A stretch of DNA of 57,734 nucleotides. Origin: Microcaldota archaeon (GTDB lineage: Archaea > Micrarchaeota > Micrarchaeia > Micrarchaeales > Micrarchaeaceae). Positions 1 through 57,734 of this stretch are shown one piece after another (the first letter of the stretch is position 1; the number at the start of each line of letters is the position of its first letter). The notes under the pieces are model-generated. The model had not been told where the DNA came from and made no database searches. It worked only from the letters and a program-made list of their open reading frames with translations. The position numbers and the translations under genes are program-made. The stretch covers positions 1-57,734 of the forward strand of contig JAJZZO010000004.1 of assembly GCA_021797495.1 (NCBI GenBank), in the 5' to 3' direction.

Positions 1-406
1 CCTGCACACCTATCCGCGAAAGTTTTGCCAGCATCTCAGGGAGCTCTTTTTTATCTCTCATGTCCCTTATCTCTTTGAGAATCGGATTTATTGGGTTAAA
101 TTTGAGTTTTTCCAAAGTTGCAGTATCAATGTACGAAGCGTAGAAGCTGCCCACCCTGCTTTCTATCACAGAACTTGAGCCCGCACCTTTCTTAAAGCAG
201 GATTCGGCTATTTCTTTCAGCACCAGCATGTTCGAATCATAGAGTTGCGAGAATGAGCTTATCTGCGATTTATCGCTTGGGATTTCAGCTTTCTTGAGCC
301 AGTTTCCGCACGAATAAACATAAAAATCACGGAACGGATCAACGCTCATGGCCATGTTTTTTATCGAGAACCCGATGCTTTTTCCGGTATTTTTCTTTTG
401 AGTCAT
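1..406 (-). CDS. M13 family (neprilysin/PepO-like) metallopeptidase, N-terminal fragment
   Basis: Reading from the ATG at 406 toward the left edge gives 135 codons with no stop, so the gene continues outside the window. Residues about 22-60 contain DPFRDFYVYSCGNWLKK followed by IPSDKS and SSFSQL, the typical N-terminal signature of M13 zinc endopeptidases (D-x-C/F-x-DFY-x-Y-x-CG-x-W). The catalytic HExxH and the second zinc-ligand motif lie beyond the edge and cannot be checked. There is no obvious N-terminal signal peptide or membrane anchor, unlike many family members, so a cytosolic enzyme is possible. The start overlaps the stop of the small upstream ORF by ATGA, which implies translational coupling. 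Confidence 0.75.
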   Translation of the reverse strand, partial: MTQKKNTGKSIGFSIKNMAMSVDPFRDFYVYSCGNWLKKAEIPSDKSQISSFSQLYDSNMLVLKEIAESCFKKGAGSSSVIESRVGSFYASYIDTATLEKLKFNPINPILKEIRDMRDKKELPEMLAKLSRIGVQ

Positions 407-579
407 GACTTTCCGCACCTTTCTTTTTTATTATCCCCTTTTTGCTCTGATGAGGCATCAGTGCCTACACGCAACAGGGTAATGTCCTCCTTTGCAATCA
501 TTGCAGTATCCATACTTGTCGTGTTCTTCCCGGGTTGAGTTGCCACTGTTTCTTCCTTTTTTATTTCCTTGCTGTCCAT
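403..579 (-). CDS. 58-aa hypothetical protein coupled to the M13 peptidase
   Basis: An ATG-initiated ORF of 58 codons begins MDSKEIKKEE and ends KKERCGKS. It is hydrophilic, lysine/glutamate-rich, without membrane segments or a recognisable domain. Its TGA overlaps the ATG of the peptidase gene (ATGA at 403-406), the common arrangement for translationally coupled genes, which is the main reason to believe it. It may be a real small protein or only a leader ORF. I do not recognise it. Confidence 0.4.
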   Translation of the reverse strand: MDSKEIKKEETVATQPGKNTTSMDTAMIAKEDITLLRVGTDASSEQKGDNKKERCGKS

Positions 580-644
580 AGAATCGATATTATTTGAAAT
601 GCAAGCAATTTAGCAGTATCACAGAATATCACATATTAGGAACA

Positions 645-1337
645 TTAAAACGACTTAATGAAACTATCCGACATAAAAGGTTTAAGGTCGCTTATCTTGG
701 CAATATCATTGCCGAATTCATTGTTCCTGTCAACCAGTACAGCCTTCATACCGCTCTTTCGAGGTCCTTCATAATCGTTTATCAGGTCATCGCCTACGAA
801 CAGTATCTCGTCTGCACCGCATTTCGATTCTTTTATAACGCGCTTGTACGCTTTCGGATCGGGTTTCGGTATGTTCGTCGTATCCTCTCCGAAAACGAAC
901 GCAAAATACTTCAAGAGCCCCTCTTTCTCAAGCGTTTTTGTATAACTTGTCGCTGCGCCTGCTGTAAGCAGGCCGAGCCTAAAGCCGCTAGCTTGCAAGT
1001 GTTCTAGGACTTCCATCACCTCAGGATATGGCTTCCTGTTGCTGGCATCCGTCCATTTTTCATTCATTATCTTTGCCAGAGCTTCTGCCTGCTCGTCATT
1101 GAATCCTAGTAGCATGAACCTTATTTCATTTTCAATAAGGTAACCGGCTTCATCAAGTTTTATAATGCCTTTAGAGCGAAGCATTATTGCTATTCGCCTA
1201 GACATAGCGAATGCATCGTCTATCTCTGCTATACTCTTATCGTAGCCTTGATCTTTCAACACATTCCGTATCTTCTCATTCTTAGAAATACTGCTGAACA
1301 GGGTACCCTGAGCATCGAATACTATAACCTTTATCAT
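645..1337 (-). CDS. HAD-superfamily hydrolase
   Basis: About 230 aa starting MIKVIVFDAQGTLF. An in-frame TTG five codons upstream (1352) is less likely because the HAD strand 1 should sit at the N-terminus. Motif I is DAQGT (nucleophile Asp; the second Asp of DxDxT is Gln here). Motif II Thr lies in LLTAGAA, motif III Lys in KPDPKAY, and motif IV is GDDLINDYEG. A helical cap occupies roughly residues 15-90, as in subfamily I phosphatases such as phosphoglycolate phosphatase and L-2-haloacid dehalogenase. The replaced motif I Asp, normally the acid/base, is seen in some haloacid-dehalogenase-like members, so substrate and even hydrolysis type stay open. Confidence 0.85.
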   Translation of the reverse strand: MIKVIVFDAQGTLFSSISKNEKIRNVLKDQGYDKSIAEIDDAFAMSRRIAIMLRSKGIIKLDEAGYLIENEIRFMLLGFNDEQAEALAKIMNEKWTDASNRKPYPEVMEVLEHLQASGFRLGLLTAGAATSYTKTLEKEGLLKYFAFVFGEDTTNIPKPDPKAYKRVIKESKCGADEILFVGDDLINDYEGPRKSGMKAVLVDRNNEFGNDIAKISDLKPFMSDSFIKSF

Positions 1338-1391
1338 GACATAACATACCAAGGCAAACTATAAGGATATTGTGCACACCGACAAGTGCAA

Positions 1392-3047
1392 TTACCTAGA
1401 GTATATCGTAACAGAACCGTCAGCGTATGAATTCTCTATGCCGTCATACATCAGAAGGTTAAACTTCTGCATGCTTTTTGGTATTGTAAAAGGCCCAGCT
1501 GCGATATTAAGCCCACAATCTTTTTGAAAGGTGGAGTTGGTAACTGAGATAACATAAGTATTGTTTGGAATCATGCTGCAGCTCGGATATTCAGTATTAA
1601 AATATGTAATTTTTTTAGGATATAGGTAAACGCCCAACTGGATTATGTTGTTGGTCTCTATCAGATTCACGTTGGTTTTGTGTGCCAGAAAAGAAACAGC
1701 TTCTTTGAAAGGATAAAATGACGCATGCTCTGAAGCTCCTATAAAATAAGTCGCATATAATGATTGCAATGCTACAAGTATAAGGAGCGCCATAAAAACA
1801 ACTTTTATTATGATGGCCTTTTTACTGTAATTTGGGTGCTTATTCTTCCTTTTGTTGGGATTCCTTTTCTTTTTTGTTTTTAATCTGTCAAAGATATTGC
1901 TGTAACCTACGCCAACCATCAACGCTATTGCAGGAGCCACGAGTAGAGTATAGCGGGAGAATGGAGGTATGAAAACATAATGGCTTATGCTCATTGTACC
2001 GAATATAAGATAAAGCATAATGGATGCGAAAAGGAATGAAGGAAGTATTATATTGCTTTTTTTGATTAATATCGAAACGATTGCAGCCATTAGAGCCAGA
2101 TATACAAACCACACATATGAAAATGTATCATATGGTTGTGGTAACCTGTTACTAAACCTCGGAAGAAAATAGCCCAAAAACCCGCTCGTTATTCCAGTAC
2201 CGGCAGATGGAGTATATACTGGGAACAAGGTTGCGGCGTATATCGGATATATATAGCCTGGATTAAACACGTACCATACTGTTTGATTATACCAGTTGGA
2301 ATCGGACTTGAACTGAAGCAACGGGTTTACTCCAAAAGCTCCATTCCACAGCATTATCAGCACTATAGCCAAAGCAATGCCAGCAATAAACGATGGGAAG
2401 GGTAAAACTCGCGAAACGAGATTTTGCCTTGTTTTGAAACACGAATAGAGCCATATAAAGAATATTGGTACAAAAACTATGATCACTTCAGCAGTTATTA
2501 GGAAGCCGATCATCATGAAAAACCCTGCCGATACAGAATAGATGACGCTTCTTTTGCGGCTTGATGATTTTATCGCGGAGTAGAATGCATAAACGGATAG
2601 CATCGCGATAAAAGCCATCGGGATATCGTCGCCGACCAAAGCCGCATTTGTAACGGCTAATGGCATTATGGCAAAACAGAATGCAGATAAAAGACCTCCT
2701 GAGCTATTGCTAAGTTTTTTACCCAGTTCGAATACGAGTATTATTGTGCCTATAAAACAGAGTTCGCCGAAAAGAGAGCTAGATAAGGCGCTTATTCCAA
2801 ATAGCAGATAAAATAGGGCTATGCCAAAATTTAATACGTATTTTTGCCCCAATACGCCGTCAAACGCTATAGAGCTTGCATTATGTGAAAAAATGGCAGT
2901 GGCATAATCTACATAGCTAGGTGCATCGCTCGAATACTGGCTTGGGCCGTAAAACGATGCGTAGCTTAATGAGATTGCAATGACTATTATTAAGGTCAGA
3001 AGCGCTAAATCCCCGTGCTTATGCATCAGCACATCCTTACTCTTCAT
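1392..3047 (-). CDS. GT-C fold membrane glycosyltransferase-like protein
   Basis: 551 aa with about ten to twelve hydrophobic helices and a C-terminal soluble domain. After the first helix comes an acidic loop (SSDAPSYVDYA), in the position where PMT/ArnT-type GT-C enzymes carry the catalytic Asp in the first external loop. A lysine-rich cytosolic stretch (KTKKKRNPNKRKNKH, near residue 395) precedes the last helix, and the final 110 residues look extracellular. A second protein of the same architecture is encoded at 34541-36139 with a matching YDDSTYMGIA loop, so the two are probably paralogues. Likely role: sugar transfer from a lipid-linked donor. The substrate cannot be read from the sequence. 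Confidence 0.6.
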   Translation of the reverse strand: MKSKDVLMHKHGDLALLTLIIVIAISLSYASFYGPSQYSSDAPSYVDYATAIFSHNASSIAFDGVLGQKYVLNFGIALFYLLFGISALSSSLFGELCFIGTIILVFELGKKLSNSSGGLLSAFCFAIMPLAVTNAALVGDDIPMAFIAMLSVYAFYSAIKSSSRKRSVIYSVSAGFFMMIGFLITAEVIIVFVPIFFIWLYSCFKTRQNLVSRVLPFPSFIAGIALAIVLIMLWNGAFGVNPLLQFKSDSNWYNQTVWYVFNPGYIYPIYAATLFPVYTPSAGTGITSGFLGYFLPRFSNRLPQPYDTFSYVWFVYLALMAAIVSILIKKSNIILPSFLFASIMLYLIFGTMSISHYVFIPPFSRYTLLVAPAIALMVGVGYSNIFDRLKTKKKRNPNKRKNKHPNYSKKAIIIKVVFMALLILVALQSLYATYFIGASEHASFYPFKEAVSFLAHKTNVNLIETNNIIQLGVYLYPKKITYFNTEYPSCSMIPNNTYVISVTNSTFQKDCGLNIAAGPFTIPKSMQKFNLLMYDGIENSYADGSVTIYSR

Positions 3048-3187
3048 GGATTCACGTCAACCATACTGTTATGCCAAGACCGAAAATTAAATCTTTGCTT
3101 CTGGAAACAGGTAATCTTTGTAATGAAAACCTAAAAAACAAAGGGTTGTTTTGTGTTTAAAGGCTTATATGATGCCGTAACACAGAG

Positions 3188-3200
3188 TTAAATATTTTTA
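3188..3200 (+). promoter_or_regulatory. TATA box for rfcS
   Basis: TTAAATATTTTTA, an archaeal TATA element. Transcription would start about 25 bases downstream, near 3215-3220. That disfavours the ATG at 3215 and supports the ATG at 3236 with a short leader. Confidence 0.5.
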
Positions 3201-3235
3201 CCCGAAAATAGTCAATGCTACTGCTGATGATTATC

Positions 3236-4201
3236 ATGCCGAACCTAGATTTGCCTTGGACGGAAAAATACAGGCCGAAAAGCCTCGACGATGTGATAGG
3301 CCAAAAACCGATAGTCGAAAGGCTTAAATCATTCATAAAGGGAAGCAACTTCCCGAATATGATATTTGCCGGAAGCGCCGGCATAGGGAAGACAACATGC
3401 GCCATAGCGCTCGCAAAGGACCTTTACGGCAGTGACCTGGAGGGGGCCTTCAAGGAGCTTAATGCCAGCGATGCAAGGGGCATAGACGTGATAAGGGGAG
3501 AGGTAAAGAACTTCGCAAGGACCGTATCGATAGCTAGGGTACCTGTCAAGATAATATTTCTGGACGAAGCAGATTCGCTGACTGCAGATGCACAGCACGC
3601 TCTTAGGAGGACGATGGAGAAGTATTCATCGGAAACGCGCTTCATACTCAGCGCGAACTACGCCAGCAAGATAATAGAGCCCATACAGAGCAGGTGCGTA
3701 GTTTTCAGATTCAAGCAGCTCACTGCGGCTGACATGCGCATATACGTTGAGCGTATAGCAAAGGAAGAAGAGCTTGAAATGGATGAAAAAGCGATAGATG
3801 CGCTGATATATGTGGGAGACGGGGACATGAGGAAGCTCACGAACGTGCTTCAGAGCGCTGCGATGTTTTCCAAGAAAGTGACCGAGTCGGAGGTTTACAA
3901 CGTTGCTTCGAGGGCGAGGCCTACCGAGATAATATCAATGCTTAAGTACAGCATAGAAGGAAATTTTGAGAAGGCGAGGAGTGAGCTTGACACTCTCATG
4001 CTAAAGCACGGGCTCGGAGCGGAAGACATACTGACACAGTGCTACAAGGAGATACACGGAATTAATATGGACGAGAGGGCAAAGCTCAAGACCATAAGTT
4101 ATATAGGCGAATGCAATTTCAGGGTAGTAGAAGGTGCCAACGAGCGCATACAACTGGAAGCTTTCCTGGCGAATCTTGCCTTGATAGCGAAAGGGCAGTG
4201 A
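3236..4201 (+). CDS. rfcS: Replication factor C small subunit (clamp loader)
   Basis: 321 aa AAA+ ATPase of the sliding-clamp loader that places PCNA on primed DNA. The N-terminus MPNLDLPWTEKYRPKSLDD is the RFC box region. Walker A is GSAGIGKTT (residues 46-54), Walker B is IIFLDEAD, sensor 1 lies in LSANYASKI, and the SRC motif with the arginine finger is QSRCVVFRF. The C-terminal collar domain follows. In-frame ATGs exist at 3215 and 3227, but the promoter position and family alignment favour 3236. The partner large subunit is at 9302-10504, separated by seven unrelated genes. The length is normal for archaeal RfcS (about 320 aa). Confidence 0.95.
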   Translation: MPNLDLPWTEKYRPKSLDDVIGQKPIVERLKSFIKGSNFPNMIFAGSAGIGKTTCAIALAKDLYGSDLEGAFKELNASDARGIDVIRGEVKNFARTVSIARVPVKIIFLDEADSLTADAQHALRRTMEKYSSETRFILSANYASKIIEPIQSRCVVFRFKQLTAADMRIYVERIAKEEELEMDEKAIDALIYVGDGDMRKLTNVLQSAAMFSKKVTESEVYNVASRARPTEIISMLKYSIEGNFEKARSELDTLMLKHGLGAEDILTQCYKEIHGINMDERAKLKTISYIGECNFRVVEGANERIQLEAFLANLALIAKGQ

Positions 4202-4226
4202 GCAAAATGCACTTTATGCAGCCACT

Positions 4227-4934
4227 TCACGTTCCTGTATCTGGTATGCTTGATTTTTCGGCGTTGAAAACCAGTTCCAGCTCACCAGCATAGTCATATG
4301 CTGGGGCTTTTATGTAAAAGCTTGCGATGTAGCTGCTTTTGTTGTCTATTGTGAATGGGAGCTTGGGCTCCGAACCCACAAATTCGAATGGTTTGTTCAC
4401 GGTTACGCTTTTTACAGTATCTGCGTATGTAAGTATCCTGTACATTTGCATTGATATCTCAAAATTCCCGTCCTTTTCAAGGCTTTTTACTTCTCCGTGC
4501 TCGTTGACTTTGACACGCTTGCTGCCGTTTACCGCGATTATGTCAGGCAGTTCTATGTGCACCATTTCAACGGGCTTTGGGACCATCTTGAGCACTAGCG
4601 GTCCGCTGTAGTTATACTCCGGTGCCTGCACTTTAATCGCGAATTCCACAGATTCACCTGGTTTTATGGATGCAGGCACGTTTGGCTCAACGCTTATGAG
4701 CTTGAACGGTTTCCTCACTTCTATTTCGTTAACTATTTCGGTATTATCTGCCTTTTTAAGGAATGATAGCCCTTCGTAATTCTTGTTTGTGAATGGAATC
4801 TTAAGCTCAAATTCTCTCTCTCTTAGCTTCATCCCGGGAAGGCCGTGCATAGAATTCTTCCAGTAGATGCTTACCCCCGTAACCTCGCCAGTGTAGCTTG
4901 ATTTTTTCTTCAAGAAACCAAAACTTATCCCCAT
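4227..4934 (-). CDS. Hypothetical protein with two tandem beta-rich repeats
   Basis: 235 aa, no signal peptide or membrane helix, and no family I recognise. It contains an internal duplication. Residues about 85-135 (VRKPFKLISVEPNVPASI ... YNYSGPLVLKM) match residues about 180-228 (VNKPFEFVGSEPKLPFTI ... YDYAGELELVF). The shared pattern is KPF-x5-EP-x2-P-x2-I, then an A-P-x-Y-x-Y-(S/A)-G motif. Each unit has alternating hydrophobic residues typical of an immunoglobulin-like or similar beta sandwich. It is convergent with rfcS, with 25 bases between stops. A scaffold or binding role is only a guess. Confidence 0.7.
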   Translation of the reverse strand: MGISFGFLKKKSSYTGEVTGVSIYWKNSMHGLPGMKLREREFELKIPFTNKNYEGLSFLKKADNTEIVNEIEVRKPFKLISVEPNVPASIKPGESVEFAIKVQAPEYNYSGPLVLKMVPKPVEMVHIELPDIIAVNGSKRVKVNEHGEVKSLEKDGNFEISMQMYRILTYADTVKSVTVNKPFEFVGSEPKLPFTIDNKSSYIASFYIKAPAYDYAGELELVFNAEKSSIPDTGT

Positions 4935-5019
4935 TTAAGCACTGCAATTTGTTGTCATCTTATCTTATGGCTAAATAAGTTATGCGTAATTATCGTTTAC
5001 TTGTTTGCAGGTTGTGCAT

Positions 5020-5349
5020 TCATGCATGGACCCTGCGAAGCACTATCCTGTTTTTGTAGCGTTTGTGCGAGATGACCCTTTTCCTCACATTGTGCGTGTA
5101 CATGACCCTCGAATGCATGATGCCGCCCTTTGTCTGTATGAGCGCAAGGTCGCTCCTTTTAATAACCGCTTTCCTTCCTGCATAATTAGCGTAAAAAGAG
5201 GCTTCGTCTACGAGCTCCTTTACCGTTTGTTCAAGCTCCTGTTCGAGAGATATTACCGCATTCTCGTTTATTTTTTCCGCGCCAGCCTCCTTAAGGAACT
5301 GTTCGACATCGTATAAGCTGAAACCCCTTTGTTTTACCAAATTAAACAC
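5020..5349 (-). CDS. Archaeal histone with basic C-terminal tail
   Basis: 109 aa from a GTG codon; no ATG lies near the N-terminus and an AAGGGG sequence immediately precedes it. Residues 11-75 align end to end with HMfB-type histones. Helix 1 is followed by KEAGAEKINENA (HMfB: KDAGAERVSDDA), then the long central helix, then YAGRKAVIKRSDLAL (HMfB: HAGRKTIKAEDIEL). The Arg59-Asp67 pair that clamps loop 2 is present; the DNA-contacting Thr of GRKT is Ala. Residues 76-109 form an extra tail with ten Arg/Lys and no acidic residue, absent from minimal archaeal histones of about 67 aa. A ten-residue N-terminal extension is also present. Expected role: chromatin packaging. Confidence 0.85.
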   Translation of the reverse strand: MFNLVKQRGFSLYDVEQFLKEAGAEKINENAVISLEQELEQTVKELVDEASFYANYAGRKAVIKRSDLALIQTKGGIMHSRVMYTHNVRKRVISHKRYKNRIVLRRVHA

Positions 5350-5447
5350 CCCTTAAAAATACCAAACGAAGTTGGCAGATAGTTATTTGAACGAAGGTTT
5401 TTAAATGAAAGTGGAGGGAACGGAATAGCGGCAGTATGGGAATGCCA

Positions 5448-6407
5448 TTATGCAAGCAATGCACCTATTATGCCATAAGCTACAGCCACGGCGATGTTGT
5501 CGTCAATCTTATTGCTAAGGCTTTCAAGCAGTGCCAGGGCAAAGGCTATAGGTATACCTACATAGCCGATTAAAAGCACGCCGAATACGAGGCCAAGGAT
5601 AAAATATGACAAGGTGCCAGCATAGCTTTTCTTGCGGTTGTATGGCAGTTTTAACTTGCCGAATCTGAGGCCCATTATCGTAGCTATCGGATCGCAGAAC
5701 AAGAGTATCAGGATGCCGAATAACGCTATCTTAAATGAGGGGTACAAAGAGAGCAGTATTGTAAAACCTATTGCAAGAAATATCGCACCCCTTCCGAAAA
5801 AAACCCCGTCTTTCTCTAGGTTTTTGAAGAATGACATGTGCTTATTTTTGGAATTAAGCGAAAAGGCTATGCCAAATAAACCGAGCAGCACCAGGTAGAA
5901 CGAGATATATGCACCTAAAGCACCTAAAAATATGAGCAGGACAGATATTATTATACCTGTGAATATCTGGATATAGTCCCGGTTAAGCTCAGCTCTTATG
6001 TTTTGATTGTGTGGGCGCTTGATTGAACTGCTCGATTCCACACCGGAGAGCATAATACCGTAAAGCGCACCTATGCCGAATGCCATGGTATCGTATCCGC
6101 TTGCAAGCCCAAAGTGCAGGTAAACAAGTAAAACGAGAGCCACAGCACCCAGCAATGCGAAGAACAAGGAAAACATCTTTTTGCCATAGGCGTACATTAG
6201 AGGCATTGACAAAAGCAGCATTAGCGCTACGGCAAACGATTCATACGAGTAGTTAAAATACAACAAGGACAAAACTACGAAAGCAAGCGCACCAAGCACT
6301 GAAAAATGCTTGTGCGAATAGTATTCAGCCAGGAATACCGCGGCAAATATAACCAATGATATTATGTAATAGTACAGACTAACACCGTTTCGCACAGGCG
6401 GATTCAT
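5448..6407 (-). CDS. Polyprenol/dolichol kinase-like (CTP-dependent) membrane protein
   Basis: 319 aa with about nine hydrophobic helices. The C-terminal third contains CDPIATIMGLRFGKLKLP, then RKKSYAGTLSYFILGLVFG, and ends ESLSNKIDDNIAVAVAYG. These are the hallmarks of the Sec59 dolichol kinase / DGK1 / phytol kinase family, which phosphorylates lipid alcohols with CTP. The N-terminal membrane half is longer than in phytol kinases and closer to dolichol kinase layout. It lies downstream of DUF2070 and uppS on the same strand (42 and about 91 bases apart). Regenerating polyprenyl phosphate made by UppS is therefore a reasonable job for it. Confidence 0.75.
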   Translation of the reverse strand: MNPPVRNGVSLYYYIISLVIFAAVFLAEYYSHKHFSVLGALAFVVLSLLYFNYSYESFAVALMLLLSMPLMYAYGKKMFSLFFALLGAVALVLLVYLHFGLASGYDTMAFGIGALYGIMLSGVESSSSIKRPHNQNIRAELNRDYIQIFTGIIISVLLIFLGALGAYISFYLVLLGLFGIAFSLNSKNKHMSFFKNLEKDGVFFGRGAIFLAIGFTILLSLYPSFKIALFGILILLFCDPIATIMGLRFGKLKLPYNRKKSYAGTLSYFILGLVFGVLLIGYVGIPIAFALALLESLSNKIDDNIAVAVAYGIIGALLA

Positions 6408-6448
6408 GCATTGTTTTCAGTGCATGCAAAGGCTTATGCTTATCGAAT

Positions 6449-8305
6449 TTATATTAAGCTTATTATCCAAGCGGCAATCAGGAAACCCACGGCGATTATT
6501 GCAGGTACAAGAACCTTCGCGGTTGCTGCCATTGAACTTACAGCTGCCATCATCTTTTCTCTCTGGTTTATGCCCCAGATATAGAAATTCTTCATTATCG
6601 CGGATTCCCACACCAAGTTGGCCTCCTTCAAATCTTTAATGGCAGAATCTATCGCTTCATCAAGGGCTTTTGACATTCTGGAATAGCTTACGGTGCTCCC
6701 CAGAACGTTGCTCGCCGTCTGACGTAATGAATTGACGTAATGCGTATCCGTTGTATAAAGCTCGAAATCCACCCCGAATTTATCCGATATGTGCGATAGG
6801 ATTTTATCCCTGAATTGGGGGTTAATGTTATTGGCGTTGAACTGTATAATGCCCACTCTCTTTGCACCTATCTCAAAAACCACAACGTTAACGTTTCCAG
6901 GGGCCATGTCCTGCGGTCTGCCAAGCTTCTCGTACAGGTTTGCAGACGCAGTACCTACCTTTATGGCAGAACTTTCCGATACAGTTGCTATCGATTTTAT
7001 TGCCCCCATGTAATCGTTTAGAATTTGGGAATCGAATTTAACTGCTGCAAGTTCCTCCGCTGATGCAGAGGTATACCTGGAGTTATGCGCATCTACCAAG
7101 ATTATGTTTTTTGCCTGCTGTTGCAGCGCGTGCCTTAGCAACACCGACGCTTCAGGCGTTATGTCCTCAGTGACACGCGGGGCCCTGCTTAGTGTCGCAA
7201 TAGCGGTATCTCCGAATTTTATCAGCCTCACTCTTGCACCGTTGGATTCACCGTAACAATACGAATACATGAGCTTTTTTCTCTTGGCGGATTTTGCCCT
7301 GTTTACCATGTCGTCTATGGCACGTTTGAGCTGCTGGAATTGATCACTAGAAACCGCGTTGTGATCTTCGTTGATGGCGGAGTGCAAGACAACAGACTGG
7401 GATTTGTATCGCGATGTTATGTGCCTTTCTATCAGATATGGGAAATTGCTGCTTCCAAGCGTGCCTACAGGGCCGAAATGTATGTTTGGCACCACGAGCA
7501 TGGATTTTGTCCTGCCCGATTTATCCATGGCAATCACTGAATCCACACCTATGTCCGCTTTCTCCCCAAACGGGTTCCGCACTTTCCTATTTGGTATGGT
7601 TATGTTTATGCTGAACAGCCAGTTCTGCATCATTTGCGAAAACGTGTCTATGCCGCTAAAGCCAAGGCTTTTCTTTATTGGAGAATCTATGAAATATATT
7701 ATGGTGTAGCTTATCAAAAGGAATACGAATATGGCTGCGTAGAGCTTTATCATGAGTATGTCGAATGGCACAGTGACGCCGAAGAATATGGTGCTTGCAG
7801 GAAGGAAGAATATAAGGTTAACTGTAGGTTGCAACAGCGCGAACATCGAGGCATTCTTCGACCTGTTCATCATTATCTTGTTTATGAAGACCCACCATGC
7901 AAATATGCTTGCGTCGCTGACTATTATGGCTGCCAGAGCTAAAGCGTACGAATGCGATATGTAGTATATGGCCCCGGAGAATATCAGGAATATCCCGTAC
8001 ATAAGCTCTGCCAAGAGGGATACGAATATTATGTACTTGAAGCGTATGTAGCTGCGCATTGCCTTGAACAGTATTATTGTTATCGTAGTTGGCAATATTA
8101 TGGCGAATATGCCCCCTATGGCACCACTTGCGATTATGTATTGTATGCTGTATAAGGGATCTGCTATATGTGCCACATAGGACGTTATGATTCCAGAAGC
8201 TAGGCCGAGCAGCACGAGCATGGCGTATAAGCTGGCTGAGCCGGGAAGGTTTTTAGCGAATAGGCTCACGTGACTGAGGAAACCTGAATAGCTTTTGTCC
8301 ACCAT
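6449..8305 (-). CDS. DUF2070 family membrane protein
   Basis: 618 aa from the ATG at 8305 (a GTG three codons earlier is possible). About six to seven hydrophobic helices fill the first 215 residues. A large soluble domain with VVPNIHFGPVGTLGSSNFPY, a later VVLHSAINEDHNAVSSDQ and LVDAHNS follows, and one C-terminal helix ends the protein. These His/Gly motifs and the helix-soluble-helix layout are characteristic of DUF2070, an archaea-specific family of unknown function. The conserved His/Asp cluster suggests a metal-dependent hydrolase-like domain, but no activity is established. Its position between uppS and a dolichol-kinase-like gene hints at membrane lipid or carrier metabolism. Confidence 0.9.
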   Translation of the reverse strand: MVDKSYSGFLSHVSLFAKNLPGSASLYAMLVLLGLASGIITSYVAHIADPLYSIQYIIASGAIGGIFAIILPTTITIILFKAMRSYIRFKYIIFVSLLAELMYGIFLIFSGAIYYISHSYALALAAIIVSDASIFAWWVFINKIMMNRSKNASMFALLQPTVNLIFFLPASTIFFGVTVPFDILMIKLYAAIFVFLLISYTIIYFIDSPIKKSLGFSGIDTFSQMMQNWLFSINITIPNRKVRNPFGEKADIGVDSVIAMDKSGRTKSMLVVPNIHFGPVGTLGSSNFPYLIERHITSRYKSQSVVLHSAINEDHNAVSSDQFQQLKRAIDDMVNRAKSAKRKKLMYSYCYGESNGARVRLIKFGDTAIATLSRAPRVTEDITPEASVLLRHALQQQAKNIILVDAHNSRYTSASAEELAAVKFDSQILNDYMGAIKSIATVSESSAIKVGTASANLYEKLGRPQDMAPGNVNVVVFEIGAKRVGIIQFNANNINPQFRDKILSHISDKFGVDFELYTTDTHYVNSLRQTASNVLGSTVSYSRMSKALDEAIDSAIKDLKEANLVWESAIMKNFYIWGINQREKMMAAVSSMAATAKVLVPAIIAVGFLIAAWIISLI

Positions 8306-8396
8306 AAAACGCACTTGTATCTTTGGTCAGCTTGTGCACTACATATCAAATACCAAAAATAAGGTAATAAACTATTTATCGGTTTGCCGAAAAGGC

Positions 8397-9104
8397 TTAC
8401 TTGCCATACCTTCTTTTGCGCCTTGAGAATTCCCTTATCGCGGCATTAAGGTCCGATTTGCTGAAGTCTGGCCAGTATTTCTTGCTGAAGTATAGCTCCG
8501 AATACGAGGACTGCCAGGGCAATAACCCCGAAAGCCTTTCTTCACCGGAAGTTCTTATTATAAGATCCGGATCGTTTACCAATGCGGTTCTAAGGCTCCC
8601 TTTTAGCTTGTCTTCGCTTATCTCCTTTGGGGACACACCTGAAGCGAGGAGCCTTTTTGCAGCATATACGATATCTTCATGACCTCCGTATGCCAGAAGT
8701 ATGTTTATGTAGAACTTGTTATACTTTTCAGTATGCTTTTCCACGTATCGCAAAGCCTTGTCCACAGTTTTCGGAATGAGCTCCCTGTTGCCTATTATCC
8801 TTACCCTTGCTTGGGTATCATCAAGCATTTTTATTATTTTCTTGTCCCTTGCAGCATGCGTATAGAGCTTGTAAAGTATGCCTAGTTCGGAAGGGGTTCT
8901 TTTATTTATGTTTTCTGTAGAAAGAGCCCATACAGTAAGGCTTTTGGATCCCATGCTCTTGAGCCATATTGAAAACTCTATGAACTTTTTTATTCCGTAG
9001 TTATAGCCGTTGAATAAGTTTATTCTATTATTCTTCGCCCATCTTCTGTTTCCGTCCGGAATCAACGCTACATTTGCTGGGACGATAAGCTCTCTATTAG
9101 ACAT
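8397..9104 (-). CDS. uppS: Polyprenyl diphosphate synthase (cis-prenyltransferase, UppS family)
   Basis: 235 aa. The family start motif VALIPDGNRRWAKNN has the catalytic Asp17. Other signatures are LTVWALSTENINKR, the helix-3 ALRYVEKHTEKY region, LLAYGGHEDIVYA, and DLIIRTSGEERLSGLLPWQSS at the C-terminal substrate-binding site. The enzyme condenses isopentenyl diphosphate in cis onto an allylic primer to build the long lipid carrier used in glycosylation. It is the first gene of the minus-strand run uppS, DUF2070, polyprenol-kinase-like and is divergent from rfcL. Length is normal. Confidence 0.95.
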   Translation of the reverse strand: MSNRELIVPANVALIPDGNRRWAKNNRINLFNGYNYGIKKFIEFSIWLKSMGSKSLTVWALSTENINKRTPSELGILYKLYTHAARDKKIIKMLDDTQARVRIIGNRELIPKTVDKALRYVEKHTEKYNKFYINILLAYGGHEDIVYAAKRLLASGVSPKEISEDKLKGSLRTALVNDPDLIIRTSGEERLSGLLPWQSSYSELYFSKKYWPDFSKSDLNAAIREFSRRKRRYGK

Positions 9105-9196
9105 TGCTGCACCTGATACTAGCCACTTTCAGATACCTTTTACAGTTATTAATTTAAATTCTTTGCTAAACACCCTATTTCAAGCCCCAGAAAGGG

Positions 9197-9208
9197 TTAA
9201 TATATTTA
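9197..9208 (+). promoter_or_regulatory. TATA box for rfcL
   Basis: TTAATATATTTA lies in the 152-base divergent spacer between uppS and rfcL. Predicted transcription start is near 9230, compatible with starts at 9257 or 9302. Confidence 0.45.
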
Positions 9209-9301
9209 GTCACTAAAATAGTATTATAGTTTTGCGGATTTTGCATTTTTGCACGTATGAACCAACTGAGATTATTTAAGGTGAACATTTTGATACGAAG
9301 C

Positions 9302-10504
9302 ATGCTGTTTTACGAGCCTGAAACCCTTGACAAGATAAAGGGGAACGAAACGGCGGTTGCGGAACTCAGACGCTTCGCCCTTTCGTTCAGGATGGGAAAG
9401 CATGAGAGACCGCTGTTGGTTTATGGGCCCACAGGCATCGGCAAGAGCGCCGCAATAAGGCTGCTTGCCAAGGAAAATGGGTGGAATATAATAGAGTTGA
9501 GCGCTAGCGATTATAGAGACAAGGAGAGCATATCCGGCATGCTCACGGCGGCATCGCAATCAAGAGGGCTCTTTGGAGGAAGGAACCTGATAATGCTTGA
9601 CGAGATAGACGAGTTGAGTTCCAGATTCGACAAGGGAGCAGCAGCAGCGATAAGCGATCTCGTCAACAAATCAAAGAACCCGATAATACTCATAGCAAAT
9701 GATATGTGGGACCAAAAAATAACGTTCTTAAGGAACATCACCACACCCGTGGAGTTTAAGAAACCCAGGCAATTCGTTGTGGAAGAGTTGTTGAACGATG
9801 TGGCGGCCGAAGCAGGGATAAAAGCGAACAAAGACGTGATAACTGCAATCGCGAGGAGATCAGGCGGCGATGTGAGAAGCGCGATAAGCGACATGCTTAT
9901 ACTTGGCGATGCTCCGGACGAGGCACTGGATTATATAGGCTTAAGGGACAGAAAGGGCTACATATTCGAGACACTGGACAAAATATTCCTGTCAAACACT
10001 ATAGCTGCACCCTTGAGAGCTATAACAAATTCCGAGGATACCGGAGACATGCTGATAAAGTGGGTAGACCAGAACATACCGAAGAGGTATACTTACATTT
10101 TAGATATAGCCACAGCTTACGAGAACCTTGCTGATGCGTCCGTATACTTCAGCAGGGCGATAAGGTCGCAGTACTACACGTATTGGAGGTACATGAATGT
10201 CATGATGTCCAGCGGCGTTGCACTTTCGAAAAGCGCTTACCCACAGGTGAAGCTGCGCTACGAATTCCCTAAAGCCATAAAGGAGCTCAGCACCACGAAA
10301 AACGAGAGGTCCATATCTACAGAGATTGCAAAAAGGCTCCAGAGGCACATACACGAAAGCCTTTCCAGAATAAAGGAGTATTATATACCGATGCTTGTTT
10401 CGATGGTCAAAAATTCCGACGATGAAAACACGTATGCATTCCTTGAAAGCAGGTATGGCTTGGAACAAAAACAGATAGAATTCCTGAAGAACGGAGCCCA
10501 CTAA
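9302..10504 (+). CDS. rfcL: Replication factor C large subunit (short form)
   Basis: 400 aa from ATG 9302; an in-frame ATG at 9257 would add 15 residues with no family match. It begins MLFYEPETLDKIKGNETAV, a weakened version of the usual W-x-EKYRP-x-TLDE start. Walker A is GPTGIGKSAA, the conserved ELSASDYRDK follows, Walker B is LIMLDEIDEL, and the sensor 2 region includes RRSGGDVRSAISD. It partners RfcS in loading PCNA. Archaeal RfcL is usually 470-500 aa with a C-terminal PCNA-interacting (PIP) box. Here the protein ends YGLEQKQIEFLKNGAH with no clear PIP box. Its stop overlaps that of the convergent recJ-like gene by 4 bases. Confidence 0.92.
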   Translation: MLFYEPETLDKIKGNETAVAELRRFALSFRMGKHERPLLVYGPTGIGKSAAIRLLAKENGWNIIELSASDYRDKESISGMLTAASQSRGLFGGRNLIMLDEIDELSSRFDKGAAAAISDLVNKSKNPIILIANDMWDQKITFLRNITTPVEFKKPRQFVVEELLNDVAAEAGIKANKDVITAIARRSGGDVRSAISDMLILGDAPDEALDYIGLRDRKGYIFETLDKIFLSNTIAAPLRAITNSEDTGDMLIKWVDQNIPKRYTYILDIATAYENLADASVYFSRAIRSQYYTYWRYMNVMMSSGVALSKSAYPQVKLRYEFPKAIKELSTTKNERSISTEIAKRLQRHIHESLSRIKEYYIPMLVSMVKNSDDENTYAFLESRYGLEQKQIEFLKNGAH

Positions 10505-11889
10505 TCCCCAAGGTTTATGCATATCTCCTTTTCCAGCAACTTAAGGAACTCCTCCGTCAAATATTCGTCCTCCAGTTTTACGCTTGCGGCTTCATTGTGA
10601 CCGCCGCCATTTAGTATGTAGTCGGTATCGCCCTTCATCTTTTCTATTATTGAGAGCAAACTGAGGCGCTTTGAAAGTATTTTGCTTGCCCTTATCGAAG
10701 CCAGGCCCCTATTGTGGACTATAGTCACAGATGGGCCGAACTTTTCTTCAACAGAATCGCTAAATATCGAGGTAAACCTCCCGTGCCTGACAAAGTTGTA
10801 TGCACTATCCGATACACGCGAATAGTCTAGAACGGCGATGACGAATCCCGCATGCCTGTGCACTTTCAGGTGCTGCATGCCGGTGATTATGGCCTCGTCC
10901 ATTTGCGATTTTGCCTCGGAGAATATGCTGCGTGAGACAGATTCGTCCTCTATCGACGCTATTATCGATTTTGGATTTACGTTGCTGCTTCGGGAGCTGC
11001 TGTCCGTTGTTATGGCATCCAATATGACTGCCAGCTTCAGGGTTTCAGGCTCTTCCTTTGCGTATGAACTGTGATCGCTCAGCAACGATGCCTTGGCAAG
11101 GTCCTTGACTTTAGCGTTGGCTATCTTGCTCGCGACGGCGCACGCCATTGCGCCTGCAGATACATCGGAACCATATCCTTCAAGCCACGGATTCACGTAC
11201 AGTGCCTCTCCATAATCAAAACCATCGTATGTGGGGTGGTGATCAAGCCATACTATGTCCATGTATTCGGATGCCTTTTTTATCACGGGTATGCTCTCGT
11301 CCAATGTACCGAAGTCTATTATGCACAGCAGCGGCTTTTCCACAGAATGGAACTGGGACAGCCTTAACTGGTCGTATGACAGCGACTGCATCGTGTATGC
11401 CACGCCCTTGTTCATTGTCCATATGCAATTATGGCTGCTTAGCCTTATCTCCTTTCCCAGCTTGTCTAGGGCCTTGTATATGGCCACTGCACCAGAGGCA
11501 CCATCACCGTCGTTATGAAACCTGAATATTATCGGAGCGCCCGAGACAAACTTGCGCACTATGCGCTCCGCAACTTGGCCAAGCTTGGGCCCCATGGCAG
11601 AAAATGCCTCGTCCAGCGGTTTTATCCCGAATTTTTGGACTGGCCTGGTTTCAGGAAGCGCTTTTAACGCATTTGACATGAGCCTTTCGTATTCTTCCGA
11701 CGTTGCTTTCCTTCCAGTTATGTGTTTTGCGTCTAGCTGGGAAAGCGCGTCCGAAGCACTGAGTTCGACTATGTCCAACGGCTCCGCTAGCGCCCTTGAA
11801 TAGATTTGCACAGGTACGCTTCCGATAAGCGTGCAAAGCTCAAGGTTTTTAGGGACATATTTGACGCTTGAAACTACGAATTCTGGCAT
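10501..11889 (-). CDS. RecJ-like DHH family phosphoesterase / single-strand exonuclease
   Basis: 462 aa. DHH motif I is FRFHNDGDGASGA (around residue 125), followed by CIIDFG, motif III WLDHHPTYDG, and motif IV SLLSDHSSY. The DHHA1 domain ends in ILNGGGHNEAASVKL. All metal-binding positions of RecJ-type nucleases appear intact, so activity is likely. Archaeal RecJ-like proteins (GAN, Cdc45-related) associate with the GINS/MCM replicative helicase or repair Okazaki fragments; which role applies cannot be told. The roughly 100-residue N-terminal domain before motif I is not one I recognise. It is convergent with rfcL. Confidence 0.85.
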   Translation of the reverse strand: MPEFVVSSVKYVPKNLELCTLIGSVPVQIYSRALAEPLDIVELSASDALSQLDAKHITGRKATSEEYERLMSNALKALPETRPVQKFGIKPLDEAFSAMGPKLGQVAERIVRKFVSGAPIIFRFHNDGDGASGAVAIYKALDKLGKEIRLSSHNCIWTMNKGVAYTMQSLSYDQLRLSQFHSVEKPLLCIIDFGTLDESIPVIKKASEYMDIVWLDHHPTYDGFDYGEALYVNPWLEGYGSDVSAGAMACAVASKIANAKVKDLAKASLLSDHSSYAKEEPETLKLAVILDAITTDSSSRSSNVNPKSIIASIEDESVSRSIFSEAKSQMDEAIITGMQHLKVHRHAGFVIAVLDYSRVSDSAYNFVRHGRFTSIFSDSVEEKFGPSVTIVHNRGLASIRASKILSKRLSLLSIIEKMKGDTDYILNGGGHNEAASVKLEDEYLTEEFLKLLEKEICINLGD

Positions 11890-11987
11890 AAAATCGTTAT
11901 TTTACATTTGGGCAGTGCTGCAATCCAAGTTATTTAGATGGGACTAATATTTGTATTTATCCATGCATAAGCGGATTTCCGAAGTTT

Positions 11988-13016
11988 TTAGCCGGAAGAG
12001 TTGGTGCCATTCGCCACTCTGGCTATGCAATTTTTCTGTACGGAAGAATTCGTTATAGGGCTGCAATATGTGGCGTTATGGTAAAGAACGGCAAAACCCA
12101 CATAGCACGAGTCCGTGGTTAGTTCGCCGCCGTAAACACCAGCTGCCGTGCAATTTGATATTACGGCATTGACGCTTAGCTTTGCCCTTTGTACTGACGT
12201 TGAATTTGCTTGTATGGCACAAGCGGCGGAGATTGTGCCTGGTATGTACGCACACAGCGAAGGATTGTCGTATTTTATTGCGAGAGAGTAATAGCATATT
12301 TCCGAATCCGATGCATTAAGCAATATGTTATCTAAGGCATAATTCGTTGCGCTTGAGTTCGATGCATATATGCTTAAAAGCTCCGTGGCTGGCATACCAG
12401 TCGAGACATTGCTGCTCATATTAGAGCAGTATGAAGCGTTGCCCGTAGACATCGCCAGCGTATACGTGCTTGCATTCGAGCAATATCCGTTAAGGGTGTG
12501 GTTGCTTATGCCGTTGCAATAGGATGCCGAGGCGAATTTCCTTAAAGACGCGAAAGAATACAGGCATTCCGACTTATATTGTTGCGCGTTTAATGAATTG
12601 CACACGCTTTCGTTGCCGGTGCTTATGCTCAGATTGCTAGCGCAGCTGTAGAGCGTGCTTTGATTATTTATGGAATTGCATATGGATGCGTTCCTTGTTG
12701 AAACTGCCACATTTTCAAGGCAGAGATTTTGCATTTGCGTCCCAGTAATTTCATAGCACATTGATGTGTTTCCGGTGCTCACTGCATAGCGCTCAAAACA
12801 GTTATTGCGCTGTGTCGCATACAACACGCCAGAACAACCTTTATGCAAATCTATGTAGAACGAGGATATGACGGCAAGGCCGACTATTATGAGCACTAGC
12901 ACCCCTATGCGCATGTATTCGTTTTTTGTTTTTTGGGGCTTTGGATTCCGCACGGCTTGGGCGGTAGGATTTACACCGCTTGCCGCAGCTTTCACCTTGC
13001 CTTTTCCGTTTTGCAT
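11988..13016 (-). CDS. Membrane-anchored Cys-repeat protein with many N-glycosylation sequons
   Basis: 342 aa. A lysine-rich N-terminus is followed by one hydrophobic helix (about residues 37-53), then an outside domain built of tandem units of about 28-32 residues. Typical units read CFERYAVSTGNTSMCYEI, CLENVAVSTRNASICNSI and CASNLSISTGNESVCNSL: Cys, hydrophobic, (V/I)ST-x-N-x-S-x-C, then a spacer to the next Cys. Roughly eight units occur. The outside part has about twenty N-x-S/T sequons. Expected state: disulfide-bonded, heavily glycosylated surface protein. Its ATG overlaps the stop of the KaiC-like gene (TAATG), so the two are translationally coupled. Confidence 0.75.
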   Translation of the reverse strand: MQNGKGKVKAAASGVNPTAQAVRNPKPQKTKNEYMRIGVLVLIIVGLAVISSFYIDLHKGCSGVLYATQRNNCFERYAVSTGNTSMCYEITGTQMQNLCLENVAVSTRNASICNSINNQSTLYSCASNLSISTGNESVCNSLNAQQYKSECLYSFASLRKFASASYCNGISNHTLNGYCSNASTYTLAMSTGNASYCSNMSSNVSTGMPATELLSIYASNSSATNYALDNILLNASDSEICYYSLAIKYDNPSLCAYIPGTISAACAIQANSTSVQRAKLSVNAVISNCTAAGVYGGELTTDSCYVGFAVLYHNATYCSPITNSSVQKNCIARVANGTNSSG

Positions 13017-13756
13017 TACGGGGAATCACCCATCTGGTCTACAGTATAAACATTAAACCCGTTTGCGGTTATCTCGTAAGGCGCAAGGGCCCAGCTATGT
13101 TCTGTGCCGCGCATCTTCACAACTTCGGCGGTCAACGTCCTTCTGTCCTCTCTGCTCATTTGGTAGAGCATAAGTATGCCGTCGAATATGAAGAATTCCG
13201 GAGAATACTTCAGCTTGTCCCTGTCCGCGAAGTCTATTTCAACAGTAAGGAAGGTTGTCACATTGAGCCTGCGAAGGTTAGACATGAGCATGAGCATTGA
13301 CCGTCTGTAATGGTATTTGTCTACGAGCATGAGCTTGAGCAGTGATATGGAATCTATGACCACGCACCTTGCATTATTCCTCTTGACAATGGACTCTATG
13401 TCCGATATTATGTTTCCAAATGAGTATGATGCCGAATCACTCTCGGTTTGCAACCTGGATGACGGGTCCTCGCCATCTATTATTATAACCTGTTTTTTTA
13501 TCAACTCGTCTATATCTGTGAAACCCTTGAAAGCCTGCTTCACGTTGCTTAGCAATACCTCGGGCTTCTCTTCCAGCGCTATGAATACGCAAGGTATTCC
13601 GGCTTTTGCATTATGGTATAATATCTCAAACGAAAGCAGTGTTTTACCTGCACCCGGGCCTCCGGCTATTATCGTTTGGTTGTGCTCGGGAACCCCGCCG
13701 TCTAGCATAGAATCGAGGCCGCCTATACCTGTTTTTATTCTTTCAATTTCTCCCAT
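13016..13756 (-). CDS. KaiC-like RecA-superfamily ATPase
   Basis: 246 aa, single KaiC domain. It begins RIKTGIGGLDSMLDGGVPE. Walker A is GGPGAGKT (residues 32-39), the catalytic EE is in FIALEEKPEV, and Walker B is CVVIDSISLL. Single-domain archaeal KaiC/RadC-like ATPases (including FlaH-type proteins) typically serve signalling, motility or membrane machineries rather than a clock. It is the first gene of a two-gene unit with the Cys-repeat membrane protein (stop-start overlap TAATG). A functional link at the cell envelope is an inference from that coupling only. Confidence 0.88.
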   Translation of the reverse strand: MGEIERIKTGIGGLDSMLDGGVPEHNQTIIAGGPGAGKTLLSFEILYHNAKAGIPCVFIALEEKPEVLLSNVKQAFKGFTDIDELIKKQVIIIDGEDPSSRLQTESDSASYSFGNIISDIESIVKRNNARCVVIDSISLLKLMLVDKYHYRRSMLMLMSNLRRLNVTTFLTVEIDFADRDKLKYSPEFFIFDGILMLYQMSREDRRTLTAEVVKMRGTEHSWALAPYEITANGFNVYTVDQMGDSP

Positions 13757-13838
13757 TCAACACGCCATTATTGAATTAGCGTGGCACATTTAAATAGGTT
13801 TTTGGAAAATATACATTATAGGTTATGCTGGTGCCTGA

Positions 13839-14618
13839 ATGATTAAGCGCATTGTTTACATCGGACTCTTCCTGTTAGCGATAAGCATAGTGGCATATTA
13901 CTCGGTATACTCGAGCATAATGAGCCAGACAACTGCAGGCTACGCACAGAATATAACCAGGATCTATGATAACTTTACGCTCGTCAATAATTCGGTGGGA
14001 ACGTTTAGCTTTATGTCACATGTTAACAACGCCAGCATATACGTCTTACGGGCCAGCGCGCCTGTAGACGTGTTCGTGTTAAACGCTACCGGCTATGGCA
14101 ACTGGAAAAATTTTGTTTCTAATGGTTCAAGTACGGCAAACGATCTCAGAATCGCAAAGAGTCTTGAGGGAAAGGGGGCCGTAATGTTATACGAAAACGT
14201 AACAAACGCAACAATGCCTGTATCTTTCGTAAAGCCCATATATGTACAAAACAACTCGAACATTACCTTCGGGATGTTAGGACAAGGAAAATTTTATATA
14301 CTGTCTACCCTATTCCCAGCAACGAACAATTCCAAAGCAACAGTAAACAGCACCTTGGCCCCAAGCATAGATATAAGCCAAAGCATTAGTGACGCTAGAA
14401 GTCTGAGTTTAGTCGGAATTGCCGCAACGTTGATGTTAATCGTGAGCTTCGTAGTAATACTTATAGGCATATTAAGGCAGGATAAAAGCAAGCAAAACGA
14501 GGAGCTAAAACCGGAAGCGGTAGAAGAGCTTTACAAAGGTATAAGGAATTCGAGCTCGGAAACGCAAAGCAGTAAGATAAAGGAAACCAGGAAAACGCAC
14601 AGACCTAAAAAGAGATAG
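13839..14618 (+). CDS. Hypothetical bitopic membrane protein with large outside domain
   Basis: 259 aa. It has an N-terminal hydrophobic helix (residues about 3-23), a beta-rich outside domain of about 160 residues with many N-x-S/T sequons (NIT, NFT, NNS, NAS, NAT, NGS, NVT), a second helix near residues 188-210, and a charged cytosolic tail rich in Lys/Glu ending KTHRPKKR. No family recognised. It is divergent from the KaiC-like gene; the intergenic region holds a TTTAAATAGG element that could serve either direction. Probably a surface protein. Confidence 0.65.
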   Translation: MIKRIVYIGLFLLAISIVAYYSVYSSIMSQTTAGYAQNITRIYDNFTLVNNSVGTFSFMSHVNNASIYVLRASAPVDVFVLNATGYGNWKNFVSNGSSTANDLRIAKSLEGKGAVMLYENVTNATMPVSFVKPIYVQNNSNITFGMLGQGKFYILSTLFPATNNSKATVNSTLAPSIDISQSISDARSLSLVGIAATLMLIVSFVVILIGILRQDKSKQNEELKPEAVEELYKGIRNSSSETQSSKIKETRKTHRPKKR

Positions 14619-14707
14619 CAATTATGGTCAATACGGTCAAGCCCTTGCAAAAGCTATTTATTCGTTTTGTGTCTATACATAGTTAGACAAAAGCCAAAGT
14701 TGATGCT

Positions 14708-15400
14708 ATGGACGAACTTGCAGAAAAAATCGCCGGAGAGATAGCCTTATCCGAAAGCCCTGGCAGCGTGATGAAGAAATGGCGCGAGCTTTTCGGTGTC
14801 ACCCAGGCGGAATTGTCTAAATCGATAAAGATATCGGCTTCCACCATAAGCGATTACGAAAGCAACAGGAGGCTAAGCCCGGGCGTTGCAATAATAAAAA
14901 GGTTCGTCGGAGCCCTTTTCGAGATAGATGAAAGCAAGGGCAGCACAGTAAAGAGCAGCCTTGAAAAATTTGCAGGGCAGCAGAAAGACGAGGAGCTGCC
15001 TTACACGATACATGATTTCAGCACCCCCATAACCGGAGCAGACTTCAACAGGATAATAGAAGGAAAAGTTATCGCAAACCCAAACCAATTGGATGGTATA
15101 AAGCTATTCGGATACACGAAGCTCGACAGCCTTAGGGTCATATTGGAGATGCAGCCTGGAGACTACCCCAAACTTTTCGGCTCAACAACGGAAAGGGTGT
15201 TCATTTTCCAGAACGTGAGCACAGGAAGGTCACCAATGGTCGTGATAAGGGTAGCCCCGATAAAACCGAGGATTGTGGTGATACACAACCTCACAAGCAT
15301 AGACAAATTGGCTGTGAAAATAGCGCAGATAGAAAAGATACCTTTGCTGACAAGCAAGCTTTCGATGGAGGAGATCGAGGCAAGGCTGGGCAAAGTGTGA
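14708..15400 (+). CDS. HTH transcriptional regulator (COG1709-like)
   Basis: 230 aa. Residues about 18-75 form a Cro/C1-type helix-turn-helix: MKKWRELFGVTQAELSKSI, then SASTISDYESNRRLSPG. The C-terminal 150 residues are a distinct domain ending TSKLSMEEIEARLGKV, with IVVIHNLTSIDKLAVKIAQ. This arrangement matches the archaeal COG1709 family of putative regulators, whose ligand or target is not established. It is monocistronic in appearance, convergent with the flavoprotein gene (18 bases between stops). No operator was identifiable upstream. Confidence 0.8.
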   Translation: MDELAEKIAGEIALSESPGSVMKKWRELFGVTQAELSKSIKISASTISDYESNRRLSPGVAIIKRFVGALFEIDESKGSTVKSSLEKFAGQQKDEELPYTIHDFSTPITGADFNRIIEGKVIANPNQLDGIKLFGYTKLDSLRVILEMQPGDYPKLFGSTTERVFIFQNVSTGRSPMVVIRVAPIKPRIVVIHNLTSIDKLAVKIAQIEKIPLLTSKLSMEEIEARLGKV

Positions 15401-15418
15401 ATGTCATAGATAAACGGC

Positions 15419-16177
15419 TCAGCCCCAAACGTCGGCACGTATCTCGTTTTGCGGCACGTTAAGCTGCACTAGCGCATTCTTTATGGCCTGCACGAAAGGC
15501 AGCGGACCGCAAACGTATGTGGTCCTGTCGTTGATGTCTGGAGCACTTTCCTTTATCATTCCTGCATCAACGTGCCCTGTTTTGCCTGTCCAACCGTCGC
15601 CTTCCTGCGGCCTTGTAACTGTTATCACGAGCTTTATCCCCAATTCATCCTTGAGCTGCATAAGCTCTTCTCTGCGTATTGTCTCGCTCGGAAATTTTAT
15701 GCTGTATATCAATATCACGTCTGTACCGGCGTTTATCTTTTTTATATGGCGAAGCATCGACATGAATGGCGCAAAGCCCGTGCCCCCGGCTATGAATAGC
15801 ACCTTCTTGTTCTCTTCAGGCACGAATTTGAACTGGCCATACGGCCCAGTTATCACATATTTGTCTCCTGGCTTCGATTGGGTGAAGTATGATACATGAC
15901 CGCCGTGCTCCTTGACGACATAAAATTCCATTTCTTCAGAGTTTGGTTCAGAGGCTATTGAAAAAGCCCTCCCAATGTAGAGCTTTCCCGTTTGTTTGTC
16001 GATACCAGAAATCATTGCGAACATTCCGGCATCGAAATCCATTGTGCTGCCATCAACGGCTTTTAGCCTTACCAATTGAACTTCCGGTGTTTCACTTGCT
16101 GAGACTGTAAGCTCGTATTCCTTTTTTGAGACTGTGTATATCTTGCCCTCCATCACTATCACTGCATTTTGACTCAT
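15419..16177 (-). CDS. Ferredoxin-NAD(P)H reductase-like flavoprotein
   Basis: 252 aa. The N-terminal beta barrel carries the FAD motif RAFSIASEPN (R-x-[YF]-S) around residue 68, and GPYGQFKF follows. The NAD(P)-binding half starts VLFIAGGTGFAPFMSMLRH and ends with TYVCGPLPFVQAIKNAL. The last residues are IRADVWG. The layout is that of plant-type ferredoxin reductases and phenol hydroxylase/oxygenase reductase modules. There is no Cys-rich [2Fe-2S] motif at either end, so it is not a PyrK-like or chloroplast-ferredoxin fusion. Likely role: hydride transfer between NAD(P)H and a one-electron carrier. Partner unknown. Confidence 0.85.
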   Translation of the reverse strand: MSQNAVIVMEGKIYTVSKKEYELTVSASETPEVQLVRLKAVDGSTMDFDAGMFAMISGIDKQTGKLYIGRAFSIASEPNSEEMEFYVVKEHGGHVSYFTQSKPGDKYVITGPYGQFKFVPEENKKVLFIAGGTGFAPFMSMLRHIKKINAGTDVILIYSIKFPSETIRREELMQLKDELGIKLVITVTRPQEGDGWTGKTGHVDAGMIKESAPDINDRTTYVCGPLPFVQAIKNALVQLNVPQNEIRADVWG

Positions 16178-16335
16178 TTAATTATCGGGCAAGAAATTTA
16201 AAATGCGTTGTAATTCAAAGCGTATCGCAACGTGTATTTCGACTCCGAACCCCTGGTTCTCTGAGAAAGCTTATGAAAAACATATAAATATTACTTAAGC
16301 AGTATGCTAATCGTCCATCAGGATGGTGAAAATTT

Positions 16336-16953
16336 ATGGTAAACGAAGTAAGTAAGGAGCCTAAAAGTTCTAAGTATTTGAATACAGAAGTACATTCAAA
16401 CTCTGGAAGGGACCTTTATTCTCTAAGGGAACTTGATATAAAAAAGGAGTGCTTGATAAAAATCGTCCTCCCCCTCGCGCAGAGAGTTATGGATGAAAAA
16501 ACAGACATAAGCAACGGATTAAAAGATGACAAACCAGATTACATAGAAGTGAGAGATAGAACAGGGTGGGGTTATTTCCGAAAGGTCCAAACGGAGATAT
16601 TGCCAAGCGGCAAAATACAGCTCTATGATATCGGGCCAAGCGGCCATAGCAAGATGCTTGCTTCGGAGTACAACTTGAATTTTGACCAAGACGGCAAAAT
16701 AACTGAAGCCACAGAGGATAAAGATTACGGAAGCAAACACGTTAGCGTGGTATACAGTATAAGCAGTTTTGATAAGGGGGGAACAACGGGATATGACGCA
16801 AAGCCGAAAAGCGTTGTATTGACAACTAAAGAAGGCAATAAGGAACACGTAAAACTTTTTATAGGAACGGATTTGGACGGAGACGACTTGCTTGAAGAGA
16901 TACCGTTCCCAAATAACTTCGCACAAGTATTGACTTATAAACTGAGGGAATGA
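16336..16953 (+). CDS. Hypothetical protein, 205 aa
   Basis: ATG at 16336 preceded by GGTGAAAATTT and, further up, a TATA element (ATATAAATATTAC near 16280), so the gene has its own promoter. The protein is soluble, charged and probably mixed alpha/beta; motifs such as DRTGWGYFRKV and IGTDLDGDDLLEEI are visible but match no family I know. The second gene follows after 24 bases, so the two are likely cotranscribed. No membrane segment or signal peptide. Confidence 0.6.
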   Translation: MVNEVSKEPKSSKYLNTEVHSNSGRDLYSLRELDIKKECLIKIVLPLAQRVMDEKTDISNGLKDDKPDYIEVRDRTGWGYFRKVQTEILPSGKIQLYDIGPSGHSKMLASEYNLNFDQDGKITEATEDKDYGSKHVSVVYSISSFDKGGTTGYDAKPKSVVLTTKEGNKEHVKLFIGTDLDGDDLLEEIPFPNNFAQVLTYKLRE

Positions 16954-16977
16954 CGTTTCGCTAAACCGGTGAAGTGA

Positions 16978-17307
16978 ATGGAAAAAATGAATAGCACCAA
17001 AGAAAAAGTGATTCTTGAGAAAGTCTTTGAAGGGAACGCAAGGCGCATGATATTTGAAAAGGAGGAACTTTCCCTGGTAAAAGAGCTCATAAGCAATGAT
17101 GACGATGCGCTGCATGTGGTAGGCGATATAATTTTTGCATTCAACAGCAAGAGATATGTAATGGACATATTTGAGGAATTATACAAAAATGATATAAAAG
17201 GAGAACTTCTAGTCTCTTTTTATTCGGAATGCAATAAAGACGTTGCAGAACTTGCATACAATATGGAAAGAGGTAAAACCAACTTTCTGCGAAGGGATAC
17301 TGACTGA
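16978..17307 (+). CDS. Hypothetical protein, 109 aa, cotranscribed with the preceding gene
   Basis: ATG-initiated and 24 bases after the 205-aa gene, with GGTGAA directly upstream. The product is mostly helical with heptad-like hydrophobic spacing (LEKVFEGNARRMIFEKEEL, LVKELISNDDDALHVVGD), like small all-alpha repeat proteins. No catalytic or metal motif. It ends just before a hairpin with a T-run. Function unknown. Confidence 0.55.
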   Translation: MEKMNSTKEKVILEKVFEGNARRMIFEKEELSLVKELISNDDDALHVVGDIIFAFNSKRYVMDIFEELYKNDIKGELLVSFYSECNKDVAELAYNMERGKTNFLRRDTD

Positions 17308-17321
17308 TTCCAATTTATTGA

Positions 17322-17351
17322 TTTTTTAGGCTCATGCTCACATGTATGAGC
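17322..17351 (+). terminator. T-run and hairpin between convergent genes
   Basis: A run of six T is followed by GCTCAT...ATGAGC (6-bp stem, 10-base loop, 17330-17351), lying in the short spacer between the 109-aa gene and the end of nreA. Archaeal termination uses the T-run; the hairpin may be incidental. Confidence 0.4.
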
Positions 17352-18588
17352 TTATCTTTTTCTGCATTATTATCTCACGCAAAAGGCGGCTGTTGGCTAT
17401 CCAGCTTGCAGGTTTTATCTCCATTTTCTGCGATATGAACTGCAGCATTTCAGTGGTATCGTGAAGTATCGTCGGTTCTGTCTCCAAAGTCTCTCTGACG
17501 TGTTCCCTGACATTCCACACGCCCACTGGCATCATGTAACCCTCATGAACTTCCCTTAATATTAAAGCCATGGCCTGCTTTTTCATGCCCTGCAGCCTTT
17601 CCGTTGTAGCCAATCTGCCAGAGTAGTAGCAACCGCCTATTTCCGCGTATGTCTTCCTGCCTTTGTAGCCTTCATACGAGCCGTATATAGATATGCTGTC
17701 CCCATCGGCGTTCCACACCGTTTTCGGGTAGAAAGCCTCTATCGATTCGTACTGCCATGCTCCAGGTATGAGGAATATGAGCCATCTGTTGTCCAAAGCG
17801 ACGTTGTAGAAAGCGTATATGGCGTCCAAGCTCTCATAGCCTTTAATCTCCTCACGCATAGTCTTTGATATTGTGTCATCGACAGCGGTTATGCTCCATC
17901 GCGTAGGGACGAATTTCCTGGAGTTTTTTGCGCCGAACAGACCGGCTGAAAGCGCTTTCTGGATGGACGATATCTCCAACCCTTTCTTATAAAGCTCATT
18001 TATCGCCGTGGTGGCTTTTGCGTCGGTATCGAAATGCATCGCCTCTATCTTCCTGTCCGCTTTGAAATTATACAGCTTGAAATCGCGTATCTTGGCACTT
18101 GGACCGAAAGGCTGTGCTTCGTCGAACACCTCAGGCTTCATGAACGGCTTGCCGGCAAAGCCCAGCTCTGCATCCGCAGGCTTTTCTGCCAGCGCAAGGT
18201 TCTGGACGAATTCAGGCACGCCGCGCTTCTCCACATCGTGAATATTGGCTATCTGCATGCCCCTTACCAATTTGGAGCGCATTTGAACTATTTTTTCTAT
18301 GTCAAACGGCCTCCAGCGTTCCGGCATTCCCATTAATGAGGTATCCCCGAACTCTGGCGGTACCATCGGGCCTATGAAAACCTTCGGATAACCATACCTT
18401 CCTATAAAGATGTCTGTTGGCGAGCTGCCCACTATTTCGCTGGATTTTAGTATGCTGATGGTTTTTGCGTTGTAGTAATATCGCAGCAGTGCCGGATCCC
18501 TCATGCGCGCATACGCTATGGCGGAGCGCTTTATGGGTATGTCCATCCCGCTTATTTCATTTATGGCGGTAAACCTGTCAAAAGCCAT
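17338..18588 (-). CDS. nreA: NreA-family DNA repair protein with C-terminal PIP box
   Basis: 416 aa from the ATG at 18588. An ATG three codons upstream lies about where transcription should start, given the TATA near 18612-18622. The diagnostic NreA block GSSPTDIFIGRYGYPKVFIGP is represented by SSPTDIFIGRYGYPKV and GPMVPPEFGDTSLM. The middle has KFVPTRWSITAVDDTIS and the C-terminal half MMPVGVWNVREHVRE. Archaeal NreA proteins act in DNA damage tolerance and bind PCNA. The last eight residues here, QKKISSYM, fit the PIP-box pattern Q-x-x-h-x-x-a-a. The N-terminal Cys-rich zinc segment found in many NreA proteins is missing. Monocistronic by appearance. Confidence 0.9.
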   Translation of the reverse strand: MAFDRFTAINEISGMDIPIKRSAIAYARMRDPALLRYYYNAKTISILKSSEIVGSSPTDIFIGRYGYPKVFIGPMVPPEFGDTSLMGMPERWRPFDIEKIVQMRSKLVRGMQIANIHDVEKRGVPEFVQNLALAEKPADAELGFAGKPFMKPEVFDEAQPFGPSAKIRDFKLYNFKADRKIEAMHFDTDAKATTAINELYKKGLEISSIQKALSAGLFGAKNSRKFVPTRWSITAVDDTISKTMREEIKGYESLDAIYAFYNVALDNRWLIFLIPGAWQYESIEAFYPKTVWNADGDSISIYGSYEGYKGRKTYAEIGGCYYSGRLATTERLQGMKKQAMALILREVHEGYMMPVGVWNVREHVRETLETEPTILHDTTEMLQFISQKMEIKPASWIANSRLLREIIMQKKISSYM

Positions 18589-18685
18589 CACTAGCATTTA
18601 TACTTGAATATATTTATCGTTTGGGTTTCCTTTTAGCAACTTTTTTAGACTTCTTTTTCTAAGCATTTGCATCAGAGGCGGTTGT

Positions 18686-19780
18686 ATGGCCAAAAATTAT
18701 GACATGAAAACTAGATTGAGGAATGTTTTTACCGGAGCGGAATTTGACGTTTCTGTGATAATGAATACCAATTCCAAGGACAGCAATTTCCTTTACCTTA
18801 CGGGATTTATCAGCGGAGTATTCGAGCAGGCGATACTCGTATCCGATAAAAATGGCTCGACATTACTGACCAACGAGCTTGAATACGATACTGCCATCGA
18901 GCAGGCACCAAATAACATGGAAGTGAAATGCGTAGATTCCGGGCCGGGCAACAGCATAGGCAGAATGATAAAGGATATAGTTGGCAGCAGGTCGGTGGGC
19001 TTGGATTACGGTTTCTTGCCGTATAATTATGCCTCTTACCTGAGAAAGATTCTTGGGAAAAATAGGTTTTACGATGCCACAAAGCAATTCGCAAACGCAA
19101 GGGAGATAAAAGATGAATTTGAGATAAGGGCCATGCGCAAAGCTGTTTCCATAACAAGGGAAGCGCTCAAGGAGATACCTGATTACTTCAAAAGCGGGAT
19201 GACAGAGAACGAGCTCAGGGCAAGGTTTGAATATATATTGGGAAACCACGGAGGTGAGGGACTTGCTTTCGAAAGCATAGTCTCTTTCGGCTCAAATGCA
19301 GCGCTGCCGCACCACACGCCTGACAACACAAGATTAAAACCAAACGAATTCGTGCTTCTCGACGTCGGGGCTAAATATCAGAATTATTGTGCTGACATGA
19401 CACGCACGTTCATTTTTGAGCCTGACAAGCAAACGCTCAAATACAAACGCATGAAGGAGATAATAGACACGGTGAAAGAAGCACAGCAGATGGGCCTTGC
19501 GCACATAAAAGCTGGCGCGAACGGTTCTGAAGCACACAATGCCGTCACTGAATTTATAAACACTACAAGAAATGGCATATACAAGGGACGGTTCATACAC
19601 TCGCTCGGGCACCAGATAGGCATAGACGTCCATGACGGAAATGGCTTGAGCCCAAGAAGCAAAATCCTCAGGGAAGGCATGGTCGTAAGCGACGAACCCG
19701 GCATATACATAACGGGTTTTGGAGGCGCTCGGTTCGAGGATGACGTATTGGTTGGGAAAAAACGCTCGTCATTTCTTTGA
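18686..19780 (+). CDS. M24 family metallopeptidase (Xaa-Pro aminopeptidase-like)
   Basis: 364 aa. An N-terminal creatinase-like domain (about residues 1-140) precedes the pita-bread catalytic domain. The five dimetal ligands are visible in order: Asp in LLDVGAKYQ, Asp in CADMTRTF, His in HSLGHQIGIDVHD, Glu in SDEPGIYI, and Glu in GGARFEDDVLV. The catalytic His is in PHHTPDN. This is the layout of prolidase and aminopeptidase P enzymes, which remove an N-terminal residue before proline or cleave Xaa-Pro dipeptides. It is convergent with gatE; the stops overlap by 12 bases. Confidence 0.92.
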   Translation: MAKNYDMKTRLRNVFTGAEFDVSVIMNTNSKDSNFLYLTGFISGVFEQAILVSDKNGSTLLTNELEYDTAIEQAPNNMEVKCVDSGPGNSIGRMIKDIVGSRSVGLDYGFLPYNYASYLRKILGKNRFYDATKQFANAREIKDEFEIRAMRKAVSITREALKEIPDYFKSGMTENELRARFEYILGNHGGEGLAFESIVSFGSNAALPHHTPDNTRLKPNEFVLLDVGAKYQNYCADMTRTFIFEPDKQTLKYKRMKEIIDTVKEAQQMGLAHIKAGANGSEAHNAVTEFINTTRNGIYKGRFIHSLGHQIGIDVHDGNGLSPRSKILREGMVVSDEPGIYITGFGGARFEDDVLVGKKRSSFL

Positions 19781-21667
19781 ATGTTTTGCCGAAAGCTTGG
19801 AGACGAGATCGTTCAATTCTGCACCGTCAACATTCAGCCTGTACTTTGACATGAAGGATTTTATGAACATCGAGGTATGCTCTTTGTCCTCAAGGCTATG
19901 GCCCTTCAATTCGCTTTCTATAAGCGATTCCAGTGCCTTGCCGGTTTTGCGCGACAGTCCGTTTGACTCGACAATCTCGCTTATGGGTTTGCCAGCTTTT
20001 TTTGCAGCCAACCTTATCAATTGCTCAACGGCCTGCTTTGTTATTTTGCCGTCAAAAAACAACGCGAATATCTCTTTTACCGCTGCGTTAGGTATTGCAT
20101 CAGTGTTTATTCCGTCCCGCTGAATCTCCCTGAACTTTTGTAGGATAACGTTAGCTATGAATTGCCTATCCGCATTTTTGGACGCCGCCAGCTCTCTGTA
20201 CAACTGCAGCTTCGGCGAAAGCATCATGCGATCGGCAAGATCTTCGGATGAAAGCTCTTCGACAAGTTTGGCTCTTTCTTTGGAGACACTTATTGCCCCG
20301 GATTCCGCATTTTTGAGCATGGACGATGTTATCAATATCGGCCTCGTATCGGTTTCCGGATACATCCTTGAACCGCCAGGAAGGGGCCTCATGAACCTTG
20401 TTGTGAATAGTTCCCTGTTATCTACTGCACGGGTTTCCGGCGGGATCGTGCTTATCGCCAGCTTAGCCCTTTCCATTGCAAGGCCTATGGCTTTAGATGC
20501 AATCTCTTTTTTTCCTGTTACGATTATGAAGGCATCTTCTCCATCCATGCCCAGTTTGTCTCTTATTGCATCAAGCTCCGAAGCGCTTATCTTGTACTTT
20601 GACATGTCCTCGTCGCTGTGTATTATGCCCTTTACTCCGGCCATTTTCGCATAGTCGCTTATCTCCGTGCCCAGGCGCCTGCCAGGGTTAACCTCCATGC
20701 CGATTACGCCCTTGAAATGTTTAAGCTTGAAGCCTATCACAGAACCTGATGCGGTTATTGACGCGGATATCATCTTTGATTCTGTTGACGAGAACACATC
20801 GGTTAAGTCCGTCTTTTCGAAATCTACTCCAGCATTGCGTGAATTGAGCAGTTTCGATATTTCAAGAAGTTTCTGCTGGCGTACGACCTCGTTTTCTATG
20901 AACTTGTCCATATCTGAGAGCTCCTGCAGCCCCTTTATCTCTATCCTTGACCCGCCAGATATAGACACGTTGACATCCTGCCTTATCGAGCCTATGCCGC
21001 GCTGTACGAATCCGGTAAGCCTCAACAGGGTGCCTATGTGCAGAGCAACATCCTTGGCTTCTTCAGGTGTCTTTATGTACGGGAACGTGTCTATCTCTAT
21101 CAACGGTATGCCTATCCTTGACGTATCGTATTCGGCGTATGATTCGGAGTTCGATATTATGCCTGCACTTTCCTCTTCCAGAAACATTGACGGTATCTCA
21201 ATCTTGTTGCCATTTACGGTTATGCGTCCGTTAAACCCGGTTAAAGTGCTCCTTTGGAATGCGCTGGGATTGCTTCCGTCAACCACTTCCTTTCTCATCG
21301 GTTCAAGCTCTGCAGGTACTTTCATTGACATTGATGCCGCAAGTTTCAGCGCTATCTCCAACGCATCCCTATTCATTAGATGCGGGGGCTCTTCGTCTAT
21401 ATCCACAAGGCACGCATGACCGTCGCTTATCAAGTATTTGAAATTCCTTTCTTTCAGTTCCTCAAATTTTGCAGACCTGTCTATCTCCCCAAGTTCCCCG
21501 GCCACAGCCCTTAACCTCCTTGTTATTGTAGGGCCATGCTGCTGCTCTTCCAGGTTTGCGTTGCAGCCACAGAAAAGTTTCCTGTCGGTAGCGAGGCGCT
21601 GGTGTATCTCCAGACCGCACATGAAGCCTATCTGCTTGTAGTATTTTTCGTCACGCCTGTTTTCCAT
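19769..21667 (-). CDS. gatE: Glu-tRNA(Gln) amidotransferase subunit E
   Basis: 632 aa, the archaeal GatB-related subunit. It begins with a family signature (GLEIHQRLATDRKLFCGC) and retains DIDEEPPHLMNRDALEIAL, the SIRQDVNVSI block, and the GatE-specific AspRS-like insertion (about residues 250-400). The helical YqeY-type tail follows. GatE phosphorylates Glu on tRNA(Gln) and, with ammonia from GatD, makes Gln-tRNA(Gln); this organism therefore likely lacks GlnRS. It is translated from ATG 21667, overlapping the preceding membrane-protein gene by 17 bases. Confidence 0.96.
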   Translation of the reverse strand: MENRRDEKYYKQIGFMCGLEIHQRLATDRKLFCGCNANLEEQQHGPTITRRLRAVAGELGEIDRSAKFEELKERNFKYLISDGHACLVDIDEEPPHLMNRDALEIALKLAASMSMKVPAELEPMRKEVVDGSNPSAFQRSTLTGFNGRITVNGNKIEIPSMFLEEESAGIISNSESYAEYDTSRIGIPLIEIDTFPYIKTPEEAKDVALHIGTLLRLTGFVQRGIGSIRQDVNVSISGGSRIEIKGLQELSDMDKFIENEVVRQQKLLEISKLLNSRNAGVDFEKTDLTDVFSSTESKMISASITASGSVIGFKLKHFKGVIGMEVNPGRRLGTEISDYAKMAGVKGIIHSDEDMSKYKISASELDAIRDKLGMDGEDAFIIVTGKKEIASKAIGLAMERAKLAISTIPPETRAVDNRELFTTRFMRPLPGGSRMYPETDTRPILITSSMLKNAESGAISVSKERAKLVEELSSEDLADRMMLSPKLQLYRELAASKNADRQFIANVILQKFREIQRDGINTDAIPNAAVKEIFALFFDGKITKQAVEQLIRLAAKKAGKPISEIVESNGLSRKTGKALESLIESELKGHSLEDKEHTSMFIKSFMSKYRLNVDGAELNDLVSKLSAKHSKK

Positions 21668-22004
21668 TTTTAACTACCTTTGAATTGCCCGGCTGCTTGA
21701 TTGAAGAGTTCATATGTATCCCGAGCGCCGCTATCTTGTAGCCTATGCTGGCGAAAAGGAAAAGCAACAGTATATCTAGGAAATAGAAGAACAGGTTGCT
21801 TGTCGGGAGGTGGTTTCCTATGGCAGAGTATATGGCGGAACTTATGCTTTGCGCCGTGCTATTCTGCTGTTGCGGCTGAGGAGGCGGCGCTCTTGCGTAA
21901 GCCGTCATCGAGTTATAGAGGCCATAGCCCATGTATAAAGTTACAAGTATTATTAGGACGCCGAATACGAACGCAGAATATCCAATAGCTTTTTCAGATT
22001 GCAT
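21651..22004 (-). CDS. Small two-helix membrane protein between gatD and gatE
   Basis: 117 aa with two strong hydrophobic helices (residues about 8-32 and 70-95) joined by a Pro/Gln-rich, poorly structured loop (RAPPPQPQQQNSTAQS). The tail is basic. It starts 3 bases after gatD ends and its 3' end overlaps the start of gatE by 17 bases, so it is firmly embedded in the gatDE transcript. I know of no membrane subunit of GatDE. It may simply be an unrelated gene in the operon. Confidence 0.65.
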   Translation of the reverse strand: MQSEKAIGYSAFVFGVLIILVTLYMGYGLYNSMTAYARAPPPQPQQQNSTAQSISSAIYSAIGNHLPTSNLFFYFLDILLLFLFASIGYKIAALGIHMNSSIKQPGNSKVVKNGKQA

Positions 22005-22007
22005 GTG

Positions 22008-23339
22008 TTACACCAAGAAATCTTCATACAGGCTCCTGCCGCTAATCTCCCCGACAAGGTTTTCAGCAAGCATCTTTGAGGCCTCTTCCCGCTTATAGTT
22101 TCCGAGCAGCCAACCGAGCTTTACGTATGCAGTCTCGGGAGTCATGTCCTCGCAGTATATTACACCGGCCGAGCTCAATAACCTCAGGTTCCTATACACG
22201 CTTGGATTTACCCTGCCGTAAAGGCACTGTGACGTCATCCCCACTATTACGCCCTTGTCTACGGCGCGCTTTATATTCGGAAGCCACGAATAACCCTCGT
22301 GCTCAGTAGAAACCGGCGTGTGACCGAGCCCTGTACCTTCTATTATTATGCCTTTGTAGCCTTTGCCGACATAATAATCTATAATCCCTGGATCGGAATT
22401 CGGATAGGCTTTCACAAGCGCGACCTTGCTTTCGAAGCCAGACAGCAGTTTATTTGCGCTGTTTTTGCCTGCCCTTACGTATTCCGATTCTCCGTACTTT
22501 ATTGTCCCGTCTGACGACACCGAAGCTATGTAATTATTGTTTATGGGCCTGAATGCGTCCCTTCTTGAGGTGTGCATTTTCCTGACTTTTGTTCCGCGAA
22601 TGAAACCGCATTCCGAATCTGAAGAGCTTTTGTGCATGCAGATTCCGACTTCGCCGATATCCGATTTGGCGGCCAGGACCGCTGAACAGTACAGGTTCAT
22701 GAAAGCGTCAGATGAGCCCCTGTCGCTGCTCCTTTGCGCTCCCGTAAGCACCACCGGCATTTCTATTCCGGCAAGCATGAATGATAGGGCAGCCGATGCG
22801 TAATGCATGGTGTCGGTGCCTATTGTTATTACCGCACCGCGGAAGCCGGATTTTTTAGCCTCATAAACTCTCTCTGCTATCTTTTGCCATTCAATATACG
22901 ACATGTCCTCGCTGCTTATGCTGGAAAGCGGTTCCACATGTATATCTGCCACTCCGGAAAGTTCAGGGACCTCGTAGAGCAGTTCCTCAGGCTTGAGTAG
23001 CATGTGAACCCCGCCGGTCTTGTAATCGAGCTTGCTGCCTATTGTGCCTCCTGTGTATATAAGCGATATTTTAGGCATGCCTTCCTTGACCATTGATGCC
23101 GCCTTAGGGAATTCGTGCGCAGGGATGCCTTTCCCGATCCTGGTTATTTTTGCTTTGTCGAAATCTATGCCTGCATTATAGCCGTTCTTGAGCTTTAGTA
23201 TGATTATGTTTTCCGCATTCGCCTCTGTGCTCGGCATGAGCTCGCCCTCTTCGCTTATGCCGTCTGCTTCGACTTTTATGATGTCGCCGAAGCTTATGCC
23301 GTTCGCATCGAAAAATTCAGTTATTTTTTTGGCGTACAT
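22008..23339 (-). CDS. gatD: Glu-tRNA(Gln) amidotransferase subunit D (asparaginase-like)
   Basis: 443 aa. An N-terminal SH3-like domain of about 85 residues is followed by a type I/II asparaginase domain. The first catalytic Thr is in ISLIYTGGTIGSKLD. The second Thr-Asp pair is in VITIGTDTMHY, and the later VLTGAQRSSDRGSSDAF supplies the catalytic Lys/Asp region equivalents. GatD releases ammonia from glutamine or asparagine and channels it to GatE. First gene of the unit gatD, 2-TM protein, gatE. Normal length for the family (about 430-440 aa). Confidence 0.95.
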   Translation of the reverse strand: MYAKKITEFFDANGISFGDIIKVEADGISEEGELMPSTEANAENIIILKLKNGYNAGIDFDKAKITRIGKGIPAHEFPKAASMVKEGMPKISLIYTGGTIGSKLDYKTGGVHMLLKPEELLYEVPELSGVADIHVEPLSSISSEDMSYIEWQKIAERVYEAKKSGFRGAVITIGTDTMHYASAALSFMLAGIEMPVVLTGAQRSSDRGSSDAFMNLYCSAVLAAKSDIGEVGICMHKSSSDSECGFIRGTKVRKMHTSRRDAFRPINNNYIASVSSDGTIKYGESEYVRAGKNSANKLLSGFESKVALVKAYPNSDPGIIDYYVGKGYKGIIIEGTGLGHTPVSTEHEGYSWLPNIKRAVDKGVIVGMTSQCLYGRVNPSVYRNLRLLSSAGVIYCEDMTPETAYVKLGWLLGNYKREEASKMLAENLVGEISGRSLYEDFLV

Positions 23340-23361
23340 TTTGATTTTACCCTTTTGAGCG

Positions 23362-24642
23362 TCAGTTTATGCGCCCATACAAAGCATTGGATGTTGCATT
23401 ATAAATTGTTGCTCTTACTCTTGAACCTACTGCCGGTTTTTCATGCATGCCTGTTTTAGGTATGACAATCTGGCGATAAGAATCGTCCCTGCCGTTTATC
23501 GAGGCATCATTTTCCTCGGTCAATAAAACATCAACGCTCCTACCTATCAGCAATCTGTTCGCATATGCCTGCATCGACCTTACCATACGCGACAGCTTCA
23601 TGCTCCTCTCCTTTATCGCTTGGTCTGAAAGCCGCGGCATCCTTGAAGCCAAAGCATGGGGCCTTGCGGCAAATCTGGACATGTTGGTCACTTCAGGCCT
23701 GAACTCGCTGATGACATTTATCGTCTCCTCGAAATCTTCATCCGTTTCCCCGGGAAATCCGACTATTATGTCTGTCTCTATTGTTATGTTTTTTACGTGC
23801 TCCCTTAATGATTTTATTATATCCAGATACTCCTCCACAGTGTAGCCCCTCCTCATCGATGCAAGTACCTTATTGCTGCCAGATTGGAGCGGCAGATGCA
23901 TGAACTTGTATGCGTGTGGATTCTGCAAGGCTTCTATCAGTTCGTCCATGTACCTGTGCATGTGCTCGGGATTCAGCATTCCGACCCTTATCCTGAAATC
24001 TCCCTCAATTTCGCACGCCCTCTTGAGGAGCTGCGCTATATTGGTTCCCTTGTCTATGCCGTAGGCTCCTGTATCCTGTGCAGTAAGCTCTATCTCTTTT
24101 GAGCCTTTCCTGACGCTGTATGATATGGCATTGAGTATTCCCTGCTCCGAAAAGCTGTTGAGCGCACCCCTTGCGAACTTTGTTTCGCAGAAAGAGCACG
24201 AGCTTAAGCAGCCATCGCTTAGCGGTATCTTCGCTATGACCGACCCTGGTGCGTTGTAGAAGCTTATCCTGTCCGTCTTACGCTCTTCCAGATAAACGGA
24301 CCTATGCCCGTTCGATATGGCTTTAACAGCAGAAGGCATTTCGGCGATGTTCTGTATCCTTGCGATGCTCGCGCTCGGCGCGTATTTTTCTATGATATCG
24401 CTGTTTGCACCGGCCATGCACCCTGTCACGAGCATTTTCCTGCCCTGCTTTTCGAGGTTCATCAGCTTGTATGTTATCCTGTTCTGCGTTGCGCCCTTGA
24501 CTGTGCACGTATTCATTAGCACGACCTCCGCTTCCTCCTCGCTCGAACAGGTCTCTATGCCACCGTTATGCAACGCATTCGCTATCAGCTCGCTGTCAGC
24601 CTGGTTAAAAGTGCAGCCGTAAGTCTCGATATATACCTTCAA
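23362..24642 (-). CDS. tRNA t6A methylthiotransferase (MtaB/CDKAL1-like radical SAM)
   Basis: 426 aa starting at a TTG codon; the protein must begin at MKVYIETYGCTFNQADSE because this is the family's N-terminus. The UPF0004 domain has Cys10, Cys46 and Cys75 for the auxiliary [4Fe-4S] cluster. The radical SAM CxxxCxxC is Cys145-Cys149-Cys152 (CLSSCSFC). A TRAM domain closes the protein. The archaeal/eukaryotic subgroup (e-MtaB) converts t6A37 to ms2t6A37 in tRNAs reading ANN codons. It lies 22 bases upstream of gatD, giving a run of translation-related genes. The weak TTG start may limit expression. Confidence 0.92.
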   Translation of the reverse strand: MKVYIETYGCTFNQADSELIANALHNGGIETCSSEEEAEVVLMNTCTVKGATQNRITYKLMNLEKQGRKMLVTGCMAGANSDIIEKYAPSASIARIQNIAEMPSAVKAISNGHRSVYLEERKTDRISFYNAPGSVIAKIPLSDGCLSSCSFCETKFARGALNSFSEQGILNAISYSVRKGSKEIELTAQDTGAYGIDKGTNIAQLLKRACEIEGDFRIRVGMLNPEHMHRYMDELIEALQNPHAYKFMHLPLQSGSNKVLASMRRGYTVEEYLDIIKSLREHVKNITIETDIIVGFPGETDEDFEETINVISEFRPEVTNMSRFAARPHALASRMPRLSDQAIKERSMKLSRMVRSMQAYANRLLIGRSVDVLLTEENDASINGRDDSYRQIVIPKTGMHEKPAVGSRVRATIYNATSNALYGRIN

Positions 24643-25059
24643 TCCAATACACCGAATAGCACAGTTTTAATGCAGTGAAAAGCTAAAATTCTTTACTGCC
24701 GAGACAGCGCGAGGCATTTGTTTCTCCAGGTTTGGATTGCTTGTTTATGGCCCGGAAGATCCAAAAGAAAGACGTTTAAATATTCTTATACAATCTTATT
24801 TGAGATATAGGTGATTATGATGGGCGGATATGACGATCATCCATAAATAAGATGCAAGAATACCGACATTAGAGATGAGCTATGCTATTGTTGGGTTTAA
24901 GCGCAAGAGGAAGGTTTGGACCATTGATTTCGGAGTAGTTGATTCTTCTTTTTCTATGTTGTACTTTTTTAAGAACAGCATATCGATTGGATCTTTTATT
25001 ATGAATTTGTTTATGCCCACGTCGGAAAGACTAATTAGTTAAATAATAAAATCTTACTT
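24643..25059. other. Intergenic region with one promoter-like element and only tiny ORFs
   Basis: About 420 bases without a convincing gene, AT-rich relative to flanks. A good TATA element (TTTAAATA, 24775-24782) is followed 30 bases later by AGGTGATT and a 9-codon ORF (24817-24846, reading MMGGYDDHP then stop). A 46-codon ORF lies on the minus strand (24880-25020). The stretch looks like decayed coding sequence or an unrecognised short RNA. I see no tRNA, box C/D motif or repeat in it. Confidence 0.4.
24880..25020 (-). CDS. Possible 46-aa small protein or gene remnant
   Basis: A GTG-initiated ORF with a protein-like sequence: GINKFIIKDPIDMLFLKKYN, then EKEESTTPKSMVQTF. A TATA-like TTATTTAA lies about 20 bases upstream. 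The absence of an ATG and of any known family makes it uncertain. A C-terminal fragment of a decayed gene is equally possible. Confidence 0.2.
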   Translation of the reverse strand: MGINKFIIKDPIDMLFLKKYNIEKEESTTPKSMVQTFLLRLNPTIA

Positions 25060-25197
25060 TTGGATAGCTATTATACGGAATTAATTAACGGAGTTTATGA
25101 AATAATAAATACACTCTTTGCCCTAATTTTAAATAAGGACGTAGATGAAGCTTCTGATAAATTATTATGTTTACTACGTAAATTATCGGTAGATTGA
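25060..25197 (+). CDS. Possible 45-aa small helical protein upstream of XTPase
   Basis: A TTG-initiated ORF of 45 codons (DSYYTELINGVYEIINTLFA, then a charged helix ending LLCLLRKLSVD) whose TGA is directly followed by the XTPase ATG (TGAATG). The amphipathic-helix pattern and exact abutment favour a real coupled gene. The TTG start, lack of a known family and AT-rich setting argue for caution. Confidence 0.3.
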   Translation: MDSYYTELINGVYEIINTLFALILNKDVDEASDKLLCLLRKLSVD

Positions 25198-25779
25198 ATG
25201 GACAAAACGATAGAATTTTTTACATCGAATAGGCACAAAGTGGATCTTGCGAACATTAGGCTGAATAAGTATGGGTTAGCAGTAAAGCAGGTAGATATGG
25301 AGTTGAGGGAATTACAAGATACAGACATGGCAAAAGTTGCCAGGGACAAAACGAATCAGGTAATTGCCAAAACGCGAAAACCTTTTATCATAGAAGATTC
25401 CGGCATGTACATAAGGGCATTGAACAATTTCCCAGGCGCGTTGTTTAAACCTACTTTTGATACCCTTGGAGAGAGAAAATTCATAGGAATGCTCGGCAAT
25501 AGCAGGGACAGGAGAGCCACATTGATAAGCATTTTGGCTTATTGCAATCCAGCTACAAAAGAGGTAAAGATTTTTGAAGGCGTTTGCAACGGGAAAATTC
25601 CGAAGAAGCCAAAGGGCAAAAATATACGTGGCGCAAGGGCCAATAGAGTATTCATGCCATGGAATTGGAATAAGACGTTGGCCCAGCTAAACGACGCAGA
25701 ATGGGAAAAATTCTTGGATAGGATAAAAAAGGACGACCATTACGAAAAATTCGGGAAGTGGTTAAAAAGCCATGGATGA
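25198..25779 (+). CDS. XTP/dITP pyrophosphatase (RdgB/HAM1 family)
   Basis: 193 aa. It begins with the family signature IEFFTSNRHKVDLANIRL (S/T-x-N-x-x-K). The metal/phosphate motif is FIIEDSGMYIRALNNFPGAL, and the later basic segment near KPKGKNIRGARANRVFMP is in the place of the usual GYGYDPIFxP loop but diverged. The enzyme hydrolyses non-canonical purine triphosphates (ITP, XTP) to monophosphates, keeping them out of nucleic acids. The altered C-terminal loop could shift specificity. ATG directly follows the stop of a possible small ORF. Confidence 0.85.
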   Translation: MDKTIEFFTSNRHKVDLANIRLNKYGLAVKQVDMELRELQDTDMAKVARDKTNQVIAKTRKPFIIEDSGMYIRALNNFPGALFKPTFDTLGERKFIGMLGNSRDRRATLISILAYCNPATKEVKIFEGVCNGKIPKKPKGKNIRGARANRVFMPWNWNKTLAQLNDAEWEKFLDRIKKDDHYEKFGKWLKSHG

Positions 25780-25918
25780 GCGATTCCGTCGCCTGTGCGG
25801 TTAACCATGGGGGTGCGTGGCTTATGCACGATGGCAGAGGTAGTGAACCTATTTATTATTTGCCATACTAAAATATCTGCTATATTTTAGCGTATATAAT
25901 GCTTAAAGGTAGGATACA

Positions 25919-26131
25919 ATGGTTACATATTGCGAAAGATGCAAGAAAGAGATATACAGGCAGTACAAGTGCGATTATTGCGGGAGAACCATATGCAGCA
26001 ACTGCATTAAGAGCTCCCAGACAGCTACGAAGATATTGAAAATGACAATATGCAAGGACTGCTGGAGCAACATGCCGAAGCGCAAGGCTTACAAGTCGAA
26101 AAAGCTTCTTGCAGTACAACCGAACAAGTAG
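25919..26131 (+). CDS. Small eight-cysteine zinc-binding protein
   Basis: 70 aa with four CxxC pairs: Cys5/8, Cys18/21, Cys26/29 and Cys45/48, followed by a lysine-rich tail. The spacing resembles a cross-brace RING/FYVE- or B-box-like fold holding two zinc ions; I cannot assign a family. The GTATATAATGC element upstream gives it a promoter. It is on the same strand as ileS, 53 bases upstream of it, and could be an RNA- or protein-binding adaptor. Confidence 0.7.
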   Translation: MVTYCERCKKEIYRQYKCDYCGRTICSNCIKSSQTATKILKMTICKDCWSNMPKRKAYKSKKLLAVQPNK

Positions 26132-26184
26132 GTTGCACATAGCCTTTTTATAGGGTAAATCCCAAATCCCACTGGTGCTTTGCT

Positions 26185-29100
26185 GTGTTGGACCTAAATG
26201 CTAATGAGCTTGAAATGCTGAATTACTGGAGGGAAAAGGATGTCCTTGGAAGGCTGAGAGCCAGGAACAAGGGCAAAAAGCCCTTCTATTTTCTCGATGG
26301 CCCGCCGTACGTGAGCGGAGACCTTCACCCCGGGCAGATGTGGGTAAAAGCGGTAAAGGACATAACGCTTAGATACAGGAGGATGAGAGGCTACGACGTA
26401 AGGGACATGCCCGGATACGACGTGCACGGATTGCCAATAGAGAACAAGGTGGAGAAGAAGCTCGAGCTCAAATCAAAACAGGAGATAGAGGAGAAAATAG
26501 GTGTAGAGGAGTTCATAAGGCAGTGCAGGAAATTCGTAGACGACGGGATAGGGCGTATGGACAGCGACTACGAGCGCTTCGGCATAACGCTCGACTTCGC
26601 GCATCCGTACATACCGTTCAACAAGTCATACATAGAAGCTGGATGGCAGATGTTCAAGCGCATAAGCGACAGGGGGCTGCTTTACAGGGACACCAAAGCC
26701 ACGCTGTACTGCCCCAGGTGCCAGACCCCTGTCTCGCAGGGAAGCATGGAAGCGGAGTACATGCAGGACAACGACCCTTCTATAGCCGTATCGTTCAAGG
26801 TCGTGAAGAATAGTTCAAGAGCGCGCATAAGCCTTGCCGATGGCGAATACTCATTGCTCATATGGACCACCACGCCGTGGACTTTACCTTCGAATATCGC
26901 AATAGCGGTTAATCCCAAGGAGCTCTATGTGCTTGCCAAATTCGGCTCCAACAACCTCATAGTTGCAAAGAAAAGGCTCGATGATGTAGTTGCCATGCTT
27001 AACGAAAGCGCCATAGCCATAGAAGAGTTCTACGGCTCGGAATTGGAGGGGATGGAATACGCGAATCCGCTTGAACAGTTTGTCCCGAAACAAAAGGAAT
27101 TGAGAAAGTACCATAAAGTGGTAGCTTCTGGAGAGCTTGTCACCATGGACGACGGCACAGGATTGGTCCACATAGCGCCAGGGCATGGATTGGATGACTA
27201 CAACCTTGGGAAGAAGCTTGGCCTGCCTATATTTTCGCCGGTGGCGGGGAATGCGGAGTACACAGAAGATGCTGGCAAATACGTGCATCTGAAGGTCCCG
27301 GAAGAGGCAAACAAAGCGGTGATGGACGACCTCAAGTCTCTTGGCGTGCTGCTTTACAAGGGAAGCATAACCCACAGCTACCCGCATTGCTGGAGGTGCG
27401 ATTCAAAGCTCATATTCATAGCTACGCCACAATGGTTTTTCAACGTGGCGAAGGTTAAAAGCAAGGTGCTTTCTGAAAACGGGAAGGTAATATGGCATCC
27501 GAAAGAGGCCCAGCAGTGGCAGGCCGACGTGCTTAGGAACTCTCCCGATTGGTGCATATCAAGGCAGAGGTATTGGGGCATACCGATACCTATATGGGAA
27601 TGCGAGAAGTGCGGCGAGATAAAAGTCATAGGCTCTCTCGAAGAGCTTGCTTCGGCAGCCATAGAAAACGAGAAAGCCAGAAAGCTCGAAGACCTGCACA
27701 GGCCCTACATAGACGAGATAAAGATAAAGTGCCATAAGTGCGGAAGCACTATGCACAGGGTAAAGGACGTAACAGACGTATGGTTCGATTCAAGCATAGC
27801 ATTCAGGGCGAGCATAGATTCGGAAAAGGAGTTTGAAAGGCTTTTCCCAGTAGATTACATAATAGAGGGAAAAGACCAGCTTAGGGGATGGTTCTCCGGG
27901 CTGATAAAAATAAGCGTGCTCGCGTACGGTAAAAAACCGTTCAAGAACGTCGGGGTTGACGGGATGCTCCTTGACGAGAGCGGAAGGGAGATGCACAAAA
28001 AGCTCGGCAATTACGTTGCGCTTCCGGAGTTGCTTAAAATAACCAGCGCAGACGTATTCAGGATATGGAGCACGGGGCACACGCCATGGCTGGACTTGTC
28101 GTTCAACAGAAGTGAGATAAGGGACTCAGAGCGCACGATAAACGTATTATACAACGCGGCTAACCTGATAGAGGAATATGGGAAATTAACAGGCATAAAG
28201 CCCAAGTGGACGCTCCCTAAAACAGAAGGCCTGGAAAACGAGGAACGCTGGCTCATATCGCGCATGCAGAGCCTGATAATATCCGTTACGGACGCACTGG
28301 AAAACTACGAGGCGCAAAATGCGGTCACTGCGATAAGGGAGTTTATAGGCGAGGATTTCAGCAGGTTTTATCTGAAAGTCGCAAAGAAAAAGCTATTGAA
28401 TTCCGACAAGGCTGTTCAGAAAAAAGTGATGCAGGTGGTAAGCTACGCATTGGATACAGTTCTAACACTGGCTTCCCCGATAATACCATTCACTTCGGAT
28501 TATATAACGCTACGCATGCTCAAGAACACTGACGACAGCATTTCTATGCGAAAATGGCCCAAGGCAAAACCAGAACTCATAGACAAAGAGCTTGAAAGCT
28601 CTTTCGACATGGTAAAGGAGTCCATAAGTGCACTTCTCAACAACAGGGAACAGGCCAAAGTGCCGCTGAGGTGGCCTGTGAAGCAGGCACTGGTCGAAAC
28701 GACGAGCGACGAGGTTTATAACGTCCTTTCGAGATTCTCAGGCATAGTCGGGGATTACGCAAACGCAAAGGAGGTTCTCATAAAAAAGGTAAGCAATGTG
28801 GGATTGGAGGCAAAGCCACAATTCCAGAAGATAGGCCCTGAGTTCAAGGACAATGCATCTGCAGTAGCTAAGGCAATAACAGAGGCAAATATAGAGGAAA
28901 TGAAGCGCTCGTTTGAAACTGGAGGCAGCTTTGCCCTGCATACAGAGAAGGGAGTTTTCGAGATAAGGCCTGAGCATGTGGTAATTTCAGAATTCAACAC
29001 AAGCGAAGGCATGAAGAAGTTCAAGTACGGCTACGCCAAGGTAGACAGCGAGATCAGCAAGGAGCTAGAGAACGAGGCCTTCATAAGGGAGCTGGAGCGC

Positions 29101-29337
29101 AGGATACAGATGGAGCGAAAGTCCGAAGGCATGAAGAGATCGGACAAGGTAGAGGTTTACATAAACGCTGACGATGAGACTGCTTCGCTGATAAAGAAAG
29201 ATGTTTCGCAGTTTGCGAAGGACATCAACGCGAAAAAGGTCGAGATAGTAAACGATTTCGAAAGCGGATTGAAAGCCATCCCGTTGGAAATAATGGAAAC
29301 GCAGCTTCGCGTTGCAATAAAGAAAATTGGGGTTTGA
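26185..29337 (+). CDS. ileS: Isoleucyl-tRNA synthetase
   Basis: 1050 aa class Ia synthetase, normal length for archaeal/eukaryotic-type IleRS. It starts at GTG (26185) or the adjacent TTG; no ATG precedes the conserved ELEMLNYWREKDV. The HIGH region reads GPPYVSGDLHPGQMW (His48-Pro-Gly-Gln51), and the KMSKS region reads REMHKKLGNYVALPELL, keeping only the second Lys of the motif. The editing domain contains LIWTTTPWTLPSNIAIAV and the zinc ligands CEKCGE and CHKCGST. The anticodon-binding and C-terminal domains follow. It charges tRNA(Ile) and hydrolyses Val-tRNA(Ile). The stop is one base before the next gene's ATG. Confidence 0.95.
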   Translation: MLDLNANELEMLNYWREKDVLGRLRARNKGKKPFYFLDGPPYVSGDLHPGQMWVKAVKDITLRYRRMRGYDVRDMPGYDVHGLPIENKVEKKLELKSKQEIEEKIGVEEFIRQCRKFVDDGIGRMDSDYERFGITLDFAHPYIPFNKSYIEAGWQMFKRISDRGLLYRDTKATLYCPRCQTPVSQGSMEAEYMQDNDPSIAVSFKVVKNSSRARISLADGEYSLLIWTTTPWTLPSNIAIAVNPKELYVLAKFGSNNLIVAKKRLDDVVAMLNESAIAIEEFYGSELEGMEYANPLEQFVPKQKELRKYHKVVASGELVTMDDGTGLVHIAPGHGLDDYNLGKKLGLPIFSPVAGNAEYTEDAGKYVHLKVPEEANKAVMDDLKSLGVLLYKGSITHSYPHCWRCDSKLIFIATPQWFFNVAKVKSKVLSENGKVIWHPKEAQQWQADVLRNSPDWCISRQRYWGIPIPIWECEKCGEIKVIGSLEELASAAIENEKARKLEDLHRPYIDEIKIKCHKCGSTMHRVKDVTDVWFDSSIAFRASIDSEKEFERLFPVDYIIEGKDQLRGWFSGLIKISVLAYGKKPFKNVGVDGMLLDESGREMHKKLGNYVALPELLKITSADVFRIWSTGHTPWLDLSFNRSEIRDSERTINVLYNAANLIEEYGKLTGIKPKWTLPKTEGLENEERWLISRMQSLIISVTDALENYEAQNAVTAIREFIGEDFSRFYLKVAKKKLLNSDKAVQKKVMQVVSYALDTVLTLASPIIPFTSDYITLRMLKNTDDSISMRKWPKAKPELIDKELESSFDMVKESISALLNNREQAKVPLRWPVKQALVETTSDEVYNVLSRFSGIVGDYANAKEVLIKKVSNVGLEAKPQFQKIGPEFKDNASAVAKAITEANIEEMKRSFETGGSFALHTEKGVFEIRPEHVVISEFNTSEGMKKFKYGYAKVDSEISKELENEAFIRELERRIQMERKSEGMKRSDKVEVYINADDETASLIKKDVSQFAKDINAKKVEIVNDFESGLKAIPLEIMETQLRVAIKKIGV

Positions 29338-29338
29338 A

Positions 29339-29905
29339 ATGCGTGCTATAAGCACGGAGAGCTCATACAAGGCTGTTGACAAGCTTCTTTTCTCCAAAGG
29401 CAGGAATCTCTACATAATATCGCCTTTTGTCAGCGAATACTACCTCAAGATGCTGAAGAGGCTTTCATCGCGCAAGAATGTCTACCTGATAACAAGCGAG
29501 AGTTCCTATTCTAAAGCGGTAGAGTATGCAGGGAGCAGATTGGCAGGCACGCCAAAAATTTCGCATGCTGCGATAGTTGCAGCCACAGTAGCGCTAACAG
29601 CACTCGCAAAGCAGTACATGATAGCCCTTTTGGCAATTGACATGCTTGGTATATGGGCAGCTTTCTTTACGGTTGCAATGCTTTCCCCCAAGAGAAAAAG
29701 CAGGATGCATGTCAAAATAGTCAGGGGCAATTTTGTACACGAGAAAGTTTACATTGGTGAAAATAGGGCAATAACCGGAAGCGCGAATCTTACTTATTCA
29801 GGAATGCACAAGAATACCGAGAGGATAGAGATTATAGACGACAAGAAAGAGGTAAAGGAATTAAGGAGGCATTTTGAAGATATGTGGCATAAGGCAGTTT
29901 CCTGA
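29339..29905 (+). CDS. Phospholipase D-like protein with an internal membrane hairpin
   Basis: 188 aa from ATG 29339, one base after the ileS stop (an upstream TTG at 29327 overlaps ileS). One PLD half-site is present: FVHEKVYIGENRAITGSANLT, that is H-x-K-x4-E, with Glu replacing the usual Asp of HKD, then GSxN. Family nucleases of this kind act as dimers. Between the N-terminal PLD strand (LYIISPFVSEYYL) and the HKD motif sit two hydrophobic helices (about residues 75-113), which would anchor it to the membrane. Possible nuclease or phospholipid-modifying enzyme. Confidence 0.75.
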   Translation: MRAISTESSYKAVDKLLFSKGRNLYIISPFVSEYYLKMLKRLSSRKNVYLITSESSYSKAVEYAGSRLAGTPKISHAAIVAATVALTALAKQYMIALLAIDMLGIWAAFFTVAMLSPKRKSRMHVKIVRGNFVHEKVYIGENRAITGSANLTYSGMHKNTERIEIIDDKKEVKELRRHFEDMWHKAVS

Positions 29906-30030
29906 ATATGCAAAACTCTCTTTTCGCCCGCAGCAAAAAGGCATAATAAGCTTTTTTACAACTTCTCTTTACGGAGTACAATCAAAAGGTTAATATATCT
30001 GAAAAAAGAGTTATTTATAATGGTGGTGAA

Positions 30031-30834
30031 GTGGATGGTGGGCACAGCCTTTATCTCAGGGGCCAAAGCGCAATAGAGTATTTGGTGACTTATGGATGGG
30101 CTATGATGATAATAATAGCTGCAGTAGGCATGCTGTATTTCTATGTGATAATACCTATGTCAATACCGCCAAACAACTGCGTGTTTATAGTTGGAGTATC
30201 ATGCGACAATTATGGGGTTGGCATGAGCCAAGCATCAACAAACACAGTAAATGTGAGCTTAATGCTTTCAAACCCTAATTATTATCCCATAAAAGACCCA
30301 GTCATGGTAATAAACAGCCAGGGAAGCAATTATAGTGCTACTTGTGTACCCTCTTTCGTGAACCCAGGAGCGACTTTTGTATGCTCTGCAGGTGTTTATG
30401 ACAATTTTGGAAACCACCTTAAGGCAAATGTTTATATAAAAGAATATAACTGCGGCTTGAGCAAGTATGGTGAATTCAATGGAACTTGTGCCGATCCCCC
30501 GATACAGATTTACAAGGGGGCCATATACGACACATTTAGCAAAAATATAACTGCCAAGCCGACGGCGTTAATAGTGAATCCTTCAACGTTGACTTTAGCA
30601 GCAGGTAACGCTTACAGCATAAACTCCACATTCGAATTTGCAGGCAGTCCGACACCTTCCGTAACGGTGAATTATACACTTAACAATACAGATGCGAGAC
30701 TGCAGAATAGCAAAGGTTTCACTGGATCGAGCGGAGTAGCAAGCGATACGCTTTATGCGCTCCATACAGGAACAGTGAAAGTGACAGTTTCGTTCGATGG
30801 TTATAGTGCAAATTCCATAGTCACCATATCCTGA
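30031..30834 (+). CDS. Class III signal-peptide pilin-like surface protein
   Basis: 267 aa from GTG 30031, chosen because the ATG at 30020 is out of frame; GGTGGTGA immediately precedes it. The N-terminus RGQSAIEYLVTYGWAMM is the class III (DUF361-type) prepilin motif, processed before the Gln by an EppA/PibD-type peptidase, followed by the assembly helix. The outside part has Cys pairs (NNCVFIVGVSCDN, CNCG-like YNCGLSKYG...TCA) and sequons. Residues about 180-267 look like a bacterial Ig-like (BIG) module: NPSTLTLAAGNAYSINSTF and TGTVKVTVSFDGYSANS. A TATA element is near 29990. Likely a pilus or adhesive filament subunit. Confidence 0.82.
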   Translation: MDGGHSLYLRGQSAIEYLVTYGWAMMIIIAAVGMLYFYVIIPMSIPPNNCVFIVGVSCDNYGVGMSQASTNTVNVSLMLSNPNYYPIKDPVMVINSQGSNYSATCVPSFVNPGATFVCSAGVYDNFGNHLKANVYIKEYNCGLSKYGEFNGTCADPPIQIYKGAIYDTFSKNITAKPTALIVNPSTLTLAAGNAYSINSTFEFAGSPTPSVTVNYTLNNTDARLQNSKGFTGSSGVASDTLYALHTGTVKVTVSFDGYSANSIVTIS

Positions 30835-31080
30835 TTTTTTACATTTTTTAAAAACAATGAGTTTAGGAGCAATCATTCTTTTGTATTGTAAGAATACGGA
30901 TTCAACTGATACCTTATGGTTTTGACGTCCTCTATTTTTCTGCTGCAAGATACCGTTAAGTTTGTTAGATCCAACATATCCTGTGATTTTATAAATCTCT
31001 GGAATTTAGCAGGATTATTGGACAGCCTGCACCCAGAAAAAGATTATATATCTTTGTCGCGCAACGATATCAGTGTTAGC

Positions 31081-31509
31081 ATGGCAGATAAAAAGATATC
31101 TATATCAGTTCCAGAGGAAGTTGATGCTGCACTCAGAGCTTTATCTATATCAAAAGGGCTGAACAAATCTAAGCTCATCGAGAACTTATTGAGGAACAAT
31201 GAACAGATAGCAAGATTTATCAGGGCAGGTAAAGCAGATGAAGGAGGAGGTGTATATGCAGTGCCTGCATCGAAAGAGGAGTATAGACTGCAGGGATACG
31301 ACACATTTGGTGGAGAATGGTATACTTTACCCAATTCATATAATACTGAAAGTGAAGCAGAAGAGGCAGCTCGAGAAAAGCTAAAGGAGATAGAAAGGCT
31401 TCAGCCTTCGTCATCTTCTGGTGGTCAATACCCAACTGGCATACAGGATCGGTTTTACATAGTCTATCCAGATGGCACAAAACGTAGAATCCTACCAAAA
31501 AAGATGTAA
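31081..31509 (+). CDS. Ribbon-helix-helix DNA-binding protein
   Basis: 142 aa. The ATG at 31081 is preferred to an in-frame ATG far upstream at 30916, because a TATA element (GATTATATATC, about 31041-31051) sits 30-40 bases before it and the RHH domain starts at once. The domain is KKISISVPEEVDAALRAL, then KGLNKSKLIENLLRNN. The C-terminal 90 residues include EGGGVYAVPASKEEY and a charged helix (EAEEAAREKLKEIERL) and end RRILPKKM; that part is not recognised. Probable small transcriptional regulator, possibly autoregulated. No obvious antitoxin partner is adjacent. Confidence 0.7.
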   Translation: MADKKISISVPEEVDAALRALSISKGLNKSKLIENLLRNNEQIARFIRAGKADEGGGVYAVPASKEEYRLQGYDTFGGEWYTLPNSYNTESEAEEAAREKLKEIERLQPSSSSGGQYPTGIQDRFYIVYPDGTKRRILPKKM

Positions 31510-31754
31510 AAGAGGTAATAGGGCGTTATAATATGCCCATAAGATAGGCTTCTTCTACAGGCATATTCTGTGGGTATAGTGTATTCAGTTTTGGCGATAA
31601 CGGAATTGTTGCCCACGGCAGTGCAACGTAAGCTTTAAATAGCAGTCTTTCAGGTAAAACACTTATTCTAATTATTTATTAGAAAGTTCCACAAAATGTA
31701 TAAATATAACAAAACCCGAATAATTATGTAGCGAATAGCGAAAGTTGATTCCAT

Positions 31755-32051
31755 ATGGAGTCCAAACAAAAAAGTGGGGTAGAAAAGGGGGAAATCAAAG
31801 CAGAACTCACAGGGGAGATATGCGATGAACAGAGCTTGGAGCAATCCTTTGCAGACGAACTCAAGGCAGTAGACCTTGGGCCGATGATCGCGGCTATAAT
31901 AAATGAAGAGCCCGATCAGAATACGAAAGCAGCGATATCAAACGCGATAGCGCAAAGCGCAATAAAGATGGTAAAAAAGGCGGACGCGATAAGGAAGAAA
32001 AAACAAATAAGATTCGGTCCAGCAGCAGTGGTAATAGCTGCAAAGGAATAA
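31755..32051 (+). CDS. Hypothetical protein, 98 aa, helical
   Basis: ATG at 31755 with a TATA element (TATAAATATAAC) near 31699-31710. The protein has an acidic N-terminal half and a basic helical C-terminus (AIKMVKKADAIRKKKQIRFG, then PAAVVIAAKE). No membrane helix, no motif I recognise. It is monocistronic, ahead of the tRNA-Gly gene. Confidence 0.55.
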   Translation: MESKQKSGVEKGEIKAELTGEICDEQSLEQSFADELKAVDLGPMIAAIINEEPDQNTKAAISNAIAQSAIKMVKKADAIRKKKQIRFGPAAVVIAAKE

Positions 32052-32203
32052 GCCCGCAGCAAATACGGTGCCGCGTTTGCGGCACCATTTCACCCAAATG
32101 CAATATTTGATTGTTATTTTCTTTTCTTTGTTTCTTTTGGTTTATAGAAAGCCATTTTAAGCTTCCGAATAAAACTTATTCTTGATTATCCTTGTTATTG
32201 CGA

Positions 32204-32276
32204 GCGATCGTAGTCTAGCCTGGTAGGACTTTGCCCCTCCAAGGCAAAAACCCGGGTTCAAATCCCGGCGATCGCA
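32204..32276 (+). tRNA. tRNA-Gly (anticodon UCC), with C at position 33
   Basis: 73 nt, intron-less. The acceptor stem GCGATCG/CGATCGC is fully paired, with discriminator A73; CCA is not encoded. The D stem is GTCT/GGAC, the anticodon stem TTGCC/GGCAA, the T stem CCGGG/CCCGG with loop TTCAAAT. The seven-base anticodon loop is CCTCCAA, so position 33 is C instead of the nearly invariant U, and the anticodon is UCC (Gly). No alternative folding of the stem restores U33. Confidence 0.9.
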
Positions 32277-32342
32277 CATTATCAAATAATTTATTGTAGA
32301 ACTTTCATATAGTGTTATAAATACAGTTTCCCAATAATCATT

Positions 32343-32573
32343 ATGGGATTTGCTAAGGACGATGCAGAAGGTATATTGGTTATCATAGTCCTTGCTGTTG
32401 TTTTCGGATGGATGTTTGCAATATATTTGCGTTTGTATATAATAGGGGTTACACTCACAGTATTAGCCATAGTGTGCCTGTTTATATCGCAGGAGTTGAG
32501 GGAAATAGTCAAAACTAAGATAAAAGGACAGATGTCCAAACATCGTGATGTGCCTTTCCAGAAGCAGGAATGA
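32343..32573 (+). CDS. Small membrane protein, 76 aa
   Basis: Two closely spaced hydrophobic helices (about residues 10-32 and 34-52), then a basic cytosolic tail (VKTKIKGQMSKHRDV). A TATA element (GTTATAAATACA, about 32314-32325) lies about 22-28 bases before the ATG, so the mRNA is probably leaderless. No family recognised. It is separate from the tRNA and mvaS transcripts. Confidence 0.55.
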   Translation: MGFAKDDAEGILVIIVLAVVFGWMFAIYLRLYIIGVTLTVLAIVCLFISQELREIVKTKIKGQMSKHRDVPFQKQE

Positions 32574-32741
32574 AATGACATGATGTTAATATATTCAATT
32601 TCTCAGATACTTTATCGTAAGCTATTTGATTTTCTCAAAGAAAAAGAAAGTGGTTTGTAAGCTTTGACTTATATGCTACGTTTATTGTCTAACCTGAACT
32701 TCGTCTTTTTAGCGTAACACGATAAAGGATTTGCGATACGC

Positions 32742-34487
32742 ATGATGGCTTATAAGAACGTTGTACAGGAATTGCAGGTTGAAAAAGAGGTTATACAGCT
32801 AAGAGCAGAACCTAAAATCGGGATAAGCAAATTAGTAGTAGAAGCCCCGCAGACATATTTCAGCTATGTGGAGCTTGCCAACGCCCTTAACAGAAAGCTT
32901 AAGGAGGGAAAGAAACCGATAGAACCAAACAAGATAAAAGATGGATTAGGAATAGAAAAAGCCAGGATGCCCACTTATTCTCAATCTAATGTGACGCTAG
33001 CCGCAAACGCTTTGTATTCCTTCATAAAAAACGTAGACTCTTCCGATAGTGGCAGGAAGAAGTTTTTTGGGAATCTGCCAGGCAGCATATACTACGCAAC
33101 TGAAAGCAACCCGGATTTTAGCAGGCCTGAAGCCGAAATAGCCCTGGGGCTCGTTTATTCGAGGTTGCTCGATGAAAATGAGACACGATACAGACCCTAC
33201 GTTGAAGCGCTGAAAAACGCTGGAGTACAGCAAAATACCTTTGCATGTGCAGGCGCAGGGTTGGCTCTTTCGAGTGCGGTCAGCGAGATTTATACCGCCA
33301 ACAGCATGGGAAAAAGAAGTTCTGCGATAGTTCTTTCGGCAGATACCGCAGTATACGACAGCGTAAGGGCTCCGGATGCAGAAACTACACAGGGTAGCTC
33401 GGCCACCCTCATGTGGATTACCACAGAACCAAGCCTGATAAGCATAAATTACAATATTGGATATGGACGTTTTAACATGCCTTTTCCGGATTTCACAAAA
33501 TTCGGAGTAGATACTCCTTTTGTTCACGGAAAATTCTCCGAAAAGGGATATGTTTATGCGGTTGCAATGGCCCTTGGAAACCTCGAAAAGCTTTTTGACA
33601 GCACACGAATACTGTATTCCGATGAAAATGCGGAAAATGCCAACGCGCATAAGGCTTATTTAGCTGACAGTTTCGACATGAAGGAATTTTCTAAAAAGCT
33701 CTACAACGACAATATGAGCTTCTTTGCCAGCCACGTTCCTTTCCCGAAGCAGGCGATATACTTTGCAAGCTTTCTTTACGAGCATTATCTGAAAAATTAC
33801 GAACATGAGAAGTTCCTAAAGTTGCAGGATAGGGAATCTTTGGGAAAAAGCCCGCTAGGTGAGCAAAGCTTAGTGGAGCTGTTTACGACGAAGCTTAGGA
33901 ATTTCGGGGAAAATCTCGATGCGGACATAGTGGATTACATAGATTCGGATCCCGATATAAGCGCTTACTGGGCTTGGCTCGGAAAGCTAAGGAAACAGCC
34001 TGAATTCGAGGAGTTTCTTGCCAATATGCGCATAAAAGAAGCGCTGGAACTGCCTTCACAAGTCGGGAACTCTTATACTGGTTCGACGATAATCGCTTTA
34101 GCCAGCTTGCTCAAGAGCGGGAAGGTATTCCCAGGAGAATACGGAATAACTGCATTCTTCGGGAGCGGAATGGTTGCAGTTGCGTACCAGATAGAGATGA
34201 TAGCCAGCCAGGGATCAATAGGGAGAGACCTTGTAATAAGCATGGACAACAAAAAGGACATGCCGCTCTCCTTTAGGGATTACGAACAGCTTCATAGCAC
34301 GCTCATAAAAGGGGACGCAAAAAGGTCCATGATAAATCAGCAATACAGCCTTATAGAAAAGGATATTGAGCTCTTGAGAGGTAAGCTCCCTGAGGGGTTC
34401 CTGATAAGAAGGCGTAATGTTAACGGCACATGGGAGGCGGAGTTTGTAGAGAACGGCAATAGGCATGTATTGAAACCAAGATTTTAA
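32742..34487 (+). CDS. mvaS: Hydroxymethylglutaryl-CoA synthase (long form)
   Basis: 581 aa thiolase-fold enzyme. The nucleophilic Cys is in NTFACAGAGLALSSAV, with YATESNPDFSRPEAEIALG before it. The catalytic His is in FASHVPFPKQAIYF, and LPSQVGNSYTGSTIIAL is the C-terminal G-N-x-Y-(T/S) motif. It condenses acetyl-CoA and acetoacetyl-CoA into HMG-CoA, the entry to the mevalonate pathway for archaeal lipids. Most archaeal versions are about 350 aa and sit beside an acetoacetyl-CoA thiolase and a DUF35 protein. Here neither partner is adjacent and extra sequence lies in the middle (about residues 290-440) and at the C-terminus. It looks closer to bacterial/eukaryotic HMGCS. Confidence 0.85.
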   Translation: MMAYKNVVQELQVEKEVIQLRAEPKIGISKLVVEAPQTYFSYVELANALNRKLKEGKKPIEPNKIKDGLGIEKARMPTYSQSNVTLAANALYSFIKNVDSSDSGRKKFFGNLPGSIYYATESNPDFSRPEAEIALGLVYSRLLDENETRYRPYVEALKNAGVQQNTFACAGAGLALSSAVSEIYTANSMGKRSSAIVLSADTAVYDSVRAPDAETTQGSSATLMWITTEPSLISINYNIGYGRFNMPFPDFTKFGVDTPFVHGKFSEKGYVYAVAMALGNLEKLFDSTRILYSDENAENANAHKAYLADSFDMKEFSKKLYNDNMSFFASHVPFPKQAIYFASFLYEHYLKNYEHEKFLKLQDRESLGKSPLGEQSLVELFTTKLRNFGENLDADIVDYIDSDPDISAYWAWLGKLRKQPEFEEFLANMRIKEALELPSQVGNSYTGSTIIALASLLKSGKVFPGEYGITAFFGSGMVAVAYQIEMIASQGSIGRDLVISMDNKKDMPLSFRDYEQLHSTLIKGDAKRSMINQQYSLIEKDIELLRGKLPEGFLIRRRNVNGTWEAEFVENGNRHVLKPRF

Positions 34488-34540
34488 GGACCGTACATGC
34501 AAGGATTAATAAACAGTACAACCAGAATAATTAGATTCGG

Positions 34541-36139
34541 ATGTCGTTAAGGGCAAAGAAGCACGGCCATGCATTATGCAATAGAAACAACACTTGCATG
34601 CTTTTGTTGATAGCCATAATAGCCTTGGGCTTGGCCATAAGCCTGCTCATTTATGCTGGGCCGAACGCAGTATATGACGATTCTACGTACATGGGAATAG
34701 CACATATGTATTCCAACGGAGTTATAGAATTTAATAACGTATTCAGTTACGGCTTCCTTTTCACAGGCATGATAACCTTATCAGGCATGGCTTTTGGTTA
34801 TACTGATTTTAGCGCCATATTCGTTTCGATAGCAGGATTCGTTTTCCTTGTGCTTTTTACGTTTATGGCAGGAAAAGAATTGGGCGGCGAAAGGCTTGGG
34901 ATTATTGCAGGCTTTTTCGTATCCACTGCACCAATAATAGATGCCAATGTTACGAGAGTCGTCCCTGATATAGCGACCGGAGCGGTTGTAGCCGCATCTC
35001 TTTACTTTCTGATAAAAGGACTGAAAAGCAAAAAGCCCCTGATGTTCTTTTATTCCGGAGTTGTAGGAGCGCTGTCGGTTTATGTAAAAATGGAGGGGCT
35101 GATATTCTTGATGGGTATGTTCCTTGCGGTCATGACCTTTGCTATATTCTCGAAGAGCATTAAGAGAAAAAAGCAGAAGAGAAAGATGAGAAATAGGATT
35201 GATGTGAGATATCCTGCTTATATGCTCGTCGGAATAGTCCTGCTGCTATTGCTGTATCTTGTTCCATTCTACACGATTACGGGAAATCCCATTTATGCTT
35301 TGCAGAATTACGGCAGAGCACAGGTGCAGGCTAGAGGCGGATATCAGATGCTGCTTCTCCCTTTTGAAGCGGCAAATCCCATAATGTTTTACAATCTTGG
35401 CTGGACTTATTATTACATGTACCCGTTTGGTTTGTTTGTGCTTTTTTTCATGCTCGGCTGCCTGCTGCTCATCAAACATAGAGACAGCAAGGCGAGGTAC
35501 ATTGCCGCGATAGCGCTCTTATGCTTCCTTTTCATGTTTTACGGGAGCACCTCCTTAAGCCATTACAGGAGTTTTGGCACCTTACCGCGATTTTTCGACG
35601 ATATAATAGCACCTATGGCTTTGACTGCAGCTGTATTCGTAGAATGGATGGCATTAAAAATATCTGGAGGAAAAAATAGAACCGCTTCTCTCTTTATCGT
35701 AGCACTTTTCATTTTTGTCTTGCTTGATCAGGCAGGGGTTTACGGGTTTTTAGGAAGCAACAACTCGGAGATAAGCGGCGCGAACGCATTCTATATGAAC
35801 CTTACGCGTTATGCAGCCAGTATCGCCATTGCAAAACCAGTAAGCCTATATGTCATGAATGCTGAGCGCGACGGCCAGCCAGAATCGCATGGAGTCATAA
35901 TGTATCTCAACTATACGCTGACGCCATACAAGAACGTCAGCGTTTATGGAAGGAGCGAATCCTGTGCTGCCAACCAAGGAACGGAAAAGTTGCTCTTGCT
36001 TGAAAACGGTGCAGGATACGGTTATTCCAACATGAGTAATATGGACACATGGCTTGCAGCTGGCGGCTGCAGCGTAACGTTGATGGAACAATATGCGCCC
36101 GAGGGATATGTCGAAGCCCGGCTGTATAAAATTAGCTAG
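34541..36139 (+). CDS. GT-C fold membrane glycosyltransferase-like protein (second copy)
   Basis: 532 aa, about eleven hydrophobic helices and a C-terminal outside domain of roughly 110 residues. After helix 1 the loop AVYDDSTYMGIAHMYS carries an acidic pair where GT-C enzymes have their catalytic Asp. A conserved-looking RVVPDIATGAVVAAS follows, equivalent to the ALVGDDIPMAF region of the protein at 1392-3047. A basic cytosolic loop (KRKKQKRKMRNR) is near residue 210. The two proteins therefore share architecture and probably ancestry. Likely an oligosaccharide or glycan-assembly enzyme using a polyprenyl-linked sugar. Confidence 0.6.
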   Translation: MSLRAKKHGHALCNRNNTCMLLLIAIIALGLAISLLIYAGPNAVYDDSTYMGIAHMYSNGVIEFNNVFSYGFLFTGMITLSGMAFGYTDFSAIFVSIAGFVFLVLFTFMAGKELGGERLGIIAGFFVSTAPIIDANVTRVVPDIATGAVVAASLYFLIKGLKSKKPLMFFYSGVVGALSVYVKMEGLIFLMGMFLAVMTFAIFSKSIKRKKQKRKMRNRIDVRYPAYMLVGIVLLLLLYLVPFYTITGNPIYALQNYGRAQVQARGGYQMLLLPFEAANPIMFYNLGWTYYYMYPFGLFVLFFMLGCLLLIKHRDSKARYIAAIALLCFLFMFYGSTSLSHYRSFGTLPRFFDDIIAPMALTAAVFVEWMALKISGGKNRTASLFIVALFIFVLLDQAGVYGFLGSNNSEISGANAFYMNLTRYAASIAIAKPVSLYVMNAERDGQPESHGVIMYLNYTLTPYKNVSVYGRSESCAANQGTEKLLLLENGAGYGYSNMSNMDTWLAAGGCSVTLMEQYAPEGYVEARLYKIS

Positions 36140-36217
36140 TGTCTCAAAAGCAATGGTGCCGGTACTGGCTGTTTATATTTAGGAGAAGCATAGCTCACAG
36201 CTTACGTACACCAAAGT

Positions 36218-36694
36218 TCATGCCTTTGGCTTTAATCCCTTGGAGAGCCTTCCCGGGGCTTTCGGCGGCTTTAGCTCCTTGAATGCCTTTGACAGCGCAA
36301 GCTGGCTTAGGGAAGTTTCGACGCCAAACTCATTCATGAGCCTGTTTAGGGCGTATGTCTTTGCAAATGGGGCAAGAGTCTGGCTGGAGCACGCGTCTAG
36401 GACAACCCTCTTGAATTCCGGCTTCTCCAGTTCGAGCATCGCTTGGGCGATGGCTTGCGGGCCTTTTCCGGTCTTCTGGACCTGCTTGACATGGTTGTCT
36501 ATCGCATCGGTATCTATACCCAATATCTTGAACGCCTTGGAATCTATCGTAGCCCTTATGCCGGCAAGATGGTAAGCTATCTCTTCCGGCTTTGTCTGCG
36601 GCGTTATGCCGAGCCTCTTTATGGCTACCCATTCTTTGTACTTAGCCGAAAAATCCACGAATTCGTCAGGTCTGCTCTCTTCCACGCCAACCAC
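36218..36694 (-). CDS. DUF2666-like protein
   Basis: 158 aa, all-helical and soluble. The N-terminal block DEFVDFSAKYKEWVAIKRL, followed by TKPEEIAYHLAGIRATIDSK, resembles what I recall of the archaeal DUF2666 family, whose function is not established; the assignment is from memory of the motif. The C-terminus is Pro/Lys-rich (KPPKAPGRLSKGLKPKA). It ends the minus-strand set L40e, winged helix, DUF2666 (4 bases after the winged-helix gene), so a ribosome- or expression-linked role is possible. Confidence 0.6.
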   Translation of the reverse strand: MVGVEESRPDEFVDFSAKYKEWVAIKRLGITPQTKPEEIAYHLAGIRATIDSKAFKILGIDTDAIDNHVKQVQKTGKGPQAIAQAMLELEKPEFKRVVLDACSSQTLAPFAKTYALNRLMNEFGVETSLSQLALSKAFKELKPPKAPGRLSKGLKPKA

Positions 36695-36698
36695 TATT

Positions 36699-36917
36699 TC
36701 AAGATTTGATTATATAGTATCCTGCGGCTTTTTCCCGCGTAACCCTCTTTATTGAGCCTTTCTTCGTAAGCTCTACGAGCGTATTGGTGACTAACCCCTT
36801 TGGCCTGTTTGACTTTTTCATTATGTCGTCAGCGGTCTTTATTGACTTCTCGTTTGTAGCGCCGAGTTCCTCTAGCGCCTTCAGTACTGCCTGTTCTACA
36901 GGGGTAAGCTCTGCCAT
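36699..36917 (-). CDS. Winged helix-turn-helix protein, 72 aa
   Basis: A single small winged-helix domain: LTPVEQAVLKALEELGA, then SIKTADDIMKKSNRPKGLV with recognition helix TNTLVELTKKGSI and wing KRVTREKAAGYYII. Too short for an effector domain. Located between rpl40e (29 bases upstream) and the DUF2666-like gene (4 bases downstream) on the same strand, so cotranscribed. It could be a DNA-binding regulator or an RNA/ribosome-associated winged helix. Confidence 0.7.
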   Translation of the reverse strand: MAELTPVEQAVLKALEELGATNEKSIKTADDIMKKSNRPKGLVTNTLVELTKKGSIKRVTREKAAGYYIIKS

Positions 36918-36946
36918 TTTGCCACCTTTTTATAAATACTCACTGC

Positions 36947-37099
36947 TCACTTCTTGACCCTTGCCTCTTTTCGCTTTGGCCTCAGCACCTTGTATCCGCA
37001 TTTGCGGCACATGCTGCTGCCAGCCCTGTTTCTGGCCTTGCACCTTCGGCATACCCAGATTTTAGTCAATTCAGCGTCTGCGAGTGGAAATTTTCCCAT
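36947..37099 (-). CDS. rpl40e: Ribosomal protein L40e
   Basis: 50 aa, a normal size for archaeal L40e. It starts MGKFPLADAELTKIWVCRRC and contains one zinc ribbon, Cys17/Cys20 and Cys31/Cys34, followed by the basic tail KVLRPKRKEARVKK. It is a component of the large ribosomal subunit. It heads the minus-strand unit with the winged-helix and DUF2666-like genes. A TTAATATATT element about 15-25 bases upstream is its likely promoter. Confidence 0.93.
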   Translation of the reverse strand: MGKFPLADAELTKIWVCRRCKARNRAGSSMCRKCGYKVLRPKRKEARVKK

Positions 37100-37245
37100 T
37101 ATTTAACACCTTAATATATTTCAATGCTTTTTTAGAATATCAGACCATAGGCAGTAAAAACATTATTTTGCCAAATGCTTTAGATTTGAACCAATAGGAC
37201 CTCAAAATACCTTTTTTATTATGCTTACAATATTAGTGACATCTT

Positions 37246-37266
37246 CCCACCCGTAAATGGTGTGGG
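37246..37266. repeat. Hairpin resembling an IS200/IS605-family end
   Basis: CCCAC...GTGGG flanks an 11-base loop, preceded by TTCC and followed by CTTCC. A very similar hairpin (TTCCCACCC ... GTGGGTTTT) occurs at 42323-42349. Such imperfect CCCAC/GTGGG hairpins are common at the ends of archaeal tnpB-bearing elements. Confidence 0.35.
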
Positions 37267-37270
37267 CTTC

Positions 37271-37285
37271 CCAAGCAACAACTGG
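37271..37285. repeat. 15-bp direct repeat, copy 1
   Basis: CCAAGCAACAACTGG, identical to 37426-37440, 155 bp apart. It immediately follows the hairpin at 37246-37266. It may be a target or guide-like duplication left by a transposon, or the scar of a tandem duplication. Confidence 0.6.
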
Positions 37286-37315
37286 ATACAAAAATATAGC
37301 TGAAAAGGTATATAT

Positions 37316-37714
37316 ATGTTTCTGACAAAATCACATCATACGGCGGGACACGCCGAAATCTACGCTCAGGGAGATTTTGTAAGACCTCAATTCCGAGAGG
37401 CAATTTTCGCTGAACTGAGAACATACCAAGCAACAACTGGTTTGATGTCATACGCCCCTGCGGAGAAAATGGGGCATTCTGCTTTTCTGCGATTCGCTTT
37501 CGTTCCACAGCTAAAGCGTGTGAGATTTCCAGCTCATGTTGTTAAAGATTTGCCCTTCATCTGCGCATGCACCATGCCAACGCTTGAAACTAGTTCAAGA
37601 GAATTTTGTGCCAATCTTCATGTAACAGCGATGCAATTGCAATCGAGCCGAAACGGCGTGCCACTCCTGCGATTTGGACGATATCGGCAAAATTTAGGCA
37701 TGCTCCAAATTTAG
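37316..37714 (+). pseudogene. Degenerate tnpB (IS605 OrfB) C-terminal tail
   Basis: This open frame is not a convincing gene, but at 37340-37387 it reads TAGHAEIYAQGDFVRP. That resembles the T-x-GH-x-x-I-x-A-x-GD segment just after the zinc ribbon of TnpB proteins. No RuvC or zinc-ribbon region precedes it, so most of the gene is gone. The rest of the frame has no recognisable feature. Identification rests on one short motif. Confidence 0.3.
37426..37440. repeat. 15-bp direct repeat, copy 2
   Basis: CCAAGCAACAACTGG, identical to 37271-37285. Confidence 0.6.
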
Positions 37715-37982
37715 GCACGGCGCTTTTTATATCGTATTGGCACTATGTTCCCACGACAAAATTCGGAAAACACGAAAAAACACGCACCGGAAAAAAGTAC
37801 GCTTTTTGCCGCATGCTGAAATTGACGTCGACAAAATTTTATATAAAAGGTAAAAATTTTTATGTTAGTAAACTTTGTGATTAAAATTTTAAAAAACAGG
37901 GGATAATCTTTTTAAGCGTTTGGGTATCTTAATAAAGCGTCAAAATTTCTGTGGCTTTATACGGGTTACAGGTGAAGAAAAG

Positions 37983-38387
37983 ATGGCAAAAACAGCTGGA
38001 ACACAGGTAATGCAGAAGCAGGTCCCAAGGATAGTGGGAAAACACGTGTATGGGAACATGTACGAAGTGGACGAAAAGTATATAGCCAATCTGGACTACC
38101 TGACAAAGCTGGTGGTTGATTCGGCGAAGGTTGGCAATATGCACATAGTTGAACTCGTAACAAAGAAGTTCTCGCCGTATAATGGCATAGAGGGAGGAGT
38201 TTCCGTAATAGCGTTAATAGAAGAGAGCCACATAGCGCTGCACACCTGGCCCGAGAGCAGCTATGCCACGCTTGATATATATTCGTGCGGAGAGGCGAGC
38301 AACCCAGAGGTTGCCTTCAAGTTTATAACCGGCAAGCTCAAGCCCAAGAAATACAAAATGTTCAATGCAGACAGGAGCAATATCTGA
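37983..38387 (+). CDS. speD: S-adenosylmethionine decarboxylase proenzyme
   Basis: 134 aa from ATG 37983, preceded by GGTGA at a good distance; the ORF's upstream extension is not conserved. The self-cleavage site is in LIEESHIALHTWPE: cleavage between Glu81 and Ser82 turns Ser82 into the pyruvoyl cofactor. The partner motif ATLDIYSCGEASNPE carries the processing Cys. It decarboxylates AdoMet for spermidine-type polyamine synthesis (or, in some relatives, arginine). Other polyamine genes are not nearby. Confidence 0.93.
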   Translation: MAKTAGTQVMQKQVPRIVGKHVYGNMYEVDEKYIANLDYLTKLVVDSAKVGNMHIVELVTKKFSPYNGIEGGVSVIALIEESHIALHTWPESSYATLDIYSCGEASNPEVAFKFITGKLKPKKYKMFNADRSNI

Positions 38388-38477
38388 ATTTGCCCCTCTG
38401 CTTTTTTAAGTCTTCTACAAGCCTAGCCTAAGGAATGTTTAATAATCTTGAAAATGATTATCCATGCGGTGGATAGT

Positions 38478-38768
38478 ATGAGCAGATATGTAAAACATGG
38501 AAGAAATCACCCGTTCGTCGTTAAGCTGGGCGAGGTGCCTGGTTTTTCGAATCTCACGCAAGACGAAAAACTGAAGAACTTCGAGCTGCACATGTGTGCA
38601 TGCGGGCTTTCAAAACACAAACCTTTCTGCGACGGGACACACAGGGTCGCGCAGAACGAAAAGCCAGATATGCACTACGCATATGCGGAGGAGAACAAGC
38701 AGATAGAAAATGTCAAATTGCACGATGAAAGCGAAAAGGATGTGGAAGTTCCGAACGAATACGAATAG
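38478..38768 (+). CDS. CDGSH iron-sulfur domain protein
   Basis: 96 aa from ATG 38478, supported by a TATA element near 38436-38446 and GGTGGAT just upstream; an ATG at 38448 would precede the transcript start. The motif C-x-C-x2-S-x3-P-x-C-D-G-T-H is complete: Cys40, Cys42, Cys51 and His55 hold a [2Fe-2S] cluster. Only one CDGSH unit is present, so it probably dimerises like mitoNEET. The C-terminus is acidic. Role: electron or cluster transfer; partner unknown. Confidence 0.92.
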   Translation: MSRYVKHGRNHPFVVKLGEVPGFSNLTQDEKLKNFELHMCACGLSKHKPFCDGTHRVAQNEKPDMHYAYAEENKQIENVKLHDESEKDVEVPNEYE

Positions 38769-38841
38769 CTACTGAAAAGCAGTCTGACGTGGCACACTTA
38801 TGCATATTTAAATATTTTTATGCAAGCTTATTCGTGATAGA

Positions 38842-39150
38842 ATGGCAGGAAATAGACCTACAGGAGTTACCATATTGGGGCTGTTGCAGATATTGGCAGG
38901 GATAGCATACATAGCATTGGGGGCCTTCTCAGGCTTCACTTCGGGGGCCGCAGGGCTTATAGTTGTGCTTCTCGGCGCATTCGTGTTGGTGACAGGGCTT
39001 GCGCTGTTCACCGGAAAGAATTGGTCCAGGATACTCGTAATGATAAGCGGAGTCTTGGACCTGTTTGCAATACCGATAGGCACAATAATAGGGATAATTA
39101 TCCTTTATTATTTCACAAGGCCCAACGTAAAGATGTATTTCGGCAAATAA
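38842..39150 (+). CDS. Small membrane protein, 102 aa, three to four helices
   Basis: MAGNRPTGVTILGLLQILAG begins a chain of about four hydrophobic segments, ending in ILYYFTRPNVKMYFGK. The closing pattern L/YY-x-TRP-x-VK-x-YF is frequent in small bacterial and archaeal integral membrane proteins of unknown function. A strong TATA element (ATTTAAATATTTTTA) is at about 38805-38819. Monocistronic, followed by a pyrimidine-rich terminator. Confidence 0.7.
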   Translation: MAGNRPTGVTILGLLQILAGIAYIALGAFSGFTSGAAGLIVVLLGAFVLVTGLALFTGKNWSRILVMISGVLDLFAIPIGTIIGIIILYYFTRPNVKMYFGK

Positions 39151-39156
39151 GCACAT

Positions 39157-39187
39157 ATTTCTTTTTCTTTTCTTTTTCTCTTTGTTT
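39157..39187 (+). terminator. T-rich transcription terminator
   Basis: A 31-base pyrimidine tract with several runs of four to five T directly after the small membrane protein gene, the usual archaeal intrinsic termination signal. Confidence 0.55.
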
Positions 39188-39248
39188 TGCATTGGTTATT
39201 TAGCCTTAGTTTTTGAAAACCTAATCAGCAATCAGTGCAAGGATAAGC

Positions 39249-40811
39249 ATGGAAAACATCAGCGAGGCTTCTGAAGTTAGGGATCTTGGCTCAAAGGCTC
39301 TGCGGAGCGGGAGCTTCTTCGTCTCGAGCAAGGTCATAAGCGCGGGCATAACTTTGCTGCTGCTGGTGTTCCTCGCAAGATACCTGAAACCTGCGGATTA
39401 CGGAATATATTCTATAGTGGTGGCGCTGTACATGCTTCTGGGCATGGGCGGCAACTTCGGCATGGGGACGGCGCTCAGGAAAAAACTTTCCGAGAGAAAC
39501 GTCGGAATCGAAAGAAAAAGGGAGCTTATAGCCAACGGGCTCGCCATAGCTGGCGCGATATCGCTGGCGATAATGATTATAGGCATAGCGCTGAGCAACG
39601 TGCTTGCCATTGACGTTTACCACAACGCAACGATGTACTATCCGATAATAGTAGCTGCGGTATGCGTGTTCCTCTCCGTGCTGTTCAACCTTTCCGTAGC
39701 CGCATTGGTGGGCTTGGGCTCGGCTAAACATTCCTCCATAGGCAACATTGTTTATGCGGTATCGCAGGCTGTGCTTGTCATAGGCTTGGTGCTTTTAGGT
39801 TACGGCGTATTGGGTGCCATGCTCGGGCTCGCGCTTAGCTTAGCCATAGGCTTGATTTACTGCATGGCAGGCATATTCCGTTTTACCGGCATATTGGCAC
39901 CGAAGTTCAAGCGCAGTGTTTCCAGGGAGATGCTTGGGTTCTCGCTACCTGTTGTGACATCCAACATCGCCATATCAGGAACCACAAGCCTTGCCATACT
40001 TCTTTTAGGGGTGTTTGCCACCAGCGCAGTGGTGGGAAGCTACGGCGCAGCTTACAGGCTCGGAAGGTTCTTCGAACTGCTCATGACATCGATGACTTTC
40101 ATAATTCTTCCGGCTTTCTCTTACACGTTGTCAAGCAAGGCCATAGGCAAGAGGATAGGCAGCGTATACAGCAACAGCATCTATTACGCCTTCATGGCCT
40201 TATTGCCGATACTGGCTTATGCGGTGTCTACCACAAAACCGCTTACAGGATTGCTTTTCGGGAGTGCGTATGTCGGGGCGCCGTTTTACTTCGCCTTCAT
40301 TTCCATAGGTACTGTGATAAGCTTGATAGGCAGCTTCGCCGGAGTGCTGATAATAGGCAACGGCGATACGCGCAGGTTCATGAAGTACCAGCTTGCAGTT
40401 GTCATTGTCGAAGTGGTTCTGCTTGCCGTACTTGTTCCGTACGCCAAGGTTCTGGGTGCTCTGATAGCAGTATTCGCAGTTGGTCCGATTGTCATGGACG
40501 TCCTTTACATAAAGGCGCTGAAGAGCCAGTTCTCCATAGGCATCGAGTGGAAAAGGCTCGGAAAGTTGGCACTCTCGTCGCTTATGCTTTTCGTGGTGCT
40601 GTTTGCAATTACCATGGCTTTGCATTACAGCAGGATTTCCGTCATAACAAACATCATAGCGGCATTGTTGCTTTACCCGCCCATGCTTGCTGTAACCCAT
40701 TCGATAGAGAAGCGTAACATTGACTTTATAAGCGAGTCCATATCTAAGATACGGCAGCTGAAGAAGCTCTCTTCGTTCGCAGTAGCGTACTTCCGTCTAT
40801 TCGTGGAGTAA
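39249..40811 (+). CDS. Wzx-like polysaccharide flippase (MOP/MATE superfamily)
   Basis: 520 aa with about 12-14 hydrophobic helices. The N-terminal region (LGSKALRSGSFFVSSKVISA, then LARYLKPADYGIYSIV) is the usual start of RfbX/Wzx polysaccharide-export proteins, with the L-x-P-x-(D/E)-Y/FG motif. These proteins flip polyprenyl-linked oligosaccharides across the membrane. It fits with UppS, the polyprenol-kinase-like protein and the GT-C/GT4 glycosyltransferases in this window. Monocistronic, followed by tRNA-Thr. Confidence 0.88.
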   Translation: MENISEASEVRDLGSKALRSGSFFVSSKVISAGITLLLLVFLARYLKPADYGIYSIVVALYMLLGMGGNFGMGTALRKKLSERNVGIERKRELIANGLAIAGAISLAIMIIGIALSNVLAIDVYHNATMYYPIIVAAVCVFLSVLFNLSVAALVGLGSAKHSSIGNIVYAVSQAVLVIGLVLLGYGVLGAMLGLALSLAIGLIYCMAGIFRFTGILAPKFKRSVSREMLGFSLPVVTSNIAISGTTSLAILLLGVFATSAVVGSYGAAYRLGRFFELLMTSMTFIILPAFSYTLSSKAIGKRIGSVYSNSIYYAFMALLPILAYAVSTTKPLTGLLFGSAYVGAPFYFAFISIGTVISLIGSFAGVLIIGNGDTRRFMKYQLAVVIVEVVLLAVLVPYAKVLGALIAVFAVGPIVMDVLYIKALKSQFSIGIEWKRLGKLALSSLMLFVVLFAITMALHYSRISVITNIIAALLLYPPMLAVTHSIEKRNIDFISESISKIRQLKKLSSFAVAYFRLFVE

Positions 40812-40855
40812 AATAGGAAACAATTTATAAGTTTCAATTATAAATTAAAGAGCGT

Positions 40856-40961
40856 GCCCTGGTAGCTCAACGGCAGAGCGCCTGTCTTGTAAGCTTCATT
40901 AAAGAAGTTTAATCAAGAACAAGAAAACAGGAGGTTGAGGGTTCAATTCCCTCTCAGGGCT
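40856..40961 (+). tRNA. tRNA-Thr (anticodon UGU) with a 34-nt anticodon-loop intron
   Basis: Mature length 72 nt. The acceptor stem GCCCTGG/TCAGGGC has one G-U pair, with discriminator U73 and no encoded CCA. The D stem is GCTC/GAGC, anticodon stem CCTGT/ACAGG, T stem GAGGG/CCCTC with loop TTCAATT. The anticodon loop begins CTTGTA and is interrupted at the canonical 37/38 position. Within the intron, ACAAG near its 3' end pairs with CTTGT of the loop to form the central helix of a bulge-helix-bulge, and CTTC/GAAG forms an inner hairpin. A TATA-like TTATAAATTAAA is just upstream. Confidence 0.93.
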
Positions 40962-41231
40962 TGTAGCTTAACGACCAATGCCCGCACGCTTATCTCAAAC
41001 TAGCGGGCTTCCGAACATCAGGGATATATAGCCAGCAAGCTTGTTTCATCCTTAGCTACTAGCGTTCGTTTTCCCGATCCCTTTATGTTGCACCTGCCAA
41101 AAGCTTTTGCGTATGAATAAGCACTTCTGGCTTTCAGTTACGAATCTTACCCAATTTGACGTAATACTGTGCTGCAATCCGATTATGTAATGCGGATTTA
41201 CGATGTGACAATTCAAATGGTAATAAAACCA

Positions 41232-41627
41232 TCACATCCCGAAATAAGCCCTTATCCTAACTCTGGTTAGGAAATATATCATACCTATATTTTCTATAAT
41301 CGCTATGACGGCCAATAGATAAGTGCCTATATATGCTATTCCATACGCTATAGCATAACCCAACGGACCGATTGCAGAATTGCTTACTATCGGCCCAGTT
41401 GAAAGCAATACTTTAAGTGATGAGAAAATGATTATATATAAAGCTATATTAAAACAACCATACGCAATTGTGGCATACCACGCTGGCTTGTATCCTTTCC
41501 ATATAAAATAGGCTAAAATAATTGGTACTAGTACAAGTACTAGCATTAAAGCTCCAAGTTGCACGAAAGTACTTGAATTAGGTATTCCAGGGTTATAAGC
41601 GCTGACGGCAGCTATAGTAAAAGGCAT
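41232..41627 (-). CDS. Small membrane protein (probably N-terminally incomplete because of a frameshift)
   Basis: 131 aa from ATG 41627, with three clear hydrophobic helices. It ends LTRVRIRAYFGM, a closing pattern common in small membrane proteins. The frame continues open upstream of this ATG for about 33 codons without any start codon. That stretch encodes a further membrane helix (GVLLLCLGLFGSGLVW) and a basic lead. It is then cut by a stop at a nine-A tract (see 41628-41734). The true protein is probably about 165 aa. No family assigned. Confidence 0.55.
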   Translation of the reverse strand: MPFTIAAVSAYNPGIPNSSTFVQLGALMLVLVLVPIILAYFIWKGYKPAWYATIAYGCFNIALYIIIFSSLKVLLSTGPIVSNSAIGPLGYAIAYGIAYIGTYLLAVIAIIENIGMIYFLTRVRIRAYFGM

Positions 41628-41734
41628 CCAGACTAATCCGCTACCAAATAAGCCTAGACAAAGTAATAGTACACCTAACGATTTATGTACTCGTGTAGAT
41701 TCTGCTGTGTTTTTCGGTGTTTTTTTTTAGTCAT
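41628..41734 (-). other. Upstream coding extension separated by a poly-A frameshift
   Basis: On the minus strand an ATG at 41734 reads ATG ACT, then nine A, then CACCG. In the ATG frame translation ends after 19 codons. One extra A (or a +1 slip) would join it to the downstream frame, giving MTKKKTPKNTAESTRVHKSL and then a membrane helix leading straight into the 41232-41627 protein. A TATA-like TAAATAA lies near 41768, compatible with transcription from just ahead of this ATG. Slippage or a sequencing error could both explain it. Confidence 0.45.
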
Positions 41735-41769
41735 CAATATCCCAATATATAGGTAACTGAAAGGCTTAT

Positions 41770-42087
41770 TTAGCCTTTTTTGGTTCCGAATATTTTCTTT
41801 GCCCCTTTTGTTTTTCTCATTCTTTCAGATGATGCCCTCATGCTATCATTTCTTGTCCTATCTGAATTTGATACGCGTCCAAGTTTCTGATCCTTTATCA
41901 AGTCGTTTATAGATTCCATTGCACTTAAGCTATGGTCAAGCATATGTGTAATTAGATTTACCGGATCAGCAATCTCTTCATTGCAGATGTGGCACTTGTA
42001 CGTATCCGCACCATTTCTATTTGTTTTCTTTCCCATCACTTTATCCATTCGTTTTCCCATATTCTTCCTTATTGCGCGATTGTCCAT
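41770..42087 (-). CDS. C2H2 zinc-finger protein, 105 aa
   Basis: One canonical C2H2 finger, C-x2-C-x12-H-x3-H, formed by Cys32, Cys35, His48 and His52 (YKCHICNEEIADPVNLITHM). The finger is flanked by very basic, low-complexity sequence at both ends (KRMDKVMGKKTNRN; RMRKTKGAKKIFGTKKG), consistent with nucleic-acid binding. Single C2H2 fingers occur in archaea, but the classical spacing is less common. Own transcript; AT-rich surroundings. Confidence 0.7.
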   Translation of the reverse strand: MDNRAIRKNMGKRMDKVMGKKTNRNGADTYKCHICNEEIADPVNLITHMLDHSLSAMESINDLIKDQKLGRVSNSDRTRNDSMRASSERMRKTKGAKKIFGTKKG

Positions 42088-42322
42088 GTTATCATCATTA
42101 TTATTTGTTTAGAAAGATATATAATACTTTGTTTAACTAAATAATAGTTTAGTTACATTTCCGCGAATGAATTCATAGACTTAGGTATAGTTTTGATCGG
42201 TTGTATGATATCACTTGCTTTTGCAGTTCCTCATTCAACAATATCTACCGTTACTTGATAGGATATTACATACCACATAAATGGGGCTTTTCTCTTGTAC
42301 AGAGTAGTTTTGTTGTAATATT

Positions 42323-42349
42323 CCCACCCTCGTGATTAAGGCTTGTGGG
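42323..42349. repeat. Hairpin similar to the one at 37246-37266
   Basis: CCCAC...GTGGG around a 17-base loop, in the context TTCCCACCC ... GTGGGTTTT. It lies in a 295-base gap (42088-42382) that holds nothing else I recognise. Possibly the end of a lost IS605-type element. Confidence 0.35.
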
Positions 42350-42382
42350 TTTTCACCACGAATTTATAAATTTTGACTATTA

Positions 42383-43060
42383 TCATAACTTCCTGTCTTG
42401 ATTACTTTTCGGCTGGGCAGCCTCAGAAGACGAAGATAATGATTCATATGGTAAAGGCATACCTCTGCCGACACTTAATTCAGATTTTAGATTAAGTAAC
42501 ACTCTTTGTAACTCTCTAGCGAGCTTTTGCGGTAGAGCTGGAAAGTAATTAGGGCTCTGGGATCCCCATTTGCGAATGCCATTTTTTGGAATTGGATCTC
42601 CGCTCATAGGTACTATCACTAGGGATGATATGCCAAGAAGTCTGTCTAATAGTGTTCTAGAAAGTATTATGTTAGTTACATTTTCCAATGGTATGGAATC
42701 TACAGTATACCCGATAAATCCCCTTTTATCTATGACTCTGCGGGTCGTAATCCAATACCATGCTTTTCCATATTCTATGTACGGCACTACAGAAACTATT
42801 AATAGTAATGCAGGTATCACTGCCATAATAAGAAAAATCCCTTGAGACAACTTATTTATCAATATTCCAACTATGATTACAACAATGGTAAGAAAAAACA
42901 GCACTACATAACTACTAAGCGCCCTAGTTATCATGAATCCCCTAAATTGGGGTTTAAGCTCTCTCATTATTTCCTCCCCTTTTTGCAGTTCAAACGGTAA
43001 TTTCTCCAGTTGGCCTGCATTAGATACGCTGGCGTTGGAGCCACTATCCTTATCTTCCAC
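42383..43060 (-). CDS. Bacterial PH-domain (DUF304/bPH2) membrane protein
   Basis: 225 aa from a GTG start; no ATG precedes the conserved part. An N-terminal soluble lead with EIMRELKPQFRGFMITRAL is followed by two hydrophobic helices (about residues 50-100), then the bPH2 domain with WITTRRVIDKRGFIGYTVDS, IPLENVTNIILSRTLLDRLL and LVIVPMSGD. This two-helix plus PH arrangement is typical of YdbT/YdbS-like proteins of unknown function. The polar C-terminus is variable. Monocistronic. Confidence 0.8.
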   Translation of the reverse strand: MEDKDSGSNASVSNAGQLEKLPFELQKGEEIMRELKPQFRGFMITRALSSYVVLFFLTIVVIIVGILINKLSQGIFLIMAVIPALLLIVSVVPYIEYGKAWYWITTRRVIDKRGFIGYTVDSIPLENVTNIILSRTLLDRLLGISSLVIVPMSGDPIPKNGIRKWGSQSPNYFPALPQKLARELQRVLLNLKSELSVGRGMPLPYESLSSSSEAAQPKSNQDRKL

Positions 43061-43267
43061 TGGTTCTGGACTGTAACCAGGGTCGTGATTTTCGTTTTTT
43101 CCTACATCGGTTTGTATTTAATTACCTATTTAATTTATTCAGGATTTAATCTATCTAGAACAGTGATCTCCAGCACCTAAAGGCGTTGGTACGCCCACAT
43201 AGATAAATAAAAACTTTAATCACTACTCTCTTACAGCCATAAAAAATTCCAATTATCGGATCCTATT

Positions 43268-43552
43268 TCAATCTCCTAAATCTTTTATCTGCTTTTCCGA
43301 GAATAATATTTCCTTCAGTTCTTTGTCTAGTGCAGGATCATTTCTTCTAATCCACTCCAGCAATAACGCTGCATGTTCCTTCTCGTCATCCCTGTTATGT
43401 TCCATCACGTGCTTTAAATCATTATCTTTAGTAGCGTCTGCGCGTTCATCATAAAACATCATTGCTTCTACCTCTTCTATAAGGGATTGTCTGGCCCTGC
43501 TTAGGTTTCTTATCTTTTCGCTCAAGTCTTCGTTTACTTCATATCTTGGCAT
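43268..43552 (-). CDS. Encapsulated ferritin-like protein (EncFtn)
   Basis: 94 aa, all-helical. The sequence RQSLIEEVEAMMFYDERADA, followed by DLKHVMEHNRDDEKEHAALL, LLEWIRRNDPALDKELKEI and LF, matches the encapsulin-associated ferritin family. Those proteins build an iron-oxidising decamer inside encapsulin nanocompartments. The expected ferroxidase residues (Glu26/27/29, Tyr34, Glu57/59, His60) are present. The C-terminal FSEKQIKDLGD is short and does not clearly resemble the usual encapsulin-docking peptide. No encapsulin shell gene lies in the window. The IS200/IS605 element begins about 80 bases upstream of its start. Confidence 0.85.
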   Translation of the reverse strand: MPRYEVNEDLSEKIRNLSRARQSLIEEVEAMMFYDERADATKDNDLKHVMEHNRDDEKEHAALLLEWIRRNDPALDKELKEILFSEKQIKDLGD

Positions 43553-43631
43553 AAAATTACCATTTGTATATTTGTTAGCTTAGTTATATACACCTTTAGG
43601 AAGTTGAAGTTAACTTTTTAGAAAGATGACA

Positions 43632-44273
43632 TAAGGGCTTCGCCCTTATAAACCTTTACGTTCGGGTCCTCTCCGCCGACAAAGTCGGTGGTATCCCCGA
43701 ACGTCTTAATTGAAGAGACGCTTTTGATTGTCGACGTTCGAGATGTCCTGGCGCCTTATGTAGTTCTTGATCGTCGATTCGTCTGTAGGACCGACACTGT
43801 GGTTGCTGTACTGTCCTCCCCAGAAACTGCCTCTGGGATAGAGTTTCATGAAATTTGGAATCCTATGAAATATTATTGACGCTGAGTGAGATTTTAGTAT
43901 TTGCACGACCTGCACTATGGAAAGTTTGTTTGGTATACTAAGTTCCATATGGATGTGCGCGTAGTCATCGCCGAATGAGAATTCCTTTATCCCAACACCA
44001 TACATATGCGCAGCTTCTTCGATAGCGGATCTTGCGATTTCGCGATTATATTCCTTCTTGAAGTTCTTTTTCCTTTTGTTCGTCACAAATACAACGTGCT
44101 GCCAGTTGTATTGCCACTCTCTTTCACCAACATTTTTATTTTTATAGTTCACACTATCCATAACAACACTTTGGTGGCAGAACATCGGGCCGCGTAAAAC
44201 CGCGGCCACACTACCACCACTAAAATACAGGAGGAAAAGTAGGTATGTGTTTCAACTACCGACGAAGTCGGTA
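43632..44273 (-). mobile_element. IS200/IS605-family insertion element
   Basis: A single tnpA flanked by subterminal hairpins. Left side: TAAGGGC TTC GCCCTTA (43632-43648) and CCGCCGAC AAA GTCGGTGG (43673-43691), the latter nested in a longer CGTTCGGG/CCCGAACG stem. Right side: TACCGAC GAA GTCGGTA (44257-44273) and GGCCGCG/CGCGGCC (44188-44207). The paired CCGAC-AA-GTCGG hairpins near both ends fit the LE/RE hairpins recognised by TnpA. Exact ends cannot be fixed from sequence alone. No tnpB is attached. Confidence 0.75.
43706..44161 (-). CDS. tnpA: IS200/IS605 transposase TnpA (Y1 HUH)
   Basis: 151 aa from ATG 44161; ATG or alternative starts further upstream would fall inside the leader hairpin. 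The HUH motif is AHIHMELSIP (His69, His71) and the catalytic tyrosine is Tyr134 in IKNYIRRQ. Size and both motifs are intact, so the enzyme may be active. TnpA cuts and rejoins single-stranded DNA at hairpin-marked ends. A strong hairpin 27-58 bases upstream of the start could limit translation, as is known for IS200. Confidence 0.93.
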   Translation of the reverse strand: MDSVNYKNKNVGEREWQYNWQHVVFVTNKRKKNFKKEYNREIARSAIEEAAHMYGVGIKEFSFGDDYAHIHMELSIPNKLSIVQVVQILKSHSASIIFHRIPNFMKLYPRGSFWGGQYSNHSVGPTDESTIKNYIRRQDISNVDNQKRLFN

Positions 44274-44288
44274 AAATTCTTTAAGATA

Positions 44289-44666
44289 TTAAATCCTTTC
44301 GTATATCGAACCGAATTTTTGCATCTGGTGTTTTACTTCTCTCGCAGAACTTTCATATTCGGAAAGTGCGTCGCTGCCCTTTTTGGTTATTGCATATTGC
44401 TTCCTTGCCTTTTCGGATTTCCGTTCGTGCTGGTCTGCAGATCTTATGTATCCGTTGCTTTCGAGCCATTCGAGCGTAGGGTATATTGCAGCAGGTCCGG
44501 GCCTCCACATACCGTCAGTCTTTTCAAATATCTGCTCCATCAATTCAAAGCCATGCATAGGCTTATCCGAAAGGAGCTTTAGTATTAGGGGCTTGAGGAG
44601 CCCTTTCGGTATTATATCTACCCTGAAAGGGCCGCATCTGCAGTAGCCTCTTGGCATTTCATTCAT
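44289..44666 (-). CDS. PadR family transcriptional regulator
   Basis: 125 aa. The PadR winged helix is clear: KPLILKLLSDKPMHGFELME, then GMWRPGPAAIYPTLEWLESN, then ARKQYAITKKGSDALSEY. The N-terminal segment PRGYCRCGPFRVDI carries two Cys that might sense metal or redox. Its ATG overlaps the end of the preceding Cys/His-rich gene by 8 bases, so the two form one operon, downstream of a 22-bp inverted repeat (44977-44998). Probable autorepressor of this small operon. Confidence 0.9.
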   Translation of the reverse strand: MNEMPRGYCRCGPFRVDIIPKGLLKPLILKLLSDKPMHGFELMEQIFEKTDGMWRPGPAAIYPTLEWLESNGYIRSADQHERKSEKARKQYAITKKGSDALSEYESSAREVKHQMQKFGSIYERI

Positions 44667-44976
44667 CCTTTTCTTCGCTTACATCCTTTGATTCCTTTTC
44701 CAGCTCCTCTATGCGCTTGCCCACGAACTTAGCCTGCTCTTCGAGATCCTCTTTGTATAGTTTGAGCTTCTCTACTAGCTTTTTAGCGTGTAACGGCCCG
44801 CGAAATTCGTCATGGCGGTGCATTTCTGAACCAATGCCGCGGCTTTCATTTCCCATACCGTGCATATGCCGCATACCCATTCTGCCTTCCATCCCCATAT
44901 TTCCATTATGACCGCCGCAACCACACCCTCTTCCGCAGCCGCAGTCATTTTCGTCTCCGTACATATTGTATCTCAT
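44659..44976 (-). CDS. Cys/His/Gly-rich protein with C-terminal coiled coil (DUF5320-like)
   Basis: 105 aa. Residues 12-22 hold CGCGRGCGCGG, followed by a Met/His/Gly-rich stretch (GMRHMHGMGNESRG), which suggests metal binding. The C-terminal 50 residues form a coiled coil (KKLVEKLKLYKEDLEEQAKF). This pattern resembles small DUF5320-type proteins often found next to PadR regulators. First gene of the operon with PadR. The operator palindrome abuts its start codon. Confidence 0.7.
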   Translation of the reverse strand: MRYNMYGDENDCGCGRGCGCGGHNGNMGMEGRMGMRHMHGMGNESRGIGSEMHRHDEFRGPLHAKKLVEKLKLYKEDLEEQAKFVGKRIEELEKESKDVSEEKDE

Positions 44977-44998
44977 ATTATATCACTACTGATATAAT
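44977..44998. promoter_or_regulatory. Perfect inverted repeat, probable PadR operator
   Basis: ATTATATCA-CTAC-TGATATAAT: two perfect 9-base arms with a 4-base spacer, ending one base before the start codon of the Cys/His-rich gene. TATA elements (about 45003-45018) put the transcription start within or next to it, so a bound dimer would block initiation. Confidence 0.7.
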
Positions 44999-45013
44999 TA
45001 CATATATAACTAT

Positions 45014-45481
45014 TTAAAGGTTAGGTTTTATCTGCTTGAGCTTTTCGAAGGCATCGTTTATCTCTTCCTTGGCTGCGAATTCATCTATCCATGGATAGAA
45101 ATCGGATTCTTCCATCGAGTCATGCGACCTTAAAAGCTCTTCAAGCTCGGATACCTTGCCTTTTACAGTATCCGATGGATTAGTTTGTTCCTGTATGTTG
45201 GCATATACGTCTTTTATGAGAGATTTTATCCTAGAATGTTGTAATGCGATTTCATCCAGCAGCATGTTGTCTTTTTCTCCAGTATGCCTTAAAACTACTC
45301 CGAAAAGCACATCTTCCTCAAAGGCCATGTGGCGGCTTATGCCTTCCACAAACTTGTCGAAAGCCTGTTTTGTGCCAGTGTTTTTGAATTGTTCCAAAAG
45401 GATACGCTCGTCCTCGTGTTCCGCTGACATGAAATTATATACGCTCGCCATGCTGTCATCATTTTTGCTGCTGGGCCGCAT
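45014..45481 (-). CDS. Hemerythrin (HHE) domain protein
   Basis: 155 aa, or 145 if the ATG at 45451 is used. The iron-binding pattern is visible: AEHEDERILL, SRHMAFEEDVLF, LQHSRIKSLI and SHDSMEESDFYPW, giving the His and Glu ligands of a four-helix HHE di-iron site. Such proteins bind oxygen or NO or respond to oxidative stress. From the first ATG the gene overlaps the upstream membrane-protein gene by 23 bases, so they are cotranscribed. It ends at the TATA region of the PadR operon. Confidence 0.88.
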   Translation of the reverse strand: MRPSSKNDDSMASVYNFMSAEHEDERILLEQFKNTGTKQAFDKFVEGISRHMAFEEDVLFGVVLRHTGEKDNMLLDEIALQHSRIKSLIKDVYANIQEQTNPSDTVKGKVSELEELLRSHDSMEESDFYPWIDEFAAKEEINDAFEKLKQIKPNL

Positions 45482-45911
45482 CTGTTTTCTGCATGGGTTT
45501 TATACCTTTGCCCGAGACCATTATATGCCATATGTTCGCAACGTGTATCATTATCCCTATTATGAGCAGGATTATGCCGATAGGTAGGAAAACCTTACCG
45601 AATGCGCCTACGACACCTGCCATAGATATAAACAGCAATATTATCCCTATATTGAGTGCCGCGAATTCCACGGCAACGGATTTGTAGTTGGCAAACGTAG
45701 CGTGCGATAGCCCTGGGGCGAATATATATGAAAGACCGAATATCATCATGGTTACAAAACCGTAAAGCTCCAGGATGAATACTGAATCGTGCTGTATCGA
45801 TATTAAACCTGTTAGATCCAAAGCGAGGATAACCGTGCCTATAAGGAGATATGCGAACGCTACGGCCATGTATAATCTGGCGAGCTTTGAACTCGCGCTT
45901 ACGTTATCCAT
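45459..45911 (-). CDS. Four-helix membrane protein, heme-copper-oxidase-subunit-I-like
   Basis: 150 aa from ATG 45911, preferred to ATG 45935 because a TATA-like CTTAAAAATC at about 45943-45952 would start transcription near 45920. Four hydrophobic helices. The segment QHDSVFILELYGFVTMMIFG and the following SYIFAPGLSH resemble the H-x-HLYGW-x-MMIFG pattern of cbb3/NO-reductase-type subunit I and related heme proteins. Further His residues sit in MIHVANIWHIM. It may bind heme or sense gas. It is too short to be an oxidase. Cotranscribed with hemerythrin. Confidence 0.55.
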   Translation of the reverse strand: MDNVSASSKLARLYMAVAFAYLLIGTVILALDLTGLISIQHDSVFILELYGFVTMMIFGLSYIFAPGLSHATFANYKSVAVEFAALNIGIILLFISMAGVVGAFGKVFLPIGIILLIIGIMIHVANIWHIMVSGKGIKPMQKTDAAQQQK

Positions 45912-45994
45912 ATATGCACAGTCTGTGCTTAGCATGCAGGATTTTTAAGGTTAGCCGAAAAATAGCGCACGTTGCGTAAAAGCTGCTTTGATTA

Positions 45995-46327
45995 TTACTT
46001 GACCTTGCCCTGCTGCTTCTTGTACCTTTTTATGAGCTCTATTGCCTGGTCTATTGACTTTTTGACTGCGGCTTCCGTCATTGCGCCAGTGCATATTATC
46101 TTGCCGTTCTTGAAAAGCAGCAATGCAGATTTTGGCTCGTGGATTTTAAGTATTGCTCCTGGAAACTGCTCCGGCTCGTAGTCGACGTCGTAAGAGAGCC
46201 TTGCCAGACCGTATAAATCCAGCTCTATCTGGAGGTCTGCACTCGCTACCATGTTTACCACCCTATACGTAGGGTGCAGCACTATGTGCTTGCTCAGAGC
46301 TGAATCGTGAGATTGGGATTTTGCCAT
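45995..46327 (-). CDS. Single-lobe TATA-binding protein
   Basis: 110 aa containing one TBP repeat only. Residues 22-100 read RVVNMVASADLQIELDL, DYEPEQFPGAILKI, EPKSALLLFKNGKIICTGA and a final helix, the complete strand-helix pattern of one TBP lobe. The two intercalating Phe (Phe55 and Phe72) and Asn25 are kept. Normal archaeal TBP is about 180 aa with two such lobes. Here the ORF ends in TAA after a basic tail (RYKKQQGKVK) and no second lobe follows in any frame. It would have to work as a dimer. It is closest by eye to the second lobe of M. jannaschii TBP (NMVATADL). Confidence 0.88.
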   Translation of the reverse strand: MAKSQSHDSALSKHIVLHPTYRVVNMVASADLQIELDLYGLARLSYDVDYEPEQFPGAILKIHEPKSALLLFKNGKIICTGAMTEAAVKKSIDQAIELIKRYKKQQGKVK

Positions 46328-46350
46328 TAGAACACCTAGAAGATTTTTAA

Positions 46351-46374
46351 GCCTTAAGGCATAAATATATATGC
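46351..46374. promoter_or_regulatory. Shared divergent promoter with palindromes (tbp / rpl21e)
   Basis: GCCTTAAGGC (46351-46360), a perfect 10-base palindrome, adjoins the near-palindromic TATA element ATAAATATATATGC (46361-46374). The TATA can serve rpl21e to the right and the single-lobe TBP gene to the left. The palindrome lies between the TATA and the expected start of the TBP gene. Confidence 0.45.
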
Positions 46375-46428
46375 AATTAATAGTTCGCTTGTCAAAAAGC
46401 GCTATCTAGAACTTTTCGGGTTTTAAAA

Positions 46429-46713
46429 ATGACAAAGAGATCGGCAGGTTTATTTTCAGGAAAGACAAGGAATATGGCAAGGCACCACATGCCCTCGAAA
46501 CAGAGCGTACGCTCGTACATAAAGAATTTCGAAGTAGGCGACAAGGTAGCCATAATTCCGAAGGGCAGCGTTAAGAACATACCGCACCCAAGATACAAGG
46601 GCAGGATCGGAATAATAAAGGAGAAGAGAGGCACAGCCTACGTCGTTGAAGTAACGATAATGAAGGCAAAAAGAACGCTGATAGTTCCTGCGATACATTT
46701 GGACAAGGCCTGA
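46429..46713 (+). CDS. rpl21e: Ribosomal protein L21e
   Basis: 94 aa, normal archaeal size. It has the L21e core: VRSYIKNFEVGDKVAIIPKG, then HPRYKGRIGIIKEKRGTAYV, and the end TLIVPAIHLDKA. It is a component of the large ribosomal subunit. In many archaea rpl21e precedes rpoF and the DUF655 gene on the same strand. Here those two genes are on the opposite strand next door, so the block has been broken by inversion. Confidence 0.95.
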   Translation: MTKRSAGLFSGKTRNMARHHMPSKQSVRSYIKNFEVGDKVAIIPKGSVKNIPHPRYKGRIGIIKEKRGTAYVVEVTIMKAKRTLIVPAIHLDKA

Positions 46714-46821
46714 AAGCTTTATCTTAATTCAATCTTTATTGTACGTAACTAGCCGTACGGCTATTCCACGGAAATCATGCATTATACAGAGAAGAACACA
46801 GGTAGGGCCATAGCTGACCAA

Positions 46822-47409
46822 TCAGTACCTTCGCTGAGGCTCTGGCCTTTTGAAGTAGGGCTTTGTGAACAGATAAAAGCGCTCTGAGCCCTGGAGCTCT
46901 TGGACAACCCTTTGCGCTATAATCCCAGCAGGATCCTGAAGCAGGGCAATCCTTGCAGTTATGTCTTCAAAGCTCTCGAACTTCTTTTCAGTCCTGGCCT
47001 TCAGTATGGCCTGAAGGTGCTTCTTCCCTATTCCGGGCAGAAGCTCAAGCGAATGCTCGCGTATGTTCAGCGGGCCTGAATTGTTGAAAAATCCTACGAA
47101 CCTCTGCGGGTTTGCCTTGATTATGTTGAGTATTATCCCCCTTAGGTTGCCCTGCGAGGTCTGTGTGAGCTCGGAATAGCTTATCCTGAACTTTATGAGG
47201 GCTATCTTTTCGCGCTCATCCTTGCCTATGTAGACGCGCTCTCCGGTAGTCATCTGCACACCCGGCTTCGGGGTGGCTTCAAGAAGAGTGAACCATTCTT
47301 CGCCTATCAATTGCGCGATGGGCTCGGACCTTGAAGAAAAAGACTTGCCAGTAGAGAGGAAATCGAGCACAAGCGCATATTCTTCCCTTCTCTCATTCTC
47401 CTTGTCCAT
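46822..47409 (-). CDS. DUF655 (COG1491) helix-hairpin-helix RNA/DNA-binding protein
   Basis: 195 aa. The N-terminal S1/OB-like part (YALVLDFLSTGKSF, GERVYIGKDEREKI) is followed by helix-hairpin-helix motifs: EHSLELLPGIGKKHLQAIL and KFESFEDITARIALL. This is the archaeal DUF655 family, usually encoded next to rpoF, as here (35 bases downstream). The family is presumed to bind nucleic acid; its function is not established. The tail is Tyr/Arg/Pro-rich. Confidence 0.92.
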   Translation of the reverse strand: MDKENERREEYALVLDFLSTGKSFSSRSEPIAQLIGEEWFTLLEATPKPGVQMTTGERVYIGKDEREKIALIKFRISYSELTQTSQGNLRGIILNIIKANPQRFVGFFNNSGPLNIREHSLELLPGIGKKHLQAILKARTEKKFESFEDITARIALLQDPAGIIAQRVVQELQGSERFYLFTKPYFKRPEPQRRY

Positions 47410-47444
47410 GCATACAACCTTACATCACAGTGAATTACAGCCAT

Positions 47445-47780
47445 TCAGCTTCCTTTTCCGTTAATTATCGACATTACCTTGCCTACTTTCTCGTCATTTA
47501 CTCCGTTTTCCTTCATGAGTATGTTCTTGATCAAGGCAGCGCTCTTCGGCATTACCTCTATGAGCTTTGCGACAGCGTACGGGCTCAAGCCTAGCTCCGA
47601 CAATCCTTCCTGAAGCTTTTCAAGCTGCTGCTTCTTCTGGAGCCTGAACTTTTCAGCGTAGTCGAAAGCGAGCTGCTGCTCGTAAGCCAATGGCTTTGAG
47701 CTCTTCTTTCTATCCTTCAGTATTTCGTAGACATCCGAGAGTGTTGCCACGCCCTTTTCCTCGGCCTTTTTTCCTATCAT
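47445..47780 (-). CDS. rpoF: DNA-directed RNA polymerase subunit F (Rpo4)
   Basis: 111 aa from ATG 47780 (three extra codons from a start at 47789 are possible). The HRDC-like fold is recognisable: ATLSDVYEILKDRKK, then YEQQLAFDYAEKF, and the C-terminal KLIEVMPKSAALIKNILMKE. Rpo4 forms the polymerase stalk with Rpo7 (rpoE), which is not in this window. Cotranscribed with the DUF655 gene, as in many archaea. Confidence 0.92.
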   Translation of the reverse strand: MIGKKAEEKGVATLSDVYEILKDRKKSSKPLAYEQQLAFDYAEKFRLQKKQQLEKLQEGLSELGLSPYAVAKLIEVMPKSAALIKNILMKENGVNDEKVGKVMSIINGKGS

Positions 47781-47985
47781 TATAACCACTAACTATGACC
47801 GTGTACTTTCAAGAGATATTTTAGAAACAACATCTATAAAGCTTATGTATTGCCTTTTTGCATCGTGGATAACTTGCCCTGCATCTATGGAAAATTAACT
47901 CTACATGTTTGCGTTTTGGCTGCTTACGCTGGTTCCGGATACTCTTTGGATATTTGAGAATAGTTGCTGCTTACCGCATTTAATG

Positions 47986-48073
47986 TGGACTTCGCGGGAT
48001 TTTCGCAATGAAAGTTTCGAACCCGCAACCTCCTGCCTGCCAGACAGGCGCGCTACCGTTGCGCCAGAAGCCC
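47986..48073 (-). tRNA. tRNA-Ala (anticodon GGC) with a 16-nt intron in the T loop
   Basis: Mature length 72 nt. The acceptor stem GGGCTTC/GAAGTCC contains G3-U70, the alanine identity pair, and the discriminator is A73. D stem GCGC/GCGC, anticodon stem CCTGT/GCAGG with a U-G closing pair, loop CTGGCAG, anticodon GGC. The T stem GCGGG/CCCGC is perfect, but its loop is 23 bases (47999-48021) instead of seven. TTCG and CGAA pair inside it and are flanked by AAA and AAT bulges, a bulge-helix-bulge. Excision of 16 bases gives a normal TTCGAAT loop. Confidence 0.92.
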
Positions 48074-48084
48074 ACAAGAATAAG

Positions 48085-48309
48085 TCATACAGGTGATATC
48101 CAGATTATGTTTCCTCCCCTTAAGAGTATTGTTCCGAGCTTCGCTTTTAGTTCTCCGCCGTCGAGTTCTTCTGCTGCATCGAGCACTATGTTCATGTGCG
48201 CATCGAAAGAGGTTACCTTGCCCCTTATGCTTGCGCCTCCCTTCAGCTTTATGAGAACCTGCTGCCCGATTACCTTGTTCAAAAGATCGAATGGTCTTTC
48301 CTGTGACAT
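48085..48309 (-). CDS. LSm (Sm-like archaeal) RNA-binding protein
   Basis: 74 aa from ATG 48309, with GGTG a few bases upstream. Sm1 motif: VLIKLKGGASIRGKVTSFDA with HMNIVLDAAEEL; Sm2 motif: GTILLRGGNIIWISPV (I-x-G-x-N pattern RGGNI). These proteins form heptameric rings that bind U-rich RNA. The gene ends 11 bases before the tRNA-Ala gene on the same strand, so the two may share a transcript. Confidence 0.93.
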   Translation of the reverse strand: MSQERPFDLLNKVIGQQVLIKLKGGASIRGKVTSFDAHMNIVLDAAEELDGGELKAKLGTILLRGGNIIWISPV

Positions 48310-48351
48310 TATATACACCAAAAAATATGATATTAAGTTTATACTTAAGCT

Positions 48352-49464
48352 TTAAAACACTTTCTTATTTATGCGCTCCGATCCTTTGCGTTTTTCTCTT
48401 TCGATGAGCGATACCCATTCCCTTGCGCACTTCTCCCAGCTGAACTTTTTTGCCGAATTTCTTACCTTTATGGACCATGCCTTTATGTCTTTTGAGATCT
48501 CTTCGTAGGCCGTACCGAATTCGTGCATGTCTTTTATGACGATGCCAAACCCATATTTTTGCACCGTCTCGCTTACCCCGTAGGCATCAAGCGCTATTGT
48601 CGGCGTGCCGCAGGACGCAGCTTCTAGGATAGAATAACCGAAACCTTCAGCGGTTGAAAGATTCAGGTTTATCCACGATTTGGCGATTATGGCAGATAGT
48701 TCTCGATCTTTTACTCTTCCAGTGAATGCCACGTTTTTGTAATGTGCAGATGCCTCCTTCACCTTTTCCAATGTTGGTCCGGAACCCACAATCTTCAGTG
48801 AAGCGGCATTATTGATTTTTTGTGCCTGCTCCAATGCGTTTAGCGAAAGCCAGGGTCTTTTGTAATCGCGCAGCCCGGAGAAATACACTATGGATGGATA
48901 TTTCGTCTTGGGCATCGGCCTGAAGAGAGAATGGTCGACGCCAGGAGGTATCACTCTTATGCGATTACGAGGTATGCCAATGCGTTCTAGGTCGAATGCC
49001 GATGATTCCGATTCGGTAACGAAAACAGAATTAGGATAGATGAATGTATACATGCGCTCCAGGAGCTTTATGATCGATGCCTGGGGCAGCGGGAGCTGGC
49101 CATTTATAGTTCTGGCGTGCAGATGACGGAAGAAAACGATCACTGGTTTTTTCGAAAATATGCTTGATGACCACGGCACCGCATGGGCCATGTCGTCTAT
49201 TATAACGTCGGGATTCGTATCTTTTATTTCCTTGAAAACAAGCGCATGCGCAATCATGTTGGAGGGCGCCCTGTGCACATTAGAGCCGTGAAGCAGTTCG
49301 TGTTCCTTTAAGATACCGTCGTTTACCGTATATAAGCTTACTTGGAATCCGCTTCTTGCGAGCCTAGAACTTATTTCAGCTATAGAGCGCTCAGCACCGC
49401 CAGCCCTGCTGTGCATGATGTCCCTGTGGTTCAGCCACAGGACTCTTGTTTTTTTACCAGCCAT
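48352..49464 (-). CDS. GT4 family glycosyltransferase
   Basis: 370 aa, GT-B fold. The N-terminal acceptor domain starts VLWLNHRDIMHSRAGGAERS (GG-A/S-E motif). The C-terminal donor domain shows IVYFSGLRDYKRPWLSL, KIVGSGPTLEKV, and the E-x7-E nucleotide-sugar motif EGFGYSILEAASCGTPTIA. It transfers a sugar from NDP- or GDP-sugar, probably to a lipid-linked or surface glycan. It lies directly downstream of rpoA2 (20 bases) but is functionally unrelated, which suggests read-through transcription. Normal length. Confidence 0.9.
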   Translation of the reverse strand: MAGKKTRVLWLNHRDIMHSRAGGAERSIAEISSRLARSGFQVSLYTVNDGILKEHELLHGSNVHRAPSNMIAHALVFKEIKDTNPDVIIDDMAHAVPWSSSIFSKKPVIVFFRHLHARTINGQLPLPQASIIKLLERMYTFIYPNSVFVTESESSAFDLERIGIPRNRIRVIPPGVDHSLFRPMPKTKYPSIVYFSGLRDYKRPWLSLNALEQAQKINNAASLKIVGSGPTLEKVKEASAHYKNVAFTGRVKDRELSAIIAKSWINLNLSTAEGFGYSILEAASCGTPTIALDAYGVSETVQKYGFGIVIKDMHEFGTAYEEISKDIKAWSIKVRNSAKKFSWEKCAREWVSLIEREKRKGSERINKKVF

Positions 49465-49484
49465 GCAAAAGCTTTATCGGATAA

Positions 49485-50558
49485 TCACTTTTCGGAATAA
49501 TTGCTCTTTATCTTCTTCAGGTCTTCTTTTTTCACCGCGAGCTTTATGCGTCCGGTACCTACGGCAATCTGTTTTCCTATGAGTATGTTTTCTGCTACTC
49601 CCTTAAGCGGGTCGCGTTCACCGAAAACGCTTGCGTTTACGAAGTGCTTTACCGTCTCTTCGTAGGCCGCCCTTGCGAGCACCGATGCCTTGTCTCCTGC
49701 TATCCCGTGCCTGCCTATGCTCCTTATAACACCGGTATAAGTCATCGTATCGGCAACAAGGCTTATGTGCCTGAAGCCTATACCGAAACCCTCGTCCATA
49801 AGCGTCTTTTGTATTTCGGATGCTATAAGGTTCCTTGCGGCTTCTACCCCGTACACCTTAAGAACTTCGAACATATCGTTTGAGTATATGTGGTCCTTGT
49901 CAACACCGTCTATCTCTATGACTCTGGCCATATTGCTTCCGCTTGTGACTATGTAGAATGTACCGTCATCGCTTTGCTGCACGACAGCCTTGACTATATC
50001 TGGTATGCCGGCAACAGCGAAGTTAAGTATGTGCACGAATGCCGTTCTCATGCTCTTCGCGTCGCGCTTGCTTTTGTATTTTATGAATATGGATCCTGAT
50101 TCGGTGGAAAGCTCTATCCCCTCGAAATGCTTTGATACCTTTGAAGCGATCTGCGATACTGTGAGCCCGTTTTCCGACAGTTTCCCCCTGTCGAAGTTAA
50201 ACTTTATGGTTCCTAGTTTTATGTCTTCTTCGTAGTTGGAGAGCAACGACTTCAGCTTGACCTCCTCTATCTTCTGCTTGAGCTGCTTGACCTTCTCATA
50301 GTCTTTTGCTATGGACTTCTCGGCCCTTATCCTCATTACAGGCAGCTTGACGCGCTTCCTGGCGTCTATTATCTCTATAACCCTAGGAAGGCCTGTTGTA
50401 GTGACCACCGAAGACACTCCTGCAGTGTGGAACGATTTCAATACCATCTGGGTTGCGGGTTCGCCCAATGATTGCGCAGCGACAACGCCTACAGGCTCGC
50501 CGTACGAAACCATTGACCTTTCTTTTTTTGATTCCTTTTCGCTTTTTGATTCTGACAT
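49485..50558 (-). CDS. rpoA2: DNA-directed RNA polymerase subunit A''
   Basis: 357 aa, the C-terminal part of the largest subunit. It opens VSYGEPVGVVAAQSLGEPAT, continues to the trigger-loop segment LKSFHTAGVSSVVTTTGLPR, and ends with the jaw and clamp region (IRSIGRHGIAGDKASVLARA, KHFVNASVFGERDPL). As in archaea generally, the subunit is split from A'; the upstream rpoA1 stops 10 bases before this ATG. The N-terminus is preceded by a charged Ser/Glu/Lys lead. Confidence 0.97.
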   Translation of the reverse strand: MSESKSEKESKKERSMVSYGEPVGVVAAQSLGEPATQMVLKSFHTAGVSSVVTTTGLPRVIEIIDARKRVKLPVMRIRAEKSIAKDYEKVKQLKQKIEEVKLKSLLSNYEEDIKLGTIKFNFDRGKLSENGLTVSQIASKVSKHFEGIELSTESGSIFIKYKSKRDAKSMRTAFVHILNFAVAGIPDIVKAVVQQSDDGTFYIVTSGSNMARVIEIDGVDKDHIYSNDMFEVLKVYGVEAARNLIASEIQKTLMDEGFGIGFRHISLVADTMTYTGVIRSIGRHGIAGDKASVLARAAYEETVKHFVNASVFGERDPLKGVAENILIGKQIAVGTGRIKLAVKKEDLKKIKSNYSEK

Positions 50559-50568
50559 AACGCACCAC

Positions 50569-53106
50569 TCAAAGTTTTTGGTTCACGACCATTTCCATTG
50601 TCGGGTCTATCCCGTCTCCGCCGTATATTGTCTGTATAAGCGCACCGCTCGCGTCCTTGACGCTCAGGTTTGTTTCGACGTAGAAGTCCTGCAATGCGTT
50701 TATGAAACGGCGCTGCAGGTATCCGCTGACTGCCGTAACCAACGATTTTGTCATTGACGAGTCCCTGGAACCCATGGCGTGCATGTACAGCTGTATCGGG
50801 TTCAAGCCGTCCTGGTAGCCGTTTGTGACAAATCCCTTGTATTCCGGGTCCTTGCTGTTCTTCCTGAAGAACGGTAGAACGCGTCCTGAATAACCTCTTG
50901 AAAGGCGCTTGCCCCTTACCTGCTGCTGTCCGAGGAGAAGTTTTATCATAAGCATGTTCACCACGCTTCCCCTGGCTCCGACAGTCGCAAGCATGTATGC
51001 GCCGTTGCTCTCGTCTGTGGTGCTTGCTATGAGCTTGGCCGCTTTTGTCCTGGCCTCTTCAAGCTGCGCCAGAAGCAGCATCTCGAACGTCTCCTTGCGC
51101 GTGTATCCCGGCAAAGCCTCGAGCTTCTTCTGCCTGTAGCTTTGTGCGAGCTCTTCAGCCTTTGTTTTCGTGTCGTTGACTATCTCCACGCGCTCCTTTA
51201 TCTGCTTGTCGGAGTTGTAGTAGTCTTTTATGCCTACTGTCAAGCCGTACATGTACGAAACGCGGAGGGTCAGCTTGGTAAGCTTTAGTATGAACTGCTC
51301 CACAGTCTCAGGACCGTAGTCTATGAAAAGCTTTGCTATTAGGGTGGCTCCGGAACCCACGAGCTTGCTGTCCATTATGCCCGACTTCAGCTCGCCGTTC
51401 TTTATCACCACCTTGTTGTTCTTGCTGTTGAATTCAAAATTGAGATCCTTAGGAAGCAGCAATGAAAATATGCTCTTTCCAGAGTACATGCCGTTGCGCC
51501 CTGGCTCCGGAAGCTCGTACACGCCTATGTTGGAAAGCATTACCATCGCTTCGTTCTTGTCGAACATAGTGTCGTCCTTCGTGAGAAGGTACGCGCCGGC
51601 TATTTCATCTTCTATGATGAAAGCTATCGGCCTGCCGTCCTTGGCTCCCAGCACTATGTTCTTAGGCTGCATCAGGTAACGCGCCTCCGCCTGGGATTCT
51701 ATGCTCTGCGGTACGTGCAGGTTCATTTCGTCGCCGTCGAAGTCTGCGTTGTAAGGCATGGCTATCGAAACGTTCATGCGCATTGTCTTGCCTGGCAGCA
51801 CCTTTACTCTGTGAGCCATTATGGAGACCCTGTGTAGGGTGGGCTGTCTGTTGAAAAGCACTATGTCGTCGTCGACAAGCTGCCTTTCTATTACGGAACC
51901 CGGTTCCAGCGCGGCGAGTATTTCCTCTCTGTTCGTTTCGGTGACGCGTTTCCTTAGACCATCCTTGCCTATCACGTTTACCGCAGTTGGGTATGATGTG
52001 TTCTTCACGTACTCCTTACCTTTCTCTATATTCCATTTTGTCACATAGAACGGAACTGTCATGTTTTCCGCTATGCGCATCGGAATTCCCACCTGGTTTA
52101 TTGTAAGGCTTGCGTCCGAAGATATGACTGTTCTCGCTGAGAAATTGACCCTTTTTCCTGAAAGGTTGTACCTGAGCCTTCCCTCTTTGCCTTTTAGCCT
52201 TTGCGCCAATGTCTTCAATGGCCTTGTGCTTCTATGCCTCGATACCGGAACTCCTGGAGTCTCGTTGTTGAAATATGTCGTGACGTGATACTGCAGAAGC
52301 TCCCACAAGTCGTCTATTATTATCTGTGGTGCGCCAGCATCTATGTCTTGCTCCAGCCTCTGGTTTATTCTCATTACTTCCACGAGCTTGTGCGTCAGGT
52401 CGTCCTCGCTTCTCTCTCCGGACTCGAGCGTTATTGAAGGCCTAACGTTTACCGGAGGAACGAGTAATGTCGTAAGTATGAACCATTCCGGCCTTGTCGC
52501 GGCGCCGTCTATGCCCAAAAGGGAAAGGTCGTCGTTGCTTATGTTTGAGAGCCAGTCTCTTATCTCGTCGGGCTTCATCTTGTTTATGCCCAAATAGAAG
52601 AATGTCGGCCTTTCGAACTTGAGCTTTTGCTGCATCGTGCCGCAGTACGGGCATTTCTTTACGGATTTCAGCTTCTTCGTAAGCGTAGCCAGGGATGATG
52701 TTTCCGGGAGCGATTCCACGACTTCGTCCTCTACGCTTATGAAGCTCTTTATTGCAGGCCTTAGCTCTGCTATCTGCGATTCGTCAAGAAGAATCCTGTG
52801 GCAGCTTTCGCAAGTCGACTGTAGCATCAGGTATATGGATTTTGAAAATTCAGGGTGCACGACAGGCCTTACCAGTTCTATGTGGCCGAAATGGCCGACG
52901 CAGCTCTTGGCCCTTCCGCCGCAGGTCTTGCATTTAAGACCAGGGTCTATGACTCCTAGCCTTTGGTCCACGAGACCTCCGTCTATGGGATAACCGTCCT
53001 CGTTATACGTGTCTGGGACTATGAGCTTTGCTACGCTCATCCTTTTTATCTCCTCCGGGCTTATCACAGTGAACCTTACATGATCTATTATTTCCGCTTG
53101 AACCAT
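50569..53106 (-). CDS. rpoA1: DNA-directed RNA polymerase subunit A'
   Basis: 845 aa from ATG 53106 (MVQAEIIDHVRFTVISPEEI). The first zinc site is CKTCGGRAKSCVGHFGHIEL, and a second Cys pair lies in KKCPYCGTMQQ. The active-site magnesium motif is YNADFDGDEMNLHVPQS. The bridge-helix region near the C-terminus includes YKGFVTNGYQDGLNPIQLYM. It is part of the operon rpoH, rpoB2, rpoB1, rpoA1, rpoA2. Confidence 0.98.
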   Translation of the reverse strand: MVQAEIIDHVRFTVISPEEIKRMSVAKLIVPDTYNEDGYPIDGGLVDQRLGVIDPGLKCKTCGGRAKSCVGHFGHIELVRPVVHPEFSKSIYLMLQSTCESCHRILLDESQIAELRPAIKSFISVEDEVVESLPETSSLATLTKKLKSVKKCPYCGTMQQKLKFERPTFFYLGINKMKPDEIRDWLSNISNDDLSLLGIDGAATRPEWFILTTLLVPPVNVRPSITLESGERSEDDLTHKLVEVMRINQRLEQDIDAGAPQIIIDDLWELLQYHVTTYFNNETPGVPVSRHRSTRPLKTLAQRLKGKEGRLRYNLSGKRVNFSARTVISSDASLTINQVGIPMRIAENMTVPFYVTKWNIEKGKEYVKNTSYPTAVNVIGKDGLRKRVTETNREEILAALEPGSVIERQLVDDDIVLFNRQPTLHRVSIMAHRVKVLPGKTMRMNVSIAMPYNADFDGDEMNLHVPQSIESQAEARYLMQPKNIVLGAKDGRPIAFIIEDEIAGAYLLTKDDTMFDKNEAMVMLSNIGVYELPEPGRNGMYSGKSIFSLLLPKDLNFEFNSKNNKVVIKNGELKSGIMDSKLVGSGATLIAKLFIDYGPETVEQFILKLTKLTLRVSYMYGLTVGIKDYYNSDKQIKERVEIVNDTKTKAEELAQSYRQKKLEALPGYTRKETFEMLLLAQLEEARTKAAKLIASTTDESNGAYMLATVGARGSVVNMLMIKLLLGQQQVRGKRLSRGYSGRVLPFFRKNSKDPEYKGFVTNGYQDGLNPIQLYMHAMGSRDSSMTKSLVTAVSGYLQRRFINALQDFYVETNLSVKDASGALIQTIYGGDGIDPTMEMVVNQKL

Positions 53107-53115
53107 ACACACACC

Positions 53116-54951
53116 TCAGTCGCTCTTGAGCCTCAGCCTCGCGAGTATGTGCATCGACTTCAATTCGTCGAGCAGCAGCTTGAACGCGTAGCTTATCTCA
53201 ACCTCCTCCAGCTTGTTGCTTCCGCACGTCGGGCATATCGGCGTGTTCTTTATGTAGTCGTAGTATCCTACGTCGCCGCAATTCTTGCATATCCAGACCG
53301 GAGCCTTGTCGCTCTGGTCGAGCATGCGCTCCTTTATGAGCAGGCTTGCGCCGTGCCCTACGAGAGCATCGCGTTCCATCTCTCCGAATTTCAGGCCTCC
53401 CTTCCTTGGCTTTCCTTCTGTTGGCTGCCTTGTCAGTATCTGCACAGGGCCCCTGCTCCTTACCTGCAGCTTGAGGCTCACCATGTGCCACAGCCTGTGG
53501 TAGTATACGACTCCGTTGAAAAGCATTGCGGAGAACTTCTTGCCTGTCCTTCCGTCGTAGAACGTCTCGTTTCCGAACTTCTCGAATCCGTGCTGTTCGA
53601 GTATGCCGGCATAATCGTCTATTACCTCCTTCCCGTGCTTCGAGAATGGCGTACCGTCGGTGGTCTTTCCTGCAAGGGAAGCCGACTTCGCCCCGAGCAT
53701 TTCGAGTATATGCCCGTACGTCATTCTGTTGGGAAGTCCTATTGGGTTTAGCAGCAAATCCGGAACTATGCCGTCCTTTGTATATGGCATGTCCTCCTGG
53801 GGCACTATCAATGCCGTGACTCCCTTCTGGCTTTGCCTGCTTGCAAACTTGTCGCCTATTTCAGGCACTTTTATGCCCCTTATCCTCACTTTTATTATCC
53901 TTGTTGCGCCGGTAGTTTCGCTGAACATTACGCTGTCGATTACTCCTGTTTCGCCTGAACGCAGAGTGACGGAATTGTCCCTGCTGCGCTCCTCGCCTAC
54001 GCCGAAGCTCGTCTGCTCTTCCAGGAACCTTGGCGGTGAAACCTTTCCTATTATGACTTCGCCCTCGTTAACCTCCAGTTCTGGTTCCACTATACCGTCT
54101 TCGCCGAGCTTTGAATAGGCGTGCTCGCCCTTGTAACCTTCTATTGTCGGCGGCGGTAGCTTGAAGCTGTCCTGTTGGCCTCCAGGGTACCTGCGCTCTT
54201 CGTCAAGATATGACCTGTAAAAAACGCTCCTTCCCAAGCCCCTGTCTACCGCAGCTTTGTTCAGGACTACCGCGTCCTGCATGTTGTAACCGTAATATGT
54301 TGAAAGCGCAACAACCATATTCTGCCCGTTGGCGTGCCTCTTCATGTTTAGGGTCCTGTACGTTATGCTGTTTACAATAGGCAGCTGCGGATAATACAGC
54401 AGGAATGCCCTTGCGTCGTAACGGCTATTGAAATTCGTGGAGTAAAGCCCCTGCGCCTGTTTCATGAAGTTCCATGCTATCGGGTGTCTTCCCATGCTGT
54501 TGAACTCCGGAAATACGCTGTTGTTTACCGTTATTCCGAAGAACGATGCGGGATCCGCTTCCAGATGCGTGGTCTTCTTGGTTATCGCAGATGGCTCTAT
54601 GGCTGCAGTTATGTTCTCCTCCTCTTCCGCATCGAGATATTCTATTATGCCCCTCCTTACTAAGAAGTTGAAATCTATTTCATTGCTCTTGAGCTTTTCC
54701 ACAAGCTCAGGAGTAAGTTTCGACTGGCCGTTCTCGACGATTATGTAGGGCTTCCTTACCCTTCCCCTATCGGCGTTGATATGGACTTCGTTGATGCTCT
54801 TCACGTACGCTACGTTTATCTCTCCTGAAATGAGGCCCTTTCTCCTGTTGGACCTTATCTCTTCGGCAAAAGCCATGCCGTCGGCGACAACTCCAATCTC
54901 TCTGCCATCAAGATATATTCTGCATTTTTCTTCGGGCAAAAATATCACCAA
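53116..54951 (-). CDS. rpoB1: DNA-directed RNA polymerase subunit B'
   Basis: About 611 aa, the C-terminal part of the second largest subunit. It starts at TTG 54951 or the next codon, GTG 54948; there is no ATG. It contains MQDAVVLNKAAVDRGLGRS, the GDKFASRQSQKGVTALIVPQ active-site segment, and LNPIGLPNRMTYGHILE. The C-terminal zinc site is ICKNCGDVGYYDY with CPTCGSNK. Splitting of B into B'' and B' is the arrangement of many euryarchaea and some other lineages. The gene begins 3-6 bases after rpoB2. Confidence 0.97.
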   Translation of the reverse strand: MVIFLPEEKCRIYLDGREIGVVADGMAFAEEIRSNRRKGLISGEINVAYVKSINEVHINADRGRVRKPYIIVENGQSKLTPELVEKLKSNEIDFNFLVRRGIIEYLDAEEEENITAAIEPSAITKKTTHLEADPASFFGITVNNSVFPEFNSMGRHPIAWNFMKQAQGLYSTNFNSRYDARAFLLYYPQLPIVNSITYRTLNMKRHANGQNMVVALSTYYGYNMQDAVVLNKAAVDRGLGRSVFYRSYLDEERRYPGGQQDSFKLPPPTIEGYKGEHAYSKLGEDGIVEPELEVNEGEVIIGKVSPPRFLEEQTSFGVGEERSRDNSVTLRSGETGVIDSVMFSETTGATRIIKVRIRGIKVPEIGDKFASRQSQKGVTALIVPQEDMPYTKDGIVPDLLLNPIGLPNRMTYGHILEMLGAKSASLAGKTTDGTPFSKHGKEVIDDYAGILEQHGFEKFGNETFYDGRTGKKFSAMLFNGVVYYHRLWHMVSLKLQVRSRGPVQILTRQPTEGKPRKGGLKFGEMERDALVGHGASLLIKERMLDQSDKAPVWICKNCGDVGYYDYIKNTPICPTCGSNKLEEVEISYAFKLLLDELKSMHILARLRLKSD

Positions 54952-54954
54952 ACT

Positions 54955-56421
54955 TTATTTTATGAGCTTAAGCTCCTTCAGCTTCTTTTCGAACATCGCA
55001 TGGTCCGCTCCGACGGTTACCTTGGCCATAAGCGCGAGGTACCTTGTAAGTCCTACTTCGGTTCCTTCAGGGGTTTCGCTCGGGCATATCTTTCCCACAT
55101 GCGTGCCGTGCACGTCCCTGGCTTTCAGATGTGGATGCTTTTTAGCTAAAGGCGATTTTATCCTGCGCAGATGCGCCACAGAGCTCATGAAGTTAACCCT
55201 GTCGAGAACCTGCGATACGCCGGTCTGCCCCGCGGGCCATGAGCCAGTGCTCATGGAATAAAGGATCTTCTCCGTAAGCGTGTCGGGGTTTATGTTTGTT
55301 TTTACCGTAAGCCTGCGTCCGCGGGCCGTGGTCCTTTCTACATGGTACTTTATGTCTTTCACGAACGCCTTGAAAGCGGTATTGAAAAGCTCCTCGAGAA
55401 GGTCCCCTGCAAGCTTGACGCGCTTGTTGGCATAATGGTCCTTGTCGTCAGGCTTGACTATGCCGTTTGCCACCATTGAGGTGCGCTCGGCCATCCTGAC
55501 CAGGTATGCGGCCTTTACCTTCCTGACTTCTGGAGAAGTACCAAGATGAGGGAGTATGTAGGTATCCAATTGCGTTTCAGCCCTTTTCTCCTGGTACGTC
55601 ATAGCCTGGTTAGGTGCCGTTATCCTTCCTAGCTCTATTATCGCTTCTTTAGGCTGCATTGCCATGTAGTTCTTACCGACCTCCATGTTGAGCATGAGGT
55701 CGTTCTTCGCAAAAGTGTCCTCGGTGAACTGCAATATTGACTTTTGGTCCAGTCCCAAGGAACGGAGTATAAGCGAAAGGCTTATGCCCTTGTTCAGCGT
55801 CGGGAACAGCACAGTGTACATGCCGTAGTCGTCGCGGGTTATGCTGCACCTTGCCCTGAAGTTCACAGTGGTGGAAAAAACCTTGACAACTATGCCTGAT
55901 TTCTCTTTTGTTGTTATCATCCTGTTTGGTGCAAGGTCTTCTATACCAACGAGCACCCTCTCAGTGCCTTTTATTATGAAATAGCCTCCTGGGTCGTCTG
56001 GATCCTCGCCCTCCTTTACGAGCTGCTGCTCTGTCATGTTCTTCGTATAGCACAGATTGCTCTTTACCATGACGGGAAGTTCTCCGACATACGCCTCGCC
56101 TATCGCATCGGACTTTTCTATGCCGCTTATGACAGGCACGTACGTAAGATACATAGGGGCAGCGTATGTGAGGTTCCTTGAAAGTGCCTCGTTCGGAAGT
56201 ACTCTCTTCGTAGAGCTGTCCGACTCTATTATTATAGGCTGCTCCAGCCTTATGCTGCCGAGCTTTATCGCAAAGTTAGATACGTCAGGCTCTATGAGGC
56301 TTTGCGCCTCGACTATCTTGTTGAGTCCTGTAGTTATGAACCTGTTGTAGCTGTCTATCTGCTGCTGCGAGATAGAAGTAGTTTTCAGATAAGATTCCAT
56401 TACCTCATGTGTTTCGCTCAT
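54955..56421 (-). CDS. rpoB2: DNA-directed RNA polymerase subunit B''
   Basis: 488 aa, the N-terminal part of the second largest subunit. It includes QQIDSYNRFITTGLNKIVEA, the PVMVKSNLCYTKNMTEQQLV segment, GGYFIIKGTERVLVGIEDLA, and the fork-loop region (VSQVLDRVNFMSSVAHLRRI, then KARDVHGTHVGKICPSETPE). It is separate from B' by 3 bases and follows rpoH by 41 bases. Confidence 0.97.
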   Translation of the reverse strand: MSETHEVMESYLKTTSISQQQIDSYNRFITTGLNKIVEAQSLIEPDVSNFAIKLGSIRLEQPIIIESDSSTKRVLPNEALSRNLTYAAPMYLTYVPVISGIEKSDAIGEAYVGELPVMVKSNLCYTKNMTEQQLVKEGEDPDDPGGYFIIKGTERVLVGIEDLAPNRMITTKEKSGIVVKVFSTTVNFRARCSITRDDYGMYTVLFPTLNKGISLSLILRSLGLDQKSILQFTEDTFAKNDLMLNMEVGKNYMAMQPKEAIIELGRITAPNQAMTYQEKRAETQLDTYILPHLGTSPEVRKVKAAYLVRMAERTSMVANGIVKPDDKDHYANKRVKLAGDLLEELFNTAFKAFVKDIKYHVERTTARGRRLTVKTNINPDTLTEKILYSMSTGSWPAGQTGVSQVLDRVNFMSSVAHLRRIKSPLAKKHPHLKARDVHGTHVGKICPSETPEGTEVGLTRYLALMAKVTVGADHAMFEKKLKELKLIK

Positions 56422-56462
56422 TTTACCACTACTTAAGGCGCATTATAAACAAGTCGGGCTTT

Positions 56463-56714
56463 TCAGACCTCCTTGGTTACGTAGCGATAATATGTATAGC
56501 TGCTGTTCGGGTCCTCGCGATATATAGCGATGAGACTCCCTGGCTGTGCGTTGAGTTTCTTAGCCTGCGGGTCGTTGACAGATATCTTCGGGAACTTGTC
56601 CAAAGTGGTTCCCAGCTTCTTGGCTATAGCTTTAGCCTCGCTTTCGCTCAACAGCTCATGTTTTATTAATAAGTCTTCTCCAAAAACCAATGGCTCACCG
56701 ACAAGCAGCATCAT
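56463..56714 (-). CDS. rpoH: DNA-directed RNA polymerase subunit H (Rpo5)
   Basis: 83 aa, typical archaeal Rpo5/Rpb5 C-domain: LIKHELLSESEAKAIAKKLG, then LDKFPKISVNDPQAKKLNAQ, PGSLIAIYRE and YRYVTKEV at the end. It is the first gene of the polymerase operon, with a TATA element about 20-30 bases before the start, so its mRNA is probably leaderless. Confidence 0.96.
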   Translation of the reverse strand: MMLLVGEPLVFGEDLLIKHELLSESEAKAIAKKLGTTLDKFPKISVNDPQAKKLNAQPGSLIAIYREDPNSSYTYYRYVTKEV

Positions 56715-56730
56715 ACCTAGCTACGGGCAG

Positions 56731-56742
56731 TAATATATTTAC
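56731..56742 (-). promoter_or_regulatory. TATA box of the RNA polymerase operon
   Basis: Minus-strand GTAAATATATTA lies about 17-28 bases upstream of the rpoH ATG, placing transcription initiation at or next to the start codon. Confidence 0.5.
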
Positions 56743-56897
56743 ACGGAAAGTAATAAATAGGTTACTAATCAGCTGTTGAGCATATGCACTAAGCCATGGC
56801 ATTGCTTGCATATGACTATGTGCCATGTTTATACATACGCTTTGCATGTTTATATACCTTTTTGTCGAAACCAATATGTAATATTAAGAGTGTTTGC

Positions 56898-57734
56898 ATG
56901 GTCGACGCCAAAGCGCAATTCGAGCAGGTGCTTGCCGAGGTGAGCAAGAAGGTCGCGGGCAACGACGAAATAATAAAACTGATTTTCATAGCGATAGTGG
57001 CCAACGGGCACGTACTTTTGGAAGGAGTTCCCGGCGTTGCCAAGACCACAATGTCGAAAGCGGTATGCGACGCGATACAGGCAAACTTCGGAAGGATACA
57101 GGGAACTCCTGACCTGGAATTTAAAGATATCATAGGATACGCTTATCTCGATGAGGCAACAAAAACCGTGGAGCTTAAGAAAGGACCCATATTCACAAAT
57201 ATATTACTCATAGACGAGCTCAACAGGGCCCCTCCTAAGACCACCACAGCGTTGCTCGAAGCGCTTGAGGAAAGGCAGGTAACCCTTGGGAATAGCACCC
57301 TGCCGCTTGAAAAACCGTTCATATCGCTCGCAACGCAGAACCCGCTCAACATAGAGGGCACCACGCTGCTGCCGAAGGTTCTCGCAGACAGGTTCCTGAT
57401 GCGAATCGCCGTCGAATATACTTCCATGGAGGCAGAGCAGAAAATGCTAAGGATAAAGGAGTCGGAAGAAAATATAGAAGTCAGGCGCGTGATGGGCATA
57501 AACGACATACTGGAGCTGCAAAAGCTAGCAAAAACCGTAAAGGTTCCCGATTCGGTGATAGCTTATATAACAAAAATAGTTAACGCCACGAGGAAAGACA
57601 TACACGTAGTGATGGGAGGAAGCCCGCGATCCGAGATAAGCTTCATGAGCTGCGCGAAGGCAAAGGCGCTCATAGAGGGCAGGGACGAGGTCACGTTCGA
57701 CGACATAAAGTATCTTGCAAGACCGGTGCTAAGC
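56898..57734 (+). CDS. MoxR family AAA+ ATPase, N-terminal part
   Basis: 279 codons from ATG 56898 to the window edge, with no stop. Walker A is EGVPGVAKTT (residues 42-51), Walker B is ILLIDELNRAPPKTTTALLE, and the MoxR-specific LATQNPLNIEGTTLLPKVLA and ADRFLM (sensor 1 and arginine finger region) follow. Sensor 2 is near GGSPRSEISFM. MoxR ATPases act as chaperones for VWA-domain proteins and metal-enzyme maturation; any VWA partner would lie beyond the edge. Predicted TATA near 56847-56856. Confidence 0.93.
   Translation, partial: MVDAKAQFEQVLAEVSKKVAGNDEIIKLIFIAIVANGHVLLEGVPGVAKTTMSKAVCDAIQANFGRIQGTPDLEFKDIIGYAYLDEATKTVELKKGPIFTNILLIDELNRAPPKTTTALLEALEERQVTLGNSTLPLEKPFISLATQNPLNIEGTTLLPKVLADRFLMRIAVEYTSMEAEQKMLRIKESEENIEVRRVMGINDILELQKLAKTVKVPDSVIAYITKIVNATRKDIHVVMGGSPRSEISFMSCAKAKALIEGRDEVTFDDIKYLARPVLS

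Follow-up and report, generated by a model that had tools for sequence, protein, structure and literature searches.

A one-lobe TATA-binding protein at the conserved tbp locus of a Micrarchaeota genome

The tbp locus and its gene product

The window, i.e. the whole stretch of 57,734 nucleotides that was analysed, carries a gene for a TATA-binding protein (TBP) consisting of a single lobe, referred to here as paralog A. This gene and its surroundings comprise the following features, given with strand and the evidence used for their assignment:

45995..46327, (-): one-lobe TATA-binding protein (paralog A), 110 aa, ATG start; Pfam TBP, AlphaFold2 model, PDB matches, dN/dS
46022..46267, (-): single TBP lobe, residues 21-102; Pfam PF00352, positions 2-85 of 85
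46157..46180, (-): stirrup motif YEPEQFPG, residues 50-57, with intercalating Phe55; invariant in A and B except for one E53D
46361..46372, (-): putative TATA-like element ATATATATTTAT, 5' of tbp, in the 101-bp divergent intergenic region; sequence, conservation in A_DKE
46429..46713, (+): ribosomal protein L21e, divergent neighbour marking the tbp locus; Pfam PF01157, conserved synteny
46822..47409, (-): DUF655 protein, conserved tbp neighbourhood; Pfam PF04919, synteny
47445..47789, (-): RNA polymerase subunit Rpb4/RpoF, conserved tbp neighbourhood; Pfam PF03874 with E 1.5e-4, under the cut-off, position supporting the assignment

The paralog A reading frame matches the Pfam TBP profile PF00352 above its curated cut-off (E 1.4e-24) and over the whole length of the lobe, while the chain stops only a few residues past the final helix. 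All NCBIfam TBP models, in turn, score it far under their cut-offs, and the two fused lobes that define a canonical archaeal TBP are not present. An AlphaFold2 model of the single chain (mean pLDDT 87.8) predicts the fold of a complete lobe, made up of a strand, a helix, four strands and a long helix, which agrees with solved TBP lobes from the PDB to about 1 Å over 78 residues. In an alignment of 44 A sequences and 30 sequences of a second paralog, B, the DNA-contacting residues N25 and V27 as well as the Phe pair F55 and F72 are invariant, and the DNA contact T80 is nearly so. Hence, the description of this gene in an earlier note as one complete TBP repeat with Phe55 and Phe72, followed by a stop, is borne out. 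A second lobe, either further downstream or accessible by frameshift, was not found near paralog A, the adjacent frames encoding other proteins.

The TATA-like element upstream of tbp is conserved in the closest named relative, Candidatus Micrarchaeum sp. A_DKE, and occupies a similar position in further relatives; a bidirectional TATA box serving both tbp and L21e is conceivable. Synteny analysis revealed that tbp lies divergent to the L21e-Rpb4-DUF655 genes in one-lobe and two-lobe Micrarchaeota alike, in Iainarchaeota and in a small neighbouring phylum. Because this locus holds the TBP gene whether it encodes one lobe or two, the one-lobe A gene is the positional orthologue of the general TBP and not an added regulator, which argues that it is the general TBP itself. 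Paralog B, on the other hand, is located away from L21e-Rpb4-DUF655, often beside a glycosyltransferase gene. The window also contains, slightly downstream of tbp, an IS200-type Y1 transposase (43706-44209, (-); Pfam Y1_Tnp, E 1.1e-21) and, at 43268-43552 (-), an encapsulated-ferritin-like protein (Pfam EncFtn-like, E 3.9e-34).

TBP complement and distribution of one-lobe genes

The closed chromosome of A_DKE (NZ_CP060530.1) shares 92% TBP identity and the same flanking genes with the window, and on these grounds the window genome is regarded as that of a Candidatus Micrarchaeum, a member of the Micrarchaeota. A search of this genome with the TBP profile for a two-lobe copy, as suggested in the earlier note, returned exactly two matches, the window gene A and paralog B (contig C4), which are both single lobes and lie on different contigs. 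The same one-lobe A/B pair is found in A_DKE, and a two-lobe TBP is absent from the window genome, from A_DKE and from the other one-contig relatives. Comparison of the window genome with A_DKE by the Nei-Gojobori method yielded dN/dS values of 0.06 for paralog A and 0.02 for paralog B, with synonymous sites near saturation. By this measure, both paralogs are under strong purifying selection, and hence selected for function.

The wider distribution was counted in 223 genomes of the class, each at least 80% complete, with completeness varying among them; the scan of named genomes used patterns derived from this clade. In the family of the window, 48 of 55 genomes contain exactly two TBP matches, the examples inspected being separate one-lobe genes. 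Exactly one one-lobe gene is present in 33 of the 59 genomes of the sister family, including the one-contig genome G063, and two TBP matches occur in 24 of the 59. Families f14-f26 possess one-lobe genes too, mostly one per genome, and families f3-f13 two-lobe TBPs. Outside the class, nearly all of the 75 genomes of Iainarchaeota/Diapherotrites (the phylum of G247) are two-lobe, and the small neighbouring phylum (16 genomes) is mixed, in that single lobes (one to three) and two-lobe proteins both occur and G328 encodes a protein with four lobes. The length of the gene, which the earlier note suggested comparing among related genomes, is conserved in dozens of them, closed ones included.

Several unusual loci were noted along the way. 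The four-lobe protein (L272; G328, C8:9538-10695, +) is a 726-aa open frame with four tandem TBP lobes, recognised by Pfam as four stretches and devoid of the usual YEPEQFPG, after which come a hydrophobic stretch resembling a membrane segment and an additional tail. In G334, one-lobe TBPs coexist with a degenerate TBP-like protein of two lobes (L274; C1:23919-24398, +). At a contig end of G083 (L031, C39), the final third of the one-lobe TBP gene is repeated without any DNA mismatch upstream of the complete gene and in frame with it, either as a recent tandem duplication or through an error of assembly. One-lobe TBPs of viruses were considered as well and rejected, since the matches on viral contigs are two-lobe TBPs, with the exception of one contig whose two lobes are split over separate open frames.

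Relation to known TBPs

Compared with the canonical two-lobe TBPs of Methanocaldococcus jannaschii (2Z8U), Sulfolobus acidocaldarius (1MP9) and Pyrococcus woesei (1PCZ/1AIS), the single lobe displays the same fold to within about 1 Å. It also shares with them the Asn/Val/Thr and Phe-pair DNA contacts, the YEPEQFPG stirrup and a normal TFB alongside, and differs in having one lobe where those have two fused ones. The stirrup motif itself is found on all single lobes here, whereas in the three reference canonical TBPs it is constant in the C lobes (the TFB side) and variable in the N lobes. A further difference concerns the sequence FKNGK in the single lobes, which replaces the usual F-x-SGK of canonical archaeal TBPs. 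Also close are the two-lobe TBPs that Iainarchaeota and other families of Micrarchaeota possess, which belong to the same lobe clade and sit at the same L21e-Rpb4-DUF655 locus, but have their lobes fused in one chain, these lobes being unusually similar (mostly 57-76% identical in Micrarchaeota). By its description, the TBP-like domain of bacterial RNase HIII is likewise a single nucleic-acid-binding domain of TBP type, although it is fused to a nuclease, far more distant and without a role at promoters.

History of the lobes

The lobe tree, which is unrooted, was built from 110 lobes over 96 columns and is therefore coarse, with 14 lobes on the canonical side. Here, a single clade (99/93) unites all lobes of Micrarchaeota, Iainarchaeota and the small neighbouring phylum to the exclusion of canonical N and C lobes, and a lineage's N lobes frequently cluster with its own C lobes. 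In topology tests, constraining their N lobes with canonical N lobes was rejected (p 0.003), while monophyly of canonical N lobes was not rejected (p 0.38). The two lobes of two-lobe Micrarchaeota TBPs are 50-76% identical to each other (mostly 57-76%), compared to 42-55% in canonical TBPs. Moreover, in many two-lobe genes the residues that are identical between the lobes often use the same codon in 65-83% of cases, against about 48-50% expected; raised codon identity of this kind was seen among L093-L110, L148, L150 and L171. Because identical residues share codons far above expectation, the sequences indicate gene conversion between the lobes of two-lobe TBPs.

On a tree of three neighbour proteins, which has a weak backbone, lobe number needs at least three changes if L155, whose reading frame runs off the contig inside the second lobe, is scored as two-lobe. 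Lobe number thus appears to have changed in place at the tbp locus, at least three times on the neighbour-gene tree, and near-identical tandem lobes would ease a change in either direction via recombination. Both a one-lobe ancestor with later duplications and a homogenised two-lobe ancestor with later deletions are possible. An origin of A and B by fission of a two-lobe gene is not favoured, given that within the order A and B form a group of their own (weakly supported, 96/58) and do not join N and C lobes.

These data also bear on whether the single lobe could be the primitive, pre-duplication TBP kept in a DPANN lineage, in which case separate, later duplications would have given rise to the two-lobe TBPs seen in the class and in Iainarchaeota. 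The separate lobe clade, the clustering of same-lineage N and C lobes in several cases and the rejected union with canonical N lobes would all fit such a course of events. However, gene conversion at the observed codon identities can yield an identical tree pattern, the tree is unrooted with few canonical lobes, and the nearly exclusive two-lobe state of Iainarchaeota fits secondary lobe loss equally well, so that a primitive single lobe is considered unlikely.

Proposed function and alternatives

Taken together, this Candidatus Micrarchaeum probably uses the gene product, a TBP cut down to one lobe, as its general TATA-binding protein, with two lobes associating into a saddle and TFB setting the direction of transcription. 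The presumed need to dimerise follows from the established structure of TBP. Two lobes would accordingly join non-covalently on the TATA box, as A:A pairs in relatives having A alone and as A:A and/or A:B pairs in Micrarchaeum, and every lobe in such a dimer would insert its own Phe pair. In human TBP, the C-lobe equivalent of the stirrup contacts TFIIB. Since single lobes keep the C-lobe-type YEPEQFPG, a dimer would carry one such stirrup on each side, either of which could dock TFB, and direction would be fixed by the contact of TFB with the BRE. The latter contact is stated to fix transcription direction, and many archaeal TBPs to need TFB for a stable complex (review PMC7289017). The window genome encodes one TFB of 366 aa, in which a zinc ribbon is combined with both cyclin repeats, and all 10 further genomes checked likewise have a TFB gene with two repeats. 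Additionally, the predicted structure of a two-lobe relative with 69% identical lobes is a canonical saddle. TATA-box symmetry was compared by motif search in three genomes, one with A alone, one with A and B and one with a two-lobe TBP; the bootstrap ranges overlapped, and the motif was unstable in the AT-rich genome.

The proposal presupposes an intact gene that serves general transcription, and two other accounts would deny this. That paralog A is a truncated pseudogene, or the product of a frameshift or assembly error hiding a second lobe, was raised in the earlier note as a possible refutation; with neighbouring frames occupied by other genes, length and sequence conserved in dozens of genomes including closed relatives in the same one-lobe state, and a dN/dS of 0.06, its probability is next to nil. 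The same note also envisaged a second, regulatory TBP-like protein beside a full TBP doing the general work. Archaea with several TBPs do exist, as exemplified by haloarchaeal plasmid TBPs, and one relative, bin G016, holds an additional canonical two-lobe TBP on an 8-kb contig (L111; C43:2733-3251, +). That copy, however, groups with canonical archaeal lobes on a contig whose GC is somewhat below that of a family example, and is for these reasons likely a contamination, perhaps from a host archaeon. With no two-lobe TBP in the window genome, A_DKE or other one-contig genomes, and with A at the syntenic locus of the general TBP, a regulatory role is highly improbable.

Other readings accept A as a working general TBP and differ in the partners that meet at the promoter. 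The TBP of Micrarchaeaceae may be an obligate A:B heterodimer, split over two genes with its asymmetry kept, homodimers occurring only where B is lacking. In support of such an arrangement, 48 of 55 family genomes carry two one-lobe genes, and the same is suggested by the nature of B, which forms a well-supported clade common to both families (100/100), has its own conserved features (V28, H33, F60, V45 and K46), is very strongly constrained (dN/dS 0.02) and keeps its own neighbourhood next to the glycosyltransferase gene. Yet sister-family genomes manage with A alone, and full DNA-binding and stirrup motifs in both A and B leave no division of labour visible; an obligate heterodimer is thus a real possibility, though one held at somewhat less than even chances. 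In 33 of the 59 sister-family genomes one gene must suffice, because the only TBP there is one single lobe. Such genomes could also be served by a monomer that grips half a TATA box, TFB adding the remaining stability as it already does for many archaeal TBPs (PMC7289017). A lone lobe, however, would forfeit half of the minor-groove contacts, and two-lobe relatives keep lobes that could almost replace each other (mostly 57-76% identity), in accordance with a requirement for two similar lobes, which makes a monomer very unlikely. Within the preferred reading of a dimeric saddle, there is good reason to expect a symmetric homodimer only in genomes with A and no other TBP, as Micrarchaeum also has paralog B.

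Significance

TBP is generally assumed to be a covalent pseudo-dimer whose lobes stem from an ancient duplication. The statement of the earlier note that all standard archaeal TBPs have two lobes holds for the canonical ones, but one-lobe versions have already been mentioned: a single sentence in the Methods of a Nature Communications paper of 2020 (PMC7221094), naming no organisms, states that such versions were encountered in archaea, in agreement with a study from 2013 cited there (Brindefalk 2013, NAR, gkt045). One-lobe archaeal TBPs are hence a known oddity of underestimated scope. A literature search found no account of the Micrarchaeota case, and within the literature searched there appears to be no description of the scope of the phenomenon, the switch at the same locus, the A/B pair or the lobe conversion.

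In its most far-reaching form, the finding would mean an archaeal lineage whose basal transcription runs on a truly symmetric TBP homodimer, and in which tandem duplication of this lobe, at the same locus, gave rise to the two-lobe TBP anew and in parallel. This is a tentative and, on balance, rather doubtful proposition; if true, the symmetric homodimer would be a present-day counterpart of the TBP postulated to have existed before the duplication. One-lobe lineages allow a direct test of whether a symmetric TBP dimer supports transcription, and offer a test case both for direction setting without TBP asymmetry and for the evolution of lobe number. With the closed genome of Candidatus Micrarchaeum A_DKE at hand, the one-lobe TBP system is accessible.
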